NCBI GenBank assembly: GCA_024680555.1
Contig: JAILCC010000016.1
Span: 186,001-250,000, forward strand
Length of the DNA: 64,000 nucleotides
Source of the DNA: a bacterium
GTDB lineage: Bacteria > Cyanobacteriota > Vampirovibrionia > Gastranaerophilales > JAILCC01
Reading direction: 5' to 3'
How positions within the stretch are numbered: position 1 is the first letter of the stretch; each line of letters begins with the position of its first letter. Both the position numbers and the translations under genes were made by a program. Shown one piece after another: positions 1-64,000 of the stretch. The notes under the pieces were generated by a model. That model did not search any database and was not told the DNA's origin. It was given only the letters and a program-made list of their open reading frames with translations.

Positions 1-1661
1 ACACCAGAGTCAAACCATACATCCATAATGTCATTTTCTTTTTTAAAATGAGTTTTTCCGCACTTAGGACACTTAAATCCTTGCGGCAAAAGCTCTTGGG
101 CGGAATATTTTACCCATGCGTCGGAGCTTTCTTTTTCAAATATTTTTGCAACATTTTCAATTGTTTCATCAGTAACAATAGCTTCACCGCAATCTTCACA
201 ATAGAAAACAGGAATAGGAACGCCCCACGCACGTTGTCTTGAAATACACCAATCCGTACGACTTTCAACCATATTGCCTATTCTTGCTTCACCGCCTGCG
301 GGTATCCATTCTATATTTTTGATAGCTTCAAGAGCTCTTCCTCTAAATTTATCAACTTTTACAAACCATTGCGGAGTAGCTCTGTATATAACAGGATTTT
401 TACAACGCCAACAATGAGGATAGCTGTGCTGAATATCTTGCGCTTTTAATAGTGCCCCGCAGTTTTTTAATTTTTCTATAACAATATTATTTCCTTTGTA
501 ATAAGGAACACCTTCTAGGTCAGGGTCTTGAACTTCTGAAGTCCAAACACCTTTACTATCAAGAGGTGAGAACACTTCTATGCCATACTTACAACCAACT
601 TCATAGTCCTCAAGACCATGTCCGGGAGCGGTATGAACCGCACCTGTACCTGCATCAAGCGTAACGTGTTCACCCAATATTATTGGAGAAAACCTGTTTA
701 CAAGCGGATGCTTAGCTTTTAACAATTCCAAATCAGCACCCGTACAAGAGCCAATAACATTTATATCACTCTCTTGCCATTCAACATCAGCGAGGAAGCT
801 TCCCAAAAGCCCTTGCGCAATTACATACACTTCATTTCCATATTCAAAGAAAGTATATTCAAATCTCGGATGTAAACATATTGCCATATTGGAAGGAATT
901 GTCCAAGGTGTTGTTGTCCAAATGACGGCATATACATCTTTTCCTTTGGTATCAGCGAAATTGTTTATTTTAGCAACGCTTTCATCGTCAAACTTAAATC
1001 TTACATAGATAGATGTTGAAGTATGGTCTGCATATTCAACTTCCGCTTCCGCAAGAGCAGTCTCACAAGAAGCACACCAATATACAGGTTTCAAACCTTT
1101 TTCGATATATCCTTTTTTATACATATCGCCAAAAACTCTGACTTGTTCAGCTTCAAACTCAGGTTTGATAGTCAAATACGGATTTTCCCAATTGCCCCAA
1201 ACGCCAAGTCTTTTAAACTCATTTTCTTGACCTATCAAGCTGCTTTGAGCATATTCACGGCATTTTTGGCGAAGTTCCAACGGAGTTAGCGCATCTCTGC
1301 CGCCTTTGATATTTTTTACAACTTTGTTTTCAATAGGCAAGCCATGCCCGTCATACCCCGGAACAAAAGGAGCATAATAGCCTGACAAGGCTTTGTATTT
1401 TGTTAATATATCTTTTAGAATTTTGTTAAGTGCAGTACCAACGTGAATTTTTTCGGAACTCAAATACGGAGGCCCGTCATGAAGAATAAAAGAATTTGTT
1501 TTATCACGCTGCGCAAGATTTTTTTCATATATAGAATGTTCTTCCCAAAATTTTTGTATTTCAGGTTCTCTCTGAGTTGCATTTGCTCTCATGGGAAGGT
1601 CTGTCTGGGGCAAATTCAACGTGTTTTTATAATCATGTTTTTGTTGTTCTTCTACTGTCAT
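1..1661 (-). CDS. ileS: Isoleucyl-tRNA synthetase, N-terminal 553 residues (3' end outside window)
   Basis: Charges tRNA-Ile with isoleucine in the cytoplasm. The visible part begins MTVEEQQKHDYKNTLNLPQT, then carries the class I catalytic region (HDGPPYLSSEKIHVGTALNK, near residues 52-71) and an editing (CP1) domain with TTTPWTIPSN and GTGAVHTAPGHG. The DWCISRQRAWGVPIPV region and a Cys-x2-Cys zinc knuckle come next, just before the window edge. The usual HxGH signature reads HVGT here. The start at 1661 follows GCGGAG on the minus strand. It lies 73 bases downstream of uvrC on the same strand and is probably co-transcribed. There is no room for a T-box leader. Identification is firm; the remaining C-terminal part lies to the left of the window. 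Confidence 0.95.
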   Translation of the reverse strand, partial: MTVEEQQKHDYKNTLNLPQTDLPMRANATQREPEIQKFWEEHSIYEKNLAQRDKTNSFILHDGPPYLSSEKIHVGTALNKILKDILTKYKALSGYYAPFVPGYDGHGLPIENKVVKNIKGGRDALTPLELRQKCREYAQSSLIGQENEFKRLGVWGNWENPYLTIKPEFEAEQVRVFGDMYKKGYIEKGLKPVYWCASCETALAEAEVEYADHTSTSIYVRFKFDDESVAKINNFADTKGKDVYAVIWTTTPWTIPSNMAICLHPRFEYTFFEYGNEVYVIAQGLLGSFLADVEWQESDINVIGSCTGADLELLKAKHPLVNRFSPIILGEHVTLDAGTGAVHTAPGHGLEDYEVGCKYGIEVFSPLDSKGVWTSEVQDPDLEGVPYYKGNNIVIEKLKNCGALLKAQDIQHSYPHCWRCKNPVIYRATPQWFVKVDKFRGRALEAIKNIEWIPAGGEARIGNMVESRTDWCISRQRAWGVPIPVFYCEDCGEAIVTDETIENVAKIFEKESSDAWVKYSAQELLPQGFKCPKCGKTHFKKENDIMDVWFDSG

Positions 1662-1734
1662 TTTTATACTCCGCTTTTTGGCTACATAACTAAGTAAGAG
1701 TATAAAATAAAAACAGTCGATAATCAAATAAAAA

Positions 1735-3561
1735 TCAAGCGTTTTTTAGGGTTTTTATCAAAGATTTGGCACAGCGTGCGCCCACTACCAAGGTCAGTTC
1801 ATCTTCAGAAGCCGCCATTATGCCTTTTATATCCTTGAATGCATCAAAAAGCTTTCTCTTTCTCGACTCTCCAAGGTAGGGAACATTGTCTAAAATACTC
1901 GACAATGCCTGAGTTTCCCGAAGTTTTCTATGAAAAGAAATTGCAAACCTGTGAGCCTCATCCCTTATTTTTTGGAAAAAGAACAGGGCCGGACTGGAAT
2001 ATGGAAGTATCACGGGATTTTTTTGAAACGGAACGAAAATCTCCTCCAGTCTTTTTGCCAAAGATACAACGTCTTGTTTTTTCAAACCTAAATCTTTCAA
2101 AACTTTTATCCCTTGAGTAAGCTGACCTTTGCCCCCATCAATAATTATGAGATCAGGCAACGGTTTGTTTTCTTTTAATAACCTTGAATACCTGCGTGAT
2201 ATAACCTCAATCATTGACAAAAAGTCATCCGGTTTACCCTCGGTTGTATGAAGTTTGTATTTTTTATATTGGTTTTTTGCAGGCTTGCCGTCTTCAAAAA
2301 CAACCATACTTGCAACGGTATTTGTACCTTGAAAATGAGAAATATCAAAACACTCAACATGATGCGGGAATTTATTCAAATTAAGTTGTTCTTTTATGTA
2401 ACTGCCTGTTAAATTCCATTCGGCTTGAAGCTCCATAACATCCTTGATTTTTAATTCTTCAAGATACGCATCCGCATTTTTCTTTGCCAATTCTACCAAC
2501 TCATGCTTTTTACCTTTTTGCGGCGGAATGATAGTAACCCTGCCGCCTTTTTTCTGAGTCAACCAATCAGAGATAACGTCATTTTCATCCGCAGGAATTT
2601 CAAACGGAAGAAGAACTTCTTTCGGAAAATCGTTATCTTTCAACAGATAATAGTTTTTCAAAAATGTAGTTATGGCTTCAACTTCTTCGGTTGTTTCATC
2701 CTTTATAATTTCAAAAGATTTTTTGTTAATAAGCCTGCCGGAACGGATTTCCAAGAGAGAAACAACAAATCTTATTTCGTCTTGGGTTATGCCAATAGCA
2801 TCCTGATACAAGTTCAAGGAGTCATCAACCACTTTTTGACGTTCAAGGGCCTGTTTAATATTGAAATAACTGTCCCTATATATCGCCGCTTTTTCAAACT
2901 GCTCATTTTCCGAATAATATTCCATCTGTTTTTTTAACTCTTCAACAAGCTCATTTTGTCTGCCCGAAAGGTATAACTCAACCTTGTTAACTATGGTTTT
3001 ATAATCATCGGGAGAAATGAGTTTTTGACAGGGGGCGGAACACTTTCCTATTTGATAATACATACATGGTCGGTCCTTAAATCTGGGCGTTTTGCATTGT
3101 TTTAAAGGGAACAGGCGCTTTATATGCTCCAAAGTTGCATACATTGCTCTTGAATTTGTATACGGTCCAAAAAACTTTCCTTTTCGAGGAATATCCTTAT
3201 TTCGTCTTGTTACAAGTATTTGGGGATATTCTTCGTCCGTAATATAAAACCAGGGAAACTTCTTGTCATCCTTTAAAAGCACATTATACTTGGGTTTATG
3301 CTTTTTTATAAGGTGCGATTCCAAAATTAAAGCCTCGATTTCACTATCAGTAATTACAAATTCAAACCTGACAATCTGAGGAACCATAACTCGAAGTTTC
3401 GGGGTATCAAGAGTTTTTGTAAAATAAGATTTCACACGATTCTTGAGCTTTTTTGCCTTGCCCACATAAATAATTGTATCGTCCTTGTCATACATTAAAT
3501 AGCACCCCGGCAAGGACGGCAAAAGCTTTAATCTTTCTTTTATTGATATTTCTTTTTTCAT
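1735..3561 (-). CDS. uvrC: Excinuclease ABC subunit C
   Basis: Nuclease subunit of the UvrABC nucleotide-excision repair system, which makes the 3' and 5' incisions beside a bulky lesion. The 608 residues match the family length. Domains in order: an N-terminal GIY-YIG nuclease (residues about 14-95, with GCYLMY and IIYVGKAKKLKNRV), a cysteine-containing segment, a UVR helical hairpin (about 200-240), the RNase H-like C-terminal nuclease (VECFDISHFQGT, LIIIDGGKGQL, DEAHRFAISFHR) and a terminal helix-hairpin-helix pair (about 555-605). The start overlaps the stop of the DUF192 gene by 4 bases. It is part of the minus-strand run rsmG-DUF192-uvrC-ileS. Confidence 0.97.
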   Translation of the reverse strand: MKKEISIKERLKLLPSLPGCYLMYDKDDTIIYVGKAKKLKNRVKSYFTKTLDTPKLRVMVPQIVRFEFVITDSEIEALILESHLIKKHKPKYNVLLKDDKKFPWFYITDEEYPQILVTRRNKDIPRKGKFFGPYTNSRAMYATLEHIKRLFPLKQCKTPRFKDRPCMYYQIGKCSAPCQKLISPDDYKTIVNKVELYLSGRQNELVEELKKQMEYYSENEQFEKAAIYRDSYFNIKQALERQKVVDDSLNLYQDAIGITQDEIRFVVSLLEIRSGRLINKKSFEIIKDETTEEVEAITTFLKNYYLLKDNDFPKEVLLPFEIPADENDVISDWLTQKKGGRVTIIPPQKGKKHELVELAKKNADAYLEELKIKDVMELQAEWNLTGSYIKEQLNLNKFPHHVECFDISHFQGTNTVASMVVFEDGKPAKNQYKKYKLHTTEGKPDDFLSMIEVISRRYSRLLKENKPLPDLIIIDGGKGQLTQGIKVLKDLGLKKQDVVSLAKRLEEIFVPFQKNPVILPYSSPALFFFQKIRDEAHRFAISFHRKLRETQALSSILDNVPYLGESRKRKLFDAFKDIKGIMAASEDELTLVVGARCAKSLIKTLKNA

Positions 3562-3881
3562 TCAGAAAACTCTATGATATCACCTACACTAATTTTAGCA
3601 CTTTTTATAAAACTTGCATTAAATTCAAGCACCTTACACGCATTTTTTACAGGAAAAACAATTCTATTTGGCTTAATATTTTCACAAAATTTGAGGATTT
3701 TGCCGTTTTTATCTATAAAAATTGCTGATATGTTTTTATTTAGAAAAAAAGTATGAATTGCATTCGTATTAGTTAATAAAACAGGTTTGTCAATAAAAAA
3801 TATCCCCCTCAATTTTTCAAAAAATCTTGAGGCAATTTTTATATCACTGACAAGTTTTATTCCGTTTACATAAGCATTCAT
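3558..3881 (-). CDS. DUF192 family protein
   Basis: Small (107 residues) DUF192 protein of unknown biochemical role. Family hallmarks visible are a substituted RARGLM-like helix (FFEKLRGIFFIDKP), the strand AIHTFFLNKNISAIFIDKNG (family form: N-S-I-H-T-x-F-M, then V-x-F-x-D), and the C-terminal A-x-x-V-L-E-F-x-A...GD signature (ACKVLEFNASFIKSAKISVGD). Many family members have a signal peptide; this one has none, so it should be cytoplasmic. It overlaps both neighbours by 4 bases (rsmG upstream, uvrC downstream), so translation is probably coupled. Confidence 0.8.
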   Translation of the reverse strand: MNAYVNGIKLVSDIKIASRFFEKLRGIFFIDKPVLLTNTNAIHTFFLNKNISAIFIDKNGKILKFCENIKPNRIVFPVKNACKVLEFNASFIKSAKISVGDIIEFSE

Positions 3882-4597
3882 AGGGGATTATTCTTTATTG
3901 ATGAAAAACTTCTGGGATAAGCATCGGGAGTATTTTTTTCTTTTCTGATTAACACAAGATTCCTGATAAAATCTTCCTCAAGCCCTAAGTTGTACTCAAA
4001 AACATCTTCAATGCTTCCGCCCATAATTTCTATAGTGTTTTGGGCTTCGAAAATTTCATCCGTAACTTTTGCTGACTTGTAAGAAATAAAACACCCGCCA
4101 AGCTTCAAAAAGGGGAGCGCCAATTCCGATATTTGAGCCAAATTCCCCACTGCTCTTGCAGTTACGACGTCAAAACTCTCCCTATAACTTTTCCTGTGCG
4201 AAACATCCTCCGCTCTGTCATTTATTACCGAAAGATTTTTCAGACCTATATGCTCGGCAGCATTTTTTATAAAATTAGTTTTTTTGGCAGTAGAATCAAG
4301 CGCAAAAACGGTTGAAGATGTGAGCAATATAGCCTCCGCCACAACAGGAAAGCCGCCACCAGAACCAATATCCAGTATTTTGTACGACTTATTGTTTTTT
4401 AAATACCTGCAAAATGAAACACTGTCCACAAAATGCTTTTCCCAAATCAGCTCTGCATCTTTCGCCGAAACAAGGTTTGTATGTGAGTTGTACTCACGCA
4501 AATACTTTTCAAAAACATCAAACTGAGCCAGTTGTTTTTCGTAAACTTCAACCCCATAATTGGTCAGAACCGATTTAAGATTTTCTGACTTTATCAT
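3878..4597 (-). CDS. rsmG: 16S rRNA (guanine527-N7)-methyltransferase RsmG
   Basis: SAM-dependent methyltransferase that makes m7G527 in the decoding region of 16S rRNA. The 239 residues fit the family. An N-terminal helical region (YNSHTNLVSAKD, then EKHFVDSVSF) precedes the Rossmann SAM site ILDIGSGGGFP, the acidic loop FALDSTAKKTNFI and the FDVVTARAV substrate-site motif. These are all characteristic of RsmG/GidB. It overlaps the STAND-like ATPase gene by 4 bases and the DUF192 gene by 4 bases. The short C-terminal tail (PDAYPRSFSSIKNNPL) extends a little past the usual end. Confidence 0.95.
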   Translation of the reverse strand: MIKSENLKSVLTNYGVEVYEKQLAQFDVFEKYLREYNSHTNLVSAKDAELIWEKHFVDSVSFCRYLKNNKSYKILDIGSGGGFPVVAEAILLTSSTVFALDSTAKKTNFIKNAAEHIGLKNLSVINDRAEDVSHRKSYRESFDVVTARAVGNLAQISELALPFLKLGGCFISYKSAKVTDEIFEAQNTIEIMGGSIEDVFEYNLGLEEDFIRNLVLIRKEKNTPDAYPRSFSSIKNNPL

Positions 4598-7053
4598 TTT
4601 GTTCTAAGCTCCTGCAATAAAAATCTGTAAGCTTTTTCGCCGATTTCATCAACTATCATATCAAATCTGCGTTCTATCTTATTTTTACTGTCAGTCGATA
4701 TTGTACTGTCAATATTTTTCTTTGAAAGCATATATGATTTCAGGGCATTTTTGTAATCTTTTTTGCGGAAAAACGCATCACCCAATTCAAGATAACTTGC
4801 CGCAATCATATAACTGTCCTCCGTCTGTTTGGCACATTGAGTAGCTTTCAACAAAACGGATATAGCTGTATTTATGTCATTTTTCTTCATAAGCAACCCG
4901 CCAAGCGAAGACAAACTCTTGGTTTGCCCCTCAAAGTTCTTATAGTATTCATCAACTTTTAAAGACTTTTTATAAAACTCTACCGCTTTTTGAGTATCAT
5001 TTTTTTCTTCATAAATAGAAGCAATATTTGAATATGTAGAACCGAGCATAGATTTATCCTGAAGCTCTGCAGCATCCGTAGCGGACAACAAATAATTATA
5101 CAACGCTTTGTCAGTATCATTCTTATCGTCATAATATAGTGCAATCTTAAAATACGCTTTAGAACAAAGAGCCTTATTATTATTGGCTTTTGCAATACTT
5201 AATGCCTTGTTATACAGACTCAAAGCCTCTGTACCTTTTTCCTGAAACTCCATAACGGAAGCCTGTTCAATTATAACTTCGACCTGCAAATCAGCAGGAA
5301 TGTCATATTTCATTAACTCTTTAAGCTGAATAAGGGCATTATCATAGTCAAAATTATCGCTATAAGCTCTTGCCAGCGTATATTTAGCCAGATAAAAACT
5401 GCTGTTATCTTTGTCCTGCAAGAGCGGCAATGCGCTTTTCAAGTAGGTTATACTCTCCTCGGTATTCCCTTGCAAATAAGCATCATTCCCTTTTTGCAAA
5501 AGGTCTTGCGCTTTCATGAGGTCGTTATCTTCAATCATGTTCAAATCATTGAGATTATCCATATATCTTGAATTGATTTCTTCGACGGGGTTATTATTCT
5601 TGCTTCCGGCGAGAATATCTTTTGGCGGCTTGAACGGAGAAAAGTTCATAAAATCTTTTTCTTCAGAATCTAAATATTCTTCGTCATTTTGCGCCTCAAT
5701 GTTGAACATTGCCGATGCGGGTTTATCTTTCATTTCAAAATCAGGAAGATATTTTGTGGATGCAATATACTGTATCGTTTGCGCATCCGGCTTAACATCC
5801 TGAGGAACAACCGCAGGATTGACCGAAGTTTGACTCCTAGCTGACTGTATGCTCGCACTCTTACTGAGTTTTGAATATATATTGTAATGGTAAAATTTTT
5901 CGGAATACATACTTATTCTTGATATTTCAAGAACTCTTTCGCTCGGTTTTAACGGAATTTGATTAGCATAGAAATCGGCAATTCTTTCGTGAAAATACAT
6001 TTTTTCTTTTGTACCAAGTGTTGCATATACAATATTCCTAACAATTGTCCGAGCCTCAAAATTATCTTCGCCCTCAAGCAAAGAAATTCTTTGCAGATTT
6101 GATATTGCGCCCGACACATCAACAAAACTGTCCACACATTTCAAGACAGACAACGATATTTCATGCCTGAACACAGAAAAATATGTAAGAATATTAAGCT
6201 CCTCATCAGATAATTTCGTTATGAGTTTTTTAATTAAATATACTACCAAATCTTCTCGGCGCATTGATTTTTCTTTTAAAACCGCACCGACAGGGAGATT
6301 AAATACCCTAGATACTATAGCAAGGAGTTTCAACTGATATATGTAGCCACCCGATAAATCGTAAATTTCTTTATTCACAGACGGTGAAGAATCGACTTTG
6401 TATATTGCGAGAAAATCTTTTATCTGATTTTCGTCCAAACCGTGCAGTTCAATACTTGAGAGAGAATTTTCCGGCAACGCAAGGGACTTTGAAATATCAT
6501 AATTGCTCATTATGACGACTTTTATATTTTTCATCACAGACAAATATTCCAAAAAGCTCTTCATATTTTCCGCACGCATGTTACCTTGCTCATCAGCAAG
6601 ATTTTCAAAGCCGTCAAAAATCAATACCAAATTCGACGGAGAATTTTTTAAATAATAGAGTATTTGTTCATCCAAAGAATTAGGTTTAAAAGTCGAAACA
6701 CCGCTGCGAGCAGCATCTTTTCTTATTATGGGATTTCTTAATGAGAATTTGTATAAGGCATAGAATATATCGTCAAGTTCAGTAACTTCGCTGCAATTGT
6801 ACTCAAAGACCTTTGTTGTTTCCGCAAAAAGCCCTTTTATTAAGGATTTAAACGAACTTTTTCCACTGCCAGATACGCCTGTAATCTGCAAAAACGGAGT
6901 TATATCAAACAATCTTGTAAACGTAACTATATGCTGATATTGCAGTAACGCATAGAACTCAAAATACGCCCCCAAAGACTTCGTAAGATTTTTTACAAAA
7001 GCCACCGGATCTTGCTTAAGCAAATTTAACAACTGTGGTTTTATATAACTCAA
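4594..7053 (-). CDS. STAND-like P-loop ATPase with C-terminal TPR repeats
   Basis: 819 residues without signal peptide or membrane segment. A nucleotide-binding domain has Walker A GVSGSGKS (59-66) and Walker B NLVLIFDGFE (141-150). The following VVIMSNYD and LSGGYIYQLKLLAIV segments resemble the sensor and winged-helix parts of AAA/STAND ATPases. A low-complexity linker rich in acidic residues and Asn (about 405-500) leads to about seven TPR units (505-800). STAND proteins of this layout usually act as ligand-triggered scaffolds or regulators. The ligand cannot be read from the sequence. It lies in an operon with rsmG (4-base overlap), an unusual setting. It could be a regulator or assembly factor; no effector domain is visible, which argues against a classic defence role. 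Confidence 0.7.
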   Translation of the reverse strand: MSYIKPQLLNLLKQDPVAFVKNLTKSLGAYFEFYALLQYQHIVTFTRLFDITPFLQITGVSGSGKSSFKSLIKGLFAETTKVFEYNCSEVTELDDIFYALYKFSLRNPIIRKDAARSGVSTFKPNSLDEQILYYLKNSPSNLVLIFDGFENLADEQGNMRAENMKSFLEYLSVMKNIKVVIMSNYDISKSLALPENSLSSIELHGLDENQIKDFLAIYKVDSSPSVNKEIYDLSGGYIYQLKLLAIVSRVFNLPVGAVLKEKSMRREDLVVYLIKKLITKLSDEELNILTYFSVFRHEISLSVLKCVDSFVDVSGAISNLQRISLLEGEDNFEARTIVRNIVYATLGTKEKMYFHERIADFYANQIPLKPSERVLEISRISMYSEKFYHYNIYSKLSKSASIQSARSQTSVNPAVVPQDVKPDAQTIQYIASTKYLPDFEMKDKPASAMFNIEAQNDEEYLDSEEKDFMNFSPFKPPKDILAGSKNNNPVEEINSRYMDNLNDLNMIEDNDLMKAQDLLQKGNDAYLQGNTEESITYLKSALPLLQDKDNSSFYLAKYTLARAYSDNFDYDNALIQLKELMKYDIPADLQVEVIIEQASVMEFQEKGTEALSLYNKALSIAKANNNKALCSKAYFKIALYYDDKNDTDKALYNYLLSATDAAELQDKSMLGSTYSNIASIYEEKNDTQKAVEFYKKSLKVDEYYKNFEGQTKSLSSLGGLLMKKNDINTAISVLLKATQCAKQTEDSYMIAASYLELGDAFFRKKDYKNALKSYMLSKKNIDSTISTDSKNKIERRFDMIVDEIGEKAYRFLLQELRTK

Positions 7054-7114
7054 TTTCGTACTCTAATTCTACTGCTACCTTTATTAAAGCAACTTTTTTA
7101 ATATAGTGCAAATA

Positions 7115-7366
7115 TTATACAGAATTTATAAGCTTTATTTTTTCAATTCTGGAAAGAGCTTTTATTCTAGCTTCCTCTTTCATTGCCTCTTGTTTTGTCT
7201 CAAACTCTTTTGTATAAACAATCTTTACAGGTTTATTGGCTCGAGTGTATTTGGCTGCTTTCCCTTCGCAATGTTTTTTAAATCTTTTTTGAACATCATC
7301 GGTATAGCCGCAATAATATGTACCTCTCTCCGTTAAAAGAATGTAAACAAAATAATTTTTATCCAT
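7115..7366 (-). CDS. Small GIY-YIG domain protein (UPF0213/YhbQ type)
   Basis: 83-residue stand-alone GIY-YIG nuclease-fold protein. The signature appears as FVYILLTERGTYYCGYTDDV (the family's YxYILxxxDGxxYxGxTxDl), followed by RFKKHCEGKAAKYTRANKP and a conserved Glu in KEEARIKALSR. Members such as YhbQ are proposed DNA nucleases; the substrate here is unknown. It overlaps the end of dusB by 8 bases and is clearly in that operon. Confidence 0.85.
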   Translation of the reverse strand: MDKNYFVYILLTERGTYYCGYTDDVQKRFKKHCEGKAAKYTRANKPVKIVYTKEFETKQEAMKEEARIKALSRIEKIKLINSV

Positions 7367-8327
7367 TATTTACCGCCATATCAAGCATTTTTAATATTCC
7401 GGAAAAATTTTCTTCTCGGACAAGTGCGTCCCTCATGGATGCTGCATTCTTTATGCCTCTTATATAATGTCCGTAAAACTTACGCATAAAATGCAGCGCA
7501 TTTTCTTCTCCTCGATAGAATATCTCCCTGTCTATATGCCTTTTTAAAATATCTATTTTGGTTTTTAAATCCGGTTCGGAAATGATTTCTCCGGTTTTAA
7601 AATAATGTTCCGTTCTTGCTATCAAATCGGGATTTCCGAGAATACCCCTGCCTATCATAACACCGTCACAACCTGTAAGATTATAACATTCGGCAGCTTT
7701 TTCAACGCTTGTAATATCACCGTTTGCAAATACCGGAATATCAACCGCTTTTTTCAGTTCTTTTATTGCACTCCAATCCGCCGAACCCGAATACATCTGT
7801 GTCCTCGTCCTTGCATGCATTGTTATCATGCTCGCTCCCGCATCCTGCATGTATTCGCCCATTTTTATATAGTTTTTGGAATTTGCATCCCATCCGAGCC
7901 GAAACTTTACACTTACCGGTTTATCCGTTGCCTCAACTACGGCTTTAACAATACCATAAGCCAGTGAAGGGTTTTTCATAAGCGCACTTCCGTCCATGTT
8001 TTTTACAATTTTATTTACTGGACATCCCATATTTATATCGATAATTGCCGCATTTTTTTGAATTTTTTGTGCCGCCTTTGCCATTATATCGGGCTTATGG
8101 CCCGAAATCTGAAATGCTATAGGCTTTTCAAATTCTTCACAATAAGCTATAGACTGCTCTTTATTCCACATCAGAGCTTCCGAACTGAGCATCTCTGTAA
8201 CCAACAGGCAGTCTTTTGAGAACTCCCTTATAATTTGTCTGAAAGCCGCATCCGTTATACCTGCCATCGGGGCAAGTATAACTCTGCTATTTAATTCAAA
8301 ATCACCTATTTTGACGCAGCCGGACAT
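7359..8327 (-). CDS. dusB: tRNA-dihydrouridine synthase (DusB type)
   Basis: FMN-dependent enzyme that reduces specific uridines in the tRNA D-arm. The 322 residues form a TIM barrel with all family marks: LAPMAGITDAAFR, MGCPVNKIVKNMDGSALMK (active-site Cys near residue 100), SVKFRLGW, MITMHARTRTQMYSGSADW, VFANGDITS, and GCDGVMIGRGILGNP for the FMN phosphate. The helical RNA-binding domain follows (HFMRKFYGHYIRGIKNA). The start codon directly abuts the stop of the upstream TPR gene, with GAG in the end of that gene as a possible ribosome site. Confidence 0.94.
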   Translation of the reverse strand: MSGCVKIGDFELNSRVILAPMAGITDAAFRQIIREFSKDCLLVTEMLSSEALMWNKEQSIAYCEEFEKPIAFQISGHKPDIMAKAAQKIQKNAAIIDINMGCPVNKIVKNMDGSALMKNPSLAYGIVKAVVEATDKPVSVKFRLGWDANSKNYIKMGEYMQDAGASMITMHARTRTQMYSGSADWSAIKELKKAVDIPVFANGDITSVEKAAECYNLTGCDGVMIGRGILGNPDLIARTEHYFKTGEIISEPDLKTKIDILKRHIDREIFYRGEENALHFMRKFYGHYIRGIKNAASMRDALVREENFSGILKMLDMAVNNG

Positions 8328-10442
8328 TTATAGCTCAGATAACCTCTGCTTTGCATATTGGGTATATTCATCATTTGTTGTTTCATTCTCTTGCAAGAAT
8401 TTTTGATACATTTTTTTCGCCTCGGCTTTATTATCAAGCGCATCATAGCTTAAAGCTATTGAATAATATGCCATTGTAAGCTCGGGGTTTAATTCTATAG
8501 CCTTTTTGTAATCGGCAATTGCCAAAGCATTTTTGCCTTTTGTATCATAAACAAGTCCTCGATAATAATACGCATAACCGTTTTCTGCACAAATTGCTAT
8601 CGACTTATTAAAGTTATTCAGTGCATCATCATTCTTGTTATTTTCAAATTGTTTTATGGCAGTATTCATCAATTGCTCTGACTGAGCAAATTTCAATGAC
8701 TTATATGCATCTTCTATATCGGGATTAAGGTCATCAAGCTCTTTTGCCTTTTTCAGCGCAATTTCCGCCTTGGGATAATCTTTTTTGTATAAATACGCTA
8801 AACCCAAGAAATAATAAGCATTCGGGCTGGAAGCATCCTTTGCAATTGCTTTATTATAATAATTTATTGCATCGTCATATTTTTCCATTGCCTGATAACA
8901 AGCACCAATACCCAAATATACATCTTCAGATGGGTTTGAAATTCCTTGATATACAGCTATTGCACCATTATAATCTTTGTTATTATAAAGATTTGCCGCC
9001 TTTTCCGCAAGTTGGAAATTCTTTTCGTCTTCAAACTCAGCCAAACCTTGGGTAATTTTTTCTTCATCGGGAAATACCAGTTTGGCACTATTCAAAACCT
9101 CAATAGCTTTGGCGGTATCATTTTTTTGTCTGTATATAGAAGCGAGGTTCAAATATGCATCAAGTCTTTTGTTGTCGGCAGATATAACCTTTTTGTATTC
9201 CACCAAAGCATCCTCATATTTTTTTGCCTTATGAAGTGCATACGCATAGTTGTAAACTATATCCGCATCAGATGGGAATTTTTCAGACAGAGTTTGCAAA
9301 TGCGCCAATGCCGATTCTTCCGTAGTTTCACCTATTACATTTAAAAGGTCATTTTTTATTTCGGTATTGTTAGGATTTGCCACCAACAAATTTTCATACA
9401 TGACAATAGCCGCATCCGTATGCCCCATTTTATAAAGAGTGGTAGCCTTGTAAGTTGCAACTGTAACATCATTCGGACGTATTTTCAAAATATCATTGTA
9501 TATTGAAAGCGCTTCGGAATATTTTTTTTGTTGTTGAAGCAAGGTTGCCATATTTAATCTTATCATCTGATTTTTGGGATCAATGGCTTTTGCCTTTCTG
9601 TACTGTTCCATTGCCAAATCGTATTGACCTTTGTTTTGGTAAACAACACCCAAATTCATCTGAGCCACCGGATCATTAGGTCTTTTGGTTGCACGTTCTT
9701 TCCAAATATTTTCCAATAATTGAGTTGCCTCATCTTTGGTATTCGGATTTTCCATAGCAATATCAAGCTCTCTTACTGCTGTGTCAATATTTCCCAATTT
9801 ATAGAGTGTTCTGCCGAATTTGAGGTGCAAATACGGATCAGACGCATCTTGTGCAAGCGCTTTATCATAGTATATTGCAGCATTATATTCGCTTGAAAGG
9901 TTTTTCATAACATCACCCATTGCAACGTAACTTTCATAGGAATATTTTCTGTCCTTGGCAGCATAAGAATATTCAACGATAGCCGCCGTAAACTCACCCT
10001 TTCCACGCAATTCTTTTGCTTTTCTCAAGCGGTTTGGAGCATCAAGTTTAAACTTTTGGCGTTCTAAAACACTTGTAAGGTTTTGATGCGCAATTGGCAC
10101 GTTTTGATTCATTGTGGGAGTATTTGCTGATTTGTTATAAAATTCAAGATAGTATATGGCATTTCTGTAATCATTAGCGGCACTTTCCAAATCGGTGCCT
10201 TTATTGTATGCTTCAGTACCTCTGGACGTGTAGGCAACCGCCAAATTATTAAGTATTGAAGTATTATTAGGCTCTTGAATAAGCGCCTTTTGAAAATAAT
10301 CAATCGCATTGACGTACTCTTTACGCTGCAAGGCATTCATGCCCGCTGTGTAATAATCTTCCGCAAATGACACCGTTTGCCAAAACATAAATACGGCTAT
10401 AAGAGCCAAAAACAATCTCATAAATACTTTGTTCCCATTCAT
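8328..10442 (-). CDS. Secreted or periplasmic TPR-repeat protein
   Basis: 704 residues. A hydrophobic N-terminal signal (VFMRLFLALIAVFMFWQTVSFA, cleavage expected after Ala) is followed by around sixteen tetratricopeptide repeats running to the C-terminus, each with the usual A-x-x-x-Y/F and P pattern (such as AIDYFQKALIQEPNNTSILN). TPR arrays bind peptides or scaffold complexes; an exported one probably works in the cell envelope. The start at 10442 is chosen over one 9 bases upstream because AGGA sits 7 bases before it. It lies between an aminotransferase gene upstream and dusB downstream. No catalytic domain is visible. Confidence 0.8.
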   Translation of the reverse strand: MNGNKVFMRLFLALIAVFMFWQTVSFAEDYYTAGMNALQRKEYVNAIDYFQKALIQEPNNTSILNNLAVAYTSRGTEAYNKGTDLESAANDYRNAIYYLEFYNKSANTPTMNQNVPIAHQNLTSVLERQKFKLDAPNRLRKAKELRGKGEFTAAIVEYSYAAKDRKYSYESYVAMGDVMKNLSSEYNAAIYYDKALAQDASDPYLHLKFGRTLYKLGNIDTAVRELDIAMENPNTKDEATQLLENIWKERATKRPNDPVAQMNLGVVYQNKGQYDLAMEQYRKAKAIDPKNQMIRLNMATLLQQQKKYSEALSIYNDILKIRPNDVTVATYKATTLYKMGHTDAAIVMYENLLVANPNNTEIKNDLLNVIGETTEESALAHLQTLSEKFPSDADIVYNYAYALHKAKKYEDALVEYKKVISADNKRLDAYLNLASIYRQKNDTAKAIEVLNSAKLVFPDEEKITQGLAEFEDEKNFQLAEKAANLYNNKDYNGAIAVYQGISNPSEDVYLGIGACYQAMEKYDDAINYYNKAIAKDASSPNAYYFLGLAYLYKKDYPKAEIALKKAKELDDLNPDIEDAYKSLKFAQSEQLMNTAIKQFENNKNDDALNNFNKSIAICAENGYAYYYRGLVYDTKGKNALAIADYKKAIELNPELTMAYYSIALSYDALDNKAEAKKMYQKFLQENETTNDEYTQYAKQRLSEL

Positions 10443-10463
10443 TATTATCATCCTAAATTTGTA

Positions 10464-11612
10464 CTAATTAAGACTTTCAAGAAATGCTTTTACGCCTGAA
10501 CCAAGCTCAATATCAGCACCAAGCTTTTTGAGTGTCAATTCAAGAGCGCCAATTGCGCCAATAACATCTCTTTCGCAAACATAACCCAATGTACCCATTC
10601 TGAAAATTTTTCCTTTGAGTGCATTTTGTCCGTCTGCAACGACTATATCAAAATCATTTTTCAAACCTTTTCTGATATCAGCAACGCTTATTCCCTCGGG
10701 AGGAAGAATAGACGTAATTGAATAGCTTGCCTTATTGTCATCTTCAACAAACAACTTTAAGCCGATAGCTCTGATTGCTTTTCTTAAACCGAGAGCAAGT
10801 CTTTTATGTCTTGCAAAAATATTCTCCAAGCCCTCTTCTTTCATCATTTTCAATGTTGCATTAAGCGCACAAATCAATGATACTGCCGGTGTATAAGGAG
10901 TTGTATCACCTTCTACCGCTTTTTTATGAGCCTTGAAATCAAAATAAAAACTCGGATACTTGCATTCTTCATATGCTTTCATCGCTCTGTCGCTCGCCAT
11001 AAGGAAAGACAACCCAGGAGGAATCATCAAGCCTTTTTGTGAACCAGTAATAAGGATATCGATACCCCATTCGTCAGGTTTGACATCCATAGCGCCGACA
11101 CTTGTAACACCGTCCACAACCGAAAGTGCACCATGCTCCCTTATTATCGCCATAATATCTTTAATCGGATTTGCACAGCCAGTGGAAGTTTCACTGTGAG
11201 TAACGGTTATAACTTTAATTTCTTTGTTAACATCTTTATTAAGACGTTCTTTCAACATATCCAAGTCAACAGTTTGTCCGAATTCAAAAGTCATTCTTTC
11301 AACTTCAGCACCTCTTGTTTCGGAAATCTTTGCCAATCTTTCGCCAAAATTACCTATAACAAGAGAAAGGACCTTATCGCCCGGGTTCAGGATATTAGCC
11401 AATGCTGCTTCCATTGCTCCGGTGCCGCTTGCGGTAAATATAAATACATTGTTATTCGTCTGGAATAACCATTTTAAGTCTGCATAAGTTTCTTTTAATA
11501 TAGCCGAGAACTCAGTGCTTCTGTGTCCTAACGGAGCTTTACCCATTTCCAAAAGCGCAGTTTGGGGAACAGGAGTCGGTCCCGGAATCATTAAAAATTG
11601 TTTATCTATCAT
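10464..11612 (-). CDS. Class V aminotransferase (serine/alanine-glyoxylate aminotransferase family)
   Basis: PLP enzyme of 382 residues. It begins FLMIPGPTPVPQ, and has HRSTEFSAI, TASGTGAMEAALAN (phosphate-binding), THSETSTG, VVDGVTSVGA (the Asp that pairs with the PLP ring nitrogen) and the Schiff-base lysine in TGSQKGLMIPPGL. The family transfers the amino group of serine or alanine to glyoxylate or pyruvate. Cyanobacterial relatives are often mislabelled as a soluble hydrogenase subunit. The exact substrate cannot be told from sequence. It leads a minus-strand transcript, with the secreted TPR gene starting 21 bases downstream. Confidence 0.88.
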   Translation of the reverse strand: MIDKQFLMIPGPTPVPQTALLEMGKAPLGHRSTEFSAILKETYADLKWLFQTNNNVFIFTASGTGAMEAALANILNPGDKVLSLVIGNFGERLAKISETRGAEVERMTFEFGQTVDLDMLKERLNKDVNKEIKVITVTHSETSTGCANPIKDIMAIIREHGALSVVDGVTSVGAMDVKPDEWGIDILITGSQKGLMIPPGLSFLMASDRAMKAYEECKYPSFYFDFKAHKKAVEGDTTPYTPAVSLICALNATLKMMKEEGLENIFARHKRLALGLRKAIRAIGLKLFVEDDNKASYSITSILPPEGISVADIRKGLKNDFDIVVADGQNALKGKIFRMGTLGYVCERDVIGAIGALELTLKKLGADIELGSGVKAFLESLN

Positions 11613-11717
11613 TGCTACTCTCCTCTTTATGTATTTGCATTATTATTTTTGCACAAACAAACACTATATGTAAATTATTTTACCAGAATTTACATAAGAA
11701 AACATAAAAAGAAGAAA

Positions 11718-11789
11718 AGCGGGCGACGAGACTCGAACTCGCGACGTCAACCTTGGGAAGGTTGCATTCTACCACTGAATTACGCCCGC
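11718..11789 (-). tRNA. tRNA-Gly (anticodon CCC)
   Basis: 72-nucleotide cloverleaf on the minus strand. Acceptor stem GCGGGCG pairs with CGCCCGC, D-arm ATTC/GAAT, anticodon stem CAACC/GGTTG with loop TTCCCAA (anticodon CCC), and T-arm GCGAG-TTCGAGT-CTCGT. The discriminator is T (U) and CCA is not encoded. The glycine identity fits the acceptor stem and the C35-C36 anticodon. Confidence 0.96.
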
Positions 11790-11887
11790 AAAATCATCAT
11801 GTCATGCTGAACTTGTTCCAACACCACTATTATAGCAAAAAATTTTATGTTTATATTTCATATAACTGAAATTCTATAAGGATAGTT

Positions 11888-12349
11888 ATGGCAAATATTT
11901 CTTCTGTAAATTTTGGTTATAGCAATTATGGCGGATACTACGGCGGATACAGTGACAGACGCTCCAACGGTTCGTACGACAGACGCAGTTCAAGATATGA
12001 CGGCATAACTTACGTAAACAGCAGAAGACCTTCTCCTGACGGCATTACATATTTGAACGGAAGAAGACCGTCACCCGATGGTATAACCTATGTAAACGGC
12101 AGAATACCCTCACCCGACGGCATAACTTATGTAAACAGCAGGAGACCTTCTCCTGACGGAATAACCTATGTAAACGGCAGAATGCCCTCGCTTGACGGCA
12201 TAACATACACGGACAACTATAGACCATCGCCGGATGGCATAACCGATATAAGCGGCAGAAGAAAACCATATACTGACTATATTCCGGGTTGGTATTCTTA
12301 CGGTATCCCGAGACGCTCCGGCAGTTATAATTCAGGCTTGCCCTGCTAA
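11888..12349 (+). CDS. Tandem 13-residue repeat protein, function unknown
   Basis: 153 residues of very low complexity, not recognised as a known family. A Gly/Tyr-rich head (YSNYGGYYGGYSDRRSNG) is followed by seven copies of a 13-residue unit of consensus DGITYVNGRRPSP (residues 38-128), then a Tyr/Pro tail ending in Cys. There is no signal peptide. The unit is basic and rich in Arg, Pro and Tyr, suggesting an extended or disordered structural or binding protein. A ribosome site (AAGGATAG) precedes the start. The DUF218 gene follows after 18 bases on the same strand, so the two are probably co-expressed. Confidence 0.75.
   Translation: MANISSVNFGYSNYGGYYGGYSDRRSNGSYDRRSSRYDGITYVNSRRPSPDGITYLNGRRPSPDGITYVNGRIPSPDGITYVNSRRPSPDGITYVNGRMPSLDGITYTDNYRPSPDGITDISGRRKPYTDYIPGWYSYGIPRRSGSYNSGLPC
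11999..12271 (+). repeat. Seven in-frame 39-bp tandem repeats
   Basis: Seven 39-base units code for DGITYVNGRRPSP-like peptides. The central units are closest to each other and the last two have diverged (DGITYTDNYRPSP, DGITDISGRRKPY). This pattern fits growth by slippage or unequal exchange from the middle. Confidence 0.9.
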
Positions 12350-12367
12350 AAAATTTGAGAGAAAAAT

Positions 12368-13237
12368 ATGATAATATCCAAAATTACATTTTGCAATAAT
12401 GTATCTACATACGCTCATACCCGCAAAAGTGACAGACAAACAATAAAAACATTTTGGGCATCAAACCCATCATTTACGTCCGCTAAGGGTGATACGTATC
12501 AATCAACTATTTCCCAAAAATTACACAATGGAAATATTGCGGAAAAAGCCATAATAAATCAAGGCTTCTCAAATAAACCCGAAGCAGAAAAATTGTTGTC
12601 CCTATTAAAAAGTCAGGACAAACAAAAAGCCGTATTGCTAAATAATATTTTCAAATATTGGAGCTACGTCAACAATGATATGGTTATCAATACAAAAGCA
12701 CTTCCAAGCGGACTTCCTGAGGATAATTCTCTCGGTATTGCCATTTTGGGTTATGAATTAACCCCTGACGGAAAAATGAGCAAGGAACTGTTGGGCAGAT
12801 TGAATGCCGGACTGTTGTGTGCAAAAAAATATCCGAATGCATACGTCATTCTGAGCGGAGGACATTCAGCCAAAAATCGCCCAGATGTTTCAGAAGGCGA
12901 CCTAATGGAAAAATGGCTCGTTAAAAACGGAATAGATAAAAAGAGAATTATTATTGAAGATAAATCCCTCAATACCCTTGAAAATGCAAAATTTGTAAAT
13001 TCTCTGTTGCGAAAAAGCTACCCGCAAATTAACTCGCTGGCAATTATCAGCAGCTACAACCACATACCGAGAAGCTGCCTGTTATTTGAAGCGCTTCTTC
13101 AAAAAGAAAATTTGGCAAACGGTTCCAATATACATGTGGTTTCAAATTATGCTTATACCAACAAGTCCAACATATTGCCCGAACAAAATGAACAGCTCAG
13201 GCAAATAAGAGGACTGCTAATGATATTGTCGAAATAA
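12368..13237 (+). CDS. DUF218/YdcF-like protein
   Basis: 289 residues. The C-terminal two thirds form a DUF218 (YdcF/SanA/ElyC) fold: LGIAILGYELTPDGKMS, RLNAGLLCAKKYPNAYVILS followed by GGHSAK, EGDLMEKWLVKNGIDKKRII, DKSLNTLENAKF and LAIISSYNHIPRS. The N-terminal 100 residues are poorly conserved and contain NPSFTSAKGD, similar in style to the SFRG segments of other proteins in this window. There is no signal peptide or clear membrane helix, unlike the envelope-linked YdcF relatives. Family function is uncertain; some members influence cell-wall precursor handling. A terminator follows. Confidence 0.75.
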   Translation: MIISKITFCNNVSTYAHTRKSDRQTIKTFWASNPSFTSAKGDTYQSTISQKLHNGNIAEKAIINQGFSNKPEAEKLLSLLKSQDKQKAVLLNNIFKYWSYVNNDMVINTKALPSGLPEDNSLGIAILGYELTPDGKMSKELLGRLNAGLLCAKKYPNAYVILSGGHSAKNRPDVSEGDLMEKWLVKNGIDKKRIIIEDKSLNTLENAKFVNSLLRKSYPQINSLAIISSYNHIPRSCLLFEALLQKENLANGSNIHVVSNYAYTNKSNILPEQNEQLRQIRGLLMILSK

Positions 13238-13245
13238 AAGATATA

Positions 13246-13275
13246 AAAAAGCCGATATTTCTATCGGCTTTATCT
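13246..13275. terminator. Bidirectional Rho-independent terminator
   Basis: Hairpin AAGCCGATA / TATCGGCTT (about 13249-13270) with A- and T-rich flanks. It lies between the convergent DUF218 gene and trpB and can serve both. Confidence 0.85.
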
Positions 13276-13278
13276 ATT

Positions 13279-14472
13279 TTATTTTATGTTGTTTAAGACA
13301 AATTCTATATCTTTATCGCCCCTGCCGGAGAGGTTTACGAGAATTTTTTCCGTCGGATGCTCTTTTGCAAGCTTCAACGCATAAGCTACGGCATGAGAAC
13401 TTTCCAATGCAGGGATAATGCCCTCTTGTCTTGACAACTCGTAAAAAGCATCAATCGCCTCTCTATCAGTAATCACGTCATAATGAACTCTGCCGATTTC
13501 GTGCAAATAGCAATGCTTCGGTCCAACTCCGGGATAATCAAGTCCGCTTGCAACCGAATAAGCATTTGCAACGTTTCCGTTTTCATCCTGAAGCAATAAG
13601 CATTTGAATGCGTGCAAAATTCCTTCTTTACCGTAAGTTATACTTGCGGCATTTTCACCAAGTTTTACGCCTTTTCCGAGAGGTTCAACGCCGTATAATT
13701 TTACGTTTTCATCATCAAGAAAACCGCTGAACATACCTATTGCGTTTGAACCTCCACCGACACACGCAACAACATGGTCGGGTAAAACATCTGCCATCTC
13801 TATAAATTGAGCTCTTGCTTCCCTGCCGATTACCGACTGAAAATATTCTATTATCATAGGAAACGGATGTGGTCCTACCGCAGAACCTATAGCATACATA
13901 GCCGTTTCATATTCCTTTGAATATGCAACAAATGCCTCATCAACAGCTTCTTTCAACGTTTTTGTACCGCTTTCAACGCTTATGATATTTGCGCCCAATA
14001 TTCTCATCCTGTCAACGTTTGGTTTCTCTTTTATAATATCTACGGCACCCATATAGATATCACAATCTAGCCCCATCAATGCCGCAGCCGTAGCCGTAGC
14101 AACACCGTGTTGACCTGCACCGGTTTCGGCTATAAGTTTGGTCTTGCCCATTCTCTTGGCAAGAAGTGCTTCACCCAAAGAGTGATTGATTTTGTGAGCA
14201 CCTGTGTGGTTTAAATCTTCCCTTTTAAAATAAATTTGCGCTCCGTATTTGTCGGAAAGATTTTTTGCAAAACTTACAGGGCTCGGACGACCTGCATAGT
14301 GTTTCAACAAATAGTCAAGTTCGTCCGTAAATTTCTTATCGTTTATTGCCTCATTAAACGCTTCTTCTATCCTTTTAAATTCATTTTTTAATACATCCGG
14401 CAAATAATTTCCGCCGAATTTTCCGAAATATCCGAGTTGGTCGGGCTTGATATTGCATTTTGTTTCGTTCAT
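13279..14472 (-). CDS. trpB: Tryptophan synthase beta chain
   Basis: PLP enzyme that condenses indole with serine to give tryptophan. The 397 residues include [16 protein letters not shown] (Schiff-base Lys94), AETGAGQHG (catalytic Glu116), [10 protein letters not shown], the phosphate loop [23 protein letters not shown] and SGRGDKD. The [18 protein letters not shown] segment differs from the common HKINN form, pointing to a distinct TrpB subclade. AAGGAG lies 6 bases before the start. It is the second gene of a trpR-trpB operon (10-base gap). No trpA or other trp gene is adjacent, so it may work on external indole. Confidence 0.95.
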
Positions 14473-14482
14473 ATTGTCTCCT

Positions 14483-14737
14483 TTATAAATTTTTTGCTAT
14501 TGTAGATTTTTTATTTTTGAGGATTTTAGAACCTCTTGTAACCTTGCAAAGACTGACATTCAGCTCTTTTGAAATTTCTCTTTGCGTCATACCTGCATTT
14601 AATAACTCCAAGATTTGCCACCTTTTTGAAAGTGTTTCCACTTCAGTTTCCGTCAGTATTTCAAGCAGGAAATTGCATATTTCTTTGTCTGTTTTAAGCT
14701 TGTGTATTGCTTTTGCTATCTCTTGTATACTGTTCAT
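14483..14737 (-). CDS. trpR: Trp-repressor family regulator (TrpR-like)
   Basis: 84-residue helix-turn-helix protein of the TrpR/YerC superfamily. [20 protein letters not shown] aligns with E. coli TrpR LLTPDEREALGTRVRIIEEL, with one residue fewer in the turn. [10 protein letters not shown] then [13 protein letters not shown] matches the HTH with the TRGS signature. Thr29, Arg39 and Arg68 align with the tryptophan-contacting T44, R54 and R84. The recognition-helix residues differ (L-C-K for I-A-T), so a different operator is expected. The start at 14737 follows AAAAAGG. An in-frame ATG 33 bases upstream would overlap the -10 box and is rejected. It heads the trpRB operon. Confidence 0.85.
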
Positions 14738-14750
14738 CGCATGCCTTTTT

Positions 14751-14768
14751 GTTTCTACTTGTAGTAAC
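14751..14768. promoter_or_regulatory. Putative TrpR operator O1
   Basis: Imperfect 18-base palindrome GTTTCTACTTGTAGTAAC (outer arms GTT/AAC, inner arms CTAC/GTAG). It lies just downstream of the trpR -10 box and covers the predicted transcription start. The same outer pattern, GTTTCT-N6-AGTAAC, recurs 36 bases away as O2. Confidence 0.7.
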
Positions 14769-14797
14769 ATTATAAATCATGTTTTTGTTTCTGTCAA
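14769..14797 (-). promoter_or_regulatory. Consensus sigma-70 promoter of trpRB
   Basis: On the minus strand, TTGACA (14792-14797), a 17-base spacer and TATAAT (14769-14774), a perfect consensus match in both boxes. Transcription should begin near 14762, leaving a leader of about 25 bases before trpR. Confidence 0.85.
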
Positions 14798-14804
14798 TAG
14801 TAAC
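14787..14804. promoter_or_regulatory. Putative TrpR operator O2
   Basis: GTTTCTGTCAATAGTAAC shares the arms GTTTCT-N6-AGTAAC with O1. It overlaps the -35 box of the trpRB promoter and sits 23 bases upstream of the tcdA -10 box. A centre-to-centre distance of 36 bases from O1 places the two sites on nearly the same helix face after about 3.4 turns. Confidence 0.65.
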
Positions 14805-14826
14805 AAGTAAAATATTATTTTTGTTA

Positions 14827-14832
14827 TATAAT
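14827..14832 (+). promoter_or_regulatory. -10 box of tcdA, implying a leaderless transcript
   Basis: TATAAT lies exactly 6 bases before the tcdA ATG, so initiation 7 bases downstream of the box would fall on the start codon itself. No Shine-Dalgarno sequence is present. The -35 region is weak. Confidence 0.5.
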
Positions 14833-14838
14833 CTCACT

Positions 14839-15543
14839 ATGCTTAATCAATTTTCAAGAACAGAAATACTTATAGGACAAGAAGCTATTGAAAAACTGCG
14901 CAAATCTTCCGTAGCAATTTTCGGTATTGGCGGAGTTGGCGGTTATGCTTTGGAAGCACTTGTCAGAAGCGGTGTAGGTAAAATTGACATCATTGACAAT
15001 GATGAAGTTTGTCTTACAAATTTGAACAGACAAATTATTGCGCTAAACTCAACACTCGGAAAAAGCAAAGTAGATGTCGCAAAAGAACGTGCAAGCGACA
15101 TAAACCCTGATATTAAGATAAATGCAATTAAAACTTTTTATTCAATTGAAACAAAAAGCGAATTTGATTTCGAAAAATACGATTACGTAATTGACGCAAT
15201 AGATACGGTCGCAGGCAAACTCTCTTTAATTGAAGAATGCAAAAAAGCAAACACCCCAATTATATGTGCCATGGGGGCAGGAAACAAACTGAACCCGACA
15301 AAATTTCAAATTGCGGATATTTCAAAAACAACGGTATGTCCTCTTGCGAGAGTAATTCGGCAAGAATTAAAAAAGCGAAAAATCAACAAGGTAAAAGTAG
15401 TTTTTTCCACGGAAGAACCTATAAAACCGCAAGAATCGGAAGAAGTAACTCACAAACGGCAAACGACAGGCAGCAATGCTATTTGCCCTGCAGTTATGGG
15501 GTTGTTAATTGCATCCGAAGTAATAAAAGATTTGACAAAATAA
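14839..15543 (+). CDS. tcdA: tRNA threonylcarbamoyladenosine dehydratase (TcdA/CsdL type)
   Basis: E1-like ATP-dependent enzyme of the ThiF/MoeB fold, 234 residues. It probably cyclises t6A37 of ANN-reading tRNAs to ct6A. Visible are the nucleotide site FGIGGVGGYALEALVRSGVG, DIIDNDEVCLTNLNRQI, DYVIDAIDTV, CAMGAGNKLNPTKF and DISKTTVCPLARVIRQEL, all typical of TcdA. The GSNAICPAVMGLL tail also fits the group. The start was placed at 14839 because the protein family begins here; longer in-frame starts upstream would run through the trpRB promoter. It is divergent from trpR and shares its control region. A general ThiF-family sulfur-transfer role is the alternative. Confidence 0.88.
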   Translation: MLNQFSRTEILIGQEAIEKLRKSSVAIFGIGGVGGYALEALVRSGVGKIDIIDNDEVCLTNLNRQIIALNSTLGKSKVDVAKERASDINPDIKINAIKTFYSIETKSEFDFEKYDYVIDAIDTVAGKLSLIEECKKANTPIICAMGAGNKLNPTKFQIADISKTTVCPLARVIRQELKKRKINKVKVVFSTEEPIKPQESEEVTHKRQTTGSNAICPAVMGLLIASEVIKDLTK

Positions 15544-15584
15544 TACATTTGACAATTTTGAGCACACATAAAAATATTTACATT

Positions 15585-15613
15585 TTACCAGCTTTTTCCA
15601 AATTTATTATAAT
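15585..15613 (+). promoter_or_regulatory. Candidate promoter of the RTX gene
   Basis: TTACCA (15585-15590), a 17-base spacer and TATAAT (15608-15613), about 50 bases upstream of the start codon. Confidence 0.55.
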
Positions 15614-15663
15614 AAATTAATTGTATTGATATATTGCAAACAATTAAAAAGGAGAGCACACCT

Positions 15664-18600
15664 ATGGCAAAAAGAGTAAAAATTTCTACCAAAACAACGA
15701 GAAACAAGGAATTTAACAGATACACAACAGGAGATGGAACTTCTGCCAATCCTTATGTTGTAAATTCCGTCACATCAATGACTGCTACACAAATTAACAG
15801 AAATATAAACCTTTTAGACGTAAATGATGCAATTGTAAAAAAAGGCGGCACAATTGCAGATGATGCATATAATAACACCACTCTCATCGAAGCACTTTAT
15901 AGTCTTGATGAAAAATTATCAAAAAAATTAAGAGACTTTGCAATAAACGGGCGACCCGATCCCGCAGTAGATCCCAAAGGTGCAATTGAATATGATTTAT
16001 ATGAGCAACAATTGGAAGCCAACGGCTCGTCGTATAAAAAATTAGCAACAATGGTTATTAACTACAAAGACGGCGTTGCAATGAACACCGATGCAGGTAT
16101 TAATTTTGACAAAGATGCCGATTATTATATCTTTGGCGCACCTGAACAGGTTATTCTTAATAACAGACAACACTATAACAACTGCGGTATTGAATCAACC
16201 CTCAATAATCTTGCAATGGCAGGTCTTATAAAAATGAAAAGCGACTTGAGCGACCAAGAAAAGACAGAACAAAACTTTTTAAAAAATGTATGGATTCGCA
16301 ACCTCGCCAACGACAGCAACGAAATCGGAACATTAGAAGAAGCGGACGGCGGAACTACTCCTGATGACTACAGAGACATAATGGAATACTACGGAATTGA
16401 ATCTACTTCATATTATATAACTACAAAATCTAATGATTTCGTATATCCTAAAGCTCAAATAAATGAACTGGCATACAAAATCAGTCAGGGATACGGTGCG
16501 GTTTTGGGAGTAAGCTCAAGTGTATTGTGGAACGGAGCACAATCAGAAACCGAAATGGATAAAAAGCAAATAGACCACGCTATTTCAATAACAGGAGTTG
16601 TGTACGATACTACCAATATAAATCCTGCCGATAACGGTGGAGTATATGTTGCTCCGGTAGGATTTTACATCCATGATACAGGTGCTTGGATGACCAGATT
16701 TATTTCATACGACGATTTTATTAAATCAACTTTATGTGATTATGTATACGGAGATATGGATACCGATACCACTTTAACAAAATTAAAAGAATTCGACAGC
16801 AGGCTTAATGAATACATAAAAAAAGAAGAACAAGGTATTTTTATAACCCTTACGAATGCACCAATCAAAGATAACACCTTCAATCTAAATGCAACTGGTG
16901 ACAAATATGCAAATATTCTTTGGGGCAACAACTCAAATAATATAATAAAAGGCATGAACGGCAACGACACCTTGTACGGACGTGCCGGAAATGACACTAT
17001 CTACGGCGGAAACGGTAACGACACCATTGTTGGCGCCGAAGCTTACACTCTAAAAGTAAAAGATGATGATGAAGCTATTATTTATGATTGTAATACAATT
17101 AGTGATTTCAAGAACTATATTGAAAATGCGGACATAAAAGCAAAGCTTGATAAAATCCAACTTACTGACTATGGGACATTGACTGTTGACGAGTTTATAG
17201 ATTTGGCGGATATAATTTCAAAAGGGATAAACACAATATACGGAGATGCAGGCGTTGACATTATCATCGGCGGCGAACAGGCAGACCTGATATATGGCGG
17301 CAAAAACGGCGACTATATTTGGGGCGGCTATGGTAGAAACGCTATATATGGTGAATCCGGCGCCGATGTCATTATTGGCGGATATGATAATGACAGATTA
17401 TTCGGCGGAAGCGGCAATGATTATATCTTTGGACTCGGCGATGATGATGTTATAAGCGGCGGAAGCGGAAACGACCACATATGGGGCGGGACAGGCTGCG
17501 ATACAATAGAAACAGGCAAAGGTAACGACACCATATACTTTGAAGGCAGAGATTATAATCAGGATATAGTAACATCAAAAGGCGGAACTACCGTATTTAA
17601 ATTTATAGACGGACAAAAAGGAGACAGCAATTCCGCCGCTTCCGAAATGTTCTTCACATTAAAAAAAGATGACCAAAATAACAAAGTAATGAACTTGTCA
17701 ATGGCGTATACCAAAGGTAAAGTAAATGACGATGAATGTAAAATATCCTTTAATGATTTCTATAACGTAAAATCCAATAAAACAAAATCGCTATACCTTG
17801 ATGCCGCAGATGGAATATATAATGTTTCCGTTTCAAATAAAGCCAAAGCAACCGTTGCGAACACAAAAATGACAAATAAAACGGTAAAGATAAACGGCGA
17901 AAAAATTAAAAATTCAGATATAAACAATGTTTTAATATCAATTTACGAAAAAGGAGCAACAATAACAACAAGCAAAAAGAATGATATTGTTACCATGGCT
18001 GCCGGCGATGAAACAATAAATGCAAAGGCTATTGATAAGATTAAATATACCGGTGGTATAGACAAATATGTATCTGAAGACAGAGACACATATTATACAA
18101 CTGGCGAAATAACATACGAAACAAATCTTTCAATATACGATAACAATCAAGCATTGAAAAAAGCAATATTTAATCAAGCCGAATGGGAAGCAGCAGGCAA
18201 GCCGATTGCAACCATAGCTGATTACTATGAAACCATTGACAAATACGTAAGTACGGATGACAGATTATACCTCGGCTCTGAAAAATCTGCCGTTAACTAC
18301 CTGTTTGATGTCGGCCTCGATGCAAATTATGATGCAATTACAACCGCAAACACCGGATTATATCTGACCAACGGAACAAACTTTGATGATATTGTCAAAG
18401 GCGATGCAAACGGCGGATTTATCTATATGGATAGCTTCCTGAAATATGAGAACACTGCTGAAACTAAAATTTCAGGTACGAATTTCTATGGTAACGGTCA
18501 AATTGAGGGTATCTATTATAGCGGCAGTGAAAATCCTGATGATTATACAGCTGATTTGACAGGAATAGCAAGTGACGTCGCAAATTGGTTGAGCACGTAC

Positions 18601-18705
18601 AATCAAACTCACCTCGGCGGAGAATTTAACAGTGCGTTTGACGCATTCCAAAATGGTAACGACACGGTTATTGCAGCTCTTACGAACTTATACACAGGAG
18701 GATAA
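15664..18705 (+). CDS. Secreted RTX protein with putative cysteine-peptidase domain
   Basis: 1013 residues, start set by AAGGAG before 15664. There is no N-terminal signal peptide, as expected for type I secretion. The first third contains HYNNCGIESTLNNLAMAG (Cys174), KKQIDHAISITGVVYD (His305) and GFYIHDTG (Asp338). This Cys-His-Asp order and spacing resembles papain/C39-like peptidases. Two blocks of glycine-rich calcium-binding RTX nonapeptides follow (about residues 425-460 and 530-640), with units such as GGSGNDYIFG and GNGNDTIVG. The C-terminal third is an unrecognised, Asp/Thr-rich beta region. No type I transporter genes are nearby. A terminator follows. Peptidase activity is inference; RTX repeats are certain. 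Confidence 0.85.
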   Translation: MAKRVKISTKTTRNKEFNRYTTGDGTSANPYVVNSVTSMTATQINRNINLLDVNDAIVKKGGTIADDAYNNTTLIEALYSLDEKLSKKLRDFAINGRPDPAVDPKGAIEYDLYEQQLEANGSSYKKLATMVINYKDGVAMNTDAGINFDKDADYYIFGAPEQVILNNRQHYNNCGIESTLNNLAMAGLIKMKSDLSDQEKTEQNFLKNVWIRNLANDSNEIGTLEEADGGTTPDDYRDIMEYYGIESTSYYITTKSNDFVYPKAQINELAYKISQGYGAVLGVSSSVLWNGAQSETEMDKKQIDHAISITGVVYDTTNINPADNGGVYVAPVGFYIHDTGAWMTRFISYDDFIKSTLCDYVYGDMDTDTTLTKLKEFDSRLNEYIKKEEQGIFITLTNAPIKDNTFNLNATGDKYANILWGNNSNNIIKGMNGNDTLYGRAGNDTIYGGNGNDTIVGAEAYTLKVKDDDEAIIYDCNTISDFKNYIENADIKAKLDKIQLTDYGTLTVDEFIDLADIISKGINTIYGDAGVDIIIGGEQADLIYGGKNGDYIWGGYGRNAIYGESGADVIIGGYDNDRLFGGSGNDYIFGLGDDDVISGGSGNDHIWGGTGCDTIETGKGNDTIYFEGRDYNQDIVTSKGGTTVFKFIDGQKGDSNSAASEMFFTLKKDDQNNKVMNLSMAYTKGKVNDDECKISFNDFYNVKSNKTKSLYLDAADGIYNVSVSNKAKATVANTKMTNKTVKINGEKIKNSDINNVLISIYEKGATITTSKKNDIVTMAAGDETINAKAIDKIKYTGGIDKYVSEDRDTYYTTGEITYETNLSIYDNNQALKKAIFNQAEWEAAGKPIATIADYYETIDKYVSTDDRLYLGSEKSAVNYLFDVGLDANYDAITTANTGLYLTNGTNFDDIVKGDANGGFIYMDSFLKYENTAETKISGTNFYGNGQIEGIYYSGSENPDDYTADLTGIASDVANWLSTYNQTHLGGEFNSAFDAFQNGNDTVIAALTNLYTGG

Positions 18706-18723
18706 AACTCAATCCGTAAAGAA

Positions 18724-18753
18724 AAAACTACCGGTAAATCCGGTAGTTTTTTT
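18724..18753. terminator. Rho-independent terminator after the RTX gene
   Basis: Perfect 11-base stem AAAACTACCGG / CCGGTAGTTTT with a 5-base loop and following T-run. It lies between convergent genes and is symmetrical enough to serve both. Confidence 0.9.
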
Positions 18754-18758
18754 CAATA

Positions 18759-19727
18759 TTATGACTCAATTTTTATTTTGAATTTTTTAATATAATGATT
18801 TGAAAAATACTCCAAAAATTTCCTTTGTCCAACCGTATGCTCAGTGCGCAAAACTTTCTTATTCATCCTTATTGCCTGATATCGGTCAAAAATATTTTTT
18901 GCCGCTTCCCGATATTCCGGCAGATTTTCGTACTTTAATATCAAAGAATATGCCTTTTTATAGTCACGTGCCTGAATTGCCCACAAAAGTTGCTTGGCAA
19001 TACTTGCGGACATTTTATTGGTAAAAACATCTGATATATCACCAAAATCGACAAGTTTACCATTTATTGTATTATAGCCCTTGTACGCATCATTGGTAGA
19101 GTATCGTCTGTATTCATAACGGCGGGGTGCCAAATTTTTTTCAACCATTTCTCCCGGAACAAATTCAGTCAAAATGAATCCGTCCATGTCGTTTTCACCC
19201 GCAATTTTTCCGAAATAAAAATCGGCTCTGCGCCTGCGGCTTTTTGCATGATTATACGCTATGGCATTAGCAATTTCCTTTGATTTTCCATGCAAATCAC
19301 TTTCTCTGTCAGACATATGGAAGACCTTTAGAGCATATTCCTTGCCCTTAACTTTCAATTTAAAAACTTTGCCAAAAAGCCCTCTGCCGACATACTCCAT
19401 TGAAGCTCTATGCTTTGTAAGCTGCCTTATATCTGCACGCAAGTATTTTATAAAGGACTCATACAAGACTGGCGACATATTTATTTTGGAATACACCCCT
19501 GTCGCAAATCTGGAAAATGAAGCAAATACCTTTTGTGTAAGCTCGCTAATCTCCTCATTGGTTTTCCTTTTTCCGAACCAATCAGTCGGCAAGTGCCCGA
19601 GATAGCGTTCTTCTTGCGGCGTGCTTTTCACAATGGCTTTGAGTTCCTCGGCACTAAGCAGCCTGCGCTTAAACAAGCGCATCATATTAACTGTTGCTCG
19701 TTGCCCTGTTGCAGAAATTTTTGTCAT
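18759..19727 (-). CDS. Atypical protein-kinase-fold protein
   Basis: 322 residues with kinase landmarks in order: glycine loop GRGLFGKVFKL (114-124), ATP lysine in YALKVF (Lys134), a Glu in the next helix (KEIANAIAY), a hinge-like FILTEFVPGE (184-193), and NTINGKLVDFGD with the DFG Asp at 227. The catalytic HRD is not present: the region before DFG reads STNDAYKGYN, and the lobe after DFG is only about 95 residues. The N-terminal 110 residues are unique. It could be a reduced active kinase, a pseudokinase, or a small-molecule kinase. The start at 19727 is backed by AAAGGG; an in-frame ATG 18 bases upstream has no ribosome site. Convergent to the RTX gene. Confidence 0.65.
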   Translation of the reverse strand: MTKISATGQRATVNMMRLFKRRLLSAEELKAIVKSTPQEERYLGHLPTDWFGKRKTNEEISELTQKVFASFSRFATGVYSKINMSPVLYESFIKYLRADIRQLTKHRASMEYVGRGLFGKVFKLKVKGKEYALKVFHMSDRESDLHGKSKEIANAIAYNHAKSRRRRADFYFGKIAGENDMDGFILTEFVPGEMVEKNLAPRRYEYRRYSTNDAYKGYNTINGKLVDFGDISDVFTNKMSASIAKQLLWAIQARDYKKAYSLILKYENLPEYREAAKNIFDRYQAIRMNKKVLRTEHTVGQRKFLEYFSNHYIKKFKIKIES

Positions 19728-19926
19728 GACCAACCCTTTGGTCATATAAAAAACAAAAACAACAATTTTTGATTACAAACCAGACTCATCTTGATAATTT
19801 TTAACATACTGTTATCGGTTAGCAACTTTTTATGGAATTTGTTTTATATGAATGTTTTCCCGAAAAGGAATATTCCGAATGAACTCAGCCAAAACCACAT
19901 TATGCACTAACAATTTAACTCTGTGT

Positions 19927-19932
19927 TATAAT
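19927..19932 (+). promoter_or_regulatory. Candidate extended -10 promoter of the BASS transporter
   Basis: TGTGTTATAAT about 70 bases before the start; the -35 region is poor. The rest of the 276-base gap (19728-20003) shows no gene or clear structure. Confidence 0.4.
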
Positions 19933-20003
19933 TAACGCAGGTTATACAAGTTTATTGACAGCTTTTCAACCCACTAAAAAGTTTTTATGTAAGAGATACT
20001 GTT

Positions 20004-20966
20004 ATGGAGAAAATGAATAGAATATCGGAATTTATCGGAAAACATATGGCAATAATAGTGTTAATCATTGCCGTTGTTTCTTTATTTTTTTCTAATCACT
20101 TTTTGTGGATAAAAACATCATACATAAACTATTTGTTGATGATTATAATGTTTGGAATGGGTTTAACCCTCAAACTGGATAATTTTGTTATGGTTTTCTC
20201 CCATCCAAAAGAAATTGCTTGGGGTGCAGTTTCTCAATATGCCATAATGCCTCTTTTAGCTCTTGGTTTAAGTTGTTTATTTCATTTGGATTCAGCATTA
20301 ACAGCCGGAGTAATTCTTGTCGGAACCTGCCCCGGAGGCACGGCAAGTAATGTTATTACTTATTTATCCAAAGGTGATGTTGCCCTATCAGTATGTATGA
20401 CAAGTGTAAATACCTTATTGTCACCCATTTTAACCCCTTTAATTACGTTTTTAATACTGAAAGCAACCGTTGAAACAAATATATTGGCAATGTTTTTAGG
20501 AATTATAAATGTTATATTGGTTCCTATAATACTTGGAATTATTGCAAATAAATTCTTTTCCGAGTTTACGGAAAAAATCACCAAAATATTACCGGGAATT
20601 TCGGTTATTGCAATTAGTTTGGTAATTGCATCAGTTGTATCACATAATGCTAAAATGATTTTATCTGCAGGGGGTATAATCCTTTTAATAGTTATCCTGC
20701 ATAATTTATCAGGCTATATCGTCGGCTTTTTTGTCGGAAAACTTTTAAGATTAAGTAATGCCAAAACAAAGGCTTTTTCGATAGAAATAGGTATGCAAAA
20801 TTCAGGACTTGCAACAAGTCTTGCAAATAGTACATTTCCAATGACTCCCGAAGCGGCAGTACCGGGAGCGATATTTTCCGTTTGGCACAATATATCAGGT
20901 GGAATACTTGCAGCAATATACAGACATTGGGATAATGAAAAGCAGGAAAAAATTATAGGAGAATAA
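20004..20966 (+). CDS. BASS-family (bile acid:sodium symporter type) transporter
   Basis: 320-residue inner-membrane protein with about nine to ten hydrophobic helices. Family marks are MFGMGLTLKLDNF in helix 2, the crossover motif GTCPGGTASNVITYLSKGDVALS in the middle, and EIGMQNSGLATSLA near the end. Together these form the sodium and substrate site of BASS transporters. Members carry bile acids, pyruvate, pantoate or other organic anions with sodium, so the substrate is undecided. It is followed after 2 bases by a flavoprotein gene, and the two form an operon. Confidence 0.88.
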   Translation: MEKMNRISEFIGKHMAIIVLIIAVVSLFFSNHFLWIKTSYINYLLMIIMFGMGLTLKLDNFVMVFSHPKEIAWGAVSQYAIMPLLALGLSCLFHLDSALTAGVILVGTCPGGTASNVITYLSKGDVALSVCMTSVNTLLSPILTPLITFLILKATVETNILAMFLGIINVILVPIILGIIANKFFSEFTEKITKILPGISVIAISLVIASVVSHNAKMILSAGGIILLIVILHNLSGYIVGFFVGKLLRLSNAKTKAFSIEIGMQNSGLATSLANSTFPMTPEAAVPGAIFSVWHNISGGILAAIYRHWDNEKQEKIIGE

Positions 20967-20968
20967 AA

Positions 20969-21634
20969 ATGAAAAAAGCAATCATATTAAACGGTTCACC
21001 GAGAAAAAATTGGAATACGGCACAAGCATTAAAAGAAGCTCAAAAAGGTGCGGAGCAAGCAGGTGCAGCAGTTGAATATATAAACCTTGTTGATATAAAT
21101 TTCAAAGGTTGTATGAGTTGTTTTGCTTGCAAAAGAAAAGGGGTAGATTTAGGCGGTTTGTGTGCAATAAAAGACAACCTAAGACCGATTTTAGAAAAAA
21201 TAGTAAACGCTGATGCAGTTATAATCGGAAGTCCGATTTATTATTCATACCCGACAGGTATGTTTAGAAACTTGCTAGAAAGAATGCTTTTTGCGGCAGG
21301 AACATATATGGTTGACGAAAATGGCAAATCGATGCGAAACTTAAAAAGAAACATCCCTGTCGGTTTAATTTTCACAATGAATGTTCCTGAAAATTTAATG
21401 CCAAATTACAATTATCCTACTATATTAGGTGCAAATGAATGGGCTTTGAATATGATTTACGGATATTGTGAAACGCTCAATGTATGCGACACATACCAAT
21501 TCAGCGATTATTCAAAATATGATTGCAATATGTTTAGCGAAGAACACAAAAAGCAAGTTAAAGAAACACAATTCCCAAAAGACCTTGCAAAAGCCTTTGA
21601 TTTGGGTAAAAGATTAGTTGAAATGGATATATAA
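20969..21634 (+). CDS. NADPH-dependent FMN reductase / iron-sulfur flavoprotein family
   Basis: 221-residue flavodoxin-fold protein. IILNGSPRKNWNTAQAL is the FMN-phosphate loop, followed by a Cys-rich segment GCMSCFACKRKG...CAIKDN (C-x2-C-x2-C then another Cys) like that of archaeal iron-sulfur flavoproteins and related reductases. IIGSPIYYSYPTGMFRNLLER is the second FMN-contact motif. It probably reduces small quinones, nitro compounds or an unknown partner. It starts 2 bases after the transporter gene, hinting that the pair imports and reduces one substrate. The acetyltransferase stub begins 2 bases downstream. Confidence 0.85.
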   Translation: MKKAIILNGSPRKNWNTAQALKEAQKGAEQAGAAVEYINLVDINFKGCMSCFACKRKGVDLGGLCAIKDNLRPILEKIVNADAVIIGSPIYYSYPTGMFRNLLERMLFAAGTYMVDENGKSMRNLKRNIPVGLIFTMNVPENLMPNYNYPTILGANEWALNMIYGYCETLNVCDTYQFSDYSKYDCNMFSEEHKKQVKETQFPKDLAKAFDLGKRLVEMDI

Positions 21635-21636
21635 AG

Positions 21637-21720
21637 ATGTCTGAAAAAGAAAAAATGCTAAACGGCGAACTATATATGCCCGAAAATGACGAAACTTTAT
21701 TCAATGAAAGAAGAAGGTAA
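21637..21720 (+). pseudogene. N-terminal stub of a maltose/galactoside O-acetyltransferase
   Basis: 27-residue frame MSEKEKMLNGELYMPENDET...LFNERRR, then stop. It matches the N-terminal helical (Mac) region of maltose O-acetyltransferase (E. coli form: [20 protein letters not shown]). The left-handed beta-helix catalytic domain (about 150 residues) is missing. The break falls exactly where the restriction-modification segment begins, and the remainder of the gene is not found downstream. It therefore looks like a gene cut by insertion or deletion. It sits 2 bases after the flavoprotein gene, as a third operon member would. Confidence 0.65.
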
Positions 21721-21744
21721 AAATCATAATTTTATCCTTTTGAT

Positions 21745-21788
21745 ATATCTTAACAAATTGATATTTCAATTAAGAGTTGTTAAGATGT
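21745..21788. repeat. Nested inverted repeats before the restriction-modification gene
   Basis: Outer arms TCTTAACAA (21748-21756) and TTGTTAAGA (21777-21785) are perfect complements, extending imperfectly outward. Inside lies AATTGATATTTCAATT, itself an inverted repeat. The element ends about 45 bases before the start codon and may be an operator or an element end. Confidence 0.6.
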
Positions 21789-21832
21789 GCTTATGTGTTG
21801 GTATTTTGCCTAAAAAAGTAGAGAGAAAATAG

Positions 21833-24649
21833 ATGAATACGTTGCCTTTAGAAAAGGATACAGTATATTTAATTAACAGAAGTCTTGAGAATTTAGGTTG
21901 GAGATTTGAGGGTAAAGATAAGAATGTTTTTCAGGAACAGCCAAGAACGGAGGCTGAACGTAGGCTATTAGAGCATAAACGACCCGACTATGTGTTGTAT
22001 TCAAAAGACCATGAGCCTTTAATTGTCATCGAGGCAAAGAAAAAAGGTGAGCGTATTGATTCGGCTCTTGAACAAGGCATATTTTATGCTAAAAAGCTAA
22101 AAGCACCTTTAGTTTTTGCAACTGACGGAGTATTTTGCAAATCTTTCCACACACAAGCAAATAGAACGCCTATGTTGAATGGTGAAGAACTTGATGAATT
22201 CATTCGTGAAGCCATGGCGATGAAGTTTTTAGGCGAATGGAATGTAAATACTATCAGCCAAAAGGTTCAATACGACCGACAAGAACTGATTAAAATATTT
22301 GATACAGCCAATAATATGTTACGTAGTGAGGGTTTAAGAGCAGGCGAAGAACGTTTTGGTGAATTCGCAAACATACTGTTTTTGAAACTCATTAGCGAAA
22401 GTGAACAAAATAAATTTGATCAAGGTATTCAAACGAAATTTGATTTTTCGACTTGTAGTTGGGATATAATCAAAAAACAATCGTCAAGTAGCCGTGTTGA
22501 ATACATAAATAACATGGTTTATAAGAAATTAAATGATTTGTATAATACAGAAATTTTCACATCATTAAAAATCAGAGATAATGACGTACTAAAAGAAATT
22601 ATGGGATTACTTGACCCCTTGGTTTTGACAGATATTGATAGTGATGTAAAGGGTGATGCCTTTGAATATTTCTTAAAAGCTTCAACTGCTACAAAGAACG
22701 ATTTAGGCGAATACTTCACACCAAGACATATAGTAAAAACTATGGTGCGTTTAGTTAATCCACAAATAGGTGAAAAAGTTTATGATCCGTTCTGTGGAAC
22801 AGGCGGTTTCTTGATTGAAAGTTTTAGGCATATTTACAACAATATGCCACGCAACAAAGAAACTGAAAAAATGTTGAGAGAAAACACTATTTTTGGTAAC
22901 GAAATTACAAGTACGGCAAGAATTACCAAAATGAATATGATTTTGGCAGGTGACGGACATAGTGGTATTCACATGCAAGACAGTTTGGCAAATCCTGTTG
23001 ATGGGAAATACGATGTAGTTTTAGCAAATATGCCGTATTCACAAAAAACAAAACACGGCTCATTGTATGATTTACCCTCTACAAATGGCGACAGTATTTG
23101 TGTTCAGCATTGTATGAAAGCTATCAGTTCAGCGTCTGAAAATGGCAGAATGGCTATTGTTGTTCCTGAGGGATTTCTATTCCGTAAAGAATTAGCAAAA
23201 ACAAGAGAATATCTGCTTAAAAATAGTGAATTACAAAGTATCATCTCACTTCCTCAAGGTGTATTTTTGCCATACACAGGAGTTAAAACGAATATCATTT
23301 TTGCTACAAAAATAAATCAAAAAATATCTAACTCTCAAAAGAAAAAGAATTATTGGTATTTTGACGTAAAAAGTGACGGATATTCACTTGATAATCACCG
23401 ACGTAAACTTGATACTCCGAGCGATTTACAAAAATATGAAGAATTTCGCAAATTTGATGAAGAACAAAAAGACGAAATGTTGAAAATAGGTTTTGATGTT
23501 ATTCCTTTTGAAAAAGTTGTAAAAAATGATTTCAACTTAGTTGGTAGCAGATATAAAGATGTAAAATTAACAATAAGCAAATTCGAAATATTCAAGTTAG
23601 GTGATATTTTAGATATTAAATGTGGTAAAAGAATCACACAAAAAGATGATAGTGGTACCCTTTATCCTGTTTATGGTGGTGGCGGTATTTCATTCTATAC
23701 TGATCTATGTACCAACAAAAATGAGTACGTAATTTCTCGTTTTGCTATGAGTAAAGAATGTGTTAGATTTGTCAAAGATGATTTCTATCTTTTGGATAGT
23801 GGTTTTGTTTTTGATATTAAAGAGAATTACAAAAGCGCTATATTGAAAGATTATGTTGGTAAAATATTATTAGGTATTCAAGATAAAATATATAGTTGCG
23901 GAAGAGGACAAGCACAAATAAATATTGATTTTGATATTTTTAAAGAATTAAAAATTCCTGTACCTGCATTTGAAATACAAAAACAAATAATTGAAGAACT
24001 TGATAGTTACCAACAAATCATTGACGGAGCAAAAAAAATTGTAGAAAATTACAAACCAAATATCAAAATTAGACCAGAATATAATATGGTAAAAGTCGAA
24101 GATGTTGTTGATTTTATAAGTGGGGTAACTCTATCAGTTGGACAATGTGAAGATAAAAACGGTATTCCACTAATAACAATAGCAGATGTCGATGAAAATG
24201 GAACTATAATTTATGACACCATTCGTAAAGTAAGAACATCAAAAAATACAACAAAACTTCAAAAGGGTGATTTGCTTTTTAACTGGCGTAATGGTAGCAA
24301 ACATTTAGTTGGAAAAACTGCTTTGTTTGATAAAGAAGGGGAGTATATATTTGCTTCATTTTTATTAGGTTTACGACCAAGAAAATCTGTTGATAGTAGA
24401 TTTTTATGGATAATTCTTAATCAATATAGAAGAAATGGTATATATTTGAATCAAATGAGACAACAAGTAAATGGTTTATTTAATAGAGAAGAATTAAAAG
24501 ATATTTTAATCCCACTACCACCTATTGAAGAACAAAAAGAAATTGTAGCTAAAATTGAGGCAGAACAAGCTTTAATAGAACCTAATAAACAAATTATTGA
24601 AGTTTTTTCAAAGAAAATTCAAGACAGAATTAACGAAATTTTTCAATAA
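21833..24649 (+). CDS. Single-chain restriction-modification-specificity enzyme (type IIB/IIG-like)
   Basis: 938 residues combine three functions. Residues 1-150 form an HsdR-N-like PD-(D/E)xK nuclease (RPDYVLYSKDHEPLIVIEAKKKG, Asp50/Glu64/Lys66 region). Residues about 155-560 form an N6-adenine methyltransferase: GEYFTPRHIVKTMV, SAM site YDPFCGTGGFL and catalytic ANMPYSQKT (a variant of NPPY). The C-terminal 370 residues carry two HsdS-type target-recognition domains, each ending in a conserved helix (IPVPAFEIQKQIIEEL; IPLPPIEEQKEIVAKI). No DEAD helicase or translocase is present. The layout matches AloI/CjeI-type enzymes that cut on both sides of the site. AGAGAG precedes the start. It is flanked by a broken gene and a repeat region, so it was probably acquired horizontally. 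Confidence 0.88.
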   Translation: MNTLPLEKDTVYLINRSLENLGWRFEGKDKNVFQEQPRTEAERRLLEHKRPDYVLYSKDHEPLIVIEAKKKGERIDSALEQGIFYAKKLKAPLVFATDGVFCKSFHTQANRTPMLNGEELDEFIREAMAMKFLGEWNVNTISQKVQYDRQELIKIFDTANNMLRSEGLRAGEERFGEFANILFLKLISESEQNKFDQGIQTKFDFSTCSWDIIKKQSSSSRVEYINNMVYKKLNDLYNTEIFTSLKIRDNDVLKEIMGLLDPLVLTDIDSDVKGDAFEYFLKASTATKNDLGEYFTPRHIVKTMVRLVNPQIGEKVYDPFCGTGGFLIESFRHIYNNMPRNKETEKMLRENTIFGNEITSTARITKMNMILAGDGHSGIHMQDSLANPVDGKYDVVLANMPYSQKTKHGSLYDLPSTNGDSICVQHCMKAISSASENGRMAIVVPEGFLFRKELAKTREYLLKNSELQSIISLPQGVFLPYTGVKTNIIFATKINQKISNSQKKKNYWYFDVKSDGYSLDNHRRKLDTPSDLQKYEEFRKFDEEQKDEMLKIGFDVIPFEKVVKNDFNLVGSRYKDVKLTISKFEIFKLGDILDIKCGKRITQKDDSGTLYPVYGGGGISFYTDLCTNKNEYVISRFAMSKECVRFVKDDFYLLDSGFVFDIKENYKSAILKDYVGKILLGIQDKIYSCGRGQAQINIDFDIFKELKIPVPAFEIQKQIIEELDSYQQIIDGAKKIVENYKPNIKIRPEYNMVKVEDVVDFISGVTLSVGQCEDKNGIPLITIADVDENGTIIYDTIRKVRTSKNTTKLQKGDLLFNWRNGSKHLVGKTALFDKEGEYIFASFLLGLRPRKSVDSRFLWIILNQYRRNGIYLNQMRQQVNGLFNREELKDILIPLPPIEEQKEIVAKIEAEQALIEPNKQIIEVFSKKIQDRINEIFQ

Positions 24650-24744
24650 AAAATAATAAATTGTGTCCTTTTGTAAAATCTTTTCTGCTTTTTCGCTTTT
24701 ATAACTTCTTTCATGTATTGTGTTTCCTGACGTTAGGAGGGATT

Positions 24745-24954
24745 ATGGAAGAAGCAGGATACAATATTACAGATAAAGAATTTAAGCAGATTAGCAAATG
24801 GGCAGAAAATGTTTATAATATAGCTGTTATAGTTGATTATTTTGTTAGCAATCAACCTAAAATAGCAAAATGTTACAACCTCGCACCTGTAATTAAAAAT
24901 TTAAGAGATAACGCAGATTTTCTAAATGCATTTTTTATTGACAACGAAAAATAA
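24745..24954 (+). CDS. Small protein of unknown function downstream of the RM gene
   Basis: 69 residues, MEEAGYNITDKEFKQISKWA at the N-terminus, mainly helical and weakly acidic, with no recognised family, signal or membrane segment. TTAGGAGGGATT gives a very good ribosome site at 24745; an extension to an upstream TTG would add a hydrophobic stretch without a ribosome site. It lies 95 bases after the restriction-modification gene on the same strand, at the end of the accessory segment. It could modulate the enzyme or be cargo. Confidence 0.6.
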   Translation: MEEAGYNITDKEFKQISKWAENVYNIAVIVDYFVSNQPKIAKCYNLAPVIKNLRDNADFLNAFFIDNEK

Positions 24955-25218
24955 ATTTAACTTCCGACCATTAAAATTATGCCCACCAAACCGAAAAAGA
25001 GCATATTATCCGTGAAATAGCACACTACCCCAAAACGCTTGAAAATAGTGAGTAAATAGATTTACTTTGAGAGTAAATAATGAGTAAATTTGAGTAGTTT
25101 GCAAATTTTATATTTCCGTGACTTCCGACCAGATAAACCCCTAATATGAGCGGGTTTCGGCAATTATTTGCAAACTATCTACAATTGGCAAACTACTCGT
25201 CTTTCTACAATTTATCCG
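24955..25218. repeat. Non-coding, repeat-rich stretch beside tRNA-Ala
   Basis: No gene is visible in 24955-25258. Repeats seen: ACTTCCGACCA at 24960-24970 and 25121-25131 (direct, 161 bases apart); GAGTAAAT three times (25050, 25071, 25082); TAGTTTGCAAAT (25095-25106) as a perfect inverse of ATTTGCAAACTA (25166-25177); and GAGTAGTTTGC (25092-25102) as a perfect inverse of GCAAACTACTC (25188-25198). One left arm therefore has two alternative right partners. The arrangement resembles arm-type or accessory sites of a recombination or replication region, but no integrase or replication gene is present. Confidence 0.6.
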
Positions 25219-25259
25219 CAAAAAATAGCCGTCAAACTTGTGTCTGACGGCTATTTTTT
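25218..25259. terminator. Terminator of tRNA-Ala
   Basis: Perfect 15-base stem AAAAAATAGCCGTCA (25220-25234) / TGACGGCTATTTTTT (25245-25259) directly after the tRNA 3' end on the minus strand. Its T-runs on both strands would also stop transcription coming out of the accessory segment. Confidence 0.9.
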
Positions 25260-25331
25260 GGAGGATAGGAGACTCGAACTCCTAACCCCCTGCGTGCAAA
25301 GCAGGTGCTCTACCAATTGAGCTAATCCCCC
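25259..25331 (-). tRNA. tRNA-Ala (anticodon TGC)
   Basis: 73-nucleotide cloverleaf: acceptor GGGGGAT/ATCCTCC, D-arm GCTC/GAGC, anticodon stem CCTGC/GCAGG with loop TTTGCAC (TGC), T-arm AGGAG-TTCGAGT-CTCCT, discriminator A, CCA not encoded. The acceptor has the G3-T70 wobble pair that marks alanine tRNAs. Its 3' end faces the accessory segment. Confidence 0.97.
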
Positions 25332-25388
25332 ATAGGAATTCTATATTTTTATTCTATTTAAAAAATAATCTTTGTCAATAAATAATTT

Positions 25389-26108
25389 CTAAAAACTGAG
25401 CTTGGGGATTTCCATATCAAAAACTCGGGACAAGTCGATATTCTGCAAAATCTCGCTTATTAAACTCTCCGGATATATGCCCTCGCCGGTCACGTTAACA
25501 TTGGGAATGTACCCCAACACACCATGCTCTATCATTTGTTCCACAAGTTTTACCTCCTGATGAAACTTGTTTTTCTTATCGGTCGGGGAATAATTATTGA
25601 AAACCACGCCCAAAACCTCAAGTTTTGCATCTTCGGCAGCATTTATTGTCAACATGGCTTTGTTAACAAAATCATTTTTCACATCAATAACGATAACAAC
25701 AGGGAGCTTTAAATGCTGAGCAATCTCAATATTGGAAATTCGTCCGGTAATAGGCGTCATTATTCCACCGCAGCCCTCAACAATCATTATGTCGTTTTCT
25801 TGTTTTGCAGCGCTATAATCACGAATAATCGATTCAAGAGTAAACTTCACGTGCTCATTTTCCATAGCAACCGCAGGCACCTGATTTAGCTTTAGATTGT
25901 AAGACGAATACGTTTTTATATTCGGATCCAATTTTTTTACAAAATTCAAGTCGGGAGAAAACTGCTTGTCGCTCGCATATTTGCAGCCTGTTTGAACCGG
26001 CTTATACACCGCCATCTCGTATCCAAGACTTTGCATAACAGCTGCCACGCCTGCGCCAAATATAGTTTTTCCTGTTTTTTCGCCTGTTGATGTTACAAAA
26101 ATATTCAT
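25389..26108 (-). CDS. bioD: ATP-dependent dethiobiotin synthetase
   Basis: Closes the ureido ring of dethiobiotin in biotin synthesis. The 239 residues include the P-loop region FVTSTGEKTGKTIFGAG, the substrate motif YKPVQTG, IMIVEGCGGIMTPI (family VEGAGG), PVVIVIDVKNDFVNKAMLTI and LGVVFNNYSPT. The P-loop ends GEKTGKT where most have DTGVGKT. No other biotin genes are adjacent. It starts 21 bases after deoB and probably shares its transcript. A cobyrinate-synthase-like relative is less likely given YKPVQTG. Confidence 0.87.
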   Translation of the reverse strand: MNIFVTSTGEKTGKTIFGAGVAAVMQSLGYEMAVYKPVQTGCKYASDKQFSPDLNFVKKLDPNIKTYSSYNLKLNQVPAVAMENEHVKFTLESIIRDYSAAKQENDIMIVEGCGGIMTPITGRISNIEIAQHLKLPVVIVIDVKNDFVNKAMLTINAAEDAKLEVLGVVFNNYSPTDKKNKFHQEVKLVEQMIEHGVLGYIPNVNVTGEGIYPESLISEILQNIDLSRVFDMEIPKLSF

Positions 26109-26129
26109 AAAAAAATTATAATCTAAAAA

Positions 26130-27293
26130 TTAAAAAGCGGTAGCCTCAAAATCATTTTCTATGTCAAAATACTTCAAAATTGTCGCCGCAACATCAGCAA
26201 AAGTTGTTCTCACGCCAAGATTTGCGGGAATGACATTTTTTCCGTACATCAACACAGGCACTTGTTCACGAGTATGGTCAGTTCCGGGTACGGTGGGATC
26301 GCAGCCGTGGTCTGCAGTAATTATCAAAATGTCATCATCTTTCATTTCCTTGATAATTTCTTTGAGATACACATCGATTTCTTCAAGTGCATTTTTATAG
26401 CCCATAACGTCATTTCTGTGCCCGAATAGCATATCTGTATCGACAAGGTTTATGAACACAAGCTCTTGTTTTTCATTAACTTCTTTCACGGCAGAAAGCG
26501 TATATTCAAGTCCTTCTTTGTTGGAACCTGTATGAACCGCACGGCTAACTCCGGATTTCACAAAAATATCTTCAATTTTGCCTATTGCATAAACGCTTCC
26601 GCCGGATTTTTCAATCAAATTAAGCATAGTAGCCCTGGGCGGTGGAACGGAATAATCGTGCCGAGCCGCAGAAATACGCTTGTATTTTCCGTCAATCGTC
26701 TCAAACGGACGAGCAATAACTCTGCTTACATTATATTCATCGGTTAATATCTCTCTTGCAATTTCGCACCATTTATACTGCGTTTCTAGGGGAATAGTGT
26801 CAATATGGCAAGCAATTTGAAAAACGCTATCAGCACTCGTATAAATAATCGGATATCCTGTTTTTTGGTGTTCCTGCCCCAAATCCTCAATAATTTTTGT
26901 ACCCGAAGCCGGATAATTCCCCAAGATATTTTTGCAGCCAGTTTTTTCTATAAATAAGTCTATAATCTCTTTTGGAAAACCGTTTGGGTATGTTCTGAAC
27001 GGTTTATCCAAAACCAGTCCCGCTATTTCCCAGTGTCCGGTCGTTGTGTCTTTACCTTGGGAACGCTCTTTCATAATTCCGTATGACGCAATCGTATTTT
27101 TTTCGGGAGGTACGCCTTTTATATCCGCAAGATTTCCTATGCCCATTTTTTGCATAACAGGAACATTGAGTCCACCTGCAACTCTTGCAACATTTGCCCA
27201 GGTATTGCATTCCATAATGTCACCAAAAGCGGGCGCATCAGGAAGCGCACCAATACCCGCAGAATCAATAATAAGTAAAATAACTCTTTTCAT
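26130..27293 (-). CDS. deoB: Phosphopentomutase
   Basis: Interconverts ribose or deoxyribose 1-phosphate and 5-phosphate in nucleoside salvage. Belongs to the alkaline-phosphatase-like metalloenzymes; 387 residues, normal length. Metal-site motifs are IDSAGIGALPDA at the N-terminus, GKDTTTGHWEI (the phospho-Thr segment), VDTDMLFGHRND, and ADHGCDPTVPGTDHTREQVP at the C-terminus. It lies upstream of bioD on the same strand. Confidence 0.96.
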   Translation of the reverse strand: MKRVILLIIDSAGIGALPDAPAFGDIMECNTWANVARVAGGLNVPVMQKMGIGNLADIKGVPPEKNTIASYGIMKERSQGKDTTTGHWEIAGLVLDKPFRTYPNGFPKEIIDLFIEKTGCKNILGNYPASGTKIIEDLGQEHQKTGYPIIYTSADSVFQIACHIDTIPLETQYKWCEIAREILTDEYNVSRVIARPFETIDGKYKRISAARHDYSVPPPRATMLNLIEKSGGSVYAIGKIEDIFVKSGVSRAVHTGSNKEGLEYTLSAVKEVNEKQELVFINLVDTDMLFGHRNDVMGYKNALEEIDVYLKEIIKEMKDDDILIITADHGCDPTVPGTDHTREQVPVLMYGKNVIPANLGVRTTFADVAATILKYFDIENDFEATAF

Positions 27294-27332
27294 ACGAATA
27301 TTTTAGCGCATTTTTGTACTCTCAGCAAGATG

Positions 27333-27479
27333 TTTTGCGTGCGCAACACACCATGGGGGCACATTAAAAAAACATATTTCCTATTTTTGGTAGCCATTTT
27401 GCGTGCGCAGCACCCCATGGGGGGCATATTGAAAAAACATATTTTCTATTTTTGGTAGCCATTTTGCGTGCGCAGCACC
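27333..27479. repeat. Tandem 64-65 bp intergenic repeat, two full copies and part of a third
   Basis: Copies start at 27333, 27397 and 27462 with TTTTGCGTGCGCA, then a CCATGG-centred palindrome (CCCCATGGGG in copy 2), then AAAAAACATATTT and CTATTTTTGGTAGCCA. The third copy breaks off after GCAGCACC, just before the -10 box of the next gene, and supplies that gene's -35-like TTGCGT. The rest of the 27294-27517 gap has no gene. Confidence 0.85.
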
Positions 27480-27492
27480 TTTGTTATATAAT
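27464..27492 (+). promoter_or_regulatory. Promoter using the third repeat copy
   Basis: TTGCGT (27464-27469), 17-base spacer, TATAAT (27487-27492), 25 bases before the start codon. The -35 box lies inside the tandem repeat. Confidence 0.55.
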
Positions 27493-27517
27493 TTTATTAA
27501 CGCAAGGAGAGATTCTT

Positions 27518-28378
27518 ATGACAAAAAAGGAAGAAGCTGAAGCTAAGACAAGTCTTGAAAAGTTAGATGAGTTGACAAAAGACATACTAAATAACGGTAC
27601 TATGGGCGGCGATCCTAATTTTAGGCAAATTGTTTTTTCTGGACTTACACAAACAAAAAATAAAATTTTGCTGGAAAAAATGGAAGAAATTCTGTTCGTT
27701 CCCGAAGAAGAAGACCTTAAAAAAACGATTATTTTGGGAATATTTTTGCACAAGGAAATGTTTTCCCCTGTCATAAAATACGGCGAAAGCGTCATTGATA
27801 TGCCGTATATTGACGATAGTTATGACGAAAAAGAGTCATTTTTGTTTGTTTTGGACGGACTTGTTGAACTTGCGTATAAAAACAAATTGGATGAATTCGA
27901 AAGCGCAATTCCTTTATTGATGCAGTTATACAAAATCGCTTGCAGCGAAAAAAGCACCTCCGTTATGGCTGACAAGCTTTTGCAAAGATTTTTAAACTCT
28001 AAAATCGGTACGGTAAAAGAGCTGCAACAAGAATTCTCCGAAGTAATTAAAGATGAAACAAGCGAAATAAATGAAGTTGTCATTGCAATAGATATCCTTT
28101 CAAGAGGTCAGTATGCAGGCGTTTTAGAGTTGATAGAAGAAGTTTTAATGAAACTGAAAAACGAAACAACAAACCTTGCAGAACTTTTACCTCTATTAGA
28201 CATCTCAACACTTGCAATAAGCTATTTTTCCGACGCAAAATACCACAAAAAAGTCAAAAAACTCCTTGGACTGATAAAAGAAGTTAAGCTCTCAAGCATA
28301 GAGGGTATGACAGAAATAATTGAACGAATAAAACGCCGTGTCAAAAAGCTGCATGAGAATATAAATTCAAAGAATTGA
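27518..28378 (+). CDS. Helical protein of unknown function
   Basis: 286 residues, acidic, all-helical in character, not recognised. The start at 27518 follows AAGGAGAGATTCTT; a longer frame would run back into the tandem repeats. Paired-helix segments such as VVIAIDILSRGQYAGVLELI and LLPLLDISTLAISYF suggest a HEAT-like solenoid, though no clear repeat consensus is seen. No signal peptide or membrane helix. It starts 25 bases after a TATAAT box and is followed 7 bases later by the malic enzyme gene, so the two form an operon. Confidence 0.75.
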   Translation: MTKKEEAEAKTSLEKLDELTKDILNNGTMGGDPNFRQIVFSGLTQTKNKILLEKMEEILFVPEEEDLKKTIILGIFLHKEMFSPVIKYGESVIDMPYIDDSYDEKESFLFVLDGLVELAYKNKLDEFESAIPLLMQLYKIACSEKSTSVMADKLLQRFLNSKIGTVKELQQEFSEVIKDETSEINEVVIAIDILSRGQYAGVLELIEEVLMKLKNETTNLAELLPLLDISTLAISYFSDAKYHKKVKKLLGLIKEVKLSSIEGMTEIIERIKRRVKKLHENINSKN

Positions 28379-28385
28379 GGCAGAA

Positions 28386-29930
28386 ATGTATTTTGAAACA
28401 GAACTCAAAACCCCGCTAAATACACTTGATGAACTTTCTTTGATTTATACGCCCGGAGTAGGCTTTTCTTCAAAAGAAATTGCAAAAGACAAAACCCTCA
28501 CAAATTCTCTCACAAACAAAGCGAACTGTGTCGGAGTTATTTTTGATACGGATGAACCCCCAAAATATCTTGCGTTTGCCTATGCAGTATGCGCAATTAT
28601 AAAAAAGTCTCAAAACATCGATGCATACCCGCTTGTTTCAACAAAATATGATATAAATAAAATTGTTAAAAATCTTACTCCGACATTCGGCGCATTTTAT
28701 GTATTTTCAAATAATGAAGTCAAAAATGCAGATATCACGGAAAAACTTGATGATTTTGATTTTGATAAAATCGTAAAGAACGCAAAAATCTTAAAAGAAA
28801 AGTTAGAAAAAATTCCTAAAAATAAACCTGATTTTTCCGGAGAAGAATTCAGAAAAAAAGCATTAGAATTAAGGTTTTCACTAAACGGAGTTCTTAAAAC
28901 AAAAGAATGTGACTTATCGCTCGAAGAAATAAAAAAAACATTTACGAAAGAGAACCTTACAAAAATAGAAGTTGAGCGAAAAAATGTTGCGATTATTTCT
29001 GACGGAAGTGCCGTTTTGGGATTGGGGAACATAGGGGCTTATGCAGCTATGCCGGTTATGGAAGGAAAAGCCGCAATATTCAAAGCCCTTGGGAATGTGG
29101 ATGCCTTTCCGATATGTATAAAAACCCAAAATATTGATGAAATTATTGATATTTCAACGGCGATTTCTTATTCATTCGGTGGTGTAAATTTAGAAGATAT
29201 CAACGCACCAAGATGTTTTGAGATTGAGGAGAAACTTGCCCAAAGAACGGATATACCCATATTCCATGATGACCAGCACGGCACTGCCATAATAGTTTTG
29301 GCTGCACTTTTGGGCGCATTGAAACTCGCAGGCAAAAACATAAAGGACGTAAAAATAGTTATGTCGGGCGCAGGTGCGGCAGCGCAGGCAGTAGCAAAAT
29401 TGATATTGAAGGCAGGCGCAAAGAATCTCATAATGCGTGATGTAGAGGGTGTAATTTCAAAAAATTCCGCACATAAAGACAAATATTTGCGAAAAATGGC
29501 GGAAGTTACAAACCCGAATCTTGAAAGCGGAAGTCTCGCCGACATTCTAAAAGGTGCTGACGTACTTATCGGACTTTCTGCCGCAAACATTGTTTCAAAA
29601 GATATGATTAAATCAATGAATGAAAAAGCAATCGTTTTTGTTTTGGCAAACCCAACTCCCGAAATAATGCCAAACCTCGCCAAGGAAGCAGGCGCATTTA
29701 TTGTTGCGACAGGACGCTCCGACTTTGAAAACCAAATAAATAACTCTTTGGCTTTCCCCGGAATATTTAAAGGACTTTTAGCTAAAAACATTAAAAAAGT
29801 CACGGACGAAACAAAATATAATGCCGCTCTTGCCATAGCAAATTATGCCGCAAAAGAGCTTTCCGAACACAAAATTCTGCCTAAAGCGTTAGACAAAGGC
29901 ATTGTTGAAGAAATTGTAAAAACACTTTAA
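28386..29930 (+). CDS. Malic enzyme with an internal N-terminal duplication
   Basis: Oxidative decarboxylation of malate to pyruvate. 514 residues against about 390-420 for common bacterial forms. Catalytic marks are YTPGVG (Tyr21), ISDGSAVLGLGNIG, PVMEGKAAIFK (catalytic Lys), GGVNLEDINAPRCFEIE, FHDDQHGTAI and the NAD site VMSGAGAAAQAVAKL. The extra length lies between TNKAN (residue 43-47) and NVAIISDG (200). The insert, residues 48-110, resembles residues 200-271: IDAYPLVSTKYDINKIVKNL / TPTFG against VDAFPICIKTQNIDEIIDIS / YSFGG. This looks like a degenerate copy of the same subdomain. Residues 115-195 are a charged helical linker. The 3' end overlaps the convergent secreted gene by 4 bases. 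Confidence 0.88.
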   Translation: MYFETELKTPLNTLDELSLIYTPGVGFSSKEIAKDKTLTNSLTNKANCVGVIFDTDEPPKYLAFAYAVCAIIKKSQNIDAYPLVSTKYDINKIVKNLTPTFGAFYVFSNNEVKNADITEKLDDFDFDKIVKNAKILKEKLEKIPKNKPDFSGEEFRKKALELRFSLNGVLKTKECDLSLEEIKKTFTKENLTKIEVERKNVAIISDGSAVLGLGNIGAYAAMPVMEGKAAIFKALGNVDAFPICIKTQNIDEIIDISTAISYSFGGVNLEDINAPRCFEIEEKLAQRTDIPIFHDDQHGTAIIVLAALLGALKLAGKNIKDVKIVMSGAGAAAQAVAKLILKAGAKNLIMRDVEGVISKNSAHKDKYLRKMAEVTNPNLESGSLADILKGADVLIGLSAANIVSKDMIKSMNEKAIVFVLANPTPEIMPNLAKEAGAFIVATGRSDFENQINNSLAFPGIFKGLLAKNIKKVTDETKYNAALAIANYAAKELSEHKILPKALDKGIVEEIVKTL

Positions 29931-30565
29931 TTATCAAATCCGGGTGATTTAATCGGCAATTTTTGGTAGCCTGGGTGGTTTACAACCGTATTTCTAATCA
30001 ATGTATTTGCAAAATTTGCATTTTCAAGCATTTTGAGAAGAATATTTTCTCTGTTTGCAAGGGAAGAATGCTTTTCGTTTTTCAAGTTAGGATTTTTTCT
30101 ACACATATCAACCCAAACATTGGCTTCCATCGTCCAAGCATATGTTTCTTCATTTATAGAATTGTATTCGTCCTGATGGAGTGCCTCGTGGCTAAGAAGT
30201 GCCGCAATTGCTTCCGGAGGCGCATTGTGGTGCTTCATATTTATATATATGTATAATTGCTTACCTTTTTTCATGCCCAACGCATCATAGGATGCGTATT
30301 GCGGCTTAATTGCAGAAAGCTCTTTAAATTCAATTTTTATCGGCTTATCGGTAAGATTATTGCCCAAAATTGCATCTCTTGAATATTCGCCAACAGTATC
30401 TTTCAACTGGTCCAACGCAAGACAAATCGTGTCATCATTTGTGACTTTTTGGTACTCTTTCGAGCAAATTGATATGGCATCAGGTTCACTTGACTTTGCA
30501 AAAGAAATTGACGAAACAAGCGAAATACATATTGCCGACAATAAAATAATATTTAATTTTTTCAT
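29927..30565 (-). CDS. Exported HExxH protein, putative metallopeptidase
   Basis: 212 residues with a signal peptide (KKLNIILLSAICISLVSSIS then FAKS). The core has AIAALLSHEALHQDEYNSIN: HEALH is an HExxH zinc motif, followed 10-20 residues later by EETYAWTMEAN, where a glutamate could be the third ligand. That layout fits a gluzincin-like or minimal metallopeptidase, but no family is recognised and the fold is small. It lies 74 bases downstream of the M23 peptidase gene on the same strand, so both may act in the periplasm on the cell wall or exported proteins. Confidence 0.65.
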   Translation of the reverse strand: MKKLNIILLSAICISLVSSISFAKSSEPDAISICSKEYQKVTNDDTICLALDQLKDTVGEYSRDAILGNNLTDKPIKIEFKELSAIKPQYASYDALGMKKGKQLYIYINMKHHNAPPEAIAALLSHEALHQDEYNSINEETYAWTMEANVWVDMCRKNPNLKNEKHSSLANRENILLKMLENANFANTLIRNTVVNHPGYQKLPIKSPGFDN

Positions 30566-30639
30566 AGCATAATTCCTTTAGTCTAACCCATGCCAACATT
30601 CTGACATTCTTTTTAATGAATTTCCAATAAAATTCAAGT

Positions 30640-31212
30640 TTAATAGTTTGCCTTTCCGCCTGCAGAGGCATTGTAGCGATAATAATTTTGATTTGTTCTT
30701 GCATAAGCTGCATATTCAAGATACCCCGGCAGCTTTTTTAAATATTCTATGGGGTCAATATTTTTTCCTTTATAAAAAACTTCGTAATGCAAATGAGGTC
30801 CGGTAGAACGTCCTGTAGAGCCGACCAAACCGATAACCTGACCACGTTTCACTATTTCGCCCTCTTTCACATATACGGATGACAGGTGACCGTAAAGCGT
30901 TGTTACCTGAGGAAGTTCGGGTACCATATAGAAGAACTGGTTAATTTTTACACAATTGCCATAGCCGCCTTTGACGCCGCTGAATGCAACGACTCCTTCT
31001 TGCATGGCATATACCGGAGTTCCGGCATCAGCAGCAATATCAAGCCCCATGTGGTTTGCCTTATGACCATGAAACGGATCATCTCTTGTACCGAAATAAG
31101 AAGAGACCTTACCCATAGTAGGTCCTTGAATACTGTCTGCGGCAAGACTTTGGGGAGCTAAAAAGCCCAAAGAAAGAAGTAATAATATTACAATTTTAAG
31201 CCAATACTTCAC
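30640..31212 (-). CDS. M23 family (LytM-type) peptidase
   Basis: 190 residues: signal peptide (to about residue 24, ending SLAA), then a single M23 domain. Zinc ligands are visible as HMGLDI (H-x3-D) and GPHLHYEVF (H-x-H), with VYAMQEGVVAFSG and GQVIGLVGSTGRSTG between. Such enzymes cut peptidoglycan cross-links or, if inactive, activate amidases. All ligands are present, so activity is expected. The C-terminal tail is rich in Tyr, Asn and Ala. Confidence 0.93.
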   Translation of the reverse strand: MKYWLKIVILLLLSLGFLAPQSLAADSIQGPTMGKVSSYFGTRDDPFHGHKANHMGLDIAADAGTPVYAMQEGVVAFSGVKGGYGNCVKINQFFYMVPELPQVTTLYGHLSSVYVKEGEIVKRGQVIGLVGSTGRSTGPHLHYEVFYKGKNIDPIEYLKKLPGYLEYAAYARTNQNYYRYNASAGGKANY

Positions 31213-31351
31213 TAACTTTACTCCATAGGTACCATATACATATTACCTTATTTAGGGAGCGTTTAATATACATTAAACAGATGAAATCCCTCATTACAAT
31301 ATAGCATTTTTAATCATGTGAGGGCAAACAGTAAACAATAACGTGTCAATT

Positions 31352-31380
31352 TTGTCCTCTTTTTATTTTGGTGTTATACT
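31352..31380 (+). promoter_or_regulatory. Promoter of thrS
   Basis: TTGTCC (31352-31357), 17-base spacer, TATACT (31375-31380), about 36 bases before the start codon. The -35 area (TTTGTCCTCT, 31351-31360) is a perfect inverse of the ribosome-site region (AGAGGACAAA, 31405-31414). Confidence 0.6.
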
Positions 31381-31416
31381 CTTAAACAAGAGAACTTAAT
31401 ATAGAGAGGACAAATA

Positions 31417-33372
31417 ATGGCTCAAATTGAAATCATTTTACCTGACGGTTCAAAAATAAATGTGGAAGAGAACTCTACAGCTTTTGATGTTGCAAAAAGC
31501 ATCTCCGAGGGCTTGGCAAGAAATGCACTTGCCGCAAAAATAAACGACAAATTGTCATCTTTGACAGAAAAATTAAACAGCGGTGACAAGCTGGAAATAT
31601 TAACTGACAGAAACCCCGAAGCATTGGCGGTTGTTCGACACTCCTGCTCGCACATTATGGCACAAGCAGTTCAAAGTATTTATCCAAATGCAAAACTCGC
31701 TATCGGACCTGCTATTGAAAACGGATTTTATTACGACTTTGATATTGACGGTGTAACATTAAAAGAAGAAGATTTTCCCGCAATTGAAGCAAAAATGCAA
31801 GAACTTATTTCTCAAAATTTAGTTTTTGAAAAATGCGTTCTGCCTGATGCTGATGCAAAAATCGCAGAATTTAAGGCTCAAGGCGAAATTTATAAAGCAG
31901 AACTCGTCGAGGAACACAAAAACGACAATCCGACTTTGTATTTGACCAAGACTCAAGACGGCAAAGAAGTTTGGAACGACTTTTGCTGCGGTCCTCATTT
32001 GATGAATACAAAACCGATTAAAGCGTTCAAACTCCTTTCGGTTGCAGGTGCATACTGGAGAGGTTCGGAAAAGAACAAAATGCTTCAAAGAATATATGCC
32101 ACAGCATTCTTCAACAAAGCTGATTTGGATGCATATCTGAAACAACTTGAAGAAGCACAAAAACGAGACCACAGAAAATTGGGTACGGAATTAGATTTGT
32201 TCAGTATTCAAGATGCAGTCGGTTCCGGCTTGGTTCTTTGGCATCCAAATCTCGCAGTAGTTCGTGAAGAAATTGAAAACTATTGGAGAAACGAACACCG
32301 CAAAAGAGGATACGTAATCGTTAATACTCCGCATATTGCAAAGCCGGACTTGTGGGAAATTTCCGGACACATGGGACACTACAAAGAAAACATGTTTATG
32401 GTTACAAATGGAGAAGAAGATTTTGTTCTTAAACCGATGAACTGCCCATTCCACATGCTGATTTATAAATCAGAAAGAAGAAGCTATAGAAATTTGCCTA
32501 TCAGAATGGCAGAACTTGGCACGGTATATCGAAACGAACGTTCGGGCGCATTGGCGGGTATGACCCGTGTAAGAGGATTTACACAGGATGATGCGCACAT
32601 TTTCTGTACTTTGGAACAAATTACGGATGAGGTTATAAATGTTATTGATTTCGTTGACGATACATTGAAAATATTCGGTATAACTTATGAAGTCGAACTT
32701 TCAACAAGACCTGAAGACAACTATGTCGGCTCTTTGGAAAACTGGGAAAAAGCCGAAGCCGGCTTGGTCGCTGCTCTTGAAAAGAAAGGACTGAAATACG
32801 ATATCAACGCAGGCGATGGAGCATTTTACGGTCCAAAAATCGACTTTAAATTAAAAGATGCTATCGGCAGAACTTGGCAAGGTGCAACAATTCAATTAGA
32901 CTTTAATCTTCCCGAAAGATTTGAACTCAAATACCAAGACAAAGACGGAGAATTAAAAACTCCGGTTATGCTCCACCGTGTAATTTTAGGTTCAATGGAA
33001 AGATTTGCAGGTCTATTGATTGAAAACTACACAGGCGCTTTCCCGACATGGCTTGCGCCGGTTCAAGTAGAAGTTATTCCTATCGCAGACAGACACGTTG
33101 ACTATGCGGAGAGTGTTTATAAAAAACTCAGGGATATGGGTATACGTGCAAAACTTGACGACAGAAGCGAATCCATGAACTACAAAATTCGTGAAGCTCA
33201 AAACAAAAAAGTTCCGTATATGCTTGTAATGGGCGACAAGGAAATTGAAGCAAACTCCGTTGCCGTCAGAGGTTCATCGGGCAGAGGTCAAATCGGCGTT
33301 ATGTCAGTTGATGAATTTGCACAAAAAATCCAAAAAGAAATTGAAACAAAAGGACAAGAAACCTTAGCATAA
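31417..33372 (+). CDS. thrS: Threonyl-tRNA synthetase
   Basis: 651 residues, full length. Domains in order: TGS (about 1-62), the editing domain with HSCSHIMAQAVQ and the metal-binding CCGPHL, the class II catalytic core (PMNCPFHMLIYKS, ELGTVYRNERSGAL with RGFTQDDAHIFC, AFYGPKIDFKLKDAIGR, and motif 3 HRVILGSMERFAGLLIENY), and the anticodon-binding domain from about 545 (APVQVEVIPIADRH). AGAGAGGA precedes the start. A terminator follows. No T-box is present upstream. Confidence 0.97.
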   Translation: MAQIEIILPDGSKINVEENSTAFDVAKSISEGLARNALAAKINDKLSSLTEKLNSGDKLEILTDRNPEALAVVRHSCSHIMAQAVQSIYPNAKLAIGPAIENGFYYDFDIDGVTLKEEDFPAIEAKMQELISQNLVFEKCVLPDADAKIAEFKAQGEIYKAELVEEHKNDNPTLYLTKTQDGKEVWNDFCCGPHLMNTKPIKAFKLLSVAGAYWRGSEKNKMLQRIYATAFFNKADLDAYLKQLEEAQKRDHRKLGTELDLFSIQDAVGSGLVLWHPNLAVVREEIENYWRNEHRKRGYVIVNTPHIAKPDLWEISGHMGHYKENMFMVTNGEEDFVLKPMNCPFHMLIYKSERRSYRNLPIRMAELGTVYRNERSGALAGMTRVRGFTQDDAHIFCTLEQITDEVINVIDFVDDTLKIFGITYEVELSTRPEDNYVGSLENWEKAEAGLVAALEKKGLKYDINAGDGAFYGPKIDFKLKDAIGRTWQGATIQLDFNLPERFELKYQDKDGELKTPVMLHRVILGSMERFAGLLIENYTGAFPTWLAPVQVEVIPIADRHVDYAESVYKKLRDMGIRAKLDDRSESMNYKIREAQNKKVPYMLVMGDKEIEANSVAVRGSSGRGQIGVMSVDEFAQKIQKEIETKGQETLA

Positions 33373-33386
33373 AACAAAATTATGAA

Positions 33387-33420
33387 TAAAAAAATCGCCC
33401 CGCTATGAGGCGATTTTTTA
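33387..33420. terminator. Terminator shared by thrS and the convergent PilB-like gene
   Basis: AAAAAATCGCC / GGCGATTTTTT stem around a 9-base loop, in the 45-base gap between the two stop codons. The right end touches the stop of the minus-strand gene. Confidence 0.88.
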
Positions 33421-34644
33421 TGATATTACACCGTCTTTGTCAATTACGAAATCAAATTCGCCAATGTCTTCACCGATTGCGGAAGTGAAAATTGTCCGCT
33501 CTTTTGAAAGAAGTTTTAGTTTTTCAAACTGCTCTTTTATATAAATCTTTTCCCAAAAAAGTATTTCAAAATTTTGAAATTCAACTTGTTTTATAATTTC
33601 ATCAAAATACAATCCGGTATTTTTCCCCGTTTCGAGCTGTGTAATACCTGCAATATTATACTTCACACAACTTTCCGCCATCAAAACGGAATGACTTTCG
33701 CCCAAGTATTGAGCAACCGAATATATAAAATCATCCCTAACGCATTGAACACCGACAAAAGACGGCGACTGCACAACGAGAGAAAGTCTGTTTTTAAAAT
33801 CTTCGGGCAAATCAGCCGGCGGTTTATTTATCTCCAACGAAATTCTTGCACCGAATTTCGTCGGTAAAAATGATATTATAAGTGAATATGTGAGATTTTT
33901 ATATTTAAAATCAAATTTTGAATTTTGAGGAACATCTTCATCAAAAGCATCCATGGCGAGAAACCTGCCTGCAAGACTGTTAATAAATCTTGGGGCAAGT
34001 ATATTGGGGATAAGACCTTTTACATCTTTGTCAAAGTAAACCCTAAGTCCCTCCTGAGCTCTTTCCATAAAAATATTTTTTCTGTTTTCGGCTATGGCAT
34101 TTTTTATAATGGAAGAAATAACCTGTTCAACAGATTCATCCTCCAAATCTCCTGCTAATATTGCATCCTGCCAGGATTCCACAGCTACAGGTTGTTTTTT
34201 TGAAAAATAATAACACTCGACCGCATCAGCAATTGCATCCTGAGCGCAAACAACGGGTTCAATAGAGAAACTCTCTGGTTCAAAAAGGTTATTTATGGTA
34301 AATAAGTCCAACGGATCAGACATTGCAATTGTTAAAACATCTTCAATTTTAAAAAGAGGGAAGATATTATAACGCTTGGCATCTTCAGGATTTACGTATT
34401 TTAAGCACTCAATATCCGGTACATAATCGGAAAGTTCCACGTATGGGATATGCAGTTTATTTTGGATAAAATTCAGCAGTTCTTTTTCGGAAATAATCCC
34501 CTCTTTAACCAACTCTACAGAAAGGTTTGTCAAATTTTTTTGCGCATTATCCTGCGCAAAATTAAGGGCTTCATAATCGACAAGTCCCTCCCTAACTAAG
34601 TCATACTTTAATTTGTCTATGGTTTTATTTGTAAGAAGCAACAT
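33418..34644 (-). CDS. PilB/GspE-like protein with degenerate ATPase domain
   Basis: 408 residues. Residues 1-150 form an MshEN/GspE-N domain (IIEKELL-type helix, IPYVELSDYVPDIECLKYV, IFPLFKIEDVLTIAMSDPLD). The rest follows the GspE/PilB core in outline: ARISLEI, then VLMAESCVKYNIAGITQLET aligned with the family's VEDPVEYQLPGINQVQV, then TIFTSAI for the STLH segment. The Walker A glycine-lysine loop is replaced by GVQCVRDDFIYS, and the Walker B and Asp-box residues are lost. It therefore cannot hydrolyse ATP as PilB does. It is third in an operon with a histidine kinase and receiver protein (3-base gap), suggesting a signalling output toward pili or secretion. Confidence 0.75.
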   Translation of the reverse strand: MLLLTNKTIDKLKYDLVREGLVDYEALNFAQDNAQKNLTNLSVELVKEGIISEKELLNFIQNKLHIPYVELSDYVPDIECLKYVNPEDAKRYNIFPLFKIEDVLTIAMSDPLDLFTINNLFEPESFSIEPVVCAQDAIADAVECYYFSKKQPVAVESWQDAILAGDLEDESVEQVISSIIKNAIAENRKNIFMERAQEGLRVYFDKDVKGLIPNILAPRFINSLAGRFLAMDAFDEDVPQNSKFDFKYKNLTYSLIISFLPTKFGARISLEINKPPADLPEDFKNRLSLVVQSPSFVGVQCVRDDFIYSVAQYLGESHSVLMAESCVKYNIAGITQLETGKNTGLYFDEIIKQVEFQNFEILFWEKIYIKEQFEKLKLLSKERTIFTSAIGEDIGEFDFVIDKDGVIS

Positions 34645-34647
34645 TTC

Positions 34648-35016
34648 TTACACCTGCAGATGTTTATTTATTAAATCAATTACGTTTGAAATATCAAAAG
34701 GTTTTGTAATATATTCATCTGCGCCCGTTTCTTCACCGATGAGTTTGTCTTCTTCCTGACTGCGTGCCGTAATCATCAGTATCGGAATATCTTGAAACTT
34801 TTTATCAAATTTCAAAAGGCGAGATACTTTGTAGCCATTGATTTTGGGCATCATAACGTCAAGCAGAATAATGTCAGGTATTGCACGACGAGCAAGATTG
34901 AGGGCTTCTTCTCCGTCATAAGCCGTCAAAACCTCAAATCCGTCCGATTCAAGCATAAACTGCAGCGTTTCCACAATATCAGCTTCATCATCTGCAATAA
35001 GAACTGTTTTCTTCAT
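34648..35016 (-). CDS. Single-domain response regulator (receiver only)
   Basis: 122 residues of CheY type without an output domain. TVLIADDEADIV gives the acidic pair, IILLDVMMPKING the phospho-acceptor Asp, MITARSQ the Thr/Ser switch, and ADEYITKPFD the conserved Lys. The start at 35016 follows GGGAG; an upstream in-frame ATG overlaps the kinase gene. It lies 7 bases after the histidine kinase gene and 3 bases before the PilB-like gene. It is probably phosphorylated by that kinase and acts by protein contact. Confidence 0.9.
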   Translation of the reverse strand: MKKTVLIADDEADIVETLQFMLESDGFEVLTAYDGEEALNLARRAIPDIILLDVMMPKINGYKVSRLLKFDKKFQDIPILMITARSQEEDKLIGEETGADEYITKPFDISNVIDLINKHLQV

Positions 35017-35023
35017 TTTCTCC

Positions 35024-36997
35024 CTACATTTTTTCAAATTCAGCAATCAAGTCGGGTAACAAAGTGCCTTCCCCAAAATCGCAATATGCACTATGTACAA
35101 ACATATTAGCATTTTTTGTTTTTAAAGCAAAATCTTTTAACTTTTCTAAATATATTTCAAATAAATTTTTATTTAAATTTTGTGAAATAATGTAAATACA
35201 ATCATCTTTGCTGAATATTTTTCTGTATTTTTGTTCTTGTTGAATATATTTCAAAGTTTGTTCAATATCATCCGTTTTTAGTTTAAGTATGGCAAAGTTT
35301 GTATTTGCGTTTTTGGATTTTTCATAAAATATAGAAAGCTCAGTCAAAAAATTTTCATATTCATCATATTTAGGGAGTGTAAAAATAAAGGAAGTGCCTT
35401 TGCCTTCTTTGCTTTCAACCCATATATTTCCACGGTGAGCAATGATATATTCCTTTGCAATAGGCAGCCCCAACCCTGTTCCGCCAACTTTTCTGCTCAA
35501 AGAATTTTCTATCTGCTGGAATTTATCAAATACTTTTGCCATATTTTCTTCACTTATACCGATACCTGTATCTTTTACTTCCACCTGATAAAATTGAGAA
35601 TTTTTTTTAGTTTCCGACAAGATAATTGATACCTTACCTTTAGCTTCCGTAAATTTTAGTGCATTTGATACAAGATTTGATAACACTTGCTCAATTTTTT
35701 GAGCATCAGCATAAACAAAGGTATTTTTAACCTTGGTTATGACATCCAGCTTTATATCCTTTTCCGTTGCAAGCGAATAAAATGTGTCTTTAATAAGATT
35801 TATAGGTTCTGACAGATTTGTTTTTTCAAATCGGTATTCCATTTTTCCGGCTTCAATCTTTGATAAATCCAATAAATCATTTATAATGCCTGAAAGCCTC
35901 GTTACATTTCTTTTCCCCATATTTAAGAAATTAGACATTTTATCCGTAATATCACCTGCTTTACCCGATAAAATAATGTCTAATGAGTTTTTTATGGCAG
36001 TGAGCGGAGTTCTTAGTTCGTGAGAAACAATAGAAACAAATTCAGATTTTAATTGTTCCAATTTTACAAGTTTAGCATTTTTTTCTTGGATTTCTTCGTA
36101 CAAAATCGCACTTTCCAAAGGCAAAGCAACTTGGCTCACAATAGTTTGAAAACATGTTGTATCTTCGTTTGACAACTCCTCATCCCTAAATATTTCCACC
36201 GTACCGAAAAACTTATCCTGCGTAGAAATCGGCGAAAATATATTTGCACAGTGCATTATGTCAAAGTCATACACAACATCATCCATCTTATATATGTTTT
36301 GCGTTTTTACATCGTTGACATCAAATTCAAAAGGCAATTTTTTATCTTGGAAAAGCGACTTGTACGACATTACCGCCCTCAGCTTCAGGGCTTGTTCCAG
36401 CCTTTTTGACAATGGGTATGTTGAATTTATTATGAGTTTGATGTCATTTTGATTATTGATAAATAATGTCGTGCATATTGAATAACTTATACTTTGCTCC
36501 AGACCTTCATGCATAATGTTTATAAGCTTTTGTGGACTAAGCGTGCCGGCAAGATTGGAATTTGTATCATATAAAACTTTCAACTGATAAAAGCGCTGAG
36601 CAAGTTCGTTATTATTTGCCGTAAATATATCAAGGTGACTTTTTAAACGAAGATGAGCATTTACGGTTGAAACAAGCACCGCAGGATTTACAGGCCTCGG
36701 GATATAGCCGTCAGCAGCCTGCGAAATATTTGCAAATTGTACACCTTCATTGACAAGAAGAAGTATCTGAATATCTGTGTTTGAGTCGGTAAGGCGCACC
36801 TTTCGGCATATTTTGGAAACATTGTCCACATCGCCATCCAAGGCTAAAATCGCAATATCCGGAAGAAACTTGGACGCTTCATCATACAATGAATTCACTT
36901 TTTCTACATGCGAAATAATATATCCGACATCTTTCAGCGGAGCAACGATATCTTTTTCATCGGATTTTTTATCAGAAAAGACCAAAATTTTTGGCAT
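35024..36997 (-). CDS. Soluble hybrid-type histidine kinase (receiver-like, GAF, HisKA, HATPase)
   Basis: 657 residues, no membrane helix. Residues 1-115 form a receiver-like domain (ILVFSDKKSDE, IAILALDGDVDN, GYIPRPVNP) in which the phospho-acceptor site is altered. A GAF-like domain follows (about 150-310), then HisKA with SEFVSIVSHELRTPLTAIKN, and a HATPase with NLVSNALKFT, VKDTGIGIS and GGTGLGLPIAKEYI. A further 90-residue C-terminal domain resembles a degenerate signalling or GGDEF-like module. The start at 36997 is supported by GAGAG. It is the first gene of a three-gene signalling operon. Confidence 0.88.
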   Translation of the reverse strand: MPKILVFSDKKSDEKDIVAPLKDVGYIISHVEKVNSLYDEASKFLPDIAILALDGDVDNVSKICRKVRLTDSNTDIQILLLVNEGVQFANISQAADGYIPRPVNPAVLVSTVNAHLRLKSHLDIFTANNNELAQRFYQLKVLYDTNSNLAGTLSPQKLINIMHEGLEQSISYSICTTLFINNQNDIKLIINSTYPLSKRLEQALKLRAVMSYKSLFQDKKLPFEFDVNDVKTQNIYKMDDVVYDFDIMHCANIFSPISTQDKFFGTVEIFRDEELSNEDTTCFQTIVSQVALPLESAILYEEIQEKNAKLVKLEQLKSEFVSIVSHELRTPLTAIKNSLDIILSGKAGDITDKMSNFLNMGKRNVTRLSGIINDLLDLSKIEAGKMEYRFEKTNLSEPINLIKDTFYSLATEKDIKLDVITKVKNTFVYADAQKIEQVLSNLVSNALKFTEAKGKVSIILSETKKNSQFYQVEVKDTGIGISEENMAKVFDKFQQIENSLSRKVGGTGLGLPIAKEYIIAHRGNIWVESKEGKGTSFIFTLPKYDEYENFLTELSIFYEKSKNANTNFAILKLKTDDIEQTLKYIQQEQKYRKIFSKDDCIYIISQNLNKNLFEIYLEKLKDFALKTKNANMFVHSAYCDFGEGTLLPDLIAEFEKM

Positions 36998-37058
36998 AGA
37001 ATATACTCTCAAACATGTAGCAAGAATATTATACCCGAAAACCTGAGCTTTATACAAT

Positions 37059-37089
37059 AAAAAAGCCGCCGATATACGGCGGCTTTTTC
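37059..37089. terminator. Terminator of the SLH-protein gene
   Basis: AAAAAGCCGCCG / CGGCGGCTTTTT hairpin with a 5-base loop, 16 bases after the stop of the minus-strand SLH gene and just before the kinase operon. Confidence 0.9.
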
Positions 37090-37104
37090 TATTTAAACTA
37101 TAAA

Positions 37105-38502
37105 TTAGTCGTTATCATCAGGTGACACAGTGTAAATACTGAATGCTTCTCTGATAAGAACATAGATTTCGTCGTCTTGAGCAGCACCAAAGTTTACGCC
37201 CGGTGTCAAGAAACCAATTATAGCACCTGCAGCAGCACCAGTAGGAATACCTATTGCCAATGCTGTTCCTGTTTTGTGTTTAGGGACACCAACAGCAAGA
37301 CCAATACCTGTACCAACTACTGTACCGCCTAATGTCCATAACAACGGTTTTTCCCAGCTGTTACTTACCAATACGCCTTCATTTTCGAATGCATTAGCAA
37401 CCATATCAACAACCTTTCCGTCAGGGAATGTTGCATTTTTGAATGAAATAGTCATTCTTGCATTCTTATTTAACCAGCGTGGATCTTCTAATGATTCAAT
37501 AGCAGCGAGGAATTTTGTTCCTTGAGGGAATACAAGCGTTCCTTCAACTGTTCTGATATCTTTCTTTGCATAGAAGTGAACTTCGTCACCAACATTGTAG
37601 TTCTTTGAATTGAATCTATTTGTAAATGCAACTTTAATTACGTTACCTGCATCAACAATAAGTCTTCTGTCTGTAACTTGAACAGTATTGCAAGGTGCAA
37701 GAGGAGTTACGTCTAAGTGTTCAACTCCTAGCATTCTTTCTGCCTTGTATGCTTTTTTAACGAGATTTAGTTGGTTTCTCAATTTGTATAAAAGTACGGC
37801 AGCTTCCGCTCTGTTTAATTGTTTGTTCGGTAAAAATTCATACGGATCTGGGTGGTTTACATACAAATTGTATCTGACTGTCTTTTCATAAGTATGACGA
37901 GCCCATGCCGGAATTGTGTCTGAATCGGTGAATGCACCAAGAACACTTTCACCTACCGGATAATCTTTTGTAATGTGACTCATAATAGAGTTTGTTTCGG
38001 CTTTTGTAATAATTCTTTCCGGTTTAAATTCACCATCGGTATAACCATATACCAAGCCGATTTGGTCGTTTCTTAAAATTGTTTCATATCCCGGTGTTTG
38101 TTCATTTACGTCTGAATAGTTACTGTGAACAGTAATTTGGAATGTTGAGTTTTCCAAAGCATTTAATATCCATTGTGCAAATTCAACACGCTTTACAACG
38201 CTTTCCGGAGAAAATGTACCGTCAGAATTCAAAGGAATAATTCCTTCTTTAATACAAGCGTTAATTTCCATTGCTGCCCAATAATCATCAGGAACATCAG
38301 ATGCTTGTTGAACCAAATATTCCGAAGGAACATTTGCATTGTTGTTTTGACCTGTAATCGCACGATTTTTTAACGTGTCAACATCTTGATTTACTGTTTG
38401 GCTTTCTTGATAATACGCACCGTCTTCTGCTTGAACGGCATGGTTGAAAGTTAAAGCAAACAGCATAAAAATACTTACCAGTATTGCTGAAATCTTTTTC
38501 AT
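37105..38502 (-). CDS. SLH-domain envelope protein with TrbI-like C-terminal region
   Basis: 465 residues: signal peptide (to about residue 25, ending AVQA), a linker, three SLH repeats (about 66-125, 126-185, 190-245, each with the A-x-x-Y/G-x-I...F-x-P...R-x-E pattern, such as GTFSPESVVKRVEFAQWILN), then a beta-rich region (about 270-390) with LVFPQGTKFLAAIESLED. A glycine-rich hydrophobic stretch (TVVGTGIGLAVGV, GIPTGAAAGAIIGFL) follows. SLH domains bind peptidoglycan-linked polymer, and cyanobacteria use them to anchor the outer membrane. The beta region resembles the exported protein at 48362. A monocistronic transcript ends at the following terminator. Confidence 0.85.
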   Translation of the reverse strand: MKKISAILVSIFMLFALTFNHAVQAEDGAYYQESQTVNQDVDTLKNRAITGQNNNANVPSEYLVQQASDVPDDYWAAMEINACIKEGIIPLNSDGTFSPESVVKRVEFAQWILNALENSTFQITVHSNYSDVNEQTPGYETILRNDQIGLVYGYTDGEFKPERIITKAETNSIMSHITKDYPVGESVLGAFTDSDTIPAWARHTYEKTVRYNLYVNHPDPYEFLPNKQLNRAEAAVLLYKLRNQLNLVKKAYKAERMLGVEHLDVTPLAPCNTVQVTDRRLIVDAGNVIKVAFTNRFNSKNYNVGDEVHFYAKKDIRTVEGTLVFPQGTKFLAAIESLEDPRWLNKNARMTISFKNATFPDGKVVDMVANAFENEGVLVSNSWEKPLLWTLGGTVVGTGIGLAVGVPKHKTGTALAIGIPTGAAAGAIIGFLTPGVNFGAAQDDEIYVLIREAFSIYTVSPDDND

Positions 38503-38604
38503 ATAGGTTCTATCTCCCTTTAACTAATCTAATTCGTTATAGGGGGATTGTATCAGAAAAAAAAACACTAGTAAATATTTTTGTGAATAATATTAAGTAT
38601 CTGC

Positions 38605-38703
38605 TTAATGGTTAAATGCAGCAGTAACCTTTTGAGGCAGAAATATAAACATTACGTAGGCAATAACGCTTAACAATACTATTTGCAATAACGAAGTTCC
38701 CAT
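38605..38703 (-). CDS. 32-residue single-helix membrane protein
   Basis: MGTSLLQIVLLSVIAYVMFI then FLPQKVTAAFNH: one hydrophobic helix (residues 4-22) with a short polar tail. AAGGAG stands 6 bases before ATG, one of the best ribosome sites in the window, and a candidate promoter lies just upstream. No family is recognised. It lies 101 bases upstream of the SLH gene on the same strand. Such short membrane proteins often bind and tune a larger membrane complex; the partner is unknown. Confidence 0.65.
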   Translation of the reverse strand: MGTSLLQIVLLSVIAYVMFIFLPQKVTAAFNH

Positions 38704-38745
38704 ATAAAACTCCTTTCTCACAACACTACATACAAAACGGTTACA

Positions 38746-38779
38746 TGGGTTTTATACCCAATTTTTCAAATTTTAAACA
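38746..38779 (-). promoter_or_regulatory. Candidate promoter of the 32-residue protein, with palindrome
   Basis: On the minus strand, TTGTTT, 18-base spacer, TATAAA (38751-38756). The -10 box sits in the centre of the palindrome TGGGTATAAAACCCA, which could be an operator. Confidence 0.4.
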
Positions 38780-38828
38780 ACAATCCAAAAATTGTTACAA
38801 ATTACATAATGCTTTACATTGGTTAACA

Positions 38829-38969
38829 TTAGTTATTTGAATATGAGTTCAAATACATGTAGCGAATTGCTTCTATCATGCTGTCTTTTTTAACAACGAA
38901 CTCCTCAACATTTTTGAAAAGATTTGCGATTTCCGCACTAATAATTTCTTTGCTGTAATCTGTGTTCAT
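38829..38969 (-). CDS. 46-residue small protein
   Basis: MNTDYSKEIISAEIANLFKN at the start, then charged helices (VEEFVVKKDSMIEAIRYMYL), ending NSYSNN. AAGGA lies 11 bases upstream of the start, a loose spacing. Composition and codon use look coding, but no family is recognised and no neighbour overlaps. It stands alone between the 32-residue gene and the divergent NrtR gene. Confidence 0.45.
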   Translation of the reverse strand: MNTDYSKEIISAEIANLFKNVEEFVVKKDSMIEAIRYMYLNSYSNN

Positions 38970-39133
38970 ACTTGCTTGTCCTTATGTGTCCCCTGACATG
39001 AATGTATATCGGCAGGCAAATGAAAAATCTTTAATAAAATACGTCCATTATTAAGAAAATTTTACAAAATATTATTTAAAAATTATTTTTTTGCTAATAT
39101 AAAATAATAAAGACTGAGACAGAGAAATTGGAT

Positions 39134-39796
39134 ATGCAAAGAGAAACAAAAACTCATGAAATCACCGTTGACGTTGTGATTTTTACAATACAAAAGGGCA
39201 CATTAAAAGTACTTTTGGTACAAAGAAGCAAAGAACCTTTTGTTAACAAATGGGCAATCCCGGGCGGTTTTGTCAGATTATCCGAAAACCTTGACGAAGC
39301 AGCTAAGAGGCTATTGTACGAAAAATCCAATTTGAAAGATGTATACTTGGAACAAATATACACCTTTGGCGACCCGTTGAGATATCCTAACTCAAGGGTT
39401 ATAACGGTTGCATATTTTGCATTAATTCGTTCTGAAAATCTTGTACTTAAATTTGATAAAAGCACAGACAATATAAAAGACGTAAGTTGGCATAGCGTAT
39501 ACAATCTGCCACCATTGGCATTTGACCATAAAACAATTGTTGAATACGCATCCAAAAGACTCAGAGATGACTTAGAACATCATGCAACGGCATTTCAGCT
39601 ACTTCCACCGAAGTTTACTCTAACGGACTTGCAGCAAACATACGAAATCATACTCAATACGACATTAGACAAACGTAATTTCAGAAAGAAAATTCTTTCC
39701 TTAAATATACTTACAGAACTTGATGAATATTCAAAAAGCAGATCCAAAAGACCTGCCAAACTATATTCATTCAACGAAAAGTCATTGGAAGAATAG
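39134..39796 (+). CDS. NrtR-like regulator: degenerate Nudix domain plus winged helix
   Basis: 220 residues. The N-terminal Nudix fold (about 8-135) contains KWAIPGGFVRLSENLDEAAK, then RLLYEKSNL where an active Nudix box would read REUxEExGU. Loss of the catalytic glutamates (RLLYEK) fits the NrtR class, which senses ADP-ribose or a related nucleotide rather than hydrolysing it. The C-terminal domain (about 150-215) is the NrtR winged helix (FTLTDLQQTYEIILNTTLDK, NFRKKILSLNIL). NrtR represses NAD-synthesis or sugar genes in other bacteria; no such gene is adjacent here, so the target is unknown. A terminator follows. Confidence 0.85.
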   Translation: MQRETKTHEITVDVVIFTIQKGTLKVLLVQRSKEPFVNKWAIPGGFVRLSENLDEAAKRLLYEKSNLKDVYLEQIYTFGDPLRYPNSRVITVAYFALIRSENLVLKFDKSTDNIKDVSWHSVYNLPPLAFDHKTIVEYASKRLRDDLEHHATAFQLLPPKFTLTDLQQTYEIILNTTLDKRNFRKKILSLNILTELDEYSKSRSKRPAKLYSFNEKSLEE

Positions 39797-39910
39797 AGCC
39801 AAAATCGTCTGAAAGTATAATGTTTATTGGACTTTCTGCGCATTTAACGTGAAGAAAAAGGATTTATCATGATAATAAATCCTCAACTCTTCTACGTCCG
39901 GTTGCTACTC

Positions 39911-39942
39911 ACCCCGATAATTATTCTTTGTCGGGGTTTTTC
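39911..39942 (+). terminator. Terminator of the NrtR-like gene
   Basis: ACCCCGA / TCGGGGT hairpin followed by TTTTT. It overlaps the last codons of the convergent minus-strand gene. Confidence 0.75.
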
Positions 39943-40232
39943 TTAGATTTACTTTTTTGCGCTTTAACTTTATACAATGATGGGAATGCCACCCTTTTTG
40001 TATTTTCAAATTCAATTTTCTTTTGGGCTGCTCTACTTGTATCTGCAGTTACATCTGGCATGCTTACGGGTATATCATTTTGTCTGAGCTTTTTACCTTC
40101 ATCGTTCAATTCTTTGAGCAATTGAACAGATGGGGATGACATATCCAAACCGGACCTCGTCCTTGCGAAAGTAACAGTGGAAAATAATAAACAAAATCCA
40201 AAAATCAGCACTAATATATTTGATAATTTCAT
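39921..40232 (-). CDS. Small exported protein, function unknown
   Basis: 103 residues. A clear signal peptide (KLSNILVLIFGFCLLFSTVT then FA) precedes a polar, charged mature part of about 80 residues with no recognised domain and no further hydrophobic segment. The C-terminus is very basic (KAQKSKSKKNPDKE). GGGAG stands before the start at 40232. It is divergent from the pilin-like gene at 40342. Confidence 0.7.
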   Translation of the reverse strand: MKLSNILVLIFGFCLLFSTVTFARTRSGLDMSSPSVQLLKELNDEGKKLRQNDIPVSMPDVTADTSRAAQKKIEFENTKRVAFPSLYKVKAQKSKSKKNPDKE

Positions 40233-40341
40233 AAGTTTTCTCCCTGCTACATTTATTGCATAAAATCGGGAAAATATCAAAAATGTTTAAAATTTAAAGA
40301 GTTAATGTATAATGAAATAGTGACAGGGGAATTTATTCATT

Positions 40342-40950
40342 ATGAGAAGATTAAACGCACTAACAACACTTGAAGCTATATTGATAATGCTGCTTATGGG
40401 CTTAGTGTACGTATATTCCAGACAAATAGATTCTCATATCCTTGAAAAAGAAAACTATAAAACGACCGCACATGCCGCCTACTCAAATCTCAATAAAGCA
40501 GCACCGTCTAAAAACGGTATGGATGACTTTGTAGGCAAATTTAGCAATGAAAATGATATTGTGCAATACATAAGCAATAGTTTAAAAGTAATGAAGTTAT
40601 GCAACAATGCGAAAGATGAACTATGTTGGTCAAATACATGGTTGTGGGGAAATGCCGAAAAGTCCGGAGCGCAACTAAAATCGCTTCAATATCTCCTTGT
40701 CGATTATGTCTCAAAAGACTGCTCATATAACAGAAATATTCCACATACCTGCGCTTTCGTTTATATTGACTCAAACGGAGCAAATTCTCCGAATGAAGTA
40801 GGGAAAGATATTCTTTTGTTTTATATGACCAAGCACGGATTTGTTCCGGCGGGAATTCAGACTGATACAATTACAAAAGCAGAGAATTGCGACTTAAACA
40901 ATGATAAGTATGACTGGGGTTGTACGGCAAAATTATTGGGGTTTAACTAA
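40342..40950 (+). CDS. Pilin-like protein (type IV pilin/pseudopilin fold)
   Basis: 202 residues. The N-terminus has a short basic leader, then TTLEAILIMLLMGLVYVYSR, a hydrophobic helix with a glutamate near its start, as in type IV pilins (Glu5). The classical Gly-Phe cleavage site is absent, so processing is uncertain. The C-terminal part has paired cysteines and ends DWGCTAKLLG, similar to the GCAAQIIKDG end of the second pilin-like protein at 53826. It probably sits in or on the envelope. It is followed 1 base later by radA, a chance or transcriptional link. Confidence 0.6.
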   Translation: MRRLNALTTLEAILIMLLMGLVYVYSRQIDSHILEKENYKTTAHAAYSNLNKAAPSKNGMDDFVGKFSNENDIVQYISNSLKVMKLCNNAKDELCWSNTWLWGNAEKSGAQLKSLQYLLVDYVSKDCSYNRNIPHTCAFVYIDSNGANSPNEVGKDILLFYMTKHGFVPAGIQTDTITKAENCDLNNDKYDWGCTAKLLGFN

Positions 40951-40951
40951 T

Positions 40952-42319
40952 ATGGCAAAAATAAAATCAAAATGGGTATGTCAAAAATGCGGATATGAAG
41001 CTCCCGGCTATCTTGGAAAATGTCCCGAATGCTCCAGTTGGGGAAGTTTCGTAGAAGAAGCGGAAGTAGTTTCCAAAGTGCAGCCGCAACACGAAAATAA
41101 AACTTTTTTTGAAAATGACATTCAAAAAATTAACGACATTTCGCTTGATGAAACCTTCAGATTTTCTACCGGAATGGAAGAATTTGACAGGGTATTGGGC
41201 GGCGGACTCGTTGAGGGTTCTTTGGTTTTGTTGGCAGGGGATCCCGGCATAGGAAAATCAACACTTGTACTGCAAGCGTGCGCTTATCTGAGTTCTAACG
41301 GAACAGATGTTTTATACGTATCTGCGGAAGAATCAACAAGACAGCTGAAAAGCAGGGCTAAACGCCTTAATATAAATGCAGAAAAACTCAGCGTATTATC
41401 CCAAACAAATGCCGAAGAAATCAAAAATGCCATTGTACAAACAAAGGCCAAAGTTGTTGTCATAGATAGTATACAAGCAATATATTCACCAAATATCACC
41501 AGCAGTGCAGGCAGTGTTTCACAAGTCAGAGAAGCCTGCAACAGTTTTATGGAAATAGCAAAAACAACAGGTACAACGATAATTGTTATAGGGCACGTAA
41601 CAAAAGACGGCACAATAGCAGGTCCGAGGGTATTAGAACACATGGTAGATGCCGTATTGCAATTTGAAGGCGACAAATACAAGTTGTTCAGAATGCTCAG
41701 AGCCGTAAAAAATCGTTTCGGTTCAACAAATGAGGTCGGCATTTTCAATATGAAAGATAACGGACTCGAAGAAGTTCAAAACCCAAGCGAGCTGTTTTTG
41801 GAAGGGTTGCAAAACAATATGGCATCGGGAAGCGTTGTAATAGTTACCAATGAGGGTACAAGACCTCTCCTTGTCGAATTACAAGCACTCACCGGTTTTA
41901 CATCATATCCCGCACCGAGACGTGTCGCTACTGGAATTGAATATAATCGGGTTCTGCAAATCATTGCCGTTCTTGAACGCAGAGTAGGCTTAAATTTAAG
42001 CAAGCAAGATGTATACGTGAGTGTTGTAGGCGGAATGGAAATAAACGAACCTGCCGCTGACCTCGGTATTGCCCTTGCAATAGCAACCTGCCTGCGAAAT
42101 GTTACAATTGAACCCTCAACTGTAATTATGGGTGAAATAGGGTTGTCAGGTGAAATTCGCCCAATAAATCAACTTGATGCAAGAATAAGGGAAGCGGCAA
42201 AAATGGGCTTTAAAAAAGCAATTGTTCCAAAATCATCCATGAGCAGCAAAGCGCCAACCGGCATTGAAATCATAGAAGTCTCTAAATTGACCGAAGCCAT
42301 AACAAAGGCAATAGGCTAA
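40952..42319 (+). CDS. radA: DNA repair protein RadA
   Basis: 455 residues, full length. N-terminal C4 zinc finger (WVCQKCGYEAPGYLGKCPEC), RecA-like ATPase with Walker A GDPGIGKS and Walker B VVVIDSIQ, the RadA-specific KNRFGSTNEVG motif, and the Lon-like C-terminal domain (EPAADLGIALAIATCL, GEIGLSGEIRPI). It drives branch migration in recombinational repair. The start at 40952 begins at the zinc finger; an upstream frame would overlap the pilin-like gene. Confidence 0.97.
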   Translation: MAKIKSKWVCQKCGYEAPGYLGKCPECSSWGSFVEEAEVVSKVQPQHENKTFFENDIQKINDISLDETFRFSTGMEEFDRVLGGGLVEGSLVLLAGDPGIGKSTLVLQACAYLSSNGTDVLYVSAEESTRQLKSRAKRLNINAEKLSVLSQTNAEEIKNAIVQTKAKVVVIDSIQAIYSPNITSSAGSVSQVREACNSFMEIAKTTGTTIIVIGHVTKDGTIAGPRVLEHMVDAVLQFEGDKYKLFRMLRAVKNRFGSTNEVGIFNMKDNGLEEVQNPSELFLEGLQNNMASGSVVIVTNEGTRPLLVELQALTGFTSYPAPRRVATGIEYNRVLQIIAVLERRVGLNLSKQDVYVSVVGGMEINEPAADLGIALAIATCLRNVTIEPSTVIMGEIGLSGEIRPINQLDARIREAAKMGFKKAIVPKSSMSSKAPTGIEIIEVSKLTEAITKAIG

Positions 42320-43093
42320 TTAGGCAGTCGCAATTGCAAGCTTTTCTATCCCTATATCAAACAGAGCAAAATCATATTTTATCGGATCATAACTGTCAAA
42401 TTCACGCAGTTTTGACGTGATTTCTTCCGCAGTCTGCCAGTCATTAGACTTTCTGGATGTCAAATTCAAACCTCTTGAAACCCTTGCAACATGGACATCA
42501 AGAGGAATTATCAAATCTTTTGGTTCTATAGATTTCCATATCCCCGCATCAACAGGTGATTTCCTAACCATCCACTTTAAAAACAGGTTTAGCCTTTTGC
42601 ACGCACTTCCCGACTTGGGGGACGGAAAAAGATAACAATAGCTCTTAGCATCCATCCCATTTGTAAATTCATCTGATATGATTGATACGACTTGTTTGGC
42701 TTTTTCATTATCACTGCGGATTTTTTTACCCAAAAAATCATCCATATTTTTATTTTCATTATAAAAACGGCAGAGGGTTTCTAACAAAAGAATGATATCT
42801 TCACCTGTATTAAAACGATACTTGAAGTTTTTAAAATATTCCCTTATTGCTTTTTTATCAAGATTTAAACAAAAACAATATGGGGAAGAACCCATAATTT
42901 TAAAAATGTAGTTCAATTTTCCAAGAAAAGCTTCCCGCTTCCCATAAGCAAGCGAGCTGCCAATCAAACCCGCTATTTCAATATCTTCGAATTTCTTATA
43001 CCTGTGAAGAAACTGTACCGGATCTGATTTTATAAAGTCGGGTGTTTCGTATTTTTTTACAAGCGCATCCAATCTTTCTTTTAAATTATCCAT
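42320..43093 (-). CDS. TIGR02757 (DUF2400) family protein
   Basis: 257 residues of a widely conserved family with no known biochemical role. Marks are DPVQFLHRYKKFEDIEIAGL, IGSSLAYGKREAFL, PSPKSGSACKRLNLFLKWMV and the repeated IPLDVHVARVSRGLNL, which recall helix-hairpin-helix DNA glycosylases. A role in DNA or nucleic-acid repair is therefore possible. The start overlaps tadA by 8 bases. Confidence 0.85.
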   Translation of the reverse strand: MDNLKERLDALVKKYETPDFIKSDPVQFLHRYKKFEDIEIAGLIGSSLAYGKREAFLGKLNYIFKIMGSSPYCFCLNLDKKAIREYFKNFKYRFNTGEDIILLLETLCRFYNENKNMDDFLGKKIRSDNEKAKQVVSIISDEFTNGMDAKSYCYLFPSPKSGSACKRLNLFLKWMVRKSPVDAGIWKSIEPKDLIIPLDVHVARVSRGLNLTSRKSNDWQTAEEITSKLREFDSYDPIKYDFALFDIGIEKLAIATA

Positions 43094-43514
43094 TTCTCCT
43101 CCAAAAACCTTTTAGGAGTTCTTCGCATTCAGTTTCCATAATGCCGCCTTTAACAACAAGTTTAGAATTAAATATTGTCCTTAAATCAATAACACCGCCT
43201 AGTGCGCCGTACAAATTATCCGTTGCACCATAATAAACTTCGGAAATTCTTGAATTTATAATTGCACTTGCGCACATCGGACAAGGCTCAAGTGTAACAA
43301 ACATTTTAGCTCCGTCAAGCCGCCAATTATTCAATTTTTTTTCGGCTTCTTTTATGGCAAGAATTTCAGCATGTGCGCTAACGTCATTTAGTTCCTCTTT
43401 TTGGTTATGACAGGAAGCAATAACTTCATCATTTATCACAATAACCGCACCGACCGGAACATCTGTGCCTGAGTTTTTGGCTTCCTTTACGGCAAACTCC
43501 ATAAACTTATTCAT
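43086..43514 (-). CDS. tadA: tRNA adenosine(34) deaminase
   Basis: Zinc deaminase that converts A34 of tRNA-Arg(ACG) to inosine; 142 residues. SAHAEILAI gives the His ligand and catalytic Glu, and TLEPCPMCASAIINSRI gives the two Cys ligands. YGATDNLYGALGGVIDL and ECEELLKGFW are typical of TadA rather than cytosine or guanine deaminases. It overlaps the histidine-kinase gene by 8 bases and TIGR02757 by 8 bases. Confidence 0.9.
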   Translation of the reverse strand: MNKFMEFAVKEAKNSGTDVPVGAVIVINDEVIASCHNQKEELNDVSAHAEILAIKEAEKKLNNWRLDGAKMFVTLEPCPMCASAIINSRISEVYYGATDNLYGALGGVIDLRTIFNSKLVVKGGIMETECEELLKGFWRRNG

Positions 43515-45213
43515 TATCTTGTCCTTTATAGAGAGGAAGCGTAAATCTTACTTCAAAACCGTCTTTTGCACTCAAAGAAATTTTTCCGCCCATAGTTTCA
43601 ACCAAACCTTTTACAATAAACAACCCTAAGCCTGTACCTCTTGTTGTTCTTGTCAAATTTGAATCAACACGGGTAAATTTTTCAAAGAGTTCATTGAGTT
43701 TTACATCTTCTATAAAATCAGCCTCATTATGGACTGATATTACCGCATTTTCGCCATCATTGTACGAAATTATATCAATAGGCGTATTTTCCTTTGAATA
43801 CTTTAAGGCATTTTCGATAAGGTTAATCAATATTTGTATCAGCCTGTCCTCATCAGCATATACGCTCAACCCCTCGTCTATCTTTATATTAAACAGACTG
43901 TCATCATCTTTCGATGTGGAAATCATAGATGTTTCAAGGGCCGCTTTCACGTTCACTTCTTTATAGTCCATTCTTAGCGAAGATGCCTCAATGTCAGGAA
44001 TAACGAGCAAATCTTCCACCATCCTGCTAAGGCGCTCTGCCTGTTGTTTAATAATGCGCAAAGATTTTTTTCTTGCCTCGTCGTCAATATGTATATCGTG
44101 CCTTAATAAACTTGAAGCATAACCTTTTATACTCGTCAGCGGGGTTCTGAACTCGTGGCTTACCGTATCTATGAGGTTTGATTTATATTCATCCATTTTT
44201 TTAAGTTTTTTGTTGCTTGCATTTAATTCACTGTACGATTCGTCGATTTTCTCAAGCATTTTGTTAAACTCTTCCGCAATAAAAATTATTTCTTGTGCGG
44301 TAAAAAGGTTTTGAATAACTCTCAGTTTTTTATTGTAATTACCATCCGCAATAGCTCTTATAATCTTAAAGAACTGCCTTATATTCGTATATAATGCAAA
44401 AGTATAAATACCAAAAACAATAAATACGGCAAGCGCAACCGCAATAATCGTCAAAATTATTTTGCGCCTTGCTTCTATTATGCCGTAATGTGTCAGGCTC
44501 TTAGGCGAAGAAACTACTACAAACCAATCGTACTCGGGTATGTATGTTATAACGTTTGGTTGGTTTTTGTACTTCCCAAAATGCTCGGGATCTTCATCAT
44601 TTGCACCGACAATAAGTTCTTCTATACTCGCATCATCCGGAAATGTTGCAAGAATATCTTTTATACGTTTCTTTTCTTCATTTTGCCCCATCAGCAAGTT
44701 TTTTTGTCTGTCAAAAATATAAATTTGCCGCCCCTGAGGCGCAAAATCATCAAATATGTGCTTGTTTATGTATTCTAAACTAACTTTCTTGGTTGTAAGT
44801 ATATTATTTATATCCACATAGGAAAATTCCACAGCCTCCTCTGACGGAATATATTTGGATGAAAATTTTTGCGGAATTATTTGTTTTCTCGGTAACTTTA
44901 CGTTTGAAAAGTCAATAATATCTGCATCCATGGTTTTTAATGTTTGCAAGAACTCCTCTTTACCTTGTTCATTGGGAATTTTTTTCAATGCTTCATTTGC
45001 GTAATAAATATTATGTTTTTCAAAATCTCTCAGAGATACAAGTTCATTTCCAACCGAATTAGCAACAATATTTGCCGAATAAATAAGCTCTTTTCTTACA
45101 GCAATTTGGTTTGTATTGATAATAATTGCACTGGCTATAAAAAGCGGCAAAATCAACGCCAAGGTTAATACTATTAAAATTTGTTCAGCAATTTTTAATC
45201 TTATTTTCATCAT
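43507..45213 (-). CDS. Membrane sensor histidine kinase
   Basis: 568 residues: membrane helix 1 (about 12-32), an extracytoplasmic sensor of about 220 residues (CACHE-like by layout, with YIFDRQKNLLM), membrane helix 2 (about 250-275), HAMP (ADGNYNKKLRVIQNL), a coiled-coil link, HisKA (IDTVSHEFRTPLTSIKGYA), and HATPase (NLIENALKYSKENTPI, TRGTGLGLFIVKGLVE). It senses an unknown external signal. It overlaps its partner response-regulator gene by 4 bases, making a coupled two-component system. Confidence 0.93.
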   Translation of the reverse strand: MMKIRLKIAEQILIVLTLALILPLFIASAIIINTNQIAVRKELIYSANIVANSVGNELVSLRDFEKHNIYYANEALKKIPNEQGKEEFLQTLKTMDADIIDFSNVKLPRKQIIPQKFSSKYIPSEEAVEFSYVDINNILTTKKVSLEYINKHIFDDFAPQGRQIYIFDRQKNLLMGQNEEKKRIKDILATFPDDASIEELIVGANDEDPEHFGKYKNQPNVITYIPEYDWFVVVSSPKSLTHYGIIEARRKIILTIIAVALAVFIVFGIYTFALYTNIRQFFKIIRAIADGNYNKKLRVIQNLFTAQEIIFIAEEFNKMLEKIDESYSELNASNKKLKKMDEYKSNLIDTVSHEFRTPLTSIKGYASSLLRHDIHIDDEARKKSLRIIKQQAERLSRMVEDLLVIPDIEASSLRMDYKEVNVKAALETSMISTSKDDDSLFNIKIDEGLSVYADEDRLIQILINLIENALKYSKENTPIDIISYNDGENAVISVHNEADFIEDVKLNELFEKFTRVDSNLTRTTRGTGLGLFIVKGLVETMGGKISLSAKDGFEVRFTLPLYKGQDNE

Positions 45214-45908
45214 TCTTCCGGAAACGGGGTCAATTTATATCCGACATTTGTAACTGTTTTAACAAATTTTGGAGATTTTGGATTCGGTTCAATTTTTTGA
45301 CGCAGACAGCCAACATGCACACGTACCATACGCACATCTTCATCTGCATCATATCCCCACACTTCGTCTAACAGGGTTGAATATCCGACGGCTTGATTTG
45401 CATGCTGCATAAGGCAATACAATATTTCAAACTCCGTAGGAGTCAATTTTATAAGTTTGGAAGCAATACTTGCCTCAAGAGAATCAGGATAAAGGCGAAT
45501 TTCTCCGATTTGTAAGGTCTCGGCTTCAACAACTTTTTGCGGCTCATTTCTTCGCAACAATGCCCTCATACGAACGAGTAGTTCTTGAATATCAAAAGGC
45601 TTAACCAAATAGTCATTTGCACCGGAATCAAAGCCTGTAACTTTATCGTCAATGGTACCCTTTGCCGTCAAAAGTATAATCGGAATATCTTTCTTTATTT
45701 TTCTTATATTTTGACAAACCGTAAAACCGTCTATTTTAGGCATCATTACATCAAGTACAATAAGGCAATAGTCATCGTTGATAGCCTTTTGCAAACCTTC
45801 AGCGCCATCAGCGGCAGTCGTAACATTATAACCCGAGAATTGCAAGTCCAATTCCAACCATTCACGGATATCTTTATCGTCATCTACAAGAAGAATATTG
45901 TACGCCAT
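45210..45908 (-). CDS. OmpR/PhoB-type response regulator
   Basis: 232 residues. Receiver domain with ILLVDDDKDIREW, the phospho-acceptor in LIVLDVMMPKIDG, LLTAKGTIDDK and ANDYLVKPFDIQELL; winged-helix DNA-binding domain (about 132-228) with IKLTPTEFEILYCLMQHANQ, LLDEVWGYDADEDVRMVRVH and FVKTVTNVGYKL. The LTxxEFxxLYCL segment resembles the cyanobacterial RpaA/RpaB group. Targets are unknown, but the neighbouring amidase and the kinase sensor suggest an envelope response. It leads the operon RR-HK-tadA-TIGR02757. Confidence 0.94.
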   Translation of the reverse strand: MAYNILLVDDDKDIREWLELDLQFSGYNVTTAADGAEGLQKAINDDYCLIVLDVMMPKIDGFTVCQNIRKIKKDIPIILLTAKGTIDDKVTGFDSGANDYLVKPFDIQELLVRMRALLRRNEPQKVVEAETLQIGEIRLYPDSLEASIASKLIKLTPTEFEILYCLMQHANQAVGYSTLLDEVWGYDADEDVRMVRVHVGCLRQKIEPNPKSPKFVKTVTNVGYKLTPFPEE

Positions 45909-45936
45909 AATTAAACTCTCCTTAGTTTTAATTTTA

Positions 45937-47373
45937 TCATGAAAAATTTTTAAAATACTCTACTATACCGTTTTTTATTCCGACGGCATATTTAAACTGG
46001 TTTTCGGGTTTTAACAGAGCTTCATACTCAAACGGATTTATCATAAAACCTACTTCTACCAATATGCTTACCGGATTTGTCGGGCGGGTGAGAACAAGGC
46101 TGCCGTACTTTACGCCCAAATCGTTAAATCCGTTTACCTTAATAAGATTTTTTTGAACTGACTGTGCAAGTATTTTTGCCTGAGGCTGAAAATAATATGT
46201 TGAAGTACCGTGTGTTATATAGGGATTTTGTCCGTCAGGGAGAGCATTGTTGTGGATACTTATCAGAATATCGGCATGTTTCTTTTGCGCAAATTCAACT
46301 CTGTCGTATAAGTCCACATAAACATCCGATTCTCTTGTCATATAGACATGTGCACCTGCTTTTGTCAGTTCATCCTGTAAATATTTGCTTATTTTCAAAT
46401 TTATATCTTTCTCCGGCACCTCGGTAGGTCCAATGGAACCGCATTCTTTACCGCCATGCCCCGGATCAATAACAATAACCTTTCCTTCAACATAATTACT
46501 AAACGGCTTTCTTATTTTTAAAACAAACTTTTTACCTTCGTAATAGTAATCGTATCCGTTTAAATTTTTGGCGGACACCGAGATTGAAAAAGAGTCATCA
46601 TTGAACGAAAATATGCTCATATCACTTGTCTTTTTTTGAGTATCTTTGAAATTGAAACTCGTATTATTGAGCTTAACATTTAATATATTGTTTTTCGCAT
46701 CTATATCGGCAAGAACAGGCTGCGCAAGTGAAACAACGGCATATATGTATTTTTTATCTTCGTGAAATGAAATCTTGTCCGCTACTTGCTTATCCAACAC
46801 CATTTCATCTGCAGGCTTAGCAAAATTCTTCAATATGTACGCAAAACCGTCTCCGTATTTTACTTTGTAATGGTTATTTATAATTCCTACACTTTGGCAT
46901 ATCATCCCCTCTTTTATCGGAGTAAGCCTGTCACCGTATGGGGTTTTTCTGAGAGGGGCTTCCTCTTCGGTAACGACTATCGAGGCATTATACGGAACTA
47001 AAACCTGCGAAGAAGCGGGAGTTGTTGCAGGTGCATAGGGAACATATAACGACATTTTCTTTATTTTTACGTCATCATTGAATTGTGATACCAAAGTGAT
47101 TTCATTCTTGCCCTTTTTAAGAGAAAATACTCTGACAAATGCCCCATTGGAATAAACTTTTACCGCTTCACCATTCACACTCATCGTTGCATTAGGATTG
47201 GTATTGCCTATAAAAAATGTAGAATTTGCCTTGATTGTTGCGCCATCTTTCGGATAAACAACCACCAAACGGTTGCAGCTTGCATAAGCATATAACGCAA
47301 CAAATATAATGCCCAATGCGGCAAAAAACACTGATAATTTTTTCAGATTGTTAAGCAAATTAAATATCCCCAA
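45937..47373 (-). CDS. N-acetylmuramoyl-L-alanine amidase (Amidase_3) with beta-rich N-terminal domains
   Basis: 478 residues. An N-terminal hydrophobic signal or anchor (about 12-32) precedes a beta-sandwich-like domain, an SH3-like segment (TPIKEGMICQSVGIINNHYK), an AMIN-like beta region and the catalytic Amidase_3 domain (about 300-478). Zinc ligands and the catalytic Glu are in VIDPGHGGKECGSIGP, the following PEKDINL, ISIHNNALPD and ILVEVGFMIN. It cuts the bond between the glycan and peptide of peptidoglycan, as in daughter-cell separation. It is 28 bases upstream of the two-component operon on the same strand. Confidence 0.92.
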   Translation of the reverse strand: MGIFNLLNNLKKLSVFFAALGIIFVALYAYASCNRLVVVYPKDGATIKANSTFFIGNTNPNATMSVNGEAVKVYSNGAFVRVFSLKKGKNEITLVSQFNDDVKIKKMSLYVPYAPATTPASSQVLVPYNASIVVTEEEAPLRKTPYGDRLTPIKEGMICQSVGIINNHYKVKYGDGFAYILKNFAKPADEMVLDKQVADKISFHEDKKYIYAVVSLAQPVLADIDAKNNILNVKLNNTSFNFKDTQKKTSDMSIFSFNDDSFSISVSAKNLNGYDYYYEGKKFVLKIRKPFSNYVEGKVIVIDPGHGGKECGSIGPTEVPEKDINLKISKYLQDELTKAGAHVYMTRESDVYVDLYDRVEFAQKKHADILISIHNNALPDGQNPYITHGTSTYYFQPQAKILAQSVQKNLIKVNGFNDLGVKYGSLVLTRPTNPVSILVEVGFMINPFEYEALLKPENQFKYAVGIKNGIVEYFKNFS

Positions 47374-47420
47374 GATTTATAGTAAAATATCATTATAATA
47401 ATATCATATCGGAGCAAACT

Positions 47421-48359
47421 ATGGCTACAAGTAAACAAGAATTTAATTTTGATTTAACTATTCTGGGCGGGGGCCCCGCAGGACTCAGCGCCGCTATTTA
47501 TGCCGCAAGAGGAGAATTGAAAACCGCCATCATAGATGTAAGCATGCTAGGCGGACAACCGACAAACTATTTGGAAATAGAAAATTATCCGTCATATCCG
47601 CATAGCGGCGGATACGAACTTATGGAAAAATTTGAAGAGCATGCTGACAAATTTAACGTAAAAAAATTCCCGCTTGAAACAATTACAGACGTACAATTAG
47701 AGGGCAAAACCAAAATTATTGAAACAGAAGATAAGATTTTTAAATCTAAGGCAATAATTCTTGCAACAGGGGCAAAGGCTAAAAAACTCGGCATCCCCGG
47801 AGAAAACGAATTTGTCGGACGTGGTGTAAGTTATTGTGCGGTATGTGACGGTGCATTTTTTAAAGAAAAAGTAATTTGTGTCGTAGGCGGCGGAAATTCC
47901 GCAATCGAAGAAGCTCTGTACCTGACAAAATTTGCAACAAAAGTTTATATCATACATAGGAGAGATGAACTTCGTGCAGACAAAATTATTCAACAAAGGG
48001 CATTTAAAAATCCACAGGTCGAATTCGTATATAACTCTATTCCGTTAGAAATCCTCGGCTCTAATACGGTTACATCAATAGTGATAAAAAATGTTCAAAC
48101 AAACCAAATTAAAGAAATAAAAACTAACGGTGTGTTCCCGTATATTGGTTTATCCTCAAATGCGGAACTTTTCGGAAGTCAACTAGAAACAGACAAAAAC
48201 GGCTTCATTATAACAAATGAAAAAATGGAAACCTCTCTTGAGGGAGTATATGCTGCGGGAGATATAAGAACAACGCCTCTAAGACAGGTAATCACGGCAG
48301 CAGCAGATGGGGCGGTTGCCGCAACTTACGCAATTAAATACATTGAAGAATTGGAATAA
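47421..48359 (+). CDS. trxB: Thioredoxin reductase
   Basis: 312 residues. FAD site LTILGGGPAGLSAAIYAARG, redox-active CAVC in GVSYCAVCDGAFF, NADPH site VCVVGGGNSAIEEALYLTKF with the following HRRDELRA that selects NADPH, and the second FAD site GVYAAGDIRTTPLRQVITAA. It reduces thioredoxin in the cytoplasm. It is followed after 2 bases by an exported protein gene. Confidence 0.95.
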   Translation: MATSKQEFNFDLTILGGGPAGLSAAIYAARGELKTAIIDVSMLGGQPTNYLEIENYPSYPHSGGYELMEKFEEHADKFNVKKFPLETITDVQLEGKTKIIETEDKIFKSKAIILATGAKAKKLGIPGENEFVGRGVSYCAVCDGAFFKEKVICVVGGGNSAIEEALYLTKFATKVYIIHRRDELRADKIIQQRAFKNPQVEFVYNSIPLEILGSNTVTSIVIKNVQTNQIKEIKTNGVFPYIGLSSNAELFGSQLETDKNGFIITNEKMETSLEGVYAAGDIRTTPLRQVITAAADGAVAATYAIKYIEELE

Positions 48360-48361
48360 AA

Positions 48362-48961
48362 ATGAAAAAAATCTTGGGATTTATAACGTTAATAGCTTTG
48401 GGAGCATTTATTTCGCCTGCATTCGGAATATACGGAAACTTTGATGAATATGCGGCAGATACTACGTACGAAGAAGAATACAAACCTCTCGTTATCCCAA
48501 AAGGAAGCATCTTCAGAGGTCTTATAGGACAAACCGTATCCAGCGAATTTAATAACAACGGTGACATAATAAAAATAGTTATACCGTCAGACTTTATTTA
48601 CGAAGACAAAGTTATTGTTCCCAAAAATTCAATGTTTATCGGGCAAATTTACAACTTAGAAAAAGCGCAGCAAGGGCGAAACGGATTTTTCTCAATAAAC
48701 ATAATCGGGCTTGTCTTTCCGGACAACAGACAGTTTGCACTGCAAGGATATATTCCGGCAGCTAAAGGCAACAGGGTTTTTGGCGGAGAATTTTCCAGAC
48801 GTTCCGGTCACAAGAGTACTCTGCACCGTTCGGCATGCTTCGGCAGAAAAGGAACACTTGAATTATTGCAAAACGGACCTCGTATTATGGGAAAAGAAGC
48901 AAGAATTCAAATGGGAGAACTCGTTACAATCGTAATAGAGGAGGCAGCAAATGTTGAGTAA
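48362..48961 (+). CDS. Exported beta-rich protein (TrbI/VirB10-like region)
   Basis: 199 residues with a signal peptide (KKILGFITLIALGAFISPAF). The mature part opens with acidic residues, then LVIPKGSIFRGLIG, a block around KVIVPKNSMFIGQI, and VFPDNRQFALQGYI. The P-x-G-S/T-x-F-x-G-x-I pattern is that of the TrbI/VirB10 beta domain, and also of the C-terminal part of the SLH protein at 37105. Function is unknown; a periplasmic structural or pore-linking role is possible. It starts 2 bases after trxB and is likely co-transcribed. Confidence 0.7.
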   Translation: MKKILGFITLIALGAFISPAFGIYGNFDEYAADTTYEEEYKPLVIPKGSIFRGLIGQTVSSEFNNNGDIIKIVIPSDFIYEDKVIVPKNSMFIGQIYNLEKAQQGRNGFFSINIIGLVFPDNRQFALQGYIPAAKGNRVFGGEFSRRSGHKSTLHRSACFGRKGTLELLQNGPRIMGKEARIQMGELVTIVIEEAANVE

Positions 48962-49000
48962 AAAATTTGTTAGCATTTTTTTTTGTTTTTGTGTTTTAAT

Positions 49001-49006
49001 TATAAT
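49001..49006 (+). promoter_or_regulatory. -10 box of the 49-residue gene
   Basis: TATAAT 20 bases before the start codon, in the short gap after the exported beta-rich gene. Confidence 0.5.
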
Positions 49007-49026
49007 GTAAGTTAGAGGTAGGAAAA

Positions 49027-49176
49027 ATGAATAACGCAGAAAGAAAAATCTACACGGAGATGAATTTGGTTCCTTCCGACTCTTTGTCTGAATTAACAAA
49101 GAAAAGTTCGGAAATCAAAGCAAACATGTCTATCACATTGTTAAAACGTTCTTTAAGCAAATATTTGAACGAATAA
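49027..49176 (+). CDS. 49-residue small protein
   Basis: MNNAERKIYTEMNLVPSDSL at the N-terminus, then a Lys/Ser-rich helical part (ITLLKRSLSKYLNE). AGGTAGGA precedes the start, and it has its own -10 box and terminator, which supports a real small gene. The helix with its polar turn recalls small DNA-binding or antitoxin-like proteins, but no family is recognised. Confidence 0.6.
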   Translation: MNNAERKIYTEMNLVPSDSLSELTKKSSEIKANMSITLLKRSLSKYLNE

Positions 49177-49203
49177 TAACAATAAGACAAATTCAACCTC
49201 AAC

Positions 49204-49236
49204 AAAAAAACCTCCTTTTTTAAAGGAGGTTTTTTA
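49204..49236. terminator. Terminator between the 49-residue gene and the HEAT gene
   Basis: AAAAAACCTCCTTT / AAAGGAGGTTTTTT, a 14-base stem with 3-base loop, symmetrical and therefore able to serve both convergent genes. Confidence 0.9.
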
Positions 49237-49252
49237 CAACTTGTTTTTCAAG

Positions 49253-50113
49253 CTATTTTGAAGAAGCTTGTTTTTTGGACGGATCGGCAGCAGTCGGCAT
49301 ATTTTGCCAATTAGCAGCCATGATTTTCTTGAACGCTTTTAATGCGGTATCTTCAAGTTCACCAAGCTCTTCTGCCTGCATAATAAGTTCTCTCAAGGGC
49401 ATCAACGCTCTTGTATCACGAAGAACACCAAGTGCCGCAGCCGCACCGGCTCTAACCAATTCGTTTTCTTCACTACGTTTCAGAACTTCTATCAATGCAG
49501 GAACTGCCTCTACGTCACCCAACTTCCCTAACGAAGTTACTGCATATATTCTGACGTTAACCCATTCATCATCCAACATTTCGATGATTGGTTTTACCGC
49601 CTTTTTGTTTCCTAATTCACCAAGCGCTCTGGTTGCATCACATCTTACGTTTACCTTGTCATGCTTCAATGAGAGAATTAACGCATCTGTTGCAACTTCG
49701 CCAATTTCAATAAGAGCATCCGTTGCAGTGATGCATACTTGACTGTTTTCATCGCTAAGAGCTTCAACCAACGGCTCTACAACGATTTCTCCGCCGAGTC
49801 TGCCTAAGGCTCTTGCAGCACGGACTCTTACGTCTACGTTTCTATCTTCTCTTAATGATTCAATAAGCGGAATAGTTGCGCTCGAATCACCAAGTTCACC
49901 TAAGGCTCTTGCCGCATATAAACGAACTGAACCATTCTTGTCATTTTTAAGAACATCAACCAAAGTTTCTACAGCTCTTAAATCGCCCATTTCTCCCAGG
50001 ACTCTTGCTGCATTATATCTGACTTTTTCAGAATTACTCGTACGCAATTCCAAAATTAGTTCATCAAATGACTTCTTTGACTGTTTTTTACGACTACCTA
50101 CACTTAAACTCAT
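49253..50113 (-). CDS. HEAT-repeat (PBS-lyase-like) protein
   Basis: 286 residues. After a basic head (SLSVGSRKKQSKKS) come about seven 31-residue HEAT repeats of the type found in phycobilisome lyases, with units such as VRLYAARALGELGDSSATIP. GGAGGAAACCC before the start at 50113 decides it; longer frames lack a ribosome site. No lyase-specific catalytic residues can be identified, and the organism shows no phycobiliprotein gene in this window. Hence it is probably a protein-binding scaffold. The 260-base stretch upstream (50114-50373) is AT-rich and shows no gene. Confidence 0.85.
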   Translation of the reverse strand: MSLSVGSRKKQSKKSFDELILELRTSNSEKVRYNAARVLGEMGDLRAVETLVDVLKNDKNGSVRLYAARALGELGDSSATIPLIESLREDRNVDVRVRAARALGRLGGEIVVEPLVEALSDENSQVCITATDALIEIGEVATDALILSLKHDKVNVRCDATRALGELGNKKAVKPIIEMLDDEWVNVRIYAVTSLGKLGDVEAVPALIEVLKRSEENELVRAGAAAALGVLRDTRALMPLRELIMQAEELGELEDTALKAFKKIMAANWQNMPTAADPSKKQASSK

Positions 50114-50373
50114 GGGTTTCCTCCAACTTAACTTTTCCATGGGGAAAGTTTTACTACTGCCTTCACTTAGTTTAATAAAAACATCCTGTGCAAAAAAATT
50201 GCCATTTTCTAAATGAAGTTTTTCTACATTTGCTGAATAAGTGTATTTTTTACATTTAATCACTCAGCAAAAACAATATTATCATATTTTTCAAAATCAT
50301 GCACTAGTTTTTTTAAAAAAGGGTATATTTTGTTTTTTTAATATTAGGTTGTATATTTGAGTCGCAACGCTTT

Positions 50374-51663
50374 TTAATTGTTAACTTTTGCAAATAATTT
50401 TTTCTGTCTAACCTCGTAAGCGTGGACTTCTACTATATTATTGCTTATATTCTTATTGCTTTCTACTACGAACTTAGTATAATTGCCGGCAACACCTTTG
50501 AAAATTTTTGCATCATCAGGTGCATTTTCAATCAGGACATGTTGGCATGCTCCTATAAGCGAATTCAAAAAGGCGTTCTGTTTAGCATCCATAAGCTTTT
50601 TGAGCCTTTTAGCTCTTTCTTTTTTTATATGTTCCGGAACTTGATTTGGCATGCCCGCAGCTTTTGTATATTTTCTGACGGAATAAGGAAATATGTGCAT
50701 ATAACTGAGAGGCATAGATTTTATGTTGTTATAAGTTGTTTCAAAATCTTCTTCAGTCTCATCAGGGAAACCAACTATTACATCTGCCCCGATATTCAGC
50801 TCTTTTATATTTTTATTAAGATAATCCAGCTTTTGAATTGTTTCTGCAACAGTATAGTGTCTGTTCATATTTTTTAGGGTTTTATCATTCACACTTTGCA
50901 AAGAAACATGCAAATGGTTGCATACTTTTTCGGAAGAAATCAGAAAATCCATAAGTTCGTCATCCAATTCTGCGGGATTTAGCGAGCCAAGTCTGTAACG
51001 CACAAGCCCTTCTACCTTTTCTACTTCTCTTAACAAATCAACGAACTTCATTTTGGGCTCCAAATCCAACCCCCATAAACCTAAATGTATCGCAGACAGA
51101 ACAATCTCTTTATAACCGTTATTAACATAATCATTTATGTTGGCAATAACATTTTCGAGTTTACTGCTTCTGCTTTTTCCACGTGTATATGGAACAATAC
51201 AGTATGAACAAAAACTATTGCAGCCGTCTTGTATTTTCAACGTAGCACGTGTTCGCTTTGATTTATGCAAATTAAATTCGTCAAAATCAGCTTTTTGCAT
51301 AAGATTGCCGACATTGCATTTGACTTCGTTATTTAAAATGTAATCGGCTATTTTTAATTTTTCAGAATTGCCAAGCAACATATATATATCTTTGTTTGCA
51401 GAAAGATTTTGACTGTCTGCTTGAGCAAGGCAGCCAGTTAAAATGATTTTTGTATCCGGCTCGGATTTTTTCAAGCGCCTTATATGATACAAAACTTCGT
51501 CATCGGCATTAGACGTTACGCTACAAGAATTAAAAATCGCATAATCGGCAGCTTCATCCGCATTTTTTTCGCAAAAGCCTATGCGCTTTAATTCTTGTGA
51601 AATATAGTCCGATTCCTGCCTGTTTGTTTTGCAGCCATAGGTATATATTTTAAAAGTTTGCAT
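50374..51663 (-). CDS. mtaB: tRNA t6A37 methylthiotransferase MtaB
   Basis: Radical-SAM enzyme that turns t6A37 into ms2t6A37; 429 residues. UPF0004 domain with YTYGCKTNRQESD, FNSCSVTSNAD and LTGCLAQ (three cluster cysteines), radical-SAM motif DGCNSFCSYCIVPYTRGKSR, then LHVSLQSVNDKTLKNMNRHY and a C-terminal TRAM-like region. KTNRQESD rather than QMNxxDS places it in the MtaB (not MiaB or RimO) group. Together with TcdA, it gives two different enzymes acting on t6A in this window. Confidence 0.93.
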   Translation of the reverse strand: MQTFKIYTYGCKTNRQESDYISQELKRIGFCEKNADEAADYAIFNSCSVTSNADDEVLYHIRRLKKSEPDTKIILTGCLAQADSQNLSANKDIYMLLGNSEKLKIADYILNNEVKCNVGNLMQKADFDEFNLHKSKRTRATLKIQDGCNSFCSYCIVPYTRGKSRSSKLENVIANINDYVNNGYKEIVLSAIHLGLWGLDLEPKMKFVDLLREVEKVEGLVRYRLGSLNPAELDDELMDFLISSEKVCNHLHVSLQSVNDKTLKNMNRHYTVAETIQKLDYLNKNIKELNIGADVIVGFPDETEEDFETTYNNIKSMPLSYMHIFPYSVRKYTKAAGMPNQVPEHIKKERAKRLKKLMDAKQNAFLNSLIGACQHVLIENAPDDAKIFKGVAGNYTKFVVESNKNISNNIVEVHAYEVRQKKLFAKVNN

Positions 51664-51702
51664 ATTAATTCTCTCCGATAAAACAATTATAGCAGCAAAA
51701 TA

Positions 51703-52605
51703 CTATCTTGTTTGCAGGAAAGAAGAAATCAAGGTCTTTTGATTATTTGAAAGATTAGGTTCAAGTCCGTTAGGTTGTTTTGCGTGAGCGGGAGATGCGT
51801 TATTTGTGGTTGCATTTCCATCTTTATGCTGACCTGCTTTTATTTTTTTTCTGGTGAAATAAATATTAAAGGTAGGAATACCGTATCCGAGAAGTGCCGT
51901 AATTCCGACAAGACTCAGAGTATTAGGTATTGCTTTAAATATTTTTGCGGTTTTAGCAAGTCCGTTATCCGCACTGCTCAGCATTTTTGTTACGGCATCA
52001 AACGCATTTTTAGTTTCTGCCGTACCCGATTTATATGCCGTTTCCATTGTTTCCAAAATATTTTGAGAATTAAATTCTTTGCCGCCAAGAATTGTCTTGA
52101 GATGTTTTATTCCTTCGTCACCAAGAGCAGAGAATGCCTTTGCAACATCGCCGCCTCTTTCTTTTATGAACTTGGCAACACCCAACGCTTTTTCAGGATT
52201 AAATTCAGCTTTTGAATACCAGTTTTTGATATTGTCAAAACCGAAATCACCAAGAGCAAAGAATTTGTTCTTTTCTGTCGCTACCGGAATTTTAGTTAAT
52301 TTATCAATACCTCTTTGTACCCAGTTTTTAAGAATTGGTACACCTACCATAGCAGTACCAACCGTAGCACCGTCACGAGTGAGAACTTCTCGTCTTTCAT
52401 GTTCATCTCTTGATTTAACTAATCTTGCGCCGAGCACAAAAGCAAAAGCAAGTATCAAAAGAGGTATTCTTGAAAGTGTACCCATTTGGTTCATTTCAAA
52501 GAATTCGCCTACTTTTTTGGGAACGACACTACCTATAGCATTGGCAGCTCTTTGGGTTACAGTCATATTTGATAAAGCTCGAGGAGCAACTTGAGGAATT
52601 ATCAT
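51703..52605 (-). CDS. Membrane protein of unknown function, paired with the next gene
   Basis: 300 residues. A hydrophobic helix near 45-65 (RIPLLILAFAFVLGARLV), a helical middle domain, and a second helix near 225-250 (TLSLVGITALLGYGIPTFNI) before a polar tail. AAAGGAGG before the start is strong. The gene overlaps the neighbour at 52602 by 4 bases. It shares the architecture of helix, helical body and C-terminal helix with that neighbour and with the protein at 55130. No recognised domain; probably lineage-specific. Confidence 0.7.
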   Translation of the reverse strand: MIIPQVAPRALSNMTVTQRAANAIGSVVPKKVGEFFEMNQMGTLSRIPLLILAFAFVLGARLVKSRDEHERREVLTRDGATVGTAMVGVPILKNWVQRGIDKLTKIPVATEKNKFFALGDFGFDNIKNWYSKAEFNPEKALGVAKFIKERGGDVAKAFSALGDEGIKHLKTILGGKEFNSQNILETMETAYKSGTAETKNAFDAVTKMLSSADNGLAKTAKIFKAIPNTLSLVGITALLGYGIPTFNIYFTRKKIKAGQHKDGNATTNNASPAHAKQPNGLEPNLSNNQKTLISSFLQTR

Positions 52606-53606
52606 TGCTTACCTCCTTTATCATTTTCCATACCGTTCAACGCAGGGTTTTTCTTTGATAATTGATAAATTTTAGGAATCATGCACAAGAAACCCGCAAG
52701 GGCTGCAGAACCACCCAAACACAGCAATCTGCGTCCGTTTTCACGGATTTTTGTAATTGAAGCTACGGTATTTTCAAATATTTCTTTTGTAATTTCCGTA
52801 CCTTTTGCTTTTATTGCATCAAAGCTCAGTCTTGCAGAAGGAATAACATCTTCCATGTACTTTCTTGCATCAAGATACAAATCTCTTGCAGTTGTATGGA
52901 CAGCATCTTTTCCCTTACCTGTGGACAGTCCGAGAGTATATTCTCTTGAACCGAAATATGAAGTGTTTATGTTTGCAATTAAATCTTCAAATGCACTAAT
53001 AGCAGCCTTTGAATCTTTTCCGGACATTTTAGTGCCAACATTTGATGTAAGTTTTTGAACAAACTCTATTTTTAATCTGTTTAAAGGCTGAATAGCAGCA
53101 TCAACTGCCGGTCTTTGTATAGCTTCATTATTTGCAATAAAGCTATCAAATATTCTGGATGCGAAAGCGTTGCATGTAGTGCTATTTTCTTTGGATGCGA
53201 ATTGAGAACCAAGATTCTTGAATATGTCTGAAAACTTGGATAACAATTTGGAATTTATCGCAGTAGCTTTGCCTAATCTTCTGCCGGCAAGGATAACTGC
53301 ACCTATCGGAATCAGGAACATGCTCGGTCCGGTAATACCCTCTCTCAAAGCTTCTTCCGCACCGGCTTCATAATTAAGACGTCCTAATTCTTTTTCGTTA
53401 CGATGAAGTCCTGCATATATACGAGGCAAAACCATTCCGCACATATCCATAATGCAGAATTCAGCGAAAAAACCGCCTTTTTCAACATGCTCCATGAGGT
53501 TTTTATTTACAGTTCCTACCTTATTCCAAAAACCCCTAAAGCTTGTATTTCTAACTGCTTTCCCTGTTAAAGCAGTGTTATTGCCAATATTACTGTTAAC
53601 CTTCAT
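52602..53606 (-). CDS. SFRG-type membrane protein of unknown function
   Basis: 334 residues. N-terminal VRNTSFRGFWNKVG carries the SFRG motif that recurs in the protein at 55130. A hydrophobic helix near 95-115 (GPSMFLIPIGAVILAGRRLG) and another near 290-310 (LCLGGSAALAGFLCMIPKIY) flank a helical body. No signal peptide is seen, so topology is uncertain. It overlaps the next gene by 4 bases. Not recognised outside this type of genome; function unknown. Confidence 0.7.
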   Translation of the reverse strand: MKVNSNIGNNTALTGKAVRNTSFRGFWNKVGTVNKNLMEHVEKGGFFAEFCIMDMCGMVLPRIYAGLHRNEKELGRLNYEAGAEEALREGITGPSMFLIPIGAVILAGRRLGKATAINSKLLSKFSDIFKNLGSQFASKENSTTCNAFASRIFDSFIANNEAIQRPAVDAAIQPLNRLKIEFVQKLTSNVGTKMSGKDSKAAISAFEDLIANINTSYFGSREYTLGLSTGKGKDAVHTTARDLYLDARKYMEDVIPSARLSFDAIKAKGTEITKEIFENTVASITKIRENGRRLLCLGGSAALAGFLCMIPKIYQLSKKNPALNGMENDKGGKQ

Positions 53607-53787
53607 GACCTTACACTAAACACTTCATACACGTGTAACAACACAAGTAAATCAAAAAAATTGCCCCTTAGTACATTTTTAATGAATAATTCTTAATAAA
53701 TTTTTACATACAATCACTCCTTAATGCGAGAAAAAAGTCTTGAAAACTCATATATTTGCAGGACTGGAATTTTTTGCAAAATACTGT

Positions 53788-53793
53788 TATACT
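53788..53793 (+). promoter_or_regulatory. Candidate extended -10 promoter of the pilin-like gene
   Basis: TGTTATACT, 33 bases before the start codon; -35 weak. It lies in the 219-base divergent gap with the SFRG gene. Confidence 0.4.
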
Positions 53794-53825
53794 TATAAAG
53801 GTGATAGTTTTAAATATATATATTT

Positions 53826-54647
53826 ATGAAGAGAAAAGCATTCACATTAGCTGAAGTACTGATTACGTTATTACTTATAGGTGTAGTAGCGGCGTTCACC
53901 ATACCTGTTTTTATATCAGAATTTAGCAAAAACAAATGGACACTGGCATTCAAAAGGTCTTTTGCGGAAACATATAATGCCCTGGGGCGAATTGCACTTG
54001 ATGAGGATTGTGCAAAGAGTCTTACGTGCACAAATATATTCAGAGGCGGACAAGATGCTTCGACAATGGAATTAGGCAAGAAACTTGCCAGCACTATGTC
54101 AACAGCAAGAATATGCGGCAAAGGCGAAAAAGAAGGAGCAGTTACCGACCAATGTTTTTCACACGAAATCAGCATAGGTCTTTCCGGCGGAAAGAAGCAA
54201 ACATTGTATCAAACCATGACTGAAAGTGAAAGCGGTCAAATCGGCTTTAACGATAGCAACCCATTTTATACATACATTACCACTCGTGGTGTTTCTTATG
54301 CCGTATTCAGCTTTGGGTTGAACTGTTTAAACGCAGTAACCGATGAGAACAGAGAACTCGTAAATACATATATAGATTGGTATGTACACGAAGCAGATAA
54401 GCCTGACAACCAAATGTTAAGCCTTTGCGGCTTTATCGTTGTTGACGTAAATGCAGACCAACCTCCCAATATATGGGGAAGAGATGTTTTTGGTATTTGG
54501 CTCACAGACAGAAGTGTATTGGGTGTATATCCGTTTGGCGGTGATTATGACAGACAATTTGGCGGCAAATGCAGCTATAACGCAAACGGAGATACAAGAG
54601 GATGTGCCGCACAAATAATCAAAGACGGATGGGTAATGAAGTACTAA
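53826..54647 (+). CDS. Prepilin-like protein (type IV pilin family)
   Basis: 273 residues. The N-terminus MKRKAFTLAEVLITLLLIGV then VAAFTIPVF is a class III prepilin leader and helix; cleavage is expected after the basic KRKA, with Glu in the fifth position of the mature chain (FTLAE). The globular part is large, with several cysteines, and ends GDTRGCAAQIIKDGWVMKY. Such pseudopilins build or decorate type IV pili or type II secretion pseudopili. No pilus machinery gene is nearby. It is followed after 3 bases by ispF. Confidence 0.85.
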   Translation: MKRKAFTLAEVLITLLLIGVVAAFTIPVFISEFSKNKWTLAFKRSFAETYNALGRIALDEDCAKSLTCTNIFRGGQDASTMELGKKLASTMSTARICGKGEKEGAVTDQCFSHEISIGLSGGKKQTLYQTMTESESGQIGFNDSNPFYTYITTRGVSYAVFSFGLNCLNAVTDENRELVNTYIDWYVHEADKPDNQMLSLCGFIVVDVNADQPPNIWGRDVFGIWLTDRSVLGVYPFGGDYDRQFGGKCSYNANGDTRGCAAQIIKDGWVMKY

Positions 54648-54650
54648 ACG

Positions 54651-55133
54651 ATGAGCAATTTAAGGATTGGTCAAGGCTTTGACCTGCACAGGTTAACGGA
54701 AAACAGAAAACTCATACTGGGCGGAGTTGAAGTTCCGTACCATTTAGGCTTACTGGGGCATTCTGATGCCGATGTACTTACGCATGCAATTATGGATGCA
54801 ATGCTTGGAGCATTAAGCCTCGGAGATATCGGTCTGCATTTTCCTCCGGAAGATGACCGCTACAAAGATATCTCCAGCATAAAGCTTTTGCGCTATGTAT
54901 TGGGACTCATTGAAAAAAACGGCTATAAAATTATAAATATAGACAGCACCATTCTTGCGCAACGTCCGAAACTTCGAAACTATATCCCAGAAATAAAATC
55001 ATCACTGGCATCTGCTCTTGAAATAGATACCGAATGTGTTTCAGTAAAAGCAACCACCACTGAAAAGTTGGGAGATATAGGTAAAGGCTTAGCAATTGCA
55101 GCAGAAGCAGTTATTTTGCTAGAAAAAATCTAG
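54651..55133 (+). CDS. ispF: 2-C-methyl-D-erythritol 2,4-cyclodiphosphate synthase
   Basis: Fifth step of the MEP isoprenoid pathway. 160 residues: IGQGFDLHRL (Asp and His zinc ligands), ILGGVEVPYHLGLLGHSDADV (metal ligand His), LGALSLGDIGLHFPPEDDRY, and VSVKATTTEKLGDIGKGLAI at the end. Zinc-dependent trimer. It overlaps the 3' end of the convergent SFRG gene by 4 bases. Confidence 0.96.
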   Translation: MSNLRIGQGFDLHRLTENRKLILGGVEVPYHLGLLGHSDADVLTHAIMDAMLGALSLGDIGLHFPPEDDRYKDISSIKLLRYVLGLIEKNGYKIINIDSTILAQRPKLRNYIPEIKSSLASALEIDTECVSVKATTTEKLGDIGKGLAIAAEAVILLEKI

Positions 55134-56863
55134 CATTTTTTAGCCGGCTTTACATCCCTGTTGTTATTAAATAATCTTACAACCTTGTCAGCAAGCGGCG
55201 TAGCAAGAACAGGACCTAAATATCTGAACGCAAATGTTACGGTCAGAAGTTGTCTTGCGCACTTCCAAGCTGCTTCGTGGTCGTAGTTTAATTTATTATC
55301 CATCAATCTTGAATGTGTCTTTTTAAGTGCATCAAATATGGGTGTTGCAACTCTGTCAATTGCCTTTGTGGCAAGCAGAGAGAACATTGCAACGATTGCC
55401 ATGTTGGTACATAATGTAGGCTTGCGTTCGGGATCAATTTCTTTATTTCTTATGGTATTAAATATGTACAAGCTGCTTCCGAACAATGCGGCAATTTGAG
55501 GAAGATTTGATGCAAAGAAGTCATTATCCCACTTAGAAATTATCTTGCCTGCTTTATCACGGTCAAAGACCTTCATTCCATATTTATTTACTTCCGCTCT
55601 GGTTAAAAGATGGTTTACTCTGTTTGAAAACAGTTTTGAACCCGCAATAAAATCAAATATCTTACTTAAACCCGTAGCCAAGGGCTTTTGATATCCGTTT
55701 TCATATATTTTTCCGGGAATTTTTGTTATGGATGACATAACGGAAGAACCTCCCGCAAACGATACGGATTGAGCTTTCGTATTAAAGTTAGAGAATGTCG
55801 TACCTTTAATATTTTGCATTTGCGGAGCATTCTGACTCTTTACATCGGGAGATGTTTTTAATGTTTCAGGTTTTGCCGCAACGGACGGAGCAGGTGCGTT
55901 CTGTTTATTTTTGTGTCTGCGTCTTGACCTTTTGTGGTTCGGGAACACAAGGCGCATAATCTTAGGAATTGCCCAAATTGTTACACCTGCAGTAAGCGGG
56001 AATAAAATAATTTTACTCGTGTAGTTGATAAGGAATTTGGCTTTATCCGCCCCTGCAGAAGTCTTTAATTTATAAGCACCTTCTTTCATAAATTCCAAAG
56101 AATCGTGAATTAAATATTTCTTTTTCTCGGGTACTCCATTATTTTTTACTGCCTCAAAAGATTCTTTTATCTTATCTGAAAATCTTGTTGCCAAACTCGT
56201 CCAGCCTTGACGAACAGATGCATCATCACTGCTTGTAACCTGATCAATGTACTGTTTGCCGTTTTCTTTCAAATATCCTTTCAAGAAGCCAAACAGATTT
56301 TTATCATCCCTTACCGCAGCATCAAATGTTGCTTTATCTGGGATAATCTTATGAGAAACGAGTTCAGAAATTAAATCCGCATTCTTCTCATCTCTATAGA
56401 AATTCTCAAATGCGGATTTTACGTTTTTACCATTTACATTTATCAAGATATTATCAATCGCTTTGGTGATTGGTCCGAATGCGGCATAAGCAAATGCCAA
56501 ACCGGAAACCCCGCTCGCTATCGAATGGGCGGAAGCATATTCCTTATCCTCCATTTTTGCGCCCGGAGTAGCCAAAATCGTTAAAGGTCGGGCAGTACAC
56601 GTAACCAACAGGGCGATAAATGCCTCATACAATCCCGGATTTTCAATTGACATTTTTAAAAATTTATTTAAAGTGTGTCCGGAAAGTATTTTTTGAGTTC
56701 GTTGGTTTGAAACAAGACCATTGGCAAACCTTTCAGCCATTTGGTCGAGTCCTCTGAAGCTTGTAGATTGTTTGTTATCAAAATTCGCATAATTCGCCTT
56801 ATCGTCCTTTTGCTTGGAATTAAAAGGGAAATTACCTATACTGTTTTGATAAGAAATTTTCAT
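55130..56863 (-). CDS. Large SFRG-type membrane protein of unknown function
   Basis: 577 residues. N-terminal QSTSFRGLDQMAERFANGLV shares the SFRG motif with 52602, and an inner copy SVSFAGGSS occurs after a basic, Pro/Ala-rich linker (about 310-345). Hydrophobic stretches lie near 80-100, 115-135, 275-300 and 475-510. The N- and C-terminal halves each resemble the 300-residue proteins at 51703 and 52602, so this may be a fused double version. Start at 56863 (AGGCTGTAAG upstream). Not recognised; function unknown. Confidence 0.7.
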   Translation of the reverse strand: MKISYQNSIGNFPFNSKQKDDKANYANFDNKQSTSFRGLDQMAERFANGLVSNQRTQKILSGHTLNKFLKMSIENPGLYEAFIALLVTCTARPLTILATPGAKMEDKEYASAHSIASGVSGLAFAYAAFGPITKAIDNILINVNGKNVKSAFENFYRDEKNADLISELVSHKIIPDKATFDAAVRDDKNLFGFLKGYLKENGKQYIDQVTSSDDASVRQGWTSLATRFSDKIKESFEAVKNNGVPEKKKYLIHDSLEFMKEGAYKLKTSAGADKAKFLINYTSKIILFPLTAGVTIWAIPKIMRLVFPNHKRSRRRHKNKQNAPAPSVAAKPETLKTSPDVKSQNAPQMQNIKGTTFSNFNTKAQSVSFAGGSSVMSSITKIPGKIYENGYQKPLATGLSKIFDFIAGSKLFSNRVNHLLTRAEVNKYGMKVFDRDKAGKIISKWDNDFFASNLPQIAALFGSSLYIFNTIRNKEIDPERKPTLCTNMAIVAMFSLLATKAIDRVATPIFDALKKTHSRLMDNKLNYDHEAAWKCARQLLTVTFAFRYLGPVLATPLADKVVRLFNNNRDVKPAKKC

Positions 56864-57099
56864 CTTACAGCCTAATACCAACTACAATCATTTTAAAATA
56901 AAACATGGTTTTTTTTGCTAGTTTATTTTTTATTTGAAACAATTTGTTACCTATCAAGTGTAAAATGTACATTTTATCTGAATTTATGTTTTTGTAGAAA
57001 ATTAAGAATGTCTAAAATCAATGTTAATTTTTGTAAATCAAGTATTGAATAAATTTTTTCTCAGGTTTTAAATAGGTGTTACCACATTTCGAGTTTTTT

Positions 57100-57900
57100 A
57101 TGGCAATTGCATCAGAAAAAGTAAATAAAAACCTCTTGCAGCGTTTCATTAGCATTGTTGAGCAGGACAAAAAAAAGAAGGTACCTGTTATAAAATTTAT
57201 CAGACAGGGATTCCCGCTTGAACTTGCGCAAAAATTTGCTAAAAAAGAAAAACTCGTTCATTTTATCGGCGTTACGGGTGAATCCGCTTCGGGTAAATCA
57301 ACCTTCGTCAAAACGATTATTCGTAAAATTCAAGCTATTGAAACAACCAAAAACAAATCTATTTTAAACTTTATCAGCACAGATAATTACTTTAATGACA
57401 TATCTGAAAAAATTAAAAAGCATGGTTCATTCGATAATTTTTTACTTAAAGAAAATTATAATCCTGATGCCCCGACAAGCTTTAAACTGGACTTAATGAA
57501 GCAGCATCTTCTAAAACTATCTCAAAGAAAAAATGTTTATATTCCGGAATATAAGATTGACGGAACAGGCGTAAGTGTTGAGAATGCAATACTTATTGAA
57601 GCTGCTCCGGTTATCATGTCGGAAGGAATTGCCGTATTTTATCCAACAGTGAGAGATTTATTTGATATCAGATTTTACGTGGAAGTGGATGACGAAATAA
57701 GATTGGAAAGATATTTAAAAAGAGCTATAGCCTGCCGTAATCAAACCGAACTTGATGCAATTAAACAATATGAAACCATAAATAAATCAGCAAAAATACA
57801 TCTCAGACCGCAAAGAAAATATGCGGACGTAATTATTAACGGAAATGCCGAAATCTCTGACATTGAAGAAATCACTGAACAGTTTATTCGTTGTTTCTAA
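57100..57900 (+). CDS. Uridine-kinase-like P-loop kinase
   Basis: 266 residues. P-loop HFIGVTGESASGKSTFVKTI, FISTDNYFNDISEKI (the Asp/Tyr of uridine kinases), YNPDAPTSFKLDLMKQHLLK, IPEYKI and IMSEGIAVFYPTVRDLFDIR followed by FYVEVDDEIRLERYLKR. These match the Udk/phosphoribulokinase family. An N-terminal extension of about 60 residues (ASEKVNKNLLQRFISIVEQD) is unusual and may bind a partner. Uridine or cytidine phosphorylation is likely but not certain. Ribosome site is weak (GAG). The 3' end overlaps tyrA by 17 bases. Confidence 0.8.
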   Translation: MAIASEKVNKNLLQRFISIVEQDKKKKVPVIKFIRQGFPLELAQKFAKKEKLVHFIGVTGESASGKSTFVKTIIRKIQAIETTKNKSILNFISTDNYFNDISEKIKKHGSFDNFLLKENYNPDAPTSFKLDLMKQHLLKLSQRKNVYIPEYKIDGTGVSVENAILIEAAPVIMSEGIAVFYPTVRDLFDIRFYVEVDDEIRLERYLKRAIACRNQTELDAIKQYETINKSAKIHLRPQRKYADVIINGNAEISDIEEITEQFIRCF

Positions 57901-58729
57901 AATTATTTTTGCCCGAAGAATTGTAGAGGTTTGCTCTTGTTGAAATAATTCCGTCTATATTATTATCAAAATAATCTTGGTCGAGAAGTTTTTGCGCATT
58001 ATTTACAACATCTTCAAGTGCATGCCTTATGTTGTCTTTATTTATAACAAGCATATCTTTTGCCATGACTTTATTTGAGAGTGCCAATCTTGTGGTATCT
58101 CTAAATCCGCTTGATGCAAGTTTTAGAGCAGAATTATTATCTTTTGCAGACAAAACAAGACTCTGAGAAATTAGCATGGGAAGATGACTAATCAGTGCAG
58201 TAGCTTTGTCATGCTCTTGCGCATCCATAACAATCGGAAATGCCCCGACAAGCGTAATTATAAGCTCAAGCAGCTTTATGTCATCATTTTGAGTTTTGTC
58301 CGTAGGAGTCAAAACCCATGCCGCACCTTCAAAAAGTTCTGCAAAAGAAGCCTTATAGCCACTGTTTTCAGTTCCCGCCATTGGATGAGACCCCAAAAAA
58401 CGACACCCGTTTATGCCGCCAATTTCAGAAACAATATCATTCTTCAAACTCGCCACATCGACATAAAGAGCAGTTTTATTTATTGCAAAGAGCTTTTTTA
58501 TAACGTTAACCGTTTGAGATATCGGGGAACATACAAAAATCAGGTCGCAATCCGCCAAAATTTCAGGCGACTTAGAGGCATTTTCGTTTAATAAGGACAA
58601 TGTTTCATCATTCGAAGTGCAGGCAAATAACTCTGCGCCGCCGACCTTAGAAAGTGCTTTATACAAGGAGCCGCCAATTAACCCGAGCGAATATATCCCT
58701 ATTTTAAAATTATCCTGCAACTGTTGCAT
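57884..58729 (-). CDS. tyrA: Prephenate (or arogenate) dehydrogenase
   Basis: 281 residues. NAD(P) site FKIGIYSLGLIGGSLYKAL, then LIFVCSPISQTVNVI, the active-site GSHPMAGTENSGYKASFAEL, and AQEHDKATALISHLPMLISQ. It makes the tyrosine precursor from prephenate or arogenate; which is used cannot be told from these motifs. The start lies inside the end of aroF (20-base overlap), so translation is coupled to the DAHP synthase gene. No ACT domain is present, so feedback control must lie elsewhere. Confidence 0.92.
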   Translation of the reverse strand: MQQLQDNFKIGIYSLGLIGGSLYKALSKVGGAELFACTSNDETLSLLNENASKSPEILADCDLIFVCSPISQTVNVIKKLFAINKTALYVDVASLKNDIVSEIGGINGCRFLGSHPMAGTENSGYKASFAELFEGAAWVLTPTDKTQNDDIKLLELIITLVGAFPIVMDAQEHDKATALISHLPMLISQSLVLSAKDNNSALKLASSGFRDTTRLALSNKVMAKDMLVINKDNIRHALEDVVNNAQKLLDQDYFDNNIDGIISTRANLYNSSGKNNFRNNE

Positions 58730-59756
58730 TTTCAGAATTCATCCCTAATTTATTCATCATATCATTTATACTGTCCATAAGAGCATTAAATTGTTCTATG
58801 GTAAGGCTTTGAGCCCCATCAGAACTTGCATGGTCCGGATCATGGTGAACTTCTATCATCAAACCATTTGCCCCTGAAATCAACGCAGCTTTTGACATCG
58901 GCTCAATTAAATATCTTCTGCCTGTGCCATGACTGGGATCAACAATAATCGGAAGATGAGAAAACTTGTGAATAACCGGAACAGCCGCAAGGTCGAGAGT
59001 GTTTCTAGTTGAAGAAGAATCTACACCTTTTATCCCTCTTTCACAAAGAATAACTTTTTCATTTCCCGCATACATAATGTGTTCCGCCGCAAGTAAAAAC
59101 TCTCTGATAGTAGCAGCTGCACCACGTTTCAACAGAACCGGCTTGTCACATTTTCCTACCGCTTTTAACAATTTAAAGTTCTGCATGTTTCTTGCGCCTA
59201 TTTGAATAATATCTGCAACTTCAGCAACCAAAGGTAAATCAAGGGTATCCATGACTTCCGTAACAATAAGCAGTCCTGTTTCCGATTTTGCTTTAGCAAG
59301 CAGCTCAAGCCCTTTTTCTTCAAGCCCTTGAAAATCATACGGTGAGGTTCTTGGTTTGAATGCACCGCCACGCAATATTTCGCCGCCTGCTGCTTTTACT
59401 GCACGTGCAACATCAAGTAAGCCGGTATAATCAGCCTCTACGCTGCACGGACCTGCCATAATAACAGGTTTATTGTTGCCGCCGATTTTTACTCCATTGG
59501 AAAATTCAATAACTGTATCTTCCTTTTTAGATTCACGGCTTGCCAATTTATACGGTTCCTGAATAAGTTTAACTTCTCTGACGCCGTCCAATGATGCAAT
59601 AGAATGAGGTTGGACCAAACGTTTATCACCAATTGCGGCAATAACTGTCAACACATCACCATGGTTCATATTTATTCTAAAGCCGTTATCTTGAAGTTTT
59701 TTTACTACTTTTTCTATCTGCTCGTTGGTAGCCCCTGGCTCCATAATTATAATCAT
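58710..59756 (-). CDS. aroF: 3-deoxy-7-phosphoheptulonate synthase (AroF, type I-beta with N-terminal regulatory domain)
   Basis: 348 residues. The first 75 residues are a ferredoxin-like regulatory domain (IIIMEPGATNEQIEKVVKKL), as in the feedback-sensitive Thermotoga-type enzyme. The barrel follows: MAGPCSVEADYTGLLD, ILRGGAFKPRTSPYDFQGL, IQIGARNMQNFKLL, LLKRGAAATIREFLLAAEHI, and IIVDPSHGTGRRYLIEPM with metal ligands. It condenses PEP and erythrose 4-phosphate at the head of the shikimate pathway. AGGAGAG precedes the start. It forms an aroF-tyrA operon. Confidence 0.95.
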   Translation of the reverse strand: MIIIMEPGATNEQIEKVVKKLQDNGFRINMNHGDVLTVIAAIGDKRLVQPHSIASLDGVREVKLIQEPYKLASRESKKEDTVIEFSNGVKIGGNNKPVIMAGPCSVEADYTGLLDVARAVKAAGGEILRGGAFKPRTSPYDFQGLEEKGLELLAKAKSETGLLIVTEVMDTLDLPLVAEVADIIQIGARNMQNFKLLKAVGKCDKPVLLKRGAAATIREFLLAAEHIMYAGNEKVILCERGIKGVDSSSTRNTLDLAAVPVIHKFSHLPIIVDPSHGTGRRYLIEPMSKAALISGANGLMIEVHHDPDHASSDGAQSLTIEQFNALMDSINDMMNKLGMNSENATVAG

Positions 59757-59912
59757 GATTTCTCTCCTAAATAGCTTTGTTCTTAGATAATCTTATACAA
59801 AATATTTATCATTGTACATAAAAATAATTACAAATTCTTAACATAATGGCAATTTTTTATTGTTTGTTTTTTTATATTATATATGGAACGGAACCTTTGG
59901 AGGAGGATTATT

Positions 59913-60383
59913 ATGATTGAGAACGAAATTAAGACACAAGACCAAGTTATTGTAAAAGAACAAGGCAAGACAACATCACCTATCGGTAAATCAGAACAAA
60001 AAGACGAAACCAAGAAAACAAACGGATTTGTTGCATGGCTGAAAGATGCAGACACAGTTGATGAAAACAACGGCAAAGTTGACAAGAAAACAGCTGCAAC
60101 AAGCTTCGCAAAAGGTCTTATTGAAATAGTTAAGACAGTATATACAAAACCATTGGCAAGCGCTATTACAATTGCAGTTGGTGCAGCATTGACAATATTG
60201 GCAGGATATAGTGCAGTAGCAACAGTAATGTGCATAGCAGTTGCGGCGGGCAGTGCAGGGATAGCTTATGCGGGATACAATTTAGCAAAACCGACAACAA
60301 GCAACAATACAAAACAAGCTTATGAAGTTCTCGGTATTTCTACATTCGTTCTGGCTGTTGGTATATACGGTCTTGTATTCTAG
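59913..60383 (+). CDS. Small membrane protein of unknown function
   Basis: 156 residues. The N-terminal 80 residues are polar and charged; then three hydrophobic stretches (PLASAITIAVGAALTILAGY, AVATVMCIAVAAGSAGIAYA, VLGISTFVLAVGIYGLVF). GGAGGAGG before the start at 59913 is very strong; a frame 30 bases longer lacks one. Ala/Gly-rich helices suggest a tightly packed oligomer. No family is recognised. It stands alone, followed by a strong terminator. Confidence 0.75.
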   Translation: MIENEIKTQDQVIVKEQGKTTSPIGKSEQKDETKKTNGFVAWLKDADTVDENNGKVDKKTAATSFAKGLIEIVKTVYTKPLASAITIAVGAALTILAGYSAVATVMCIAVAAGSAGIAYAGYNLAKPTTSNNTKQAYEVLGISTFVLAVGIYGLVF

Positions 60384-60400
60384 TCGTAAACAATATATGC

Positions 60401-60436
60401 AAAAAACAGGCTGCAAATAATTGCAGCCTGTTTTTT
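60401..60436. terminator. Strong bidirectional terminator
   Basis: AAAAAACAGGCTGCAA / TTGCAGCCTGTTTTTT, a 16-base perfect stem with 4-base loop, between the small membrane protein gene and the convergent giant repeat gene. Confidence 0.95.
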
Positions 60437-60445
60437 AGTCAGGAA

Positions 60446-63400
60446 TTATTTTGAAGCTGAAAAATATGCTTTTAATACATCGCTTAATGAAGCAAAGTCA
60501 TCTGCTGATATACTGCTTTTTAAGCGGTATCCACCTGAAACTTTTCTAAATGCAACCCTGTCAGACTCAGGGAAAGACTCATACATTTTTTTAGAAAATA
60601 TAGCGCTTGTAGTAGAATAATACTTTCTTGTCCGGGTATTTGATGTGCGGGGATTGCTCGTTGTTCCGGAAACAACCTCACCTGAAGCTTGGTCGGTATT
60701 ATCTAAAAATGGAGCAAACATTTCGTCAAATTCTTTTAGTACTTGCTCATTTGCAGCTATTCCTTCCTGTATAGAAAGTTTAGTTTCTTCTAATGAAGAA
60801 AGTTTCTGTTCCAATGCTTCAAGCTCCGCAGCAGATAAATTTCCTGCGTTTATTCTGTTTCTGGTATCTTCAATCTCCCTATCCAGATTTGCAATCTCTT
60901 CTGCCATATCAAGTTCTTCAATACCATTTACAGTATAACTGTATATTACATTATTAGAATGTTCTATCTTTGCTTTCAATTGATTGTATAGTGTTTGAAA
61001 TTTAGTTTTTGTTGCAGCATCAATAGTTATGTTTGAGCCTCTATTAGCTAATTCAGCAGTAATTGCTCCCATTTCTGCCATAATGTTTTTCAGCAACGTA
61101 TCCATAATGGTACTTTGACTTTGGAGTTCAGCGGTATCTGCCTCATATTTTGCCAGAGTATCAGCATCATCCTCCGTATACAACCTATTAGCAAATCTTC
61201 CGGATTCATCTGCTCTCCAATCAATAACAGAAGGGGCACCATTGGGATTTGCGCCTCTGGAATTAGCTGTCCATCTTTCACTGAGTACAGAAAATTGCTC
61301 TGCAGAAATACCATTTCTAAAGTCATAGCCATTTGATACAAGATAATCAAAAAAATCTTTTGTTACTATTTGGGCAGCACCACTTTGTAATAATTCCTGA
61401 ATGTAATCGTTATCGTATGAAGATTTTGTTATGATACCACCGTTTGAGGACAAAGAATATAGTGATGGAGATATAACAGAACCATTTGCTCCAATAATAA
61501 CATACCCTTCTCGTAAAAGATTTCGCGGATTAAGTGTTTTGTATCTCATATTACCGTTACTATCCAGTACACCCACACTTATTACAGTATTATTCATTCC
61601 CTCCATATATTCTTTTAATACTTCATCTACAGCTGCCGATATTTCCAATTGCTCAATCAAGGTACTATAGAGCTGTTCACTAAGCTGTGAATACATATCT
61701 TGTAACTCAGATGATGACTTTGAAGAAAGGTCTTCTAAGATTCCATATTGGGGCAATTCCGCTGCTGTCACCGTTCGTCTTTCTACGGCATGTGTTTTGG
61801 AATCAAGTATTTCAACAAAGTATGTACCATCAGAATTTCGTCTTATTTGAATTTGATCATGCGTTTTTTTGTCAACAATAAGCTTTTCAGTAATTTTTCC
61901 GTTTTCATCGTATTTTGTTCTTTCTGTTTGGTTGGAGTTTGATACAGTTTTACTTGACAAAGAGCCGTCTGCTCTGCGTTCTTCGGTTATATGACTACCA
62001 TTAGAATCATATGTTTTTGTTGTAGATAAAACCAAACCGTTTGCATCTTTTCTGACAACAATCTTAGCTCCGCTTGCATCCGTACTTTCTTCTTTAATTC
62101 CTGTTACATTGCCTGCTGCATCTAAAGATGTTGTTGTAACAGAACCATTGGCTCCATACTCATAAGTTTCTGACCTTGTCGGGTTACCCGTGGTTATTGA
62201 GAAATAATCTGTTCTGGTAACTTTTCCCGAAGAATTAAAATACTCGGTATAGTTATCTGTTCCGCCACCGTTTACTACTTCTCTTGTATGTGATGAAACT
62301 TTATTGTTTGCGTCATAGGTGTATAAATCCTGATAATAAATACGTCCATCACTATAATAATGAATATCGGCTATTTGGTTTCCTCTTGAGTCATATTCTC
62401 TCCCATTAGAACCATCACTGCTTAACACTACTACATTCTGGTTTCCATCAAGCCATGCTCTTTCTGATGAAGATAGAGTTATAGTAACATTATTTGCAAA
62501 AGTTATCGTATTACCGGATATTACAGGCGCTGCAGCACTTCCTGCCCGTGAAACAGGATTTTGCCCGGCTTCCGTAACATTACCATTTTGGTCATAGTAT
62601 GTTATAGTGCCGTCACTCATTGTGATAGCAACAGTACCGTCAGTATTTATTGTAGCTTGTGCTCCTCTTGGTACTGACACTTGTTTATCCGCACTGAAGT
62701 ATATCATGTTACTGCTAGTACGGGTAACACTATAATCCATTGTCGGGTAGCTTCCTTCTGTAGGATAACCGTTTCCTTTGTAATTATTATTAACCACTGT
62801 ATAATTTACGCTGCCATCGGTCGCATATCCTGTTGTTGTCAGTTTCGTCGGCTGTCCGTTCACATAATTTTCGCAAACATTTTCTGAACTTGCACCATTT
62901 GAGGTATACCATCTGCTTGAAGTTCTACTTGTATTGCCATTTGCATCATATGAAGCACTATAAACATATTTGGAGCCATCGGGGTCGATTACTTCTTGAT
63001 ATACTGTTTTACCGTCACTATTCCATCTATGTTTTACAGTTTCACCGCTTGATGAAACAAATTCCACCGTACCATCAGAATGAACTATTGCATTTTGTCC
63101 TTCCGGAATTATATAACCGCCACCTCCGGGAACTGTAATTCTATTGCCTAAAATTTGAATCCATGACGGAACTCCTTCTTCAACCGTAATATTGGAAGAA
63201 GGTGCTCCTGCTCCTTGTTTTGTAGTCAAAACTGCATCTCTTGCATTCGGATCTACAACATTACCGTCTTTGTCATAATTTGTTGTAGTACCATCTTTTT
63301 TCTTAACCGTAACAGTACCGTCAGCATTTATTGTAACTTCTGAACCTTGTTCCAAAGAAAGCTTTTGGTTGGGATTAAAATATAATATCCTGCAGGAATT

Positions 63401-64000
63401 ATAATTACCAAGTCCATAATTCAAGGACGGATAACTCATTTCTGCCAGAGAGGCGTTTCCGTTGTAGTGATTGTTTATTACCTTATAATCTACGCTGCCA
63501 TCAGATGCATACGCTATTGTTGTTAATTTTGTCGGAACCCCATTTACATAATTTTCGTGAATATTTTCTACTCCGTTACCATTGGAATCATAATATGTGC
63601 TTGACAATTTACTCATATTACCATTTGCATCATATTGAGTAGAGTAGACATATCTTTCACCGTTGCTCTTTTCCATTTCACGATACTCTGTCTTGCCATC
63701 CGAATTCCATTTGTGTTTTATTTTTTCACCCGACGGCGTAAACAGTTCTACAGTACCATCAGCATGAACTACTGCACTTGAACGACCTGAAACAACATAA
63801 CCATCGCCGTCTTGCCCCATAATGGAATTACCAATAATTTGAATCCACGACGGTGCACCATTTTCAACCGTAATATTGGGAGAAGGCATATATGACCTTT
63901 GTTCCGCAAGAAAAGTTTTTTCATCTTCCGAAACGACACCATCACCATCTAAATCAAGACAATCATCAAACAGATTCCAGTCCTCTCTGTCTACACGCCC
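60446..64000 (-). CDS. Giant YD-type repeat protein with EF-hand, 5' end outside window
   Basis: 1184 residues are visible and the frame stays open to the right edge, so the true start lies beyond it. The Met at 63889 is internal. Visible residues 16-27 (DLDGDGVVSEDE) are a perfect EF-hand calcium loop of dockerin-like style. Two 228-residue units follow (from about 63889 and 63205), each starting SPNITVENGAPSW-like and containing YD-repeat strands (YDANGNMSKLSSTYYDSNGN). A third, looser YD region (YTYDANNKVSSHTR, YDSNGSHITEERR) and a long coiled coil (about 900-1090) come next. A 30-residue terminal segment completes the protein. Probably cell-surface or secreted; RHS-like beta fibre is likely, but no toxin domain is visible. 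Confidence 0.8.
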   Translation of the reverse strand, partial: GRVDREDWNLFDDCLDLDGDGVVSEDEKTFLAEQRSYMPSPNITVENGAPSWIQIIGNSIMGQDGDGYVVSGRSSAVVHADGTVELFTPSGEKIKHKWNSDGKTEYREMEKSNGERYVYSTQYDANGNMSKLSSTYYDSNGNGVENIHENYVNGVPTKLTTIAYASDGSVDYKVINNHYNGNASLAEMSYPSLNYGLGNYNSCRILYFNPNQKLSLEQGSEVTINADGTVTVKKKDGTTTNYDKDGNVVDPNARDAVLTTKQGAGAPSSNITVEEGVPSWIQILGNRITVPGGGGYIIPEGQNAIVHSDGTVEFVSSSGETVKHRWNSDGKTVYQEVIDPDGSKYVYSASYDANGNTSRTSSRWYTSNGASSENVCENYVNGQPTKLTTTGYATDGSVNYTVVNNNYKGNGYPTEGSYPTMDYSVTRTSSNMIYFSADKQVSVPRGAQATINTDGTVAITMSDGTITYYDQNGNVTEAGQNPVSRAGSAAAPVISGNTITFANNVTITLSSSERAWLDGNQNVVVLSSDGSNGREYDSRGNQIADIHYYSDGRIYYQDLYTYDANNKVSSHTREVVNGGGTDNYTEYFNSSGKVTRTDYFSITTGNPTRSETYEYGANGSVTTTSLDAAGNVTGIKEESTDASGAKIVVRKDANGLVLSTTKTYDSNGSHITEERRADGSLSSKTVSNSNQTERTKYDENGKITEKLIVDKKTHDQIQIRRNSDGTYFVEILDSKTHAVERRTVTAAELPQYGILEDLSSKSSSELQDMYSQLSEQLYSTLIEQLEISAAVDEVLKEYMEGMNNTVISVGVLDSNGNMRYKTLNPRNLLREGYVIIGANGSVISPSLYSLSSNGGIITKSSYDNDYIQELLQSGAAQIVTKDFFDYLVSNGYDFRNGISAEQFSVLSERWTANSRGANPNGAPSVIDWRADESGRFANRLYTEDDADTLAKYEADTAELQSQSTIMDTLLKNIMAEMGAITAELANRGSNITIDAATKTKFQTLYNQLKAKIEHSNNVIYSYTVNGIEELDMAEEIANLDREIEDTRNRINAGNLSAAELEALEQKLSSLEETKLSIQEGIAANEQVLKEFDEMFAPFLDNTDQASGEVVSGTTSNPRTSNTRTRKYYSTTSAIFSKKMYESFPESDRVAFRKVSGGYRLKSSISADDFASLSDVLKAYFSASK
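62520..63889 (-). repeat. Tandem 684-bp coding duplication
   Basis: CAACCGTAATATTGG recurs at 63865 and 63181 (684 bases apart), and the encoded 228-residue units match through their length (PSWIQIIGN / PSWIQILGN; ENYVNGVPTKLTT / ENYVNGQPTKLTT; YFNPNQKLSLEQG / YFSADKQVSVPRG). Confidence 0.85.
63920..63955 (-). other. EF-hand calcium-binding loop
   Basis: Codes for DLDGDGVVSEDE: Asp at positions 1, 3 and 5, Gly at 6, Glu at 12. A second, less complete acidic stretch (GRVDREDW) lies just upstream at the window edge, as in paired dockerin-type EF-hands. Confidence 0.75.

Follow-up and report, generated by a model that had tools for sequence, protein, structure and literature searches.

A tandem-fused and pruned malic enzyme of Gastranaerophilales with complementary loss of catalytic residues between its two copies

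The malic enzyme gene and its two copies

The window analysed here is a 64,000-nucleotide stretch of a Gastranaerophilales contig, and its forward strand carries an intact frame for a fused and pruned malic enzyme (ME) of 514 amino acids (28386..29930). A GAGG-like ribosome-binding site sits 5' of the ATG. The ORF directly upstream on the same strand (27452-28378) ends 7 bases before the ME start, and because just 7 bases separate the two genes they are probably co-transcribed; its product had no Pfam match at E 0.01. In the Pfam search, the ME protein matched PF00390 (91.8 bits, cut-off 23.1) followed by PF03949 (Malic_M; 84.1 bits, cut-off 23.5, E 1.3e-23), which is the domain order of small-type MEs, with both matches over the cut-off. 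It is the sole Malic_M match of the window's genome (87% complete), in which the PF03949 search found no second ME, and megablast against plasmids found no plasmid relatives of the gene.

Small-type MEs have one copy per chain; the window protein has two copies of the N-terminal domain, all parts lying on the forward strand. Copy 1 begins with an arm (residues 1-47, 28386..28526) that matches the arm of 2a9f and holds YTPGV at 21-25 and TNKAN at 43-47. By alignment, Tyr21 (codon 28446..28448) is the counterpart of Tyr52 of Bdellovibrio MaeB, as numbered in PMC7902834. The arm is followed by a degenerate substrate-domain body (residues 48-110, 28527..28715) that has Val68 at the position of the catalytic Lys and has lost the NLED motif, and by a remnant or linker (residues 111-159, 28716..28862), the copy 1 cofactor domain being deleted by comparison with relatives of 702 aa and 849-889 aa. 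Copy 2 opens with a vestigial N-terminal arm without YTPGV (residues 160-199, 28863..28982), which matches the arm region of small MEs in the predicted model, and continues with a substrate domain (residues 200-298, 28983..29279) and the NAD(P)-binding Malic_M domain with C-terminal helices (residues 299-514, 29280..29927, assigned from the PF03949 match and the model). The catalytic set is complete in the chain when Tyr21 of copy 1 is taken together with Lys228, Glu270, Asp271, Asp295 and Asp296 of copy 2.

In single MEs, about 5 residues lie between the positions of TNKAN and DGSAVLG. The latter motif is at 206 in the window protein, and therefore about 153-155 residues are extra, in agreement with the roughly 150 counted in an earlier sequence-only reading. 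That reading also held that part of this stretch resembles the genuine substrate segment, and a self-comparison confirmed it: residues 70-121 align with 230-285 at a local BLOSUM62 score of 56, which was reached in 2 of 1000 shuffles of residues 48-197 and in 0 of 1000 shuffles when residues 1-130 were compared with 160-310. A profile of the copy 1 body, built on 14 order members and excluding the YTPGV arm, matched the single-ME body with an hhalign probability of 99.4 (E 5e-21, 91 columns), and a control against the cofactor domain of the same enzymes gave a probability of 0.06. The copy 1 profile of the 14 members found 12 PDB sequences (E up to 0.01), every one an ME, with 5cee as the best match (5e-31, profile 4-139 on chain 41-190).

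Residues 1-159 alone had a sole Pfam match, to PF00390, which was weak (15.3 bits) and under the cut-off. An unrelated fold such as an ACT domain had been named as what would speak against a duplication; Pfam detected no ACT domain in the window protein, and profile comparison shows the stretch to be homologous to the ME substrate domain. In the AF2 model, moreover, strands and helices are predicted to follow one another in the copy 1 stretch as they do in copy 2. The first ME copy makes up residues 1-159, and what had been taken for a local insertion between the two motifs consists of the remainder of copy 1 (48-159) and the copy 2 arm (160-199). Plain insertion of an extra segment was ruled out because the series of relatives shows whole-gene fusion. 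The proposed internal duplication with loss of active-site residues is thus retained, but as a whole-gene fusion with later pruning rather than the insertion of a segment copy into an otherwise intact enzyme; the extra copy is degenerate as proposed, but not simply dead, since it bears the only YTPGV catalytic tyrosine of the chain.

Relatives, trees and selection

Matches at E up to 0.001 were detected in 14 of 40 near relatives and in 133 of the 289 genomes of the class. Many near-complete order genomes have no ME match (e.g., G002 and most f2 genomes among the near relatives), so the gene is patchily kept in the order. A search for other MEs of the same build, as the earlier reading had advised, recovered this architecture in a relative from the window's family (G003, 66% identity) and across the order. 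It is also found in records named Gastranaerophilales, one of which (L123) encodes a protein identical to that of order genome G183; the window's order is accordingly Gastranaerophilales, and the class presumably Vampirovibrionia (Melainabacteria). Three sister families (f9, f14 and f15) have two whole MEs head to tail in one frame of 849-889 aa (18 of 18 listed members fetched, 17 complete), and other families of the class have single MEs. By eye, several of these single MEs have an extra N-terminal domain that looks ACT-like.

The frames of the order form a graded series of 702, 673-675, 585-591, 537 (the window's family), 519, 514 (the window) and 483-490 aa, these being frame lengths of which some are longer than the protein. 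In the 702-aa frames (L009 and L011) the copy 1 cofactor domain is lost and its C-terminal helices are still there. The copy 2 arm shortens in parallel, from full length with a degraded motif in L009 and L011 to a shorter form in the window, and about 35 residues of it are gone in families f2 and f7. Together, the sequences of these relatives show that an ME was duplicated whole, fused in tandem and then stepwise pruned in Gastranaerophilales.

Tandem fused MEs were also detected outside the phylum, in Chloroflexota (L112, L147, L149, L164, L168 and L166) and in a Deltaproteobacteria record (L170). Their copy 1 has SNQHH or HHENH in place of the metal-site HDDQH, and this site appears dead as it does in the class forms. 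Copy 1 (23/23) and copy 2 (23/23) formed separate clades in the N-domain tree (support 0.993 and 0.964) and likewise in the full-length tree (1.0 and 0.972). Both trees hold only the 23 unpruned forms, from the class, from Thermomicrobiales and related Chloroflexota records, and from one Deltaproteobacteria record; the window form is tied to the unpruned tandem forms outside the tree, by the intermediates and the alignment. The separate clades across phyla would follow from one fusion, and since the family reaches Chloroflexota and one other lineage, this fusion is either ancient or has spread sideways between phyla.

Two adjacent, unfused ME genes with overlapping frames lie on the reverse strand of a locus from the same phylum (L183, G340:C334:5500-10500), the second of them with an asparagine motif that is degraded close to the gene end. 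They perhaps encode a two-gene heterodimer. The pair was rejected as the ancestor of the fusion; its genes are each other's sisters (0.956, full-length tree) and are for this reason read as a separate duplication.

Copy 1 had dN/dS values of 0.025-0.263 (Nei-Gojobori) in 18 of 19 pairs, and one pair was saturated; the value of 0.263 for the window against G003 comes with a dS of 1.67, which is near saturation. Low dN/dS was found in both halves, and in combination with the intact frame it rules out a pseudogene. As judged from these ratios, copy 1 is under purifying selection.

Catalytic residues kept and lost in each half

Small MEs are dimers whose active site is built from both protomers (Harding et al. 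2021, PMC7902834). In that study, Y52 of MaeB is supplied by the other monomer, and E149, D174 and K107 are the remaining catalytic residues. The 6zn4 match runs from 200-492 on 90-382 with no net gap, and by arithmetic, if the numbering is shifted by 11 throughout and no gaps cancel each other out, K107, E149 and D174 correspond in copy 2 to Lys228, Glu270 and Asp295. The residues of the MaeB site are therefore split between the two halves of the window protein, and what they retained adds up to exactly one site; as small MEs receive their Tyr from the partner subunit, the two halves are complementary.

All scored positions (Tyr, Lys, Glu, three Asp and two Asn) were intact in 80 of 80 single MEs. 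In copy 1, each residue of YTPGV is invariant in the order members (46/46), and the Tyr with TPG is present in 17/17 tandem forms of the class and 7/7 tandem copies from other phyla. The copy 1 cofactor domain is lost in the 46 order members examined, and the Asp equivalent to D174 of MaeB, which holds the Lys, is lost in 17/17 class tandem forms and in 7/7 from other phyla. The Lys itself is kept in 15/17 class tandem forms, in 7/7 from other phyla and in 7/46 order members (one of them in a poorly aligned stretch). Its position is Arg in all 34 f2 members (L026-L052, L085-L090 and L092), which looks like a fixed replacement rather than random decay.

In copy 2, the Lys, the Glu and the three Asp are kept in 17/17 class tandem forms, 6/6 from other phyla and 46/46 order members. 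All seven scored copy 2 catalytic positions are intact in every one of the 46, as is the cofactor domain. The copy 2 Tyr is present in 12/17 class tandem forms and 6/6 from other phyla, its TPG context being altered in the latter and in most of these unpruned forms, and in 1 of 46 order members (lost in 45).

The 46 order members comprise 34 from f2, three from f7, one from f6, two from the window's family and six from three other families, and since most of them (34) come from one family the 46 rows are not 46 independent events. They exclude the fused-looking G225, G195, G176 and G277, the weaker matches G254 and G288, and the fused order members L120, L123, L150 and L172. The class tandem rows are L053-L069, near-identical genomes were all counted, and the single MEs are a sample of the class, with three more (L098-L100) outside the 80. 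L166, which has no copy 2, enters the copy 1 counts alone. Left out of the counts were L013 (contig edge), L070 (copy 1 cut by the contig), L119, L158 and L177 (partial), L014, L020 and L025 (no ME motif found), and L015-L019, L021-L024 and L093-L097 (repeat views of counted genes). The single MEs are cut at the VAVVSDG stretch in alignments A3 and A4, and A4 omits the A3 rows L102, L128 and L136 (first codon GTG read as Met).

Predicted structure and a proposed composite active site

The window protein was predicted as one compact fold (AF2, 23-row alignment) with a mean pLDDT of 93.8 and a pTM of 0.92, and its best Foldseek match was 5cee. In the VIA comparison, the alignments of 17 small-type ME rows begin at model residues 151-158 and run to 514 (5cee: Z 43.0, rmsd 1.8, 360 aligned, model 155..514 on 3..378), and therefore copy 2 with its vestigial arm matches one subunit. 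The 31 large-type ME rows, which have their Tyr on the same chain, align from model residues 3-7 to 514 (human ME2 1pj4: Z 29.9, rmsd 2.7, 358 aligned, 6..514 on 96..530), so that the copy 1 arm would lie where their Tyr arm lies. The catalytic Tyr of human ME2 is Tyr112. The alignment ranges, which give end points only, suggest that the copy 1 Tyr arm is placed at the copy 2 active site. Copy 1 predicted alone gave a poor model (pLDDT 57.1, pTM 0.49, 12 rows), which would fit a half that needs its partner and may only reflect the thin alignment. In Foldseek this lone model had weak ME matches (best E 1.7e-3, rmsd 12; the first 7 rows were MEs), and the search was not used as support given the low model confidence.

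The observed duplication, fusion, complementary loss and constraint, with the compact predicted fold, are well accounted for by a pseudo-dimer in cis, i.e., a former homodimer contained in a single chain that has one composite active site, and we consider this reading likely. In an ordinary dimer, each site takes its tautomerisation tyrosine from the neighbouring subunit and all else from its own. Once a small-type ME gene had been duplicated in tandem and then fused, one of the two sites would have become dispensable. Copy 1 kept the Tyr arm and lost the cofactor domain, the Lys and the metal and proton-donor motifs, and copy 2 kept the Lys, the metal and proton-donor motifs and the cofactor domain and lost the Tyr arm. 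Tyr21 would complete the site formed by Lys228, Glu270, Asp271, Asp295, Asp296 and the copy 2 cofactor domain; this role is suggested by the way the arm is exchanged in solved ME structures and by the AF2 model. The sequence features point to an active malate-decarboxylating enzyme with one site per chain that may be able to work as a monomer. The cis pseudo-dimer leaves unexplained why 18 of the 23 unpruned tandem forms still have the copy 2 Tyr though the opposite site looks dead, and the copy 1 Lys positions that persist also count against it.

Alternatively, two fused chains could dimerise and exchange arms, with the copy 1 Tyr of each serving copy 2 of the other, so that the enzyme would still have two sites and depend on dimerisation. 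In the MaeB dimer and the small-ME fold the Tyr arm does pass between chains (PMC7902834), and our model covers a single chain and is compatible with such a swap. We nevertheless regard it as rather improbable, because the arm, copy 1 and copy 2 are predicted in one compact chain with the arm placed as in non-swapped MEs, and copy 1 can replace the partner in cis.

Slightly less probable again is that copy 1 serves chiefly in allostery or effector binding, having evolved from the dead active site. In favour of this are the regulatory use of degenerate second sites by other fused enzymes, the conservation of copy 1 and the cofactor-domain fold that copy 1 keeps in unpruned forms (L055, Malic_M 2.6e-17). 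Such a role leaves unexplained the retention of the catalytic Tyr motif by copy 1 and its loss from copy 2, and copy 1 of the window protein no longer has a cofactor domain or ligand motifs. The loss of several catalytic motifs from copy 1 and the copy 2 arm might also be taken as a sign of a decaying pseudoenzyme without ME activity, but this is very unlikely given the intact copy 2 positions throughout the 46 order members, the low dN/dS of both halves and the lack of any other ME match in the 87% complete genome. A chimera, an assembly error or an unrelated inserted domain, for which no support was found, can practically be discarded, being refuted by recurrence in G003, across the order and in the named Gastranaerophilales records; homology of the stretch to the ME domain also counts against them.

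The closest known enzymes are the small-type bacterial MEs (5cee from Phytoplasma, 1vl6/2hae from Thermotoga, 2a9f and the MaeB ME domain 6zn4), which share the fold and catalytic set at 37-49% identity over the aligned part. A swapped Tyr arm completes their active site (PMC7902834), and they are homodimers with two equal sites, whereas the window protein would hold both subunits in one chain as complementary halves. The unpruned tandem MEs (L053-L069, L112, L147, L149, L164, L168 and L170) are alike in fusion order and metal-site asymmetry but keep the copy 1 cofactor domain and mostly the copy 2 Tyr, both absent from the window form. Large-type MEs (eukaryotic and E. coli SfcA-like) also have the Tyr and Lys on one chain; they show 24-29% identity and no duplication, and their same-chain Tyr belongs to a single undivided copy. 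Assignment to the large type (~550 aa) was rejected, as its best match had E 3e-18 against 1.8e-98 for the small type. Hybrid MaeB (ME-phosphotransacetylase) likewise joins an ME domain to a second domain, but its added domain is an acetyl-CoA sensor that follows the ME (PMC7902834), whereas the window protein has another ME copy preceding the ME. The window protein was not assigned to this type either; it has no PTA match, PRK12861 scores 310.9 bits against a cut-off of 1178, and the chain ends with the ME fold.

Fused homodimer duplicates with shared sites, one of them lost, are known from the mammalian adenylyl cyclase C1/C2 pseudo-heterodimer and eukaryotic phosphofructokinase, which have unrelated folds and in which the second site became a regulator pocket. 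No fused, tandem or duplicated ME of such a kind was described in the literature searched, which mostly did not extend to subscription journals. We lean towards a broader reading in which an obligately cross-subunit site was captured in one chain, the halves were pruned oppositely with the intermediates still alive, the fusion is ancient or has spread, and the dead site and cofactor domain of the unpruned forms may be a regulatory nucleotide site. The relatives provide a stepwise natural record from two full fused copies to about 480 aa, and from a homodimer with shared sites to an apparent one-site monomer. The complementary loss is also evolutionary evidence that the swapped tyrosine of the crystal structures is what the enzyme needs. 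As a warning for annotation, such proteins are called as partial or ordinary malic enzymes, and residues 1-159 of the window protein fall under the Pfam cut-off yet should be essential.

What the first reader, a model, noticed from the sequence alone, without database searches (positions are those of the whole stretch)
60446..64000. Giant EF-hand and YD-type repeat protein with a 684-bp duplication
The open frame continues past the window edge. It joins a dockerin-like EF-hand, two long near-identical 228-residue units, a looser YD region and a coiled coil. Recent tandem duplication of such a long unit suggests active growth of a surface fibre or adhesin. The EF-hand suggests calcium-linked assembly.
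Basis: partly seen in the sequence, partly recalled or inferred. Interest (0 to 1): 0.6.

Follow-up and report, generated by a model that had tools for sequence, protein, structure and literature searches.

The report
Leaderless repeat protein, new gut-bacterial family
The flagged gene encodes a 1228-residue repeat protein with no ordinary secretion signal, whose tail belongs to a large undescribed protein family found in every sampled member of one gut-bacterial order; these proteins may be exported through a flagellum-like machine that is kept even in species that have lost flagellin.

Summary
The gene is real. It starts 132 bases beyond the window edge and encodes 1228 aa with a good ribosome site. 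Corrections: the two ~228-residue units are only 54% identical (66% in DNA, dS about 1.0), so the duplication is old. The EF-hands are a compact pair with a 20-residue period, shared with two paralogues, but not a dockerin. No cohesin was found and there is no Sec signal. The repeat region is modelled as a beta-meander resembling Rhs/teneurin YD arrays and OspA; the units were found in no other genome of 383 in the order.

The main result lies in the C-terminal third. It is a divergent copy of an undescribed family ('MGLAASQ') with conserved N- and C-terminal helices around a hypervariable middle. The family is present in 131/131 sampled Gastranaerophilales genomes and 0/161 others in the phylum, with several copies per genome, and has no Pfam or NCBIfam model. 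Members have flagellin-like layout but no detectable homology to flagellin. The same order keeps a basal body and FlhA/FlhB export gate even in genomes without flagellin.

Best explanation: a non-Sec extracellular protein exported by that apparatus, projecting a calcium-stabilised YD arm. Export is inferred; gene linkage gives no support (3 of 78 loci).

The parts
60446..64000 (-). Whole gene as seen in the window (residues 45-1228 of 1228; the start codon lies at position 64132, outside the window)
63980..64000 (-). EF-hand loop 1, DFNNDGRVDRED (residues 40-51); continues to 64015, outside the window
63920..63955 (-). EF-hand loop 2, DLDGDGVVSEDE (residues 60-71), 20 residues after loop 1
63251..63886 (-). 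Repeat unit 1 (residues 83-294), YD-type beta-meander
62570..63202 (-). Repeat unit 2 (residues 311-521), 54% identical to unit 1
61784..62506 (-). Looser YD-like region (residues 543-783); part of it (651-783) is 27% identical to leaderless paralogue yd583, E 2e-5
61043..61714 (-). Divergent 'MGLAASQ' module (residues 807-1030): N-helix, middle domain, DWR..YTEDD motif, C-helix
   Evidence: (HMM E 2e-37)
60716..61018 (-). C-terminal coiled coil (residues 1039-1139), absent from ordinary family members
60455..60592 (-). Small C-terminal domain (residues 1181-1226), no known match
59883..60383 (+). Small membrane protein, convergent neighbour; with aroF/tyrA it marks a locus that in the same-genus genome G001 carries two MGLAASQ genes (L034)

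Best explanation
This is a leaderless multidomain protein of a Gastranaerophilales gut bacterium: a short N-terminus with a compact calcium-binding EF-hand pair, about 700 residues of YD/Rhs-like beta-meander containing two old ~228-residue duplicates, and a C-terminal module belonging to an order-wide family (here called MGLAASQ). Shown: gene structure, lack of a Sec signal, the shared EF module, family membership of the C-terminal module, its order-wide distribution, and conservation of a flagellar-type basal body and export gate, including in genomes without detectable flagellin. Inferred: MGLAASQ proteins leave the cell through that export gate and assemble by their helical hairpins into, or onto, a surface structure; this giant member docks by its C-terminal hairpin and projects the beta-meander, which calcium binding at the EF pair helps to fold or orient outside the cell.
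For: C-terminal third matches the MGLAASQ profile at E 2e-37 and aligns through both helices and the DWR/YTEDD motifs. Family in 131/131 sampled genomes of the order, 0/161 others in the phylum. Across 54 non-redundant members, joined N- and C-ends are detectably alike in 1431/1431 pairs, middles in only 124/1431, lengths 196-763 aa; the model shows N-helix 2-49 and C-helix 294-351. FHIPEP in 131/131 of the same genomes. Among 38 f2 genomes, 0 have flagellin but 37 keep a full-length FHIPEP and 37 keep FlhB. Own genome: no flagellin found, but flgF/G, flgC, fliE, fliF, fliH, flhA in one cluster, syntenic in two relatives with FlhA 85-91% identical. Leaderless EF-hand/YD/MORN-type proteins lie near small MGLAASQ genes elsewhere in the genome. 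The beta region matches Rhs cores, teneurins and OspA by Foldseek (8qja, 7.7e-14).
Against: MGLAASQ loci are not linked to flagellar genes (3 of 78). No detectable homology to flagellin or FlgL (hhalign probability 0.3%) and no PDB match for the family fold. This protein lacks the MGLAASQ N-terminus, so if that end carries the export signal it must use another. FHIPEP is universal in the order, so co-occurrence there does not discriminate. No experimental localisation exists. The whole-protein model has modest confidence (mean pLDDT 69.7, pTM 0.34).
Confidence: 0.4

Rival explanations
1. Cytosolic or envelope-internal scaffold: the protein and the MGLAASQ family never leave the cytosol; coiled-coil ends make oligomers and the YD region is a rigid spacer.
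For: No Sec signal; no linkage to export genes; no Pfam adhesion domain in any large family member.
Against: Hypervariable middles between invariant ends resemble surface-exposed polymers; Ca-type EF loops and YD/Rhs-like arrays are usually extracytoplasmic (general knowledge); several paralogous leaderless repeat proteins share the style.
Confidence: 0.3
2. Sec-independent surface adhesin unrelated to the flagellar gate, exported by another route (type I, lysis or vesicles), with the MGLAASQ module as a membrane or partner anchor.
For: Domain style of a surface protein; universality of FHIPEP leaves the route undecided; no linkage.
Against: No RTX-type C-terminal signal seen by eye (not tested by tool); the 2013 genome paper reports no type I system in gut Melainabacteria (PMC3787301).
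Confidence: 0.17
3. One reading: a dockerin-bearing, Sec-exported adhesin assembled through cohesin and growing by recent unit duplication.
For: EF-hands and duplicated units exist; two paralogues carry Dockerin_1-type matches above cut-off.
Against: No Sec signal, no Dockerin_1 match in this protein, no cohesin found in the genome, duplication old (dS about 1).
Confidence: 0.03
4. Rhs/YD toxin-carrier protein (polymorphic effector), the YD region forming a cocoon around a payload.
For: Foldseek best matches are T6SS-linked Rhs cores; RHS_repeat hit at E 0.078.
Against: RHS_repeat below cut-off, no Rhs-core or toxin domain, TM-scores 0.05-0.10; the C-terminus is the MGLAASQ module and a coiled coil, not a variable toxin.
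Confidence: 0.04

Closest known systems
Flagellin / hook-associated proteins (FliC, FlgL)
   Same: Leaderless; conserved N- and C-terminal helices around a hypervariable middle of variable length; multicopy; order has flagellar export gates
   Different: No detectable sequence homology (hhalign 0.3%); no PF00669; family present where no flagellin is found
Reduced flagellar basal bodies used for protein export (Buchnera; Myxococcales NF-T3SS), as discussed in PMC3459982
   Same: Basal body and export gate kept without a motile flagellum
   Different: Here order-wide in Gastranaerophilales, with a separate lineage-specific family as the candidate substrate; export not shown
Rhs/YD-repeat proteins and teneurins; OspA single-layer beta-sheet
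   Same: Beta-strands joined by DG/NG turns; significant Foldseek local matches
   Different: Sub-threshold RHS_repeat, no core or autoproteolysis domain, no toxin tail
Dockerin type I / EF-hand modules
   Same: DxNxDGxxDxxD loops in tandem
   Different: 20-residue period; no Dockerin_1 match; no cohesin found

Membership tests
MGLAASQ family (defined here) | Significant match to the family profile over N-helix, middle and C-helix | tested here: met
   HMM E 2e-37; alignment; genome search 1.3e-13 over model positions 32-227
MGLAASQ family (defined here) | Protein begins with MGxxASQ | tested here: not met
   The module is internal; the head is replaced by the EF-hand/YD arm: a divergent fusion, not an ordinary member
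Flagellin / FlgL | Homology to Flagellin_N or FlgL | tested here: not met
   hhalign probability 0.3%; no flagellin in own genome
Flagellar/T3SS substrate | Export depends on FlhA/FlhB | not testable with these tools
   Only co-occurrence and conserved basal-body cluster; linkage 3 of 78
Dockerin type I | PF00404 match above cut-off | tested here: not met
Dockerin type I | Cohesin partner in genome | tested here: not met
   0 matches, genome 87% complete
EF-hand | Two canonical 12-residue Ca loops | tested here: met
   Loops at 40-51 and 60-71, conserved in ef885 and ef731; Pfam score below cut-off
Rhs/YD protein | RHS_repeat above cut-off plus Rhs core | tested here: not met
   fold resemblance only
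Sec-exported protein | N-terminal hydrophobic signal | tested here: not met
   hydropathy; start supported by ribosome site

The most novel reading that the evidence does not exclude
Gastranaerophilales have turned a conserved basal body with its FlhA2/FlhB gate into a general secretion or surface-assembly machine, kept after loss of flagellin, whose substrates are an unrecognised multicopy family with flagellin-like layout but no flagellin ancestry (MGLAASQ) and giant calcium-binding YD-repeat fusions such as this one.
Probability: 0.3. Interest if true: 0.85.

Novelty: new variant of a known kind. Interest (0 to 1): 0.5.

Why it matters
Partial flagellar gene sets in gut Melainabacteria have been read as loss or reduction (PMC3787301, PMC4040986). 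If the retained export gate serves a large, variable, order-specific surface family, it would be an independent turn of the flagellum to secretion, and would name the main candidate host-facing proteins of a common but little-cultured gut order.

Tried and rejected
Dockerin/cohesin assembly. Recent duplication. Flagellin homology. PDB match for the family fold: best hits were weak coiled-coil matches to V-ATPase subunits, none below E 0.001. Linkage of family genes to flagellar genes: 3 of 78 loci, no support. FlgE_D2 search gave nothing in 60 genomes, including those with flagellin, and missed B. subtilis among the controls, so it is uninformative. Pfam on ten family members: no domain above cut-off. 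Other genomes with the 228-residue units: none. Literature: no held paper linking Gastranaerophilales with a type III secretion role. An N-terminal NF.[AG] motif in other leaderless proteins: 6 seen against 2.1 expected, too weak to use.

Full report
OBSERVATION. The window is G000:C24:186001-250000. The minus-strand frame ending at 60446 runs off the edge. The neighbouring contig sequence shows its start at window position 64132, with 'aataaggagatacaagcATG', giving 1228 aa. Repeats 681-684 bp apart are confirmed, but the units are 53.6% identical over 211 aligned residues, 66% in DNA, with dS about 0.99 and dN about 0.35. They are an old, selectively maintained duplication. The finding's 'near-identical' and 'recent' are not supported.

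ANATOMY. Residues 40-51 and 60-71 are two EF-hand loops with a 20-residue period. The same compact pair occurs in leaderless paralogues ef885 (43% identity, E 3.5e-8) and ef731. Residues 83-783 are modelled as a continuous beta-meander with short DG/NG turns; DG/NG pairs number 37 against about 11 expected from composition. Foldseek places it nearest Rhs cores, teneurins and OspA, with strong local E-values but low TM-scores, so this is a resemblance of repeat type, not proof of a closed shell. Residues 807-1030 are an MGLAASQ module, followed by a coiled coil and a small C-terminal domain. No hydrophobic stretch stands at the N-terminus.

THE FAMILY. The C-terminal match led to small tandem genes in the own genome and relatives that begin MGLAASQ. 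Twelve were aligned. A genome-contig scan returned 78 loci, nearly all named or assigned as Gastranaerophilales or gut MAGs. In a phylum-wide sample of 292 genomes the family is in 131/131 of the order and 0/161 outside it. Ends are conserved, middles are not. AlphaFold2 gives two long terminal helices around a small domain (mean pLDDT 79), with no PDB match. No Pfam or NCBIfam model covers it. Profile comparison with flagellins and FlgL from the same order shows no homology. It is therefore flagellin-like in layout only. The 228-residue units, by contrast, were found in no other genome of 383 in the order; six others gave only short weak matches.

EXPORT. FHIPEP (FlhA) occurs in 131/131 of the same order genomes and 22 of the 161 others. 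Scores fall in two groups: one of roughly 870-890 bits that largely accompanies flagellin, and one of roughly 690-735 bits found almost throughout the order. Flagellin is found in 21 of 60 relatives, not in the own genome and in 0 of 38 f2 genomes; 37 of those 38 keep a full-length FHIPEP and 37 keep FlhB. In the own genome the second-type FlhA sits in a cluster with flgF/G, flgC, fliE, fliF and fliH, with flgB just under its cut-off. The cluster is syntenic in G002 and G003 with FlhA 85-91% identical, which argues against decay. Earlier papers describe partial flagellar sets and loss of motility in this order (PMC4040986, PMC3787301, PMC5877343). A basal body kept for secretion has been proposed for Buchnera (PMC3459982). 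The weak points are that family genes are not near flagellar genes (3 of 78), that FHIPEP is universal in the order, and that nothing here shows localisation.

VERDICT. The protein is a lineage-specific fusion of a conserved EF-hand pair, a YD-type beta arm and a divergent module of an undescribed order-wide family. That part is well supported. Export through a retained flagellar gate and surface display is the best-fitting mechanism, at about 0.4. The window's organism is a Gastranaerophilales: its genus-mate contig G001:C145 matches JAKSUS010000034.1, a horse-faeces MAG, by length and gene coordinates. The genome is 87% complete, so absences in it are provisional.

Noticed in passing
L140:11126-12877 (-): Leaderless 583-aa protein with an EF-hand loop, YD-type repeats and a thioredoxin domain above the Pfam cut-off, plus a second CxxC stretch: the closest architectural relative of the finding in the same genome.
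   Followed up: partly
L029:9371-12028 (-), L030:7931-10126 (+), L140:11126-12877 (-): Shared leaderless N-terminus MEIxxxxFexlxx..FEDLDVNxDxxI...LLNSVDE in three large proteins.
   Followed up: partly
L041:9549-11006 (-) and L042:6972-7979 (+): Two shorter genes related to the C-terminal part of FHIPEP (485 and 335 aa), separate from the export cluster; a copy like the 485-aa one appears in nearly all sampled relatives.
   Followed up: no
L138:5698-9330 (-): Low-complexity 1210-aa coiled-coil protein beside an MGLAASQ gene, with two fairly hydrophobic stretches, only one of which passed a TM threshold; no Pfam match.
   Followed up: partly
L032:1426-3939 (-): Leaderless 837-aa protein near two MGLAASQ genes, with a NolX match at 9.2e-6, just under the Pfam cut-off.
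   Followed up: no
L139:7284-9384 (+): Small MGLAASQ-type gene directly followed by a leaderless 545-aa coiled-coil protein ending in KNGxxYTG-like repeats.
   Followed up: no
window:52602-53606, window:55130-56881 and other loci: Several leaderless proteins carry an early NF.[AG]/SFRG-like motif; counted 6 against 2.1 expected, too weak to rely on.
   Followed up: partly
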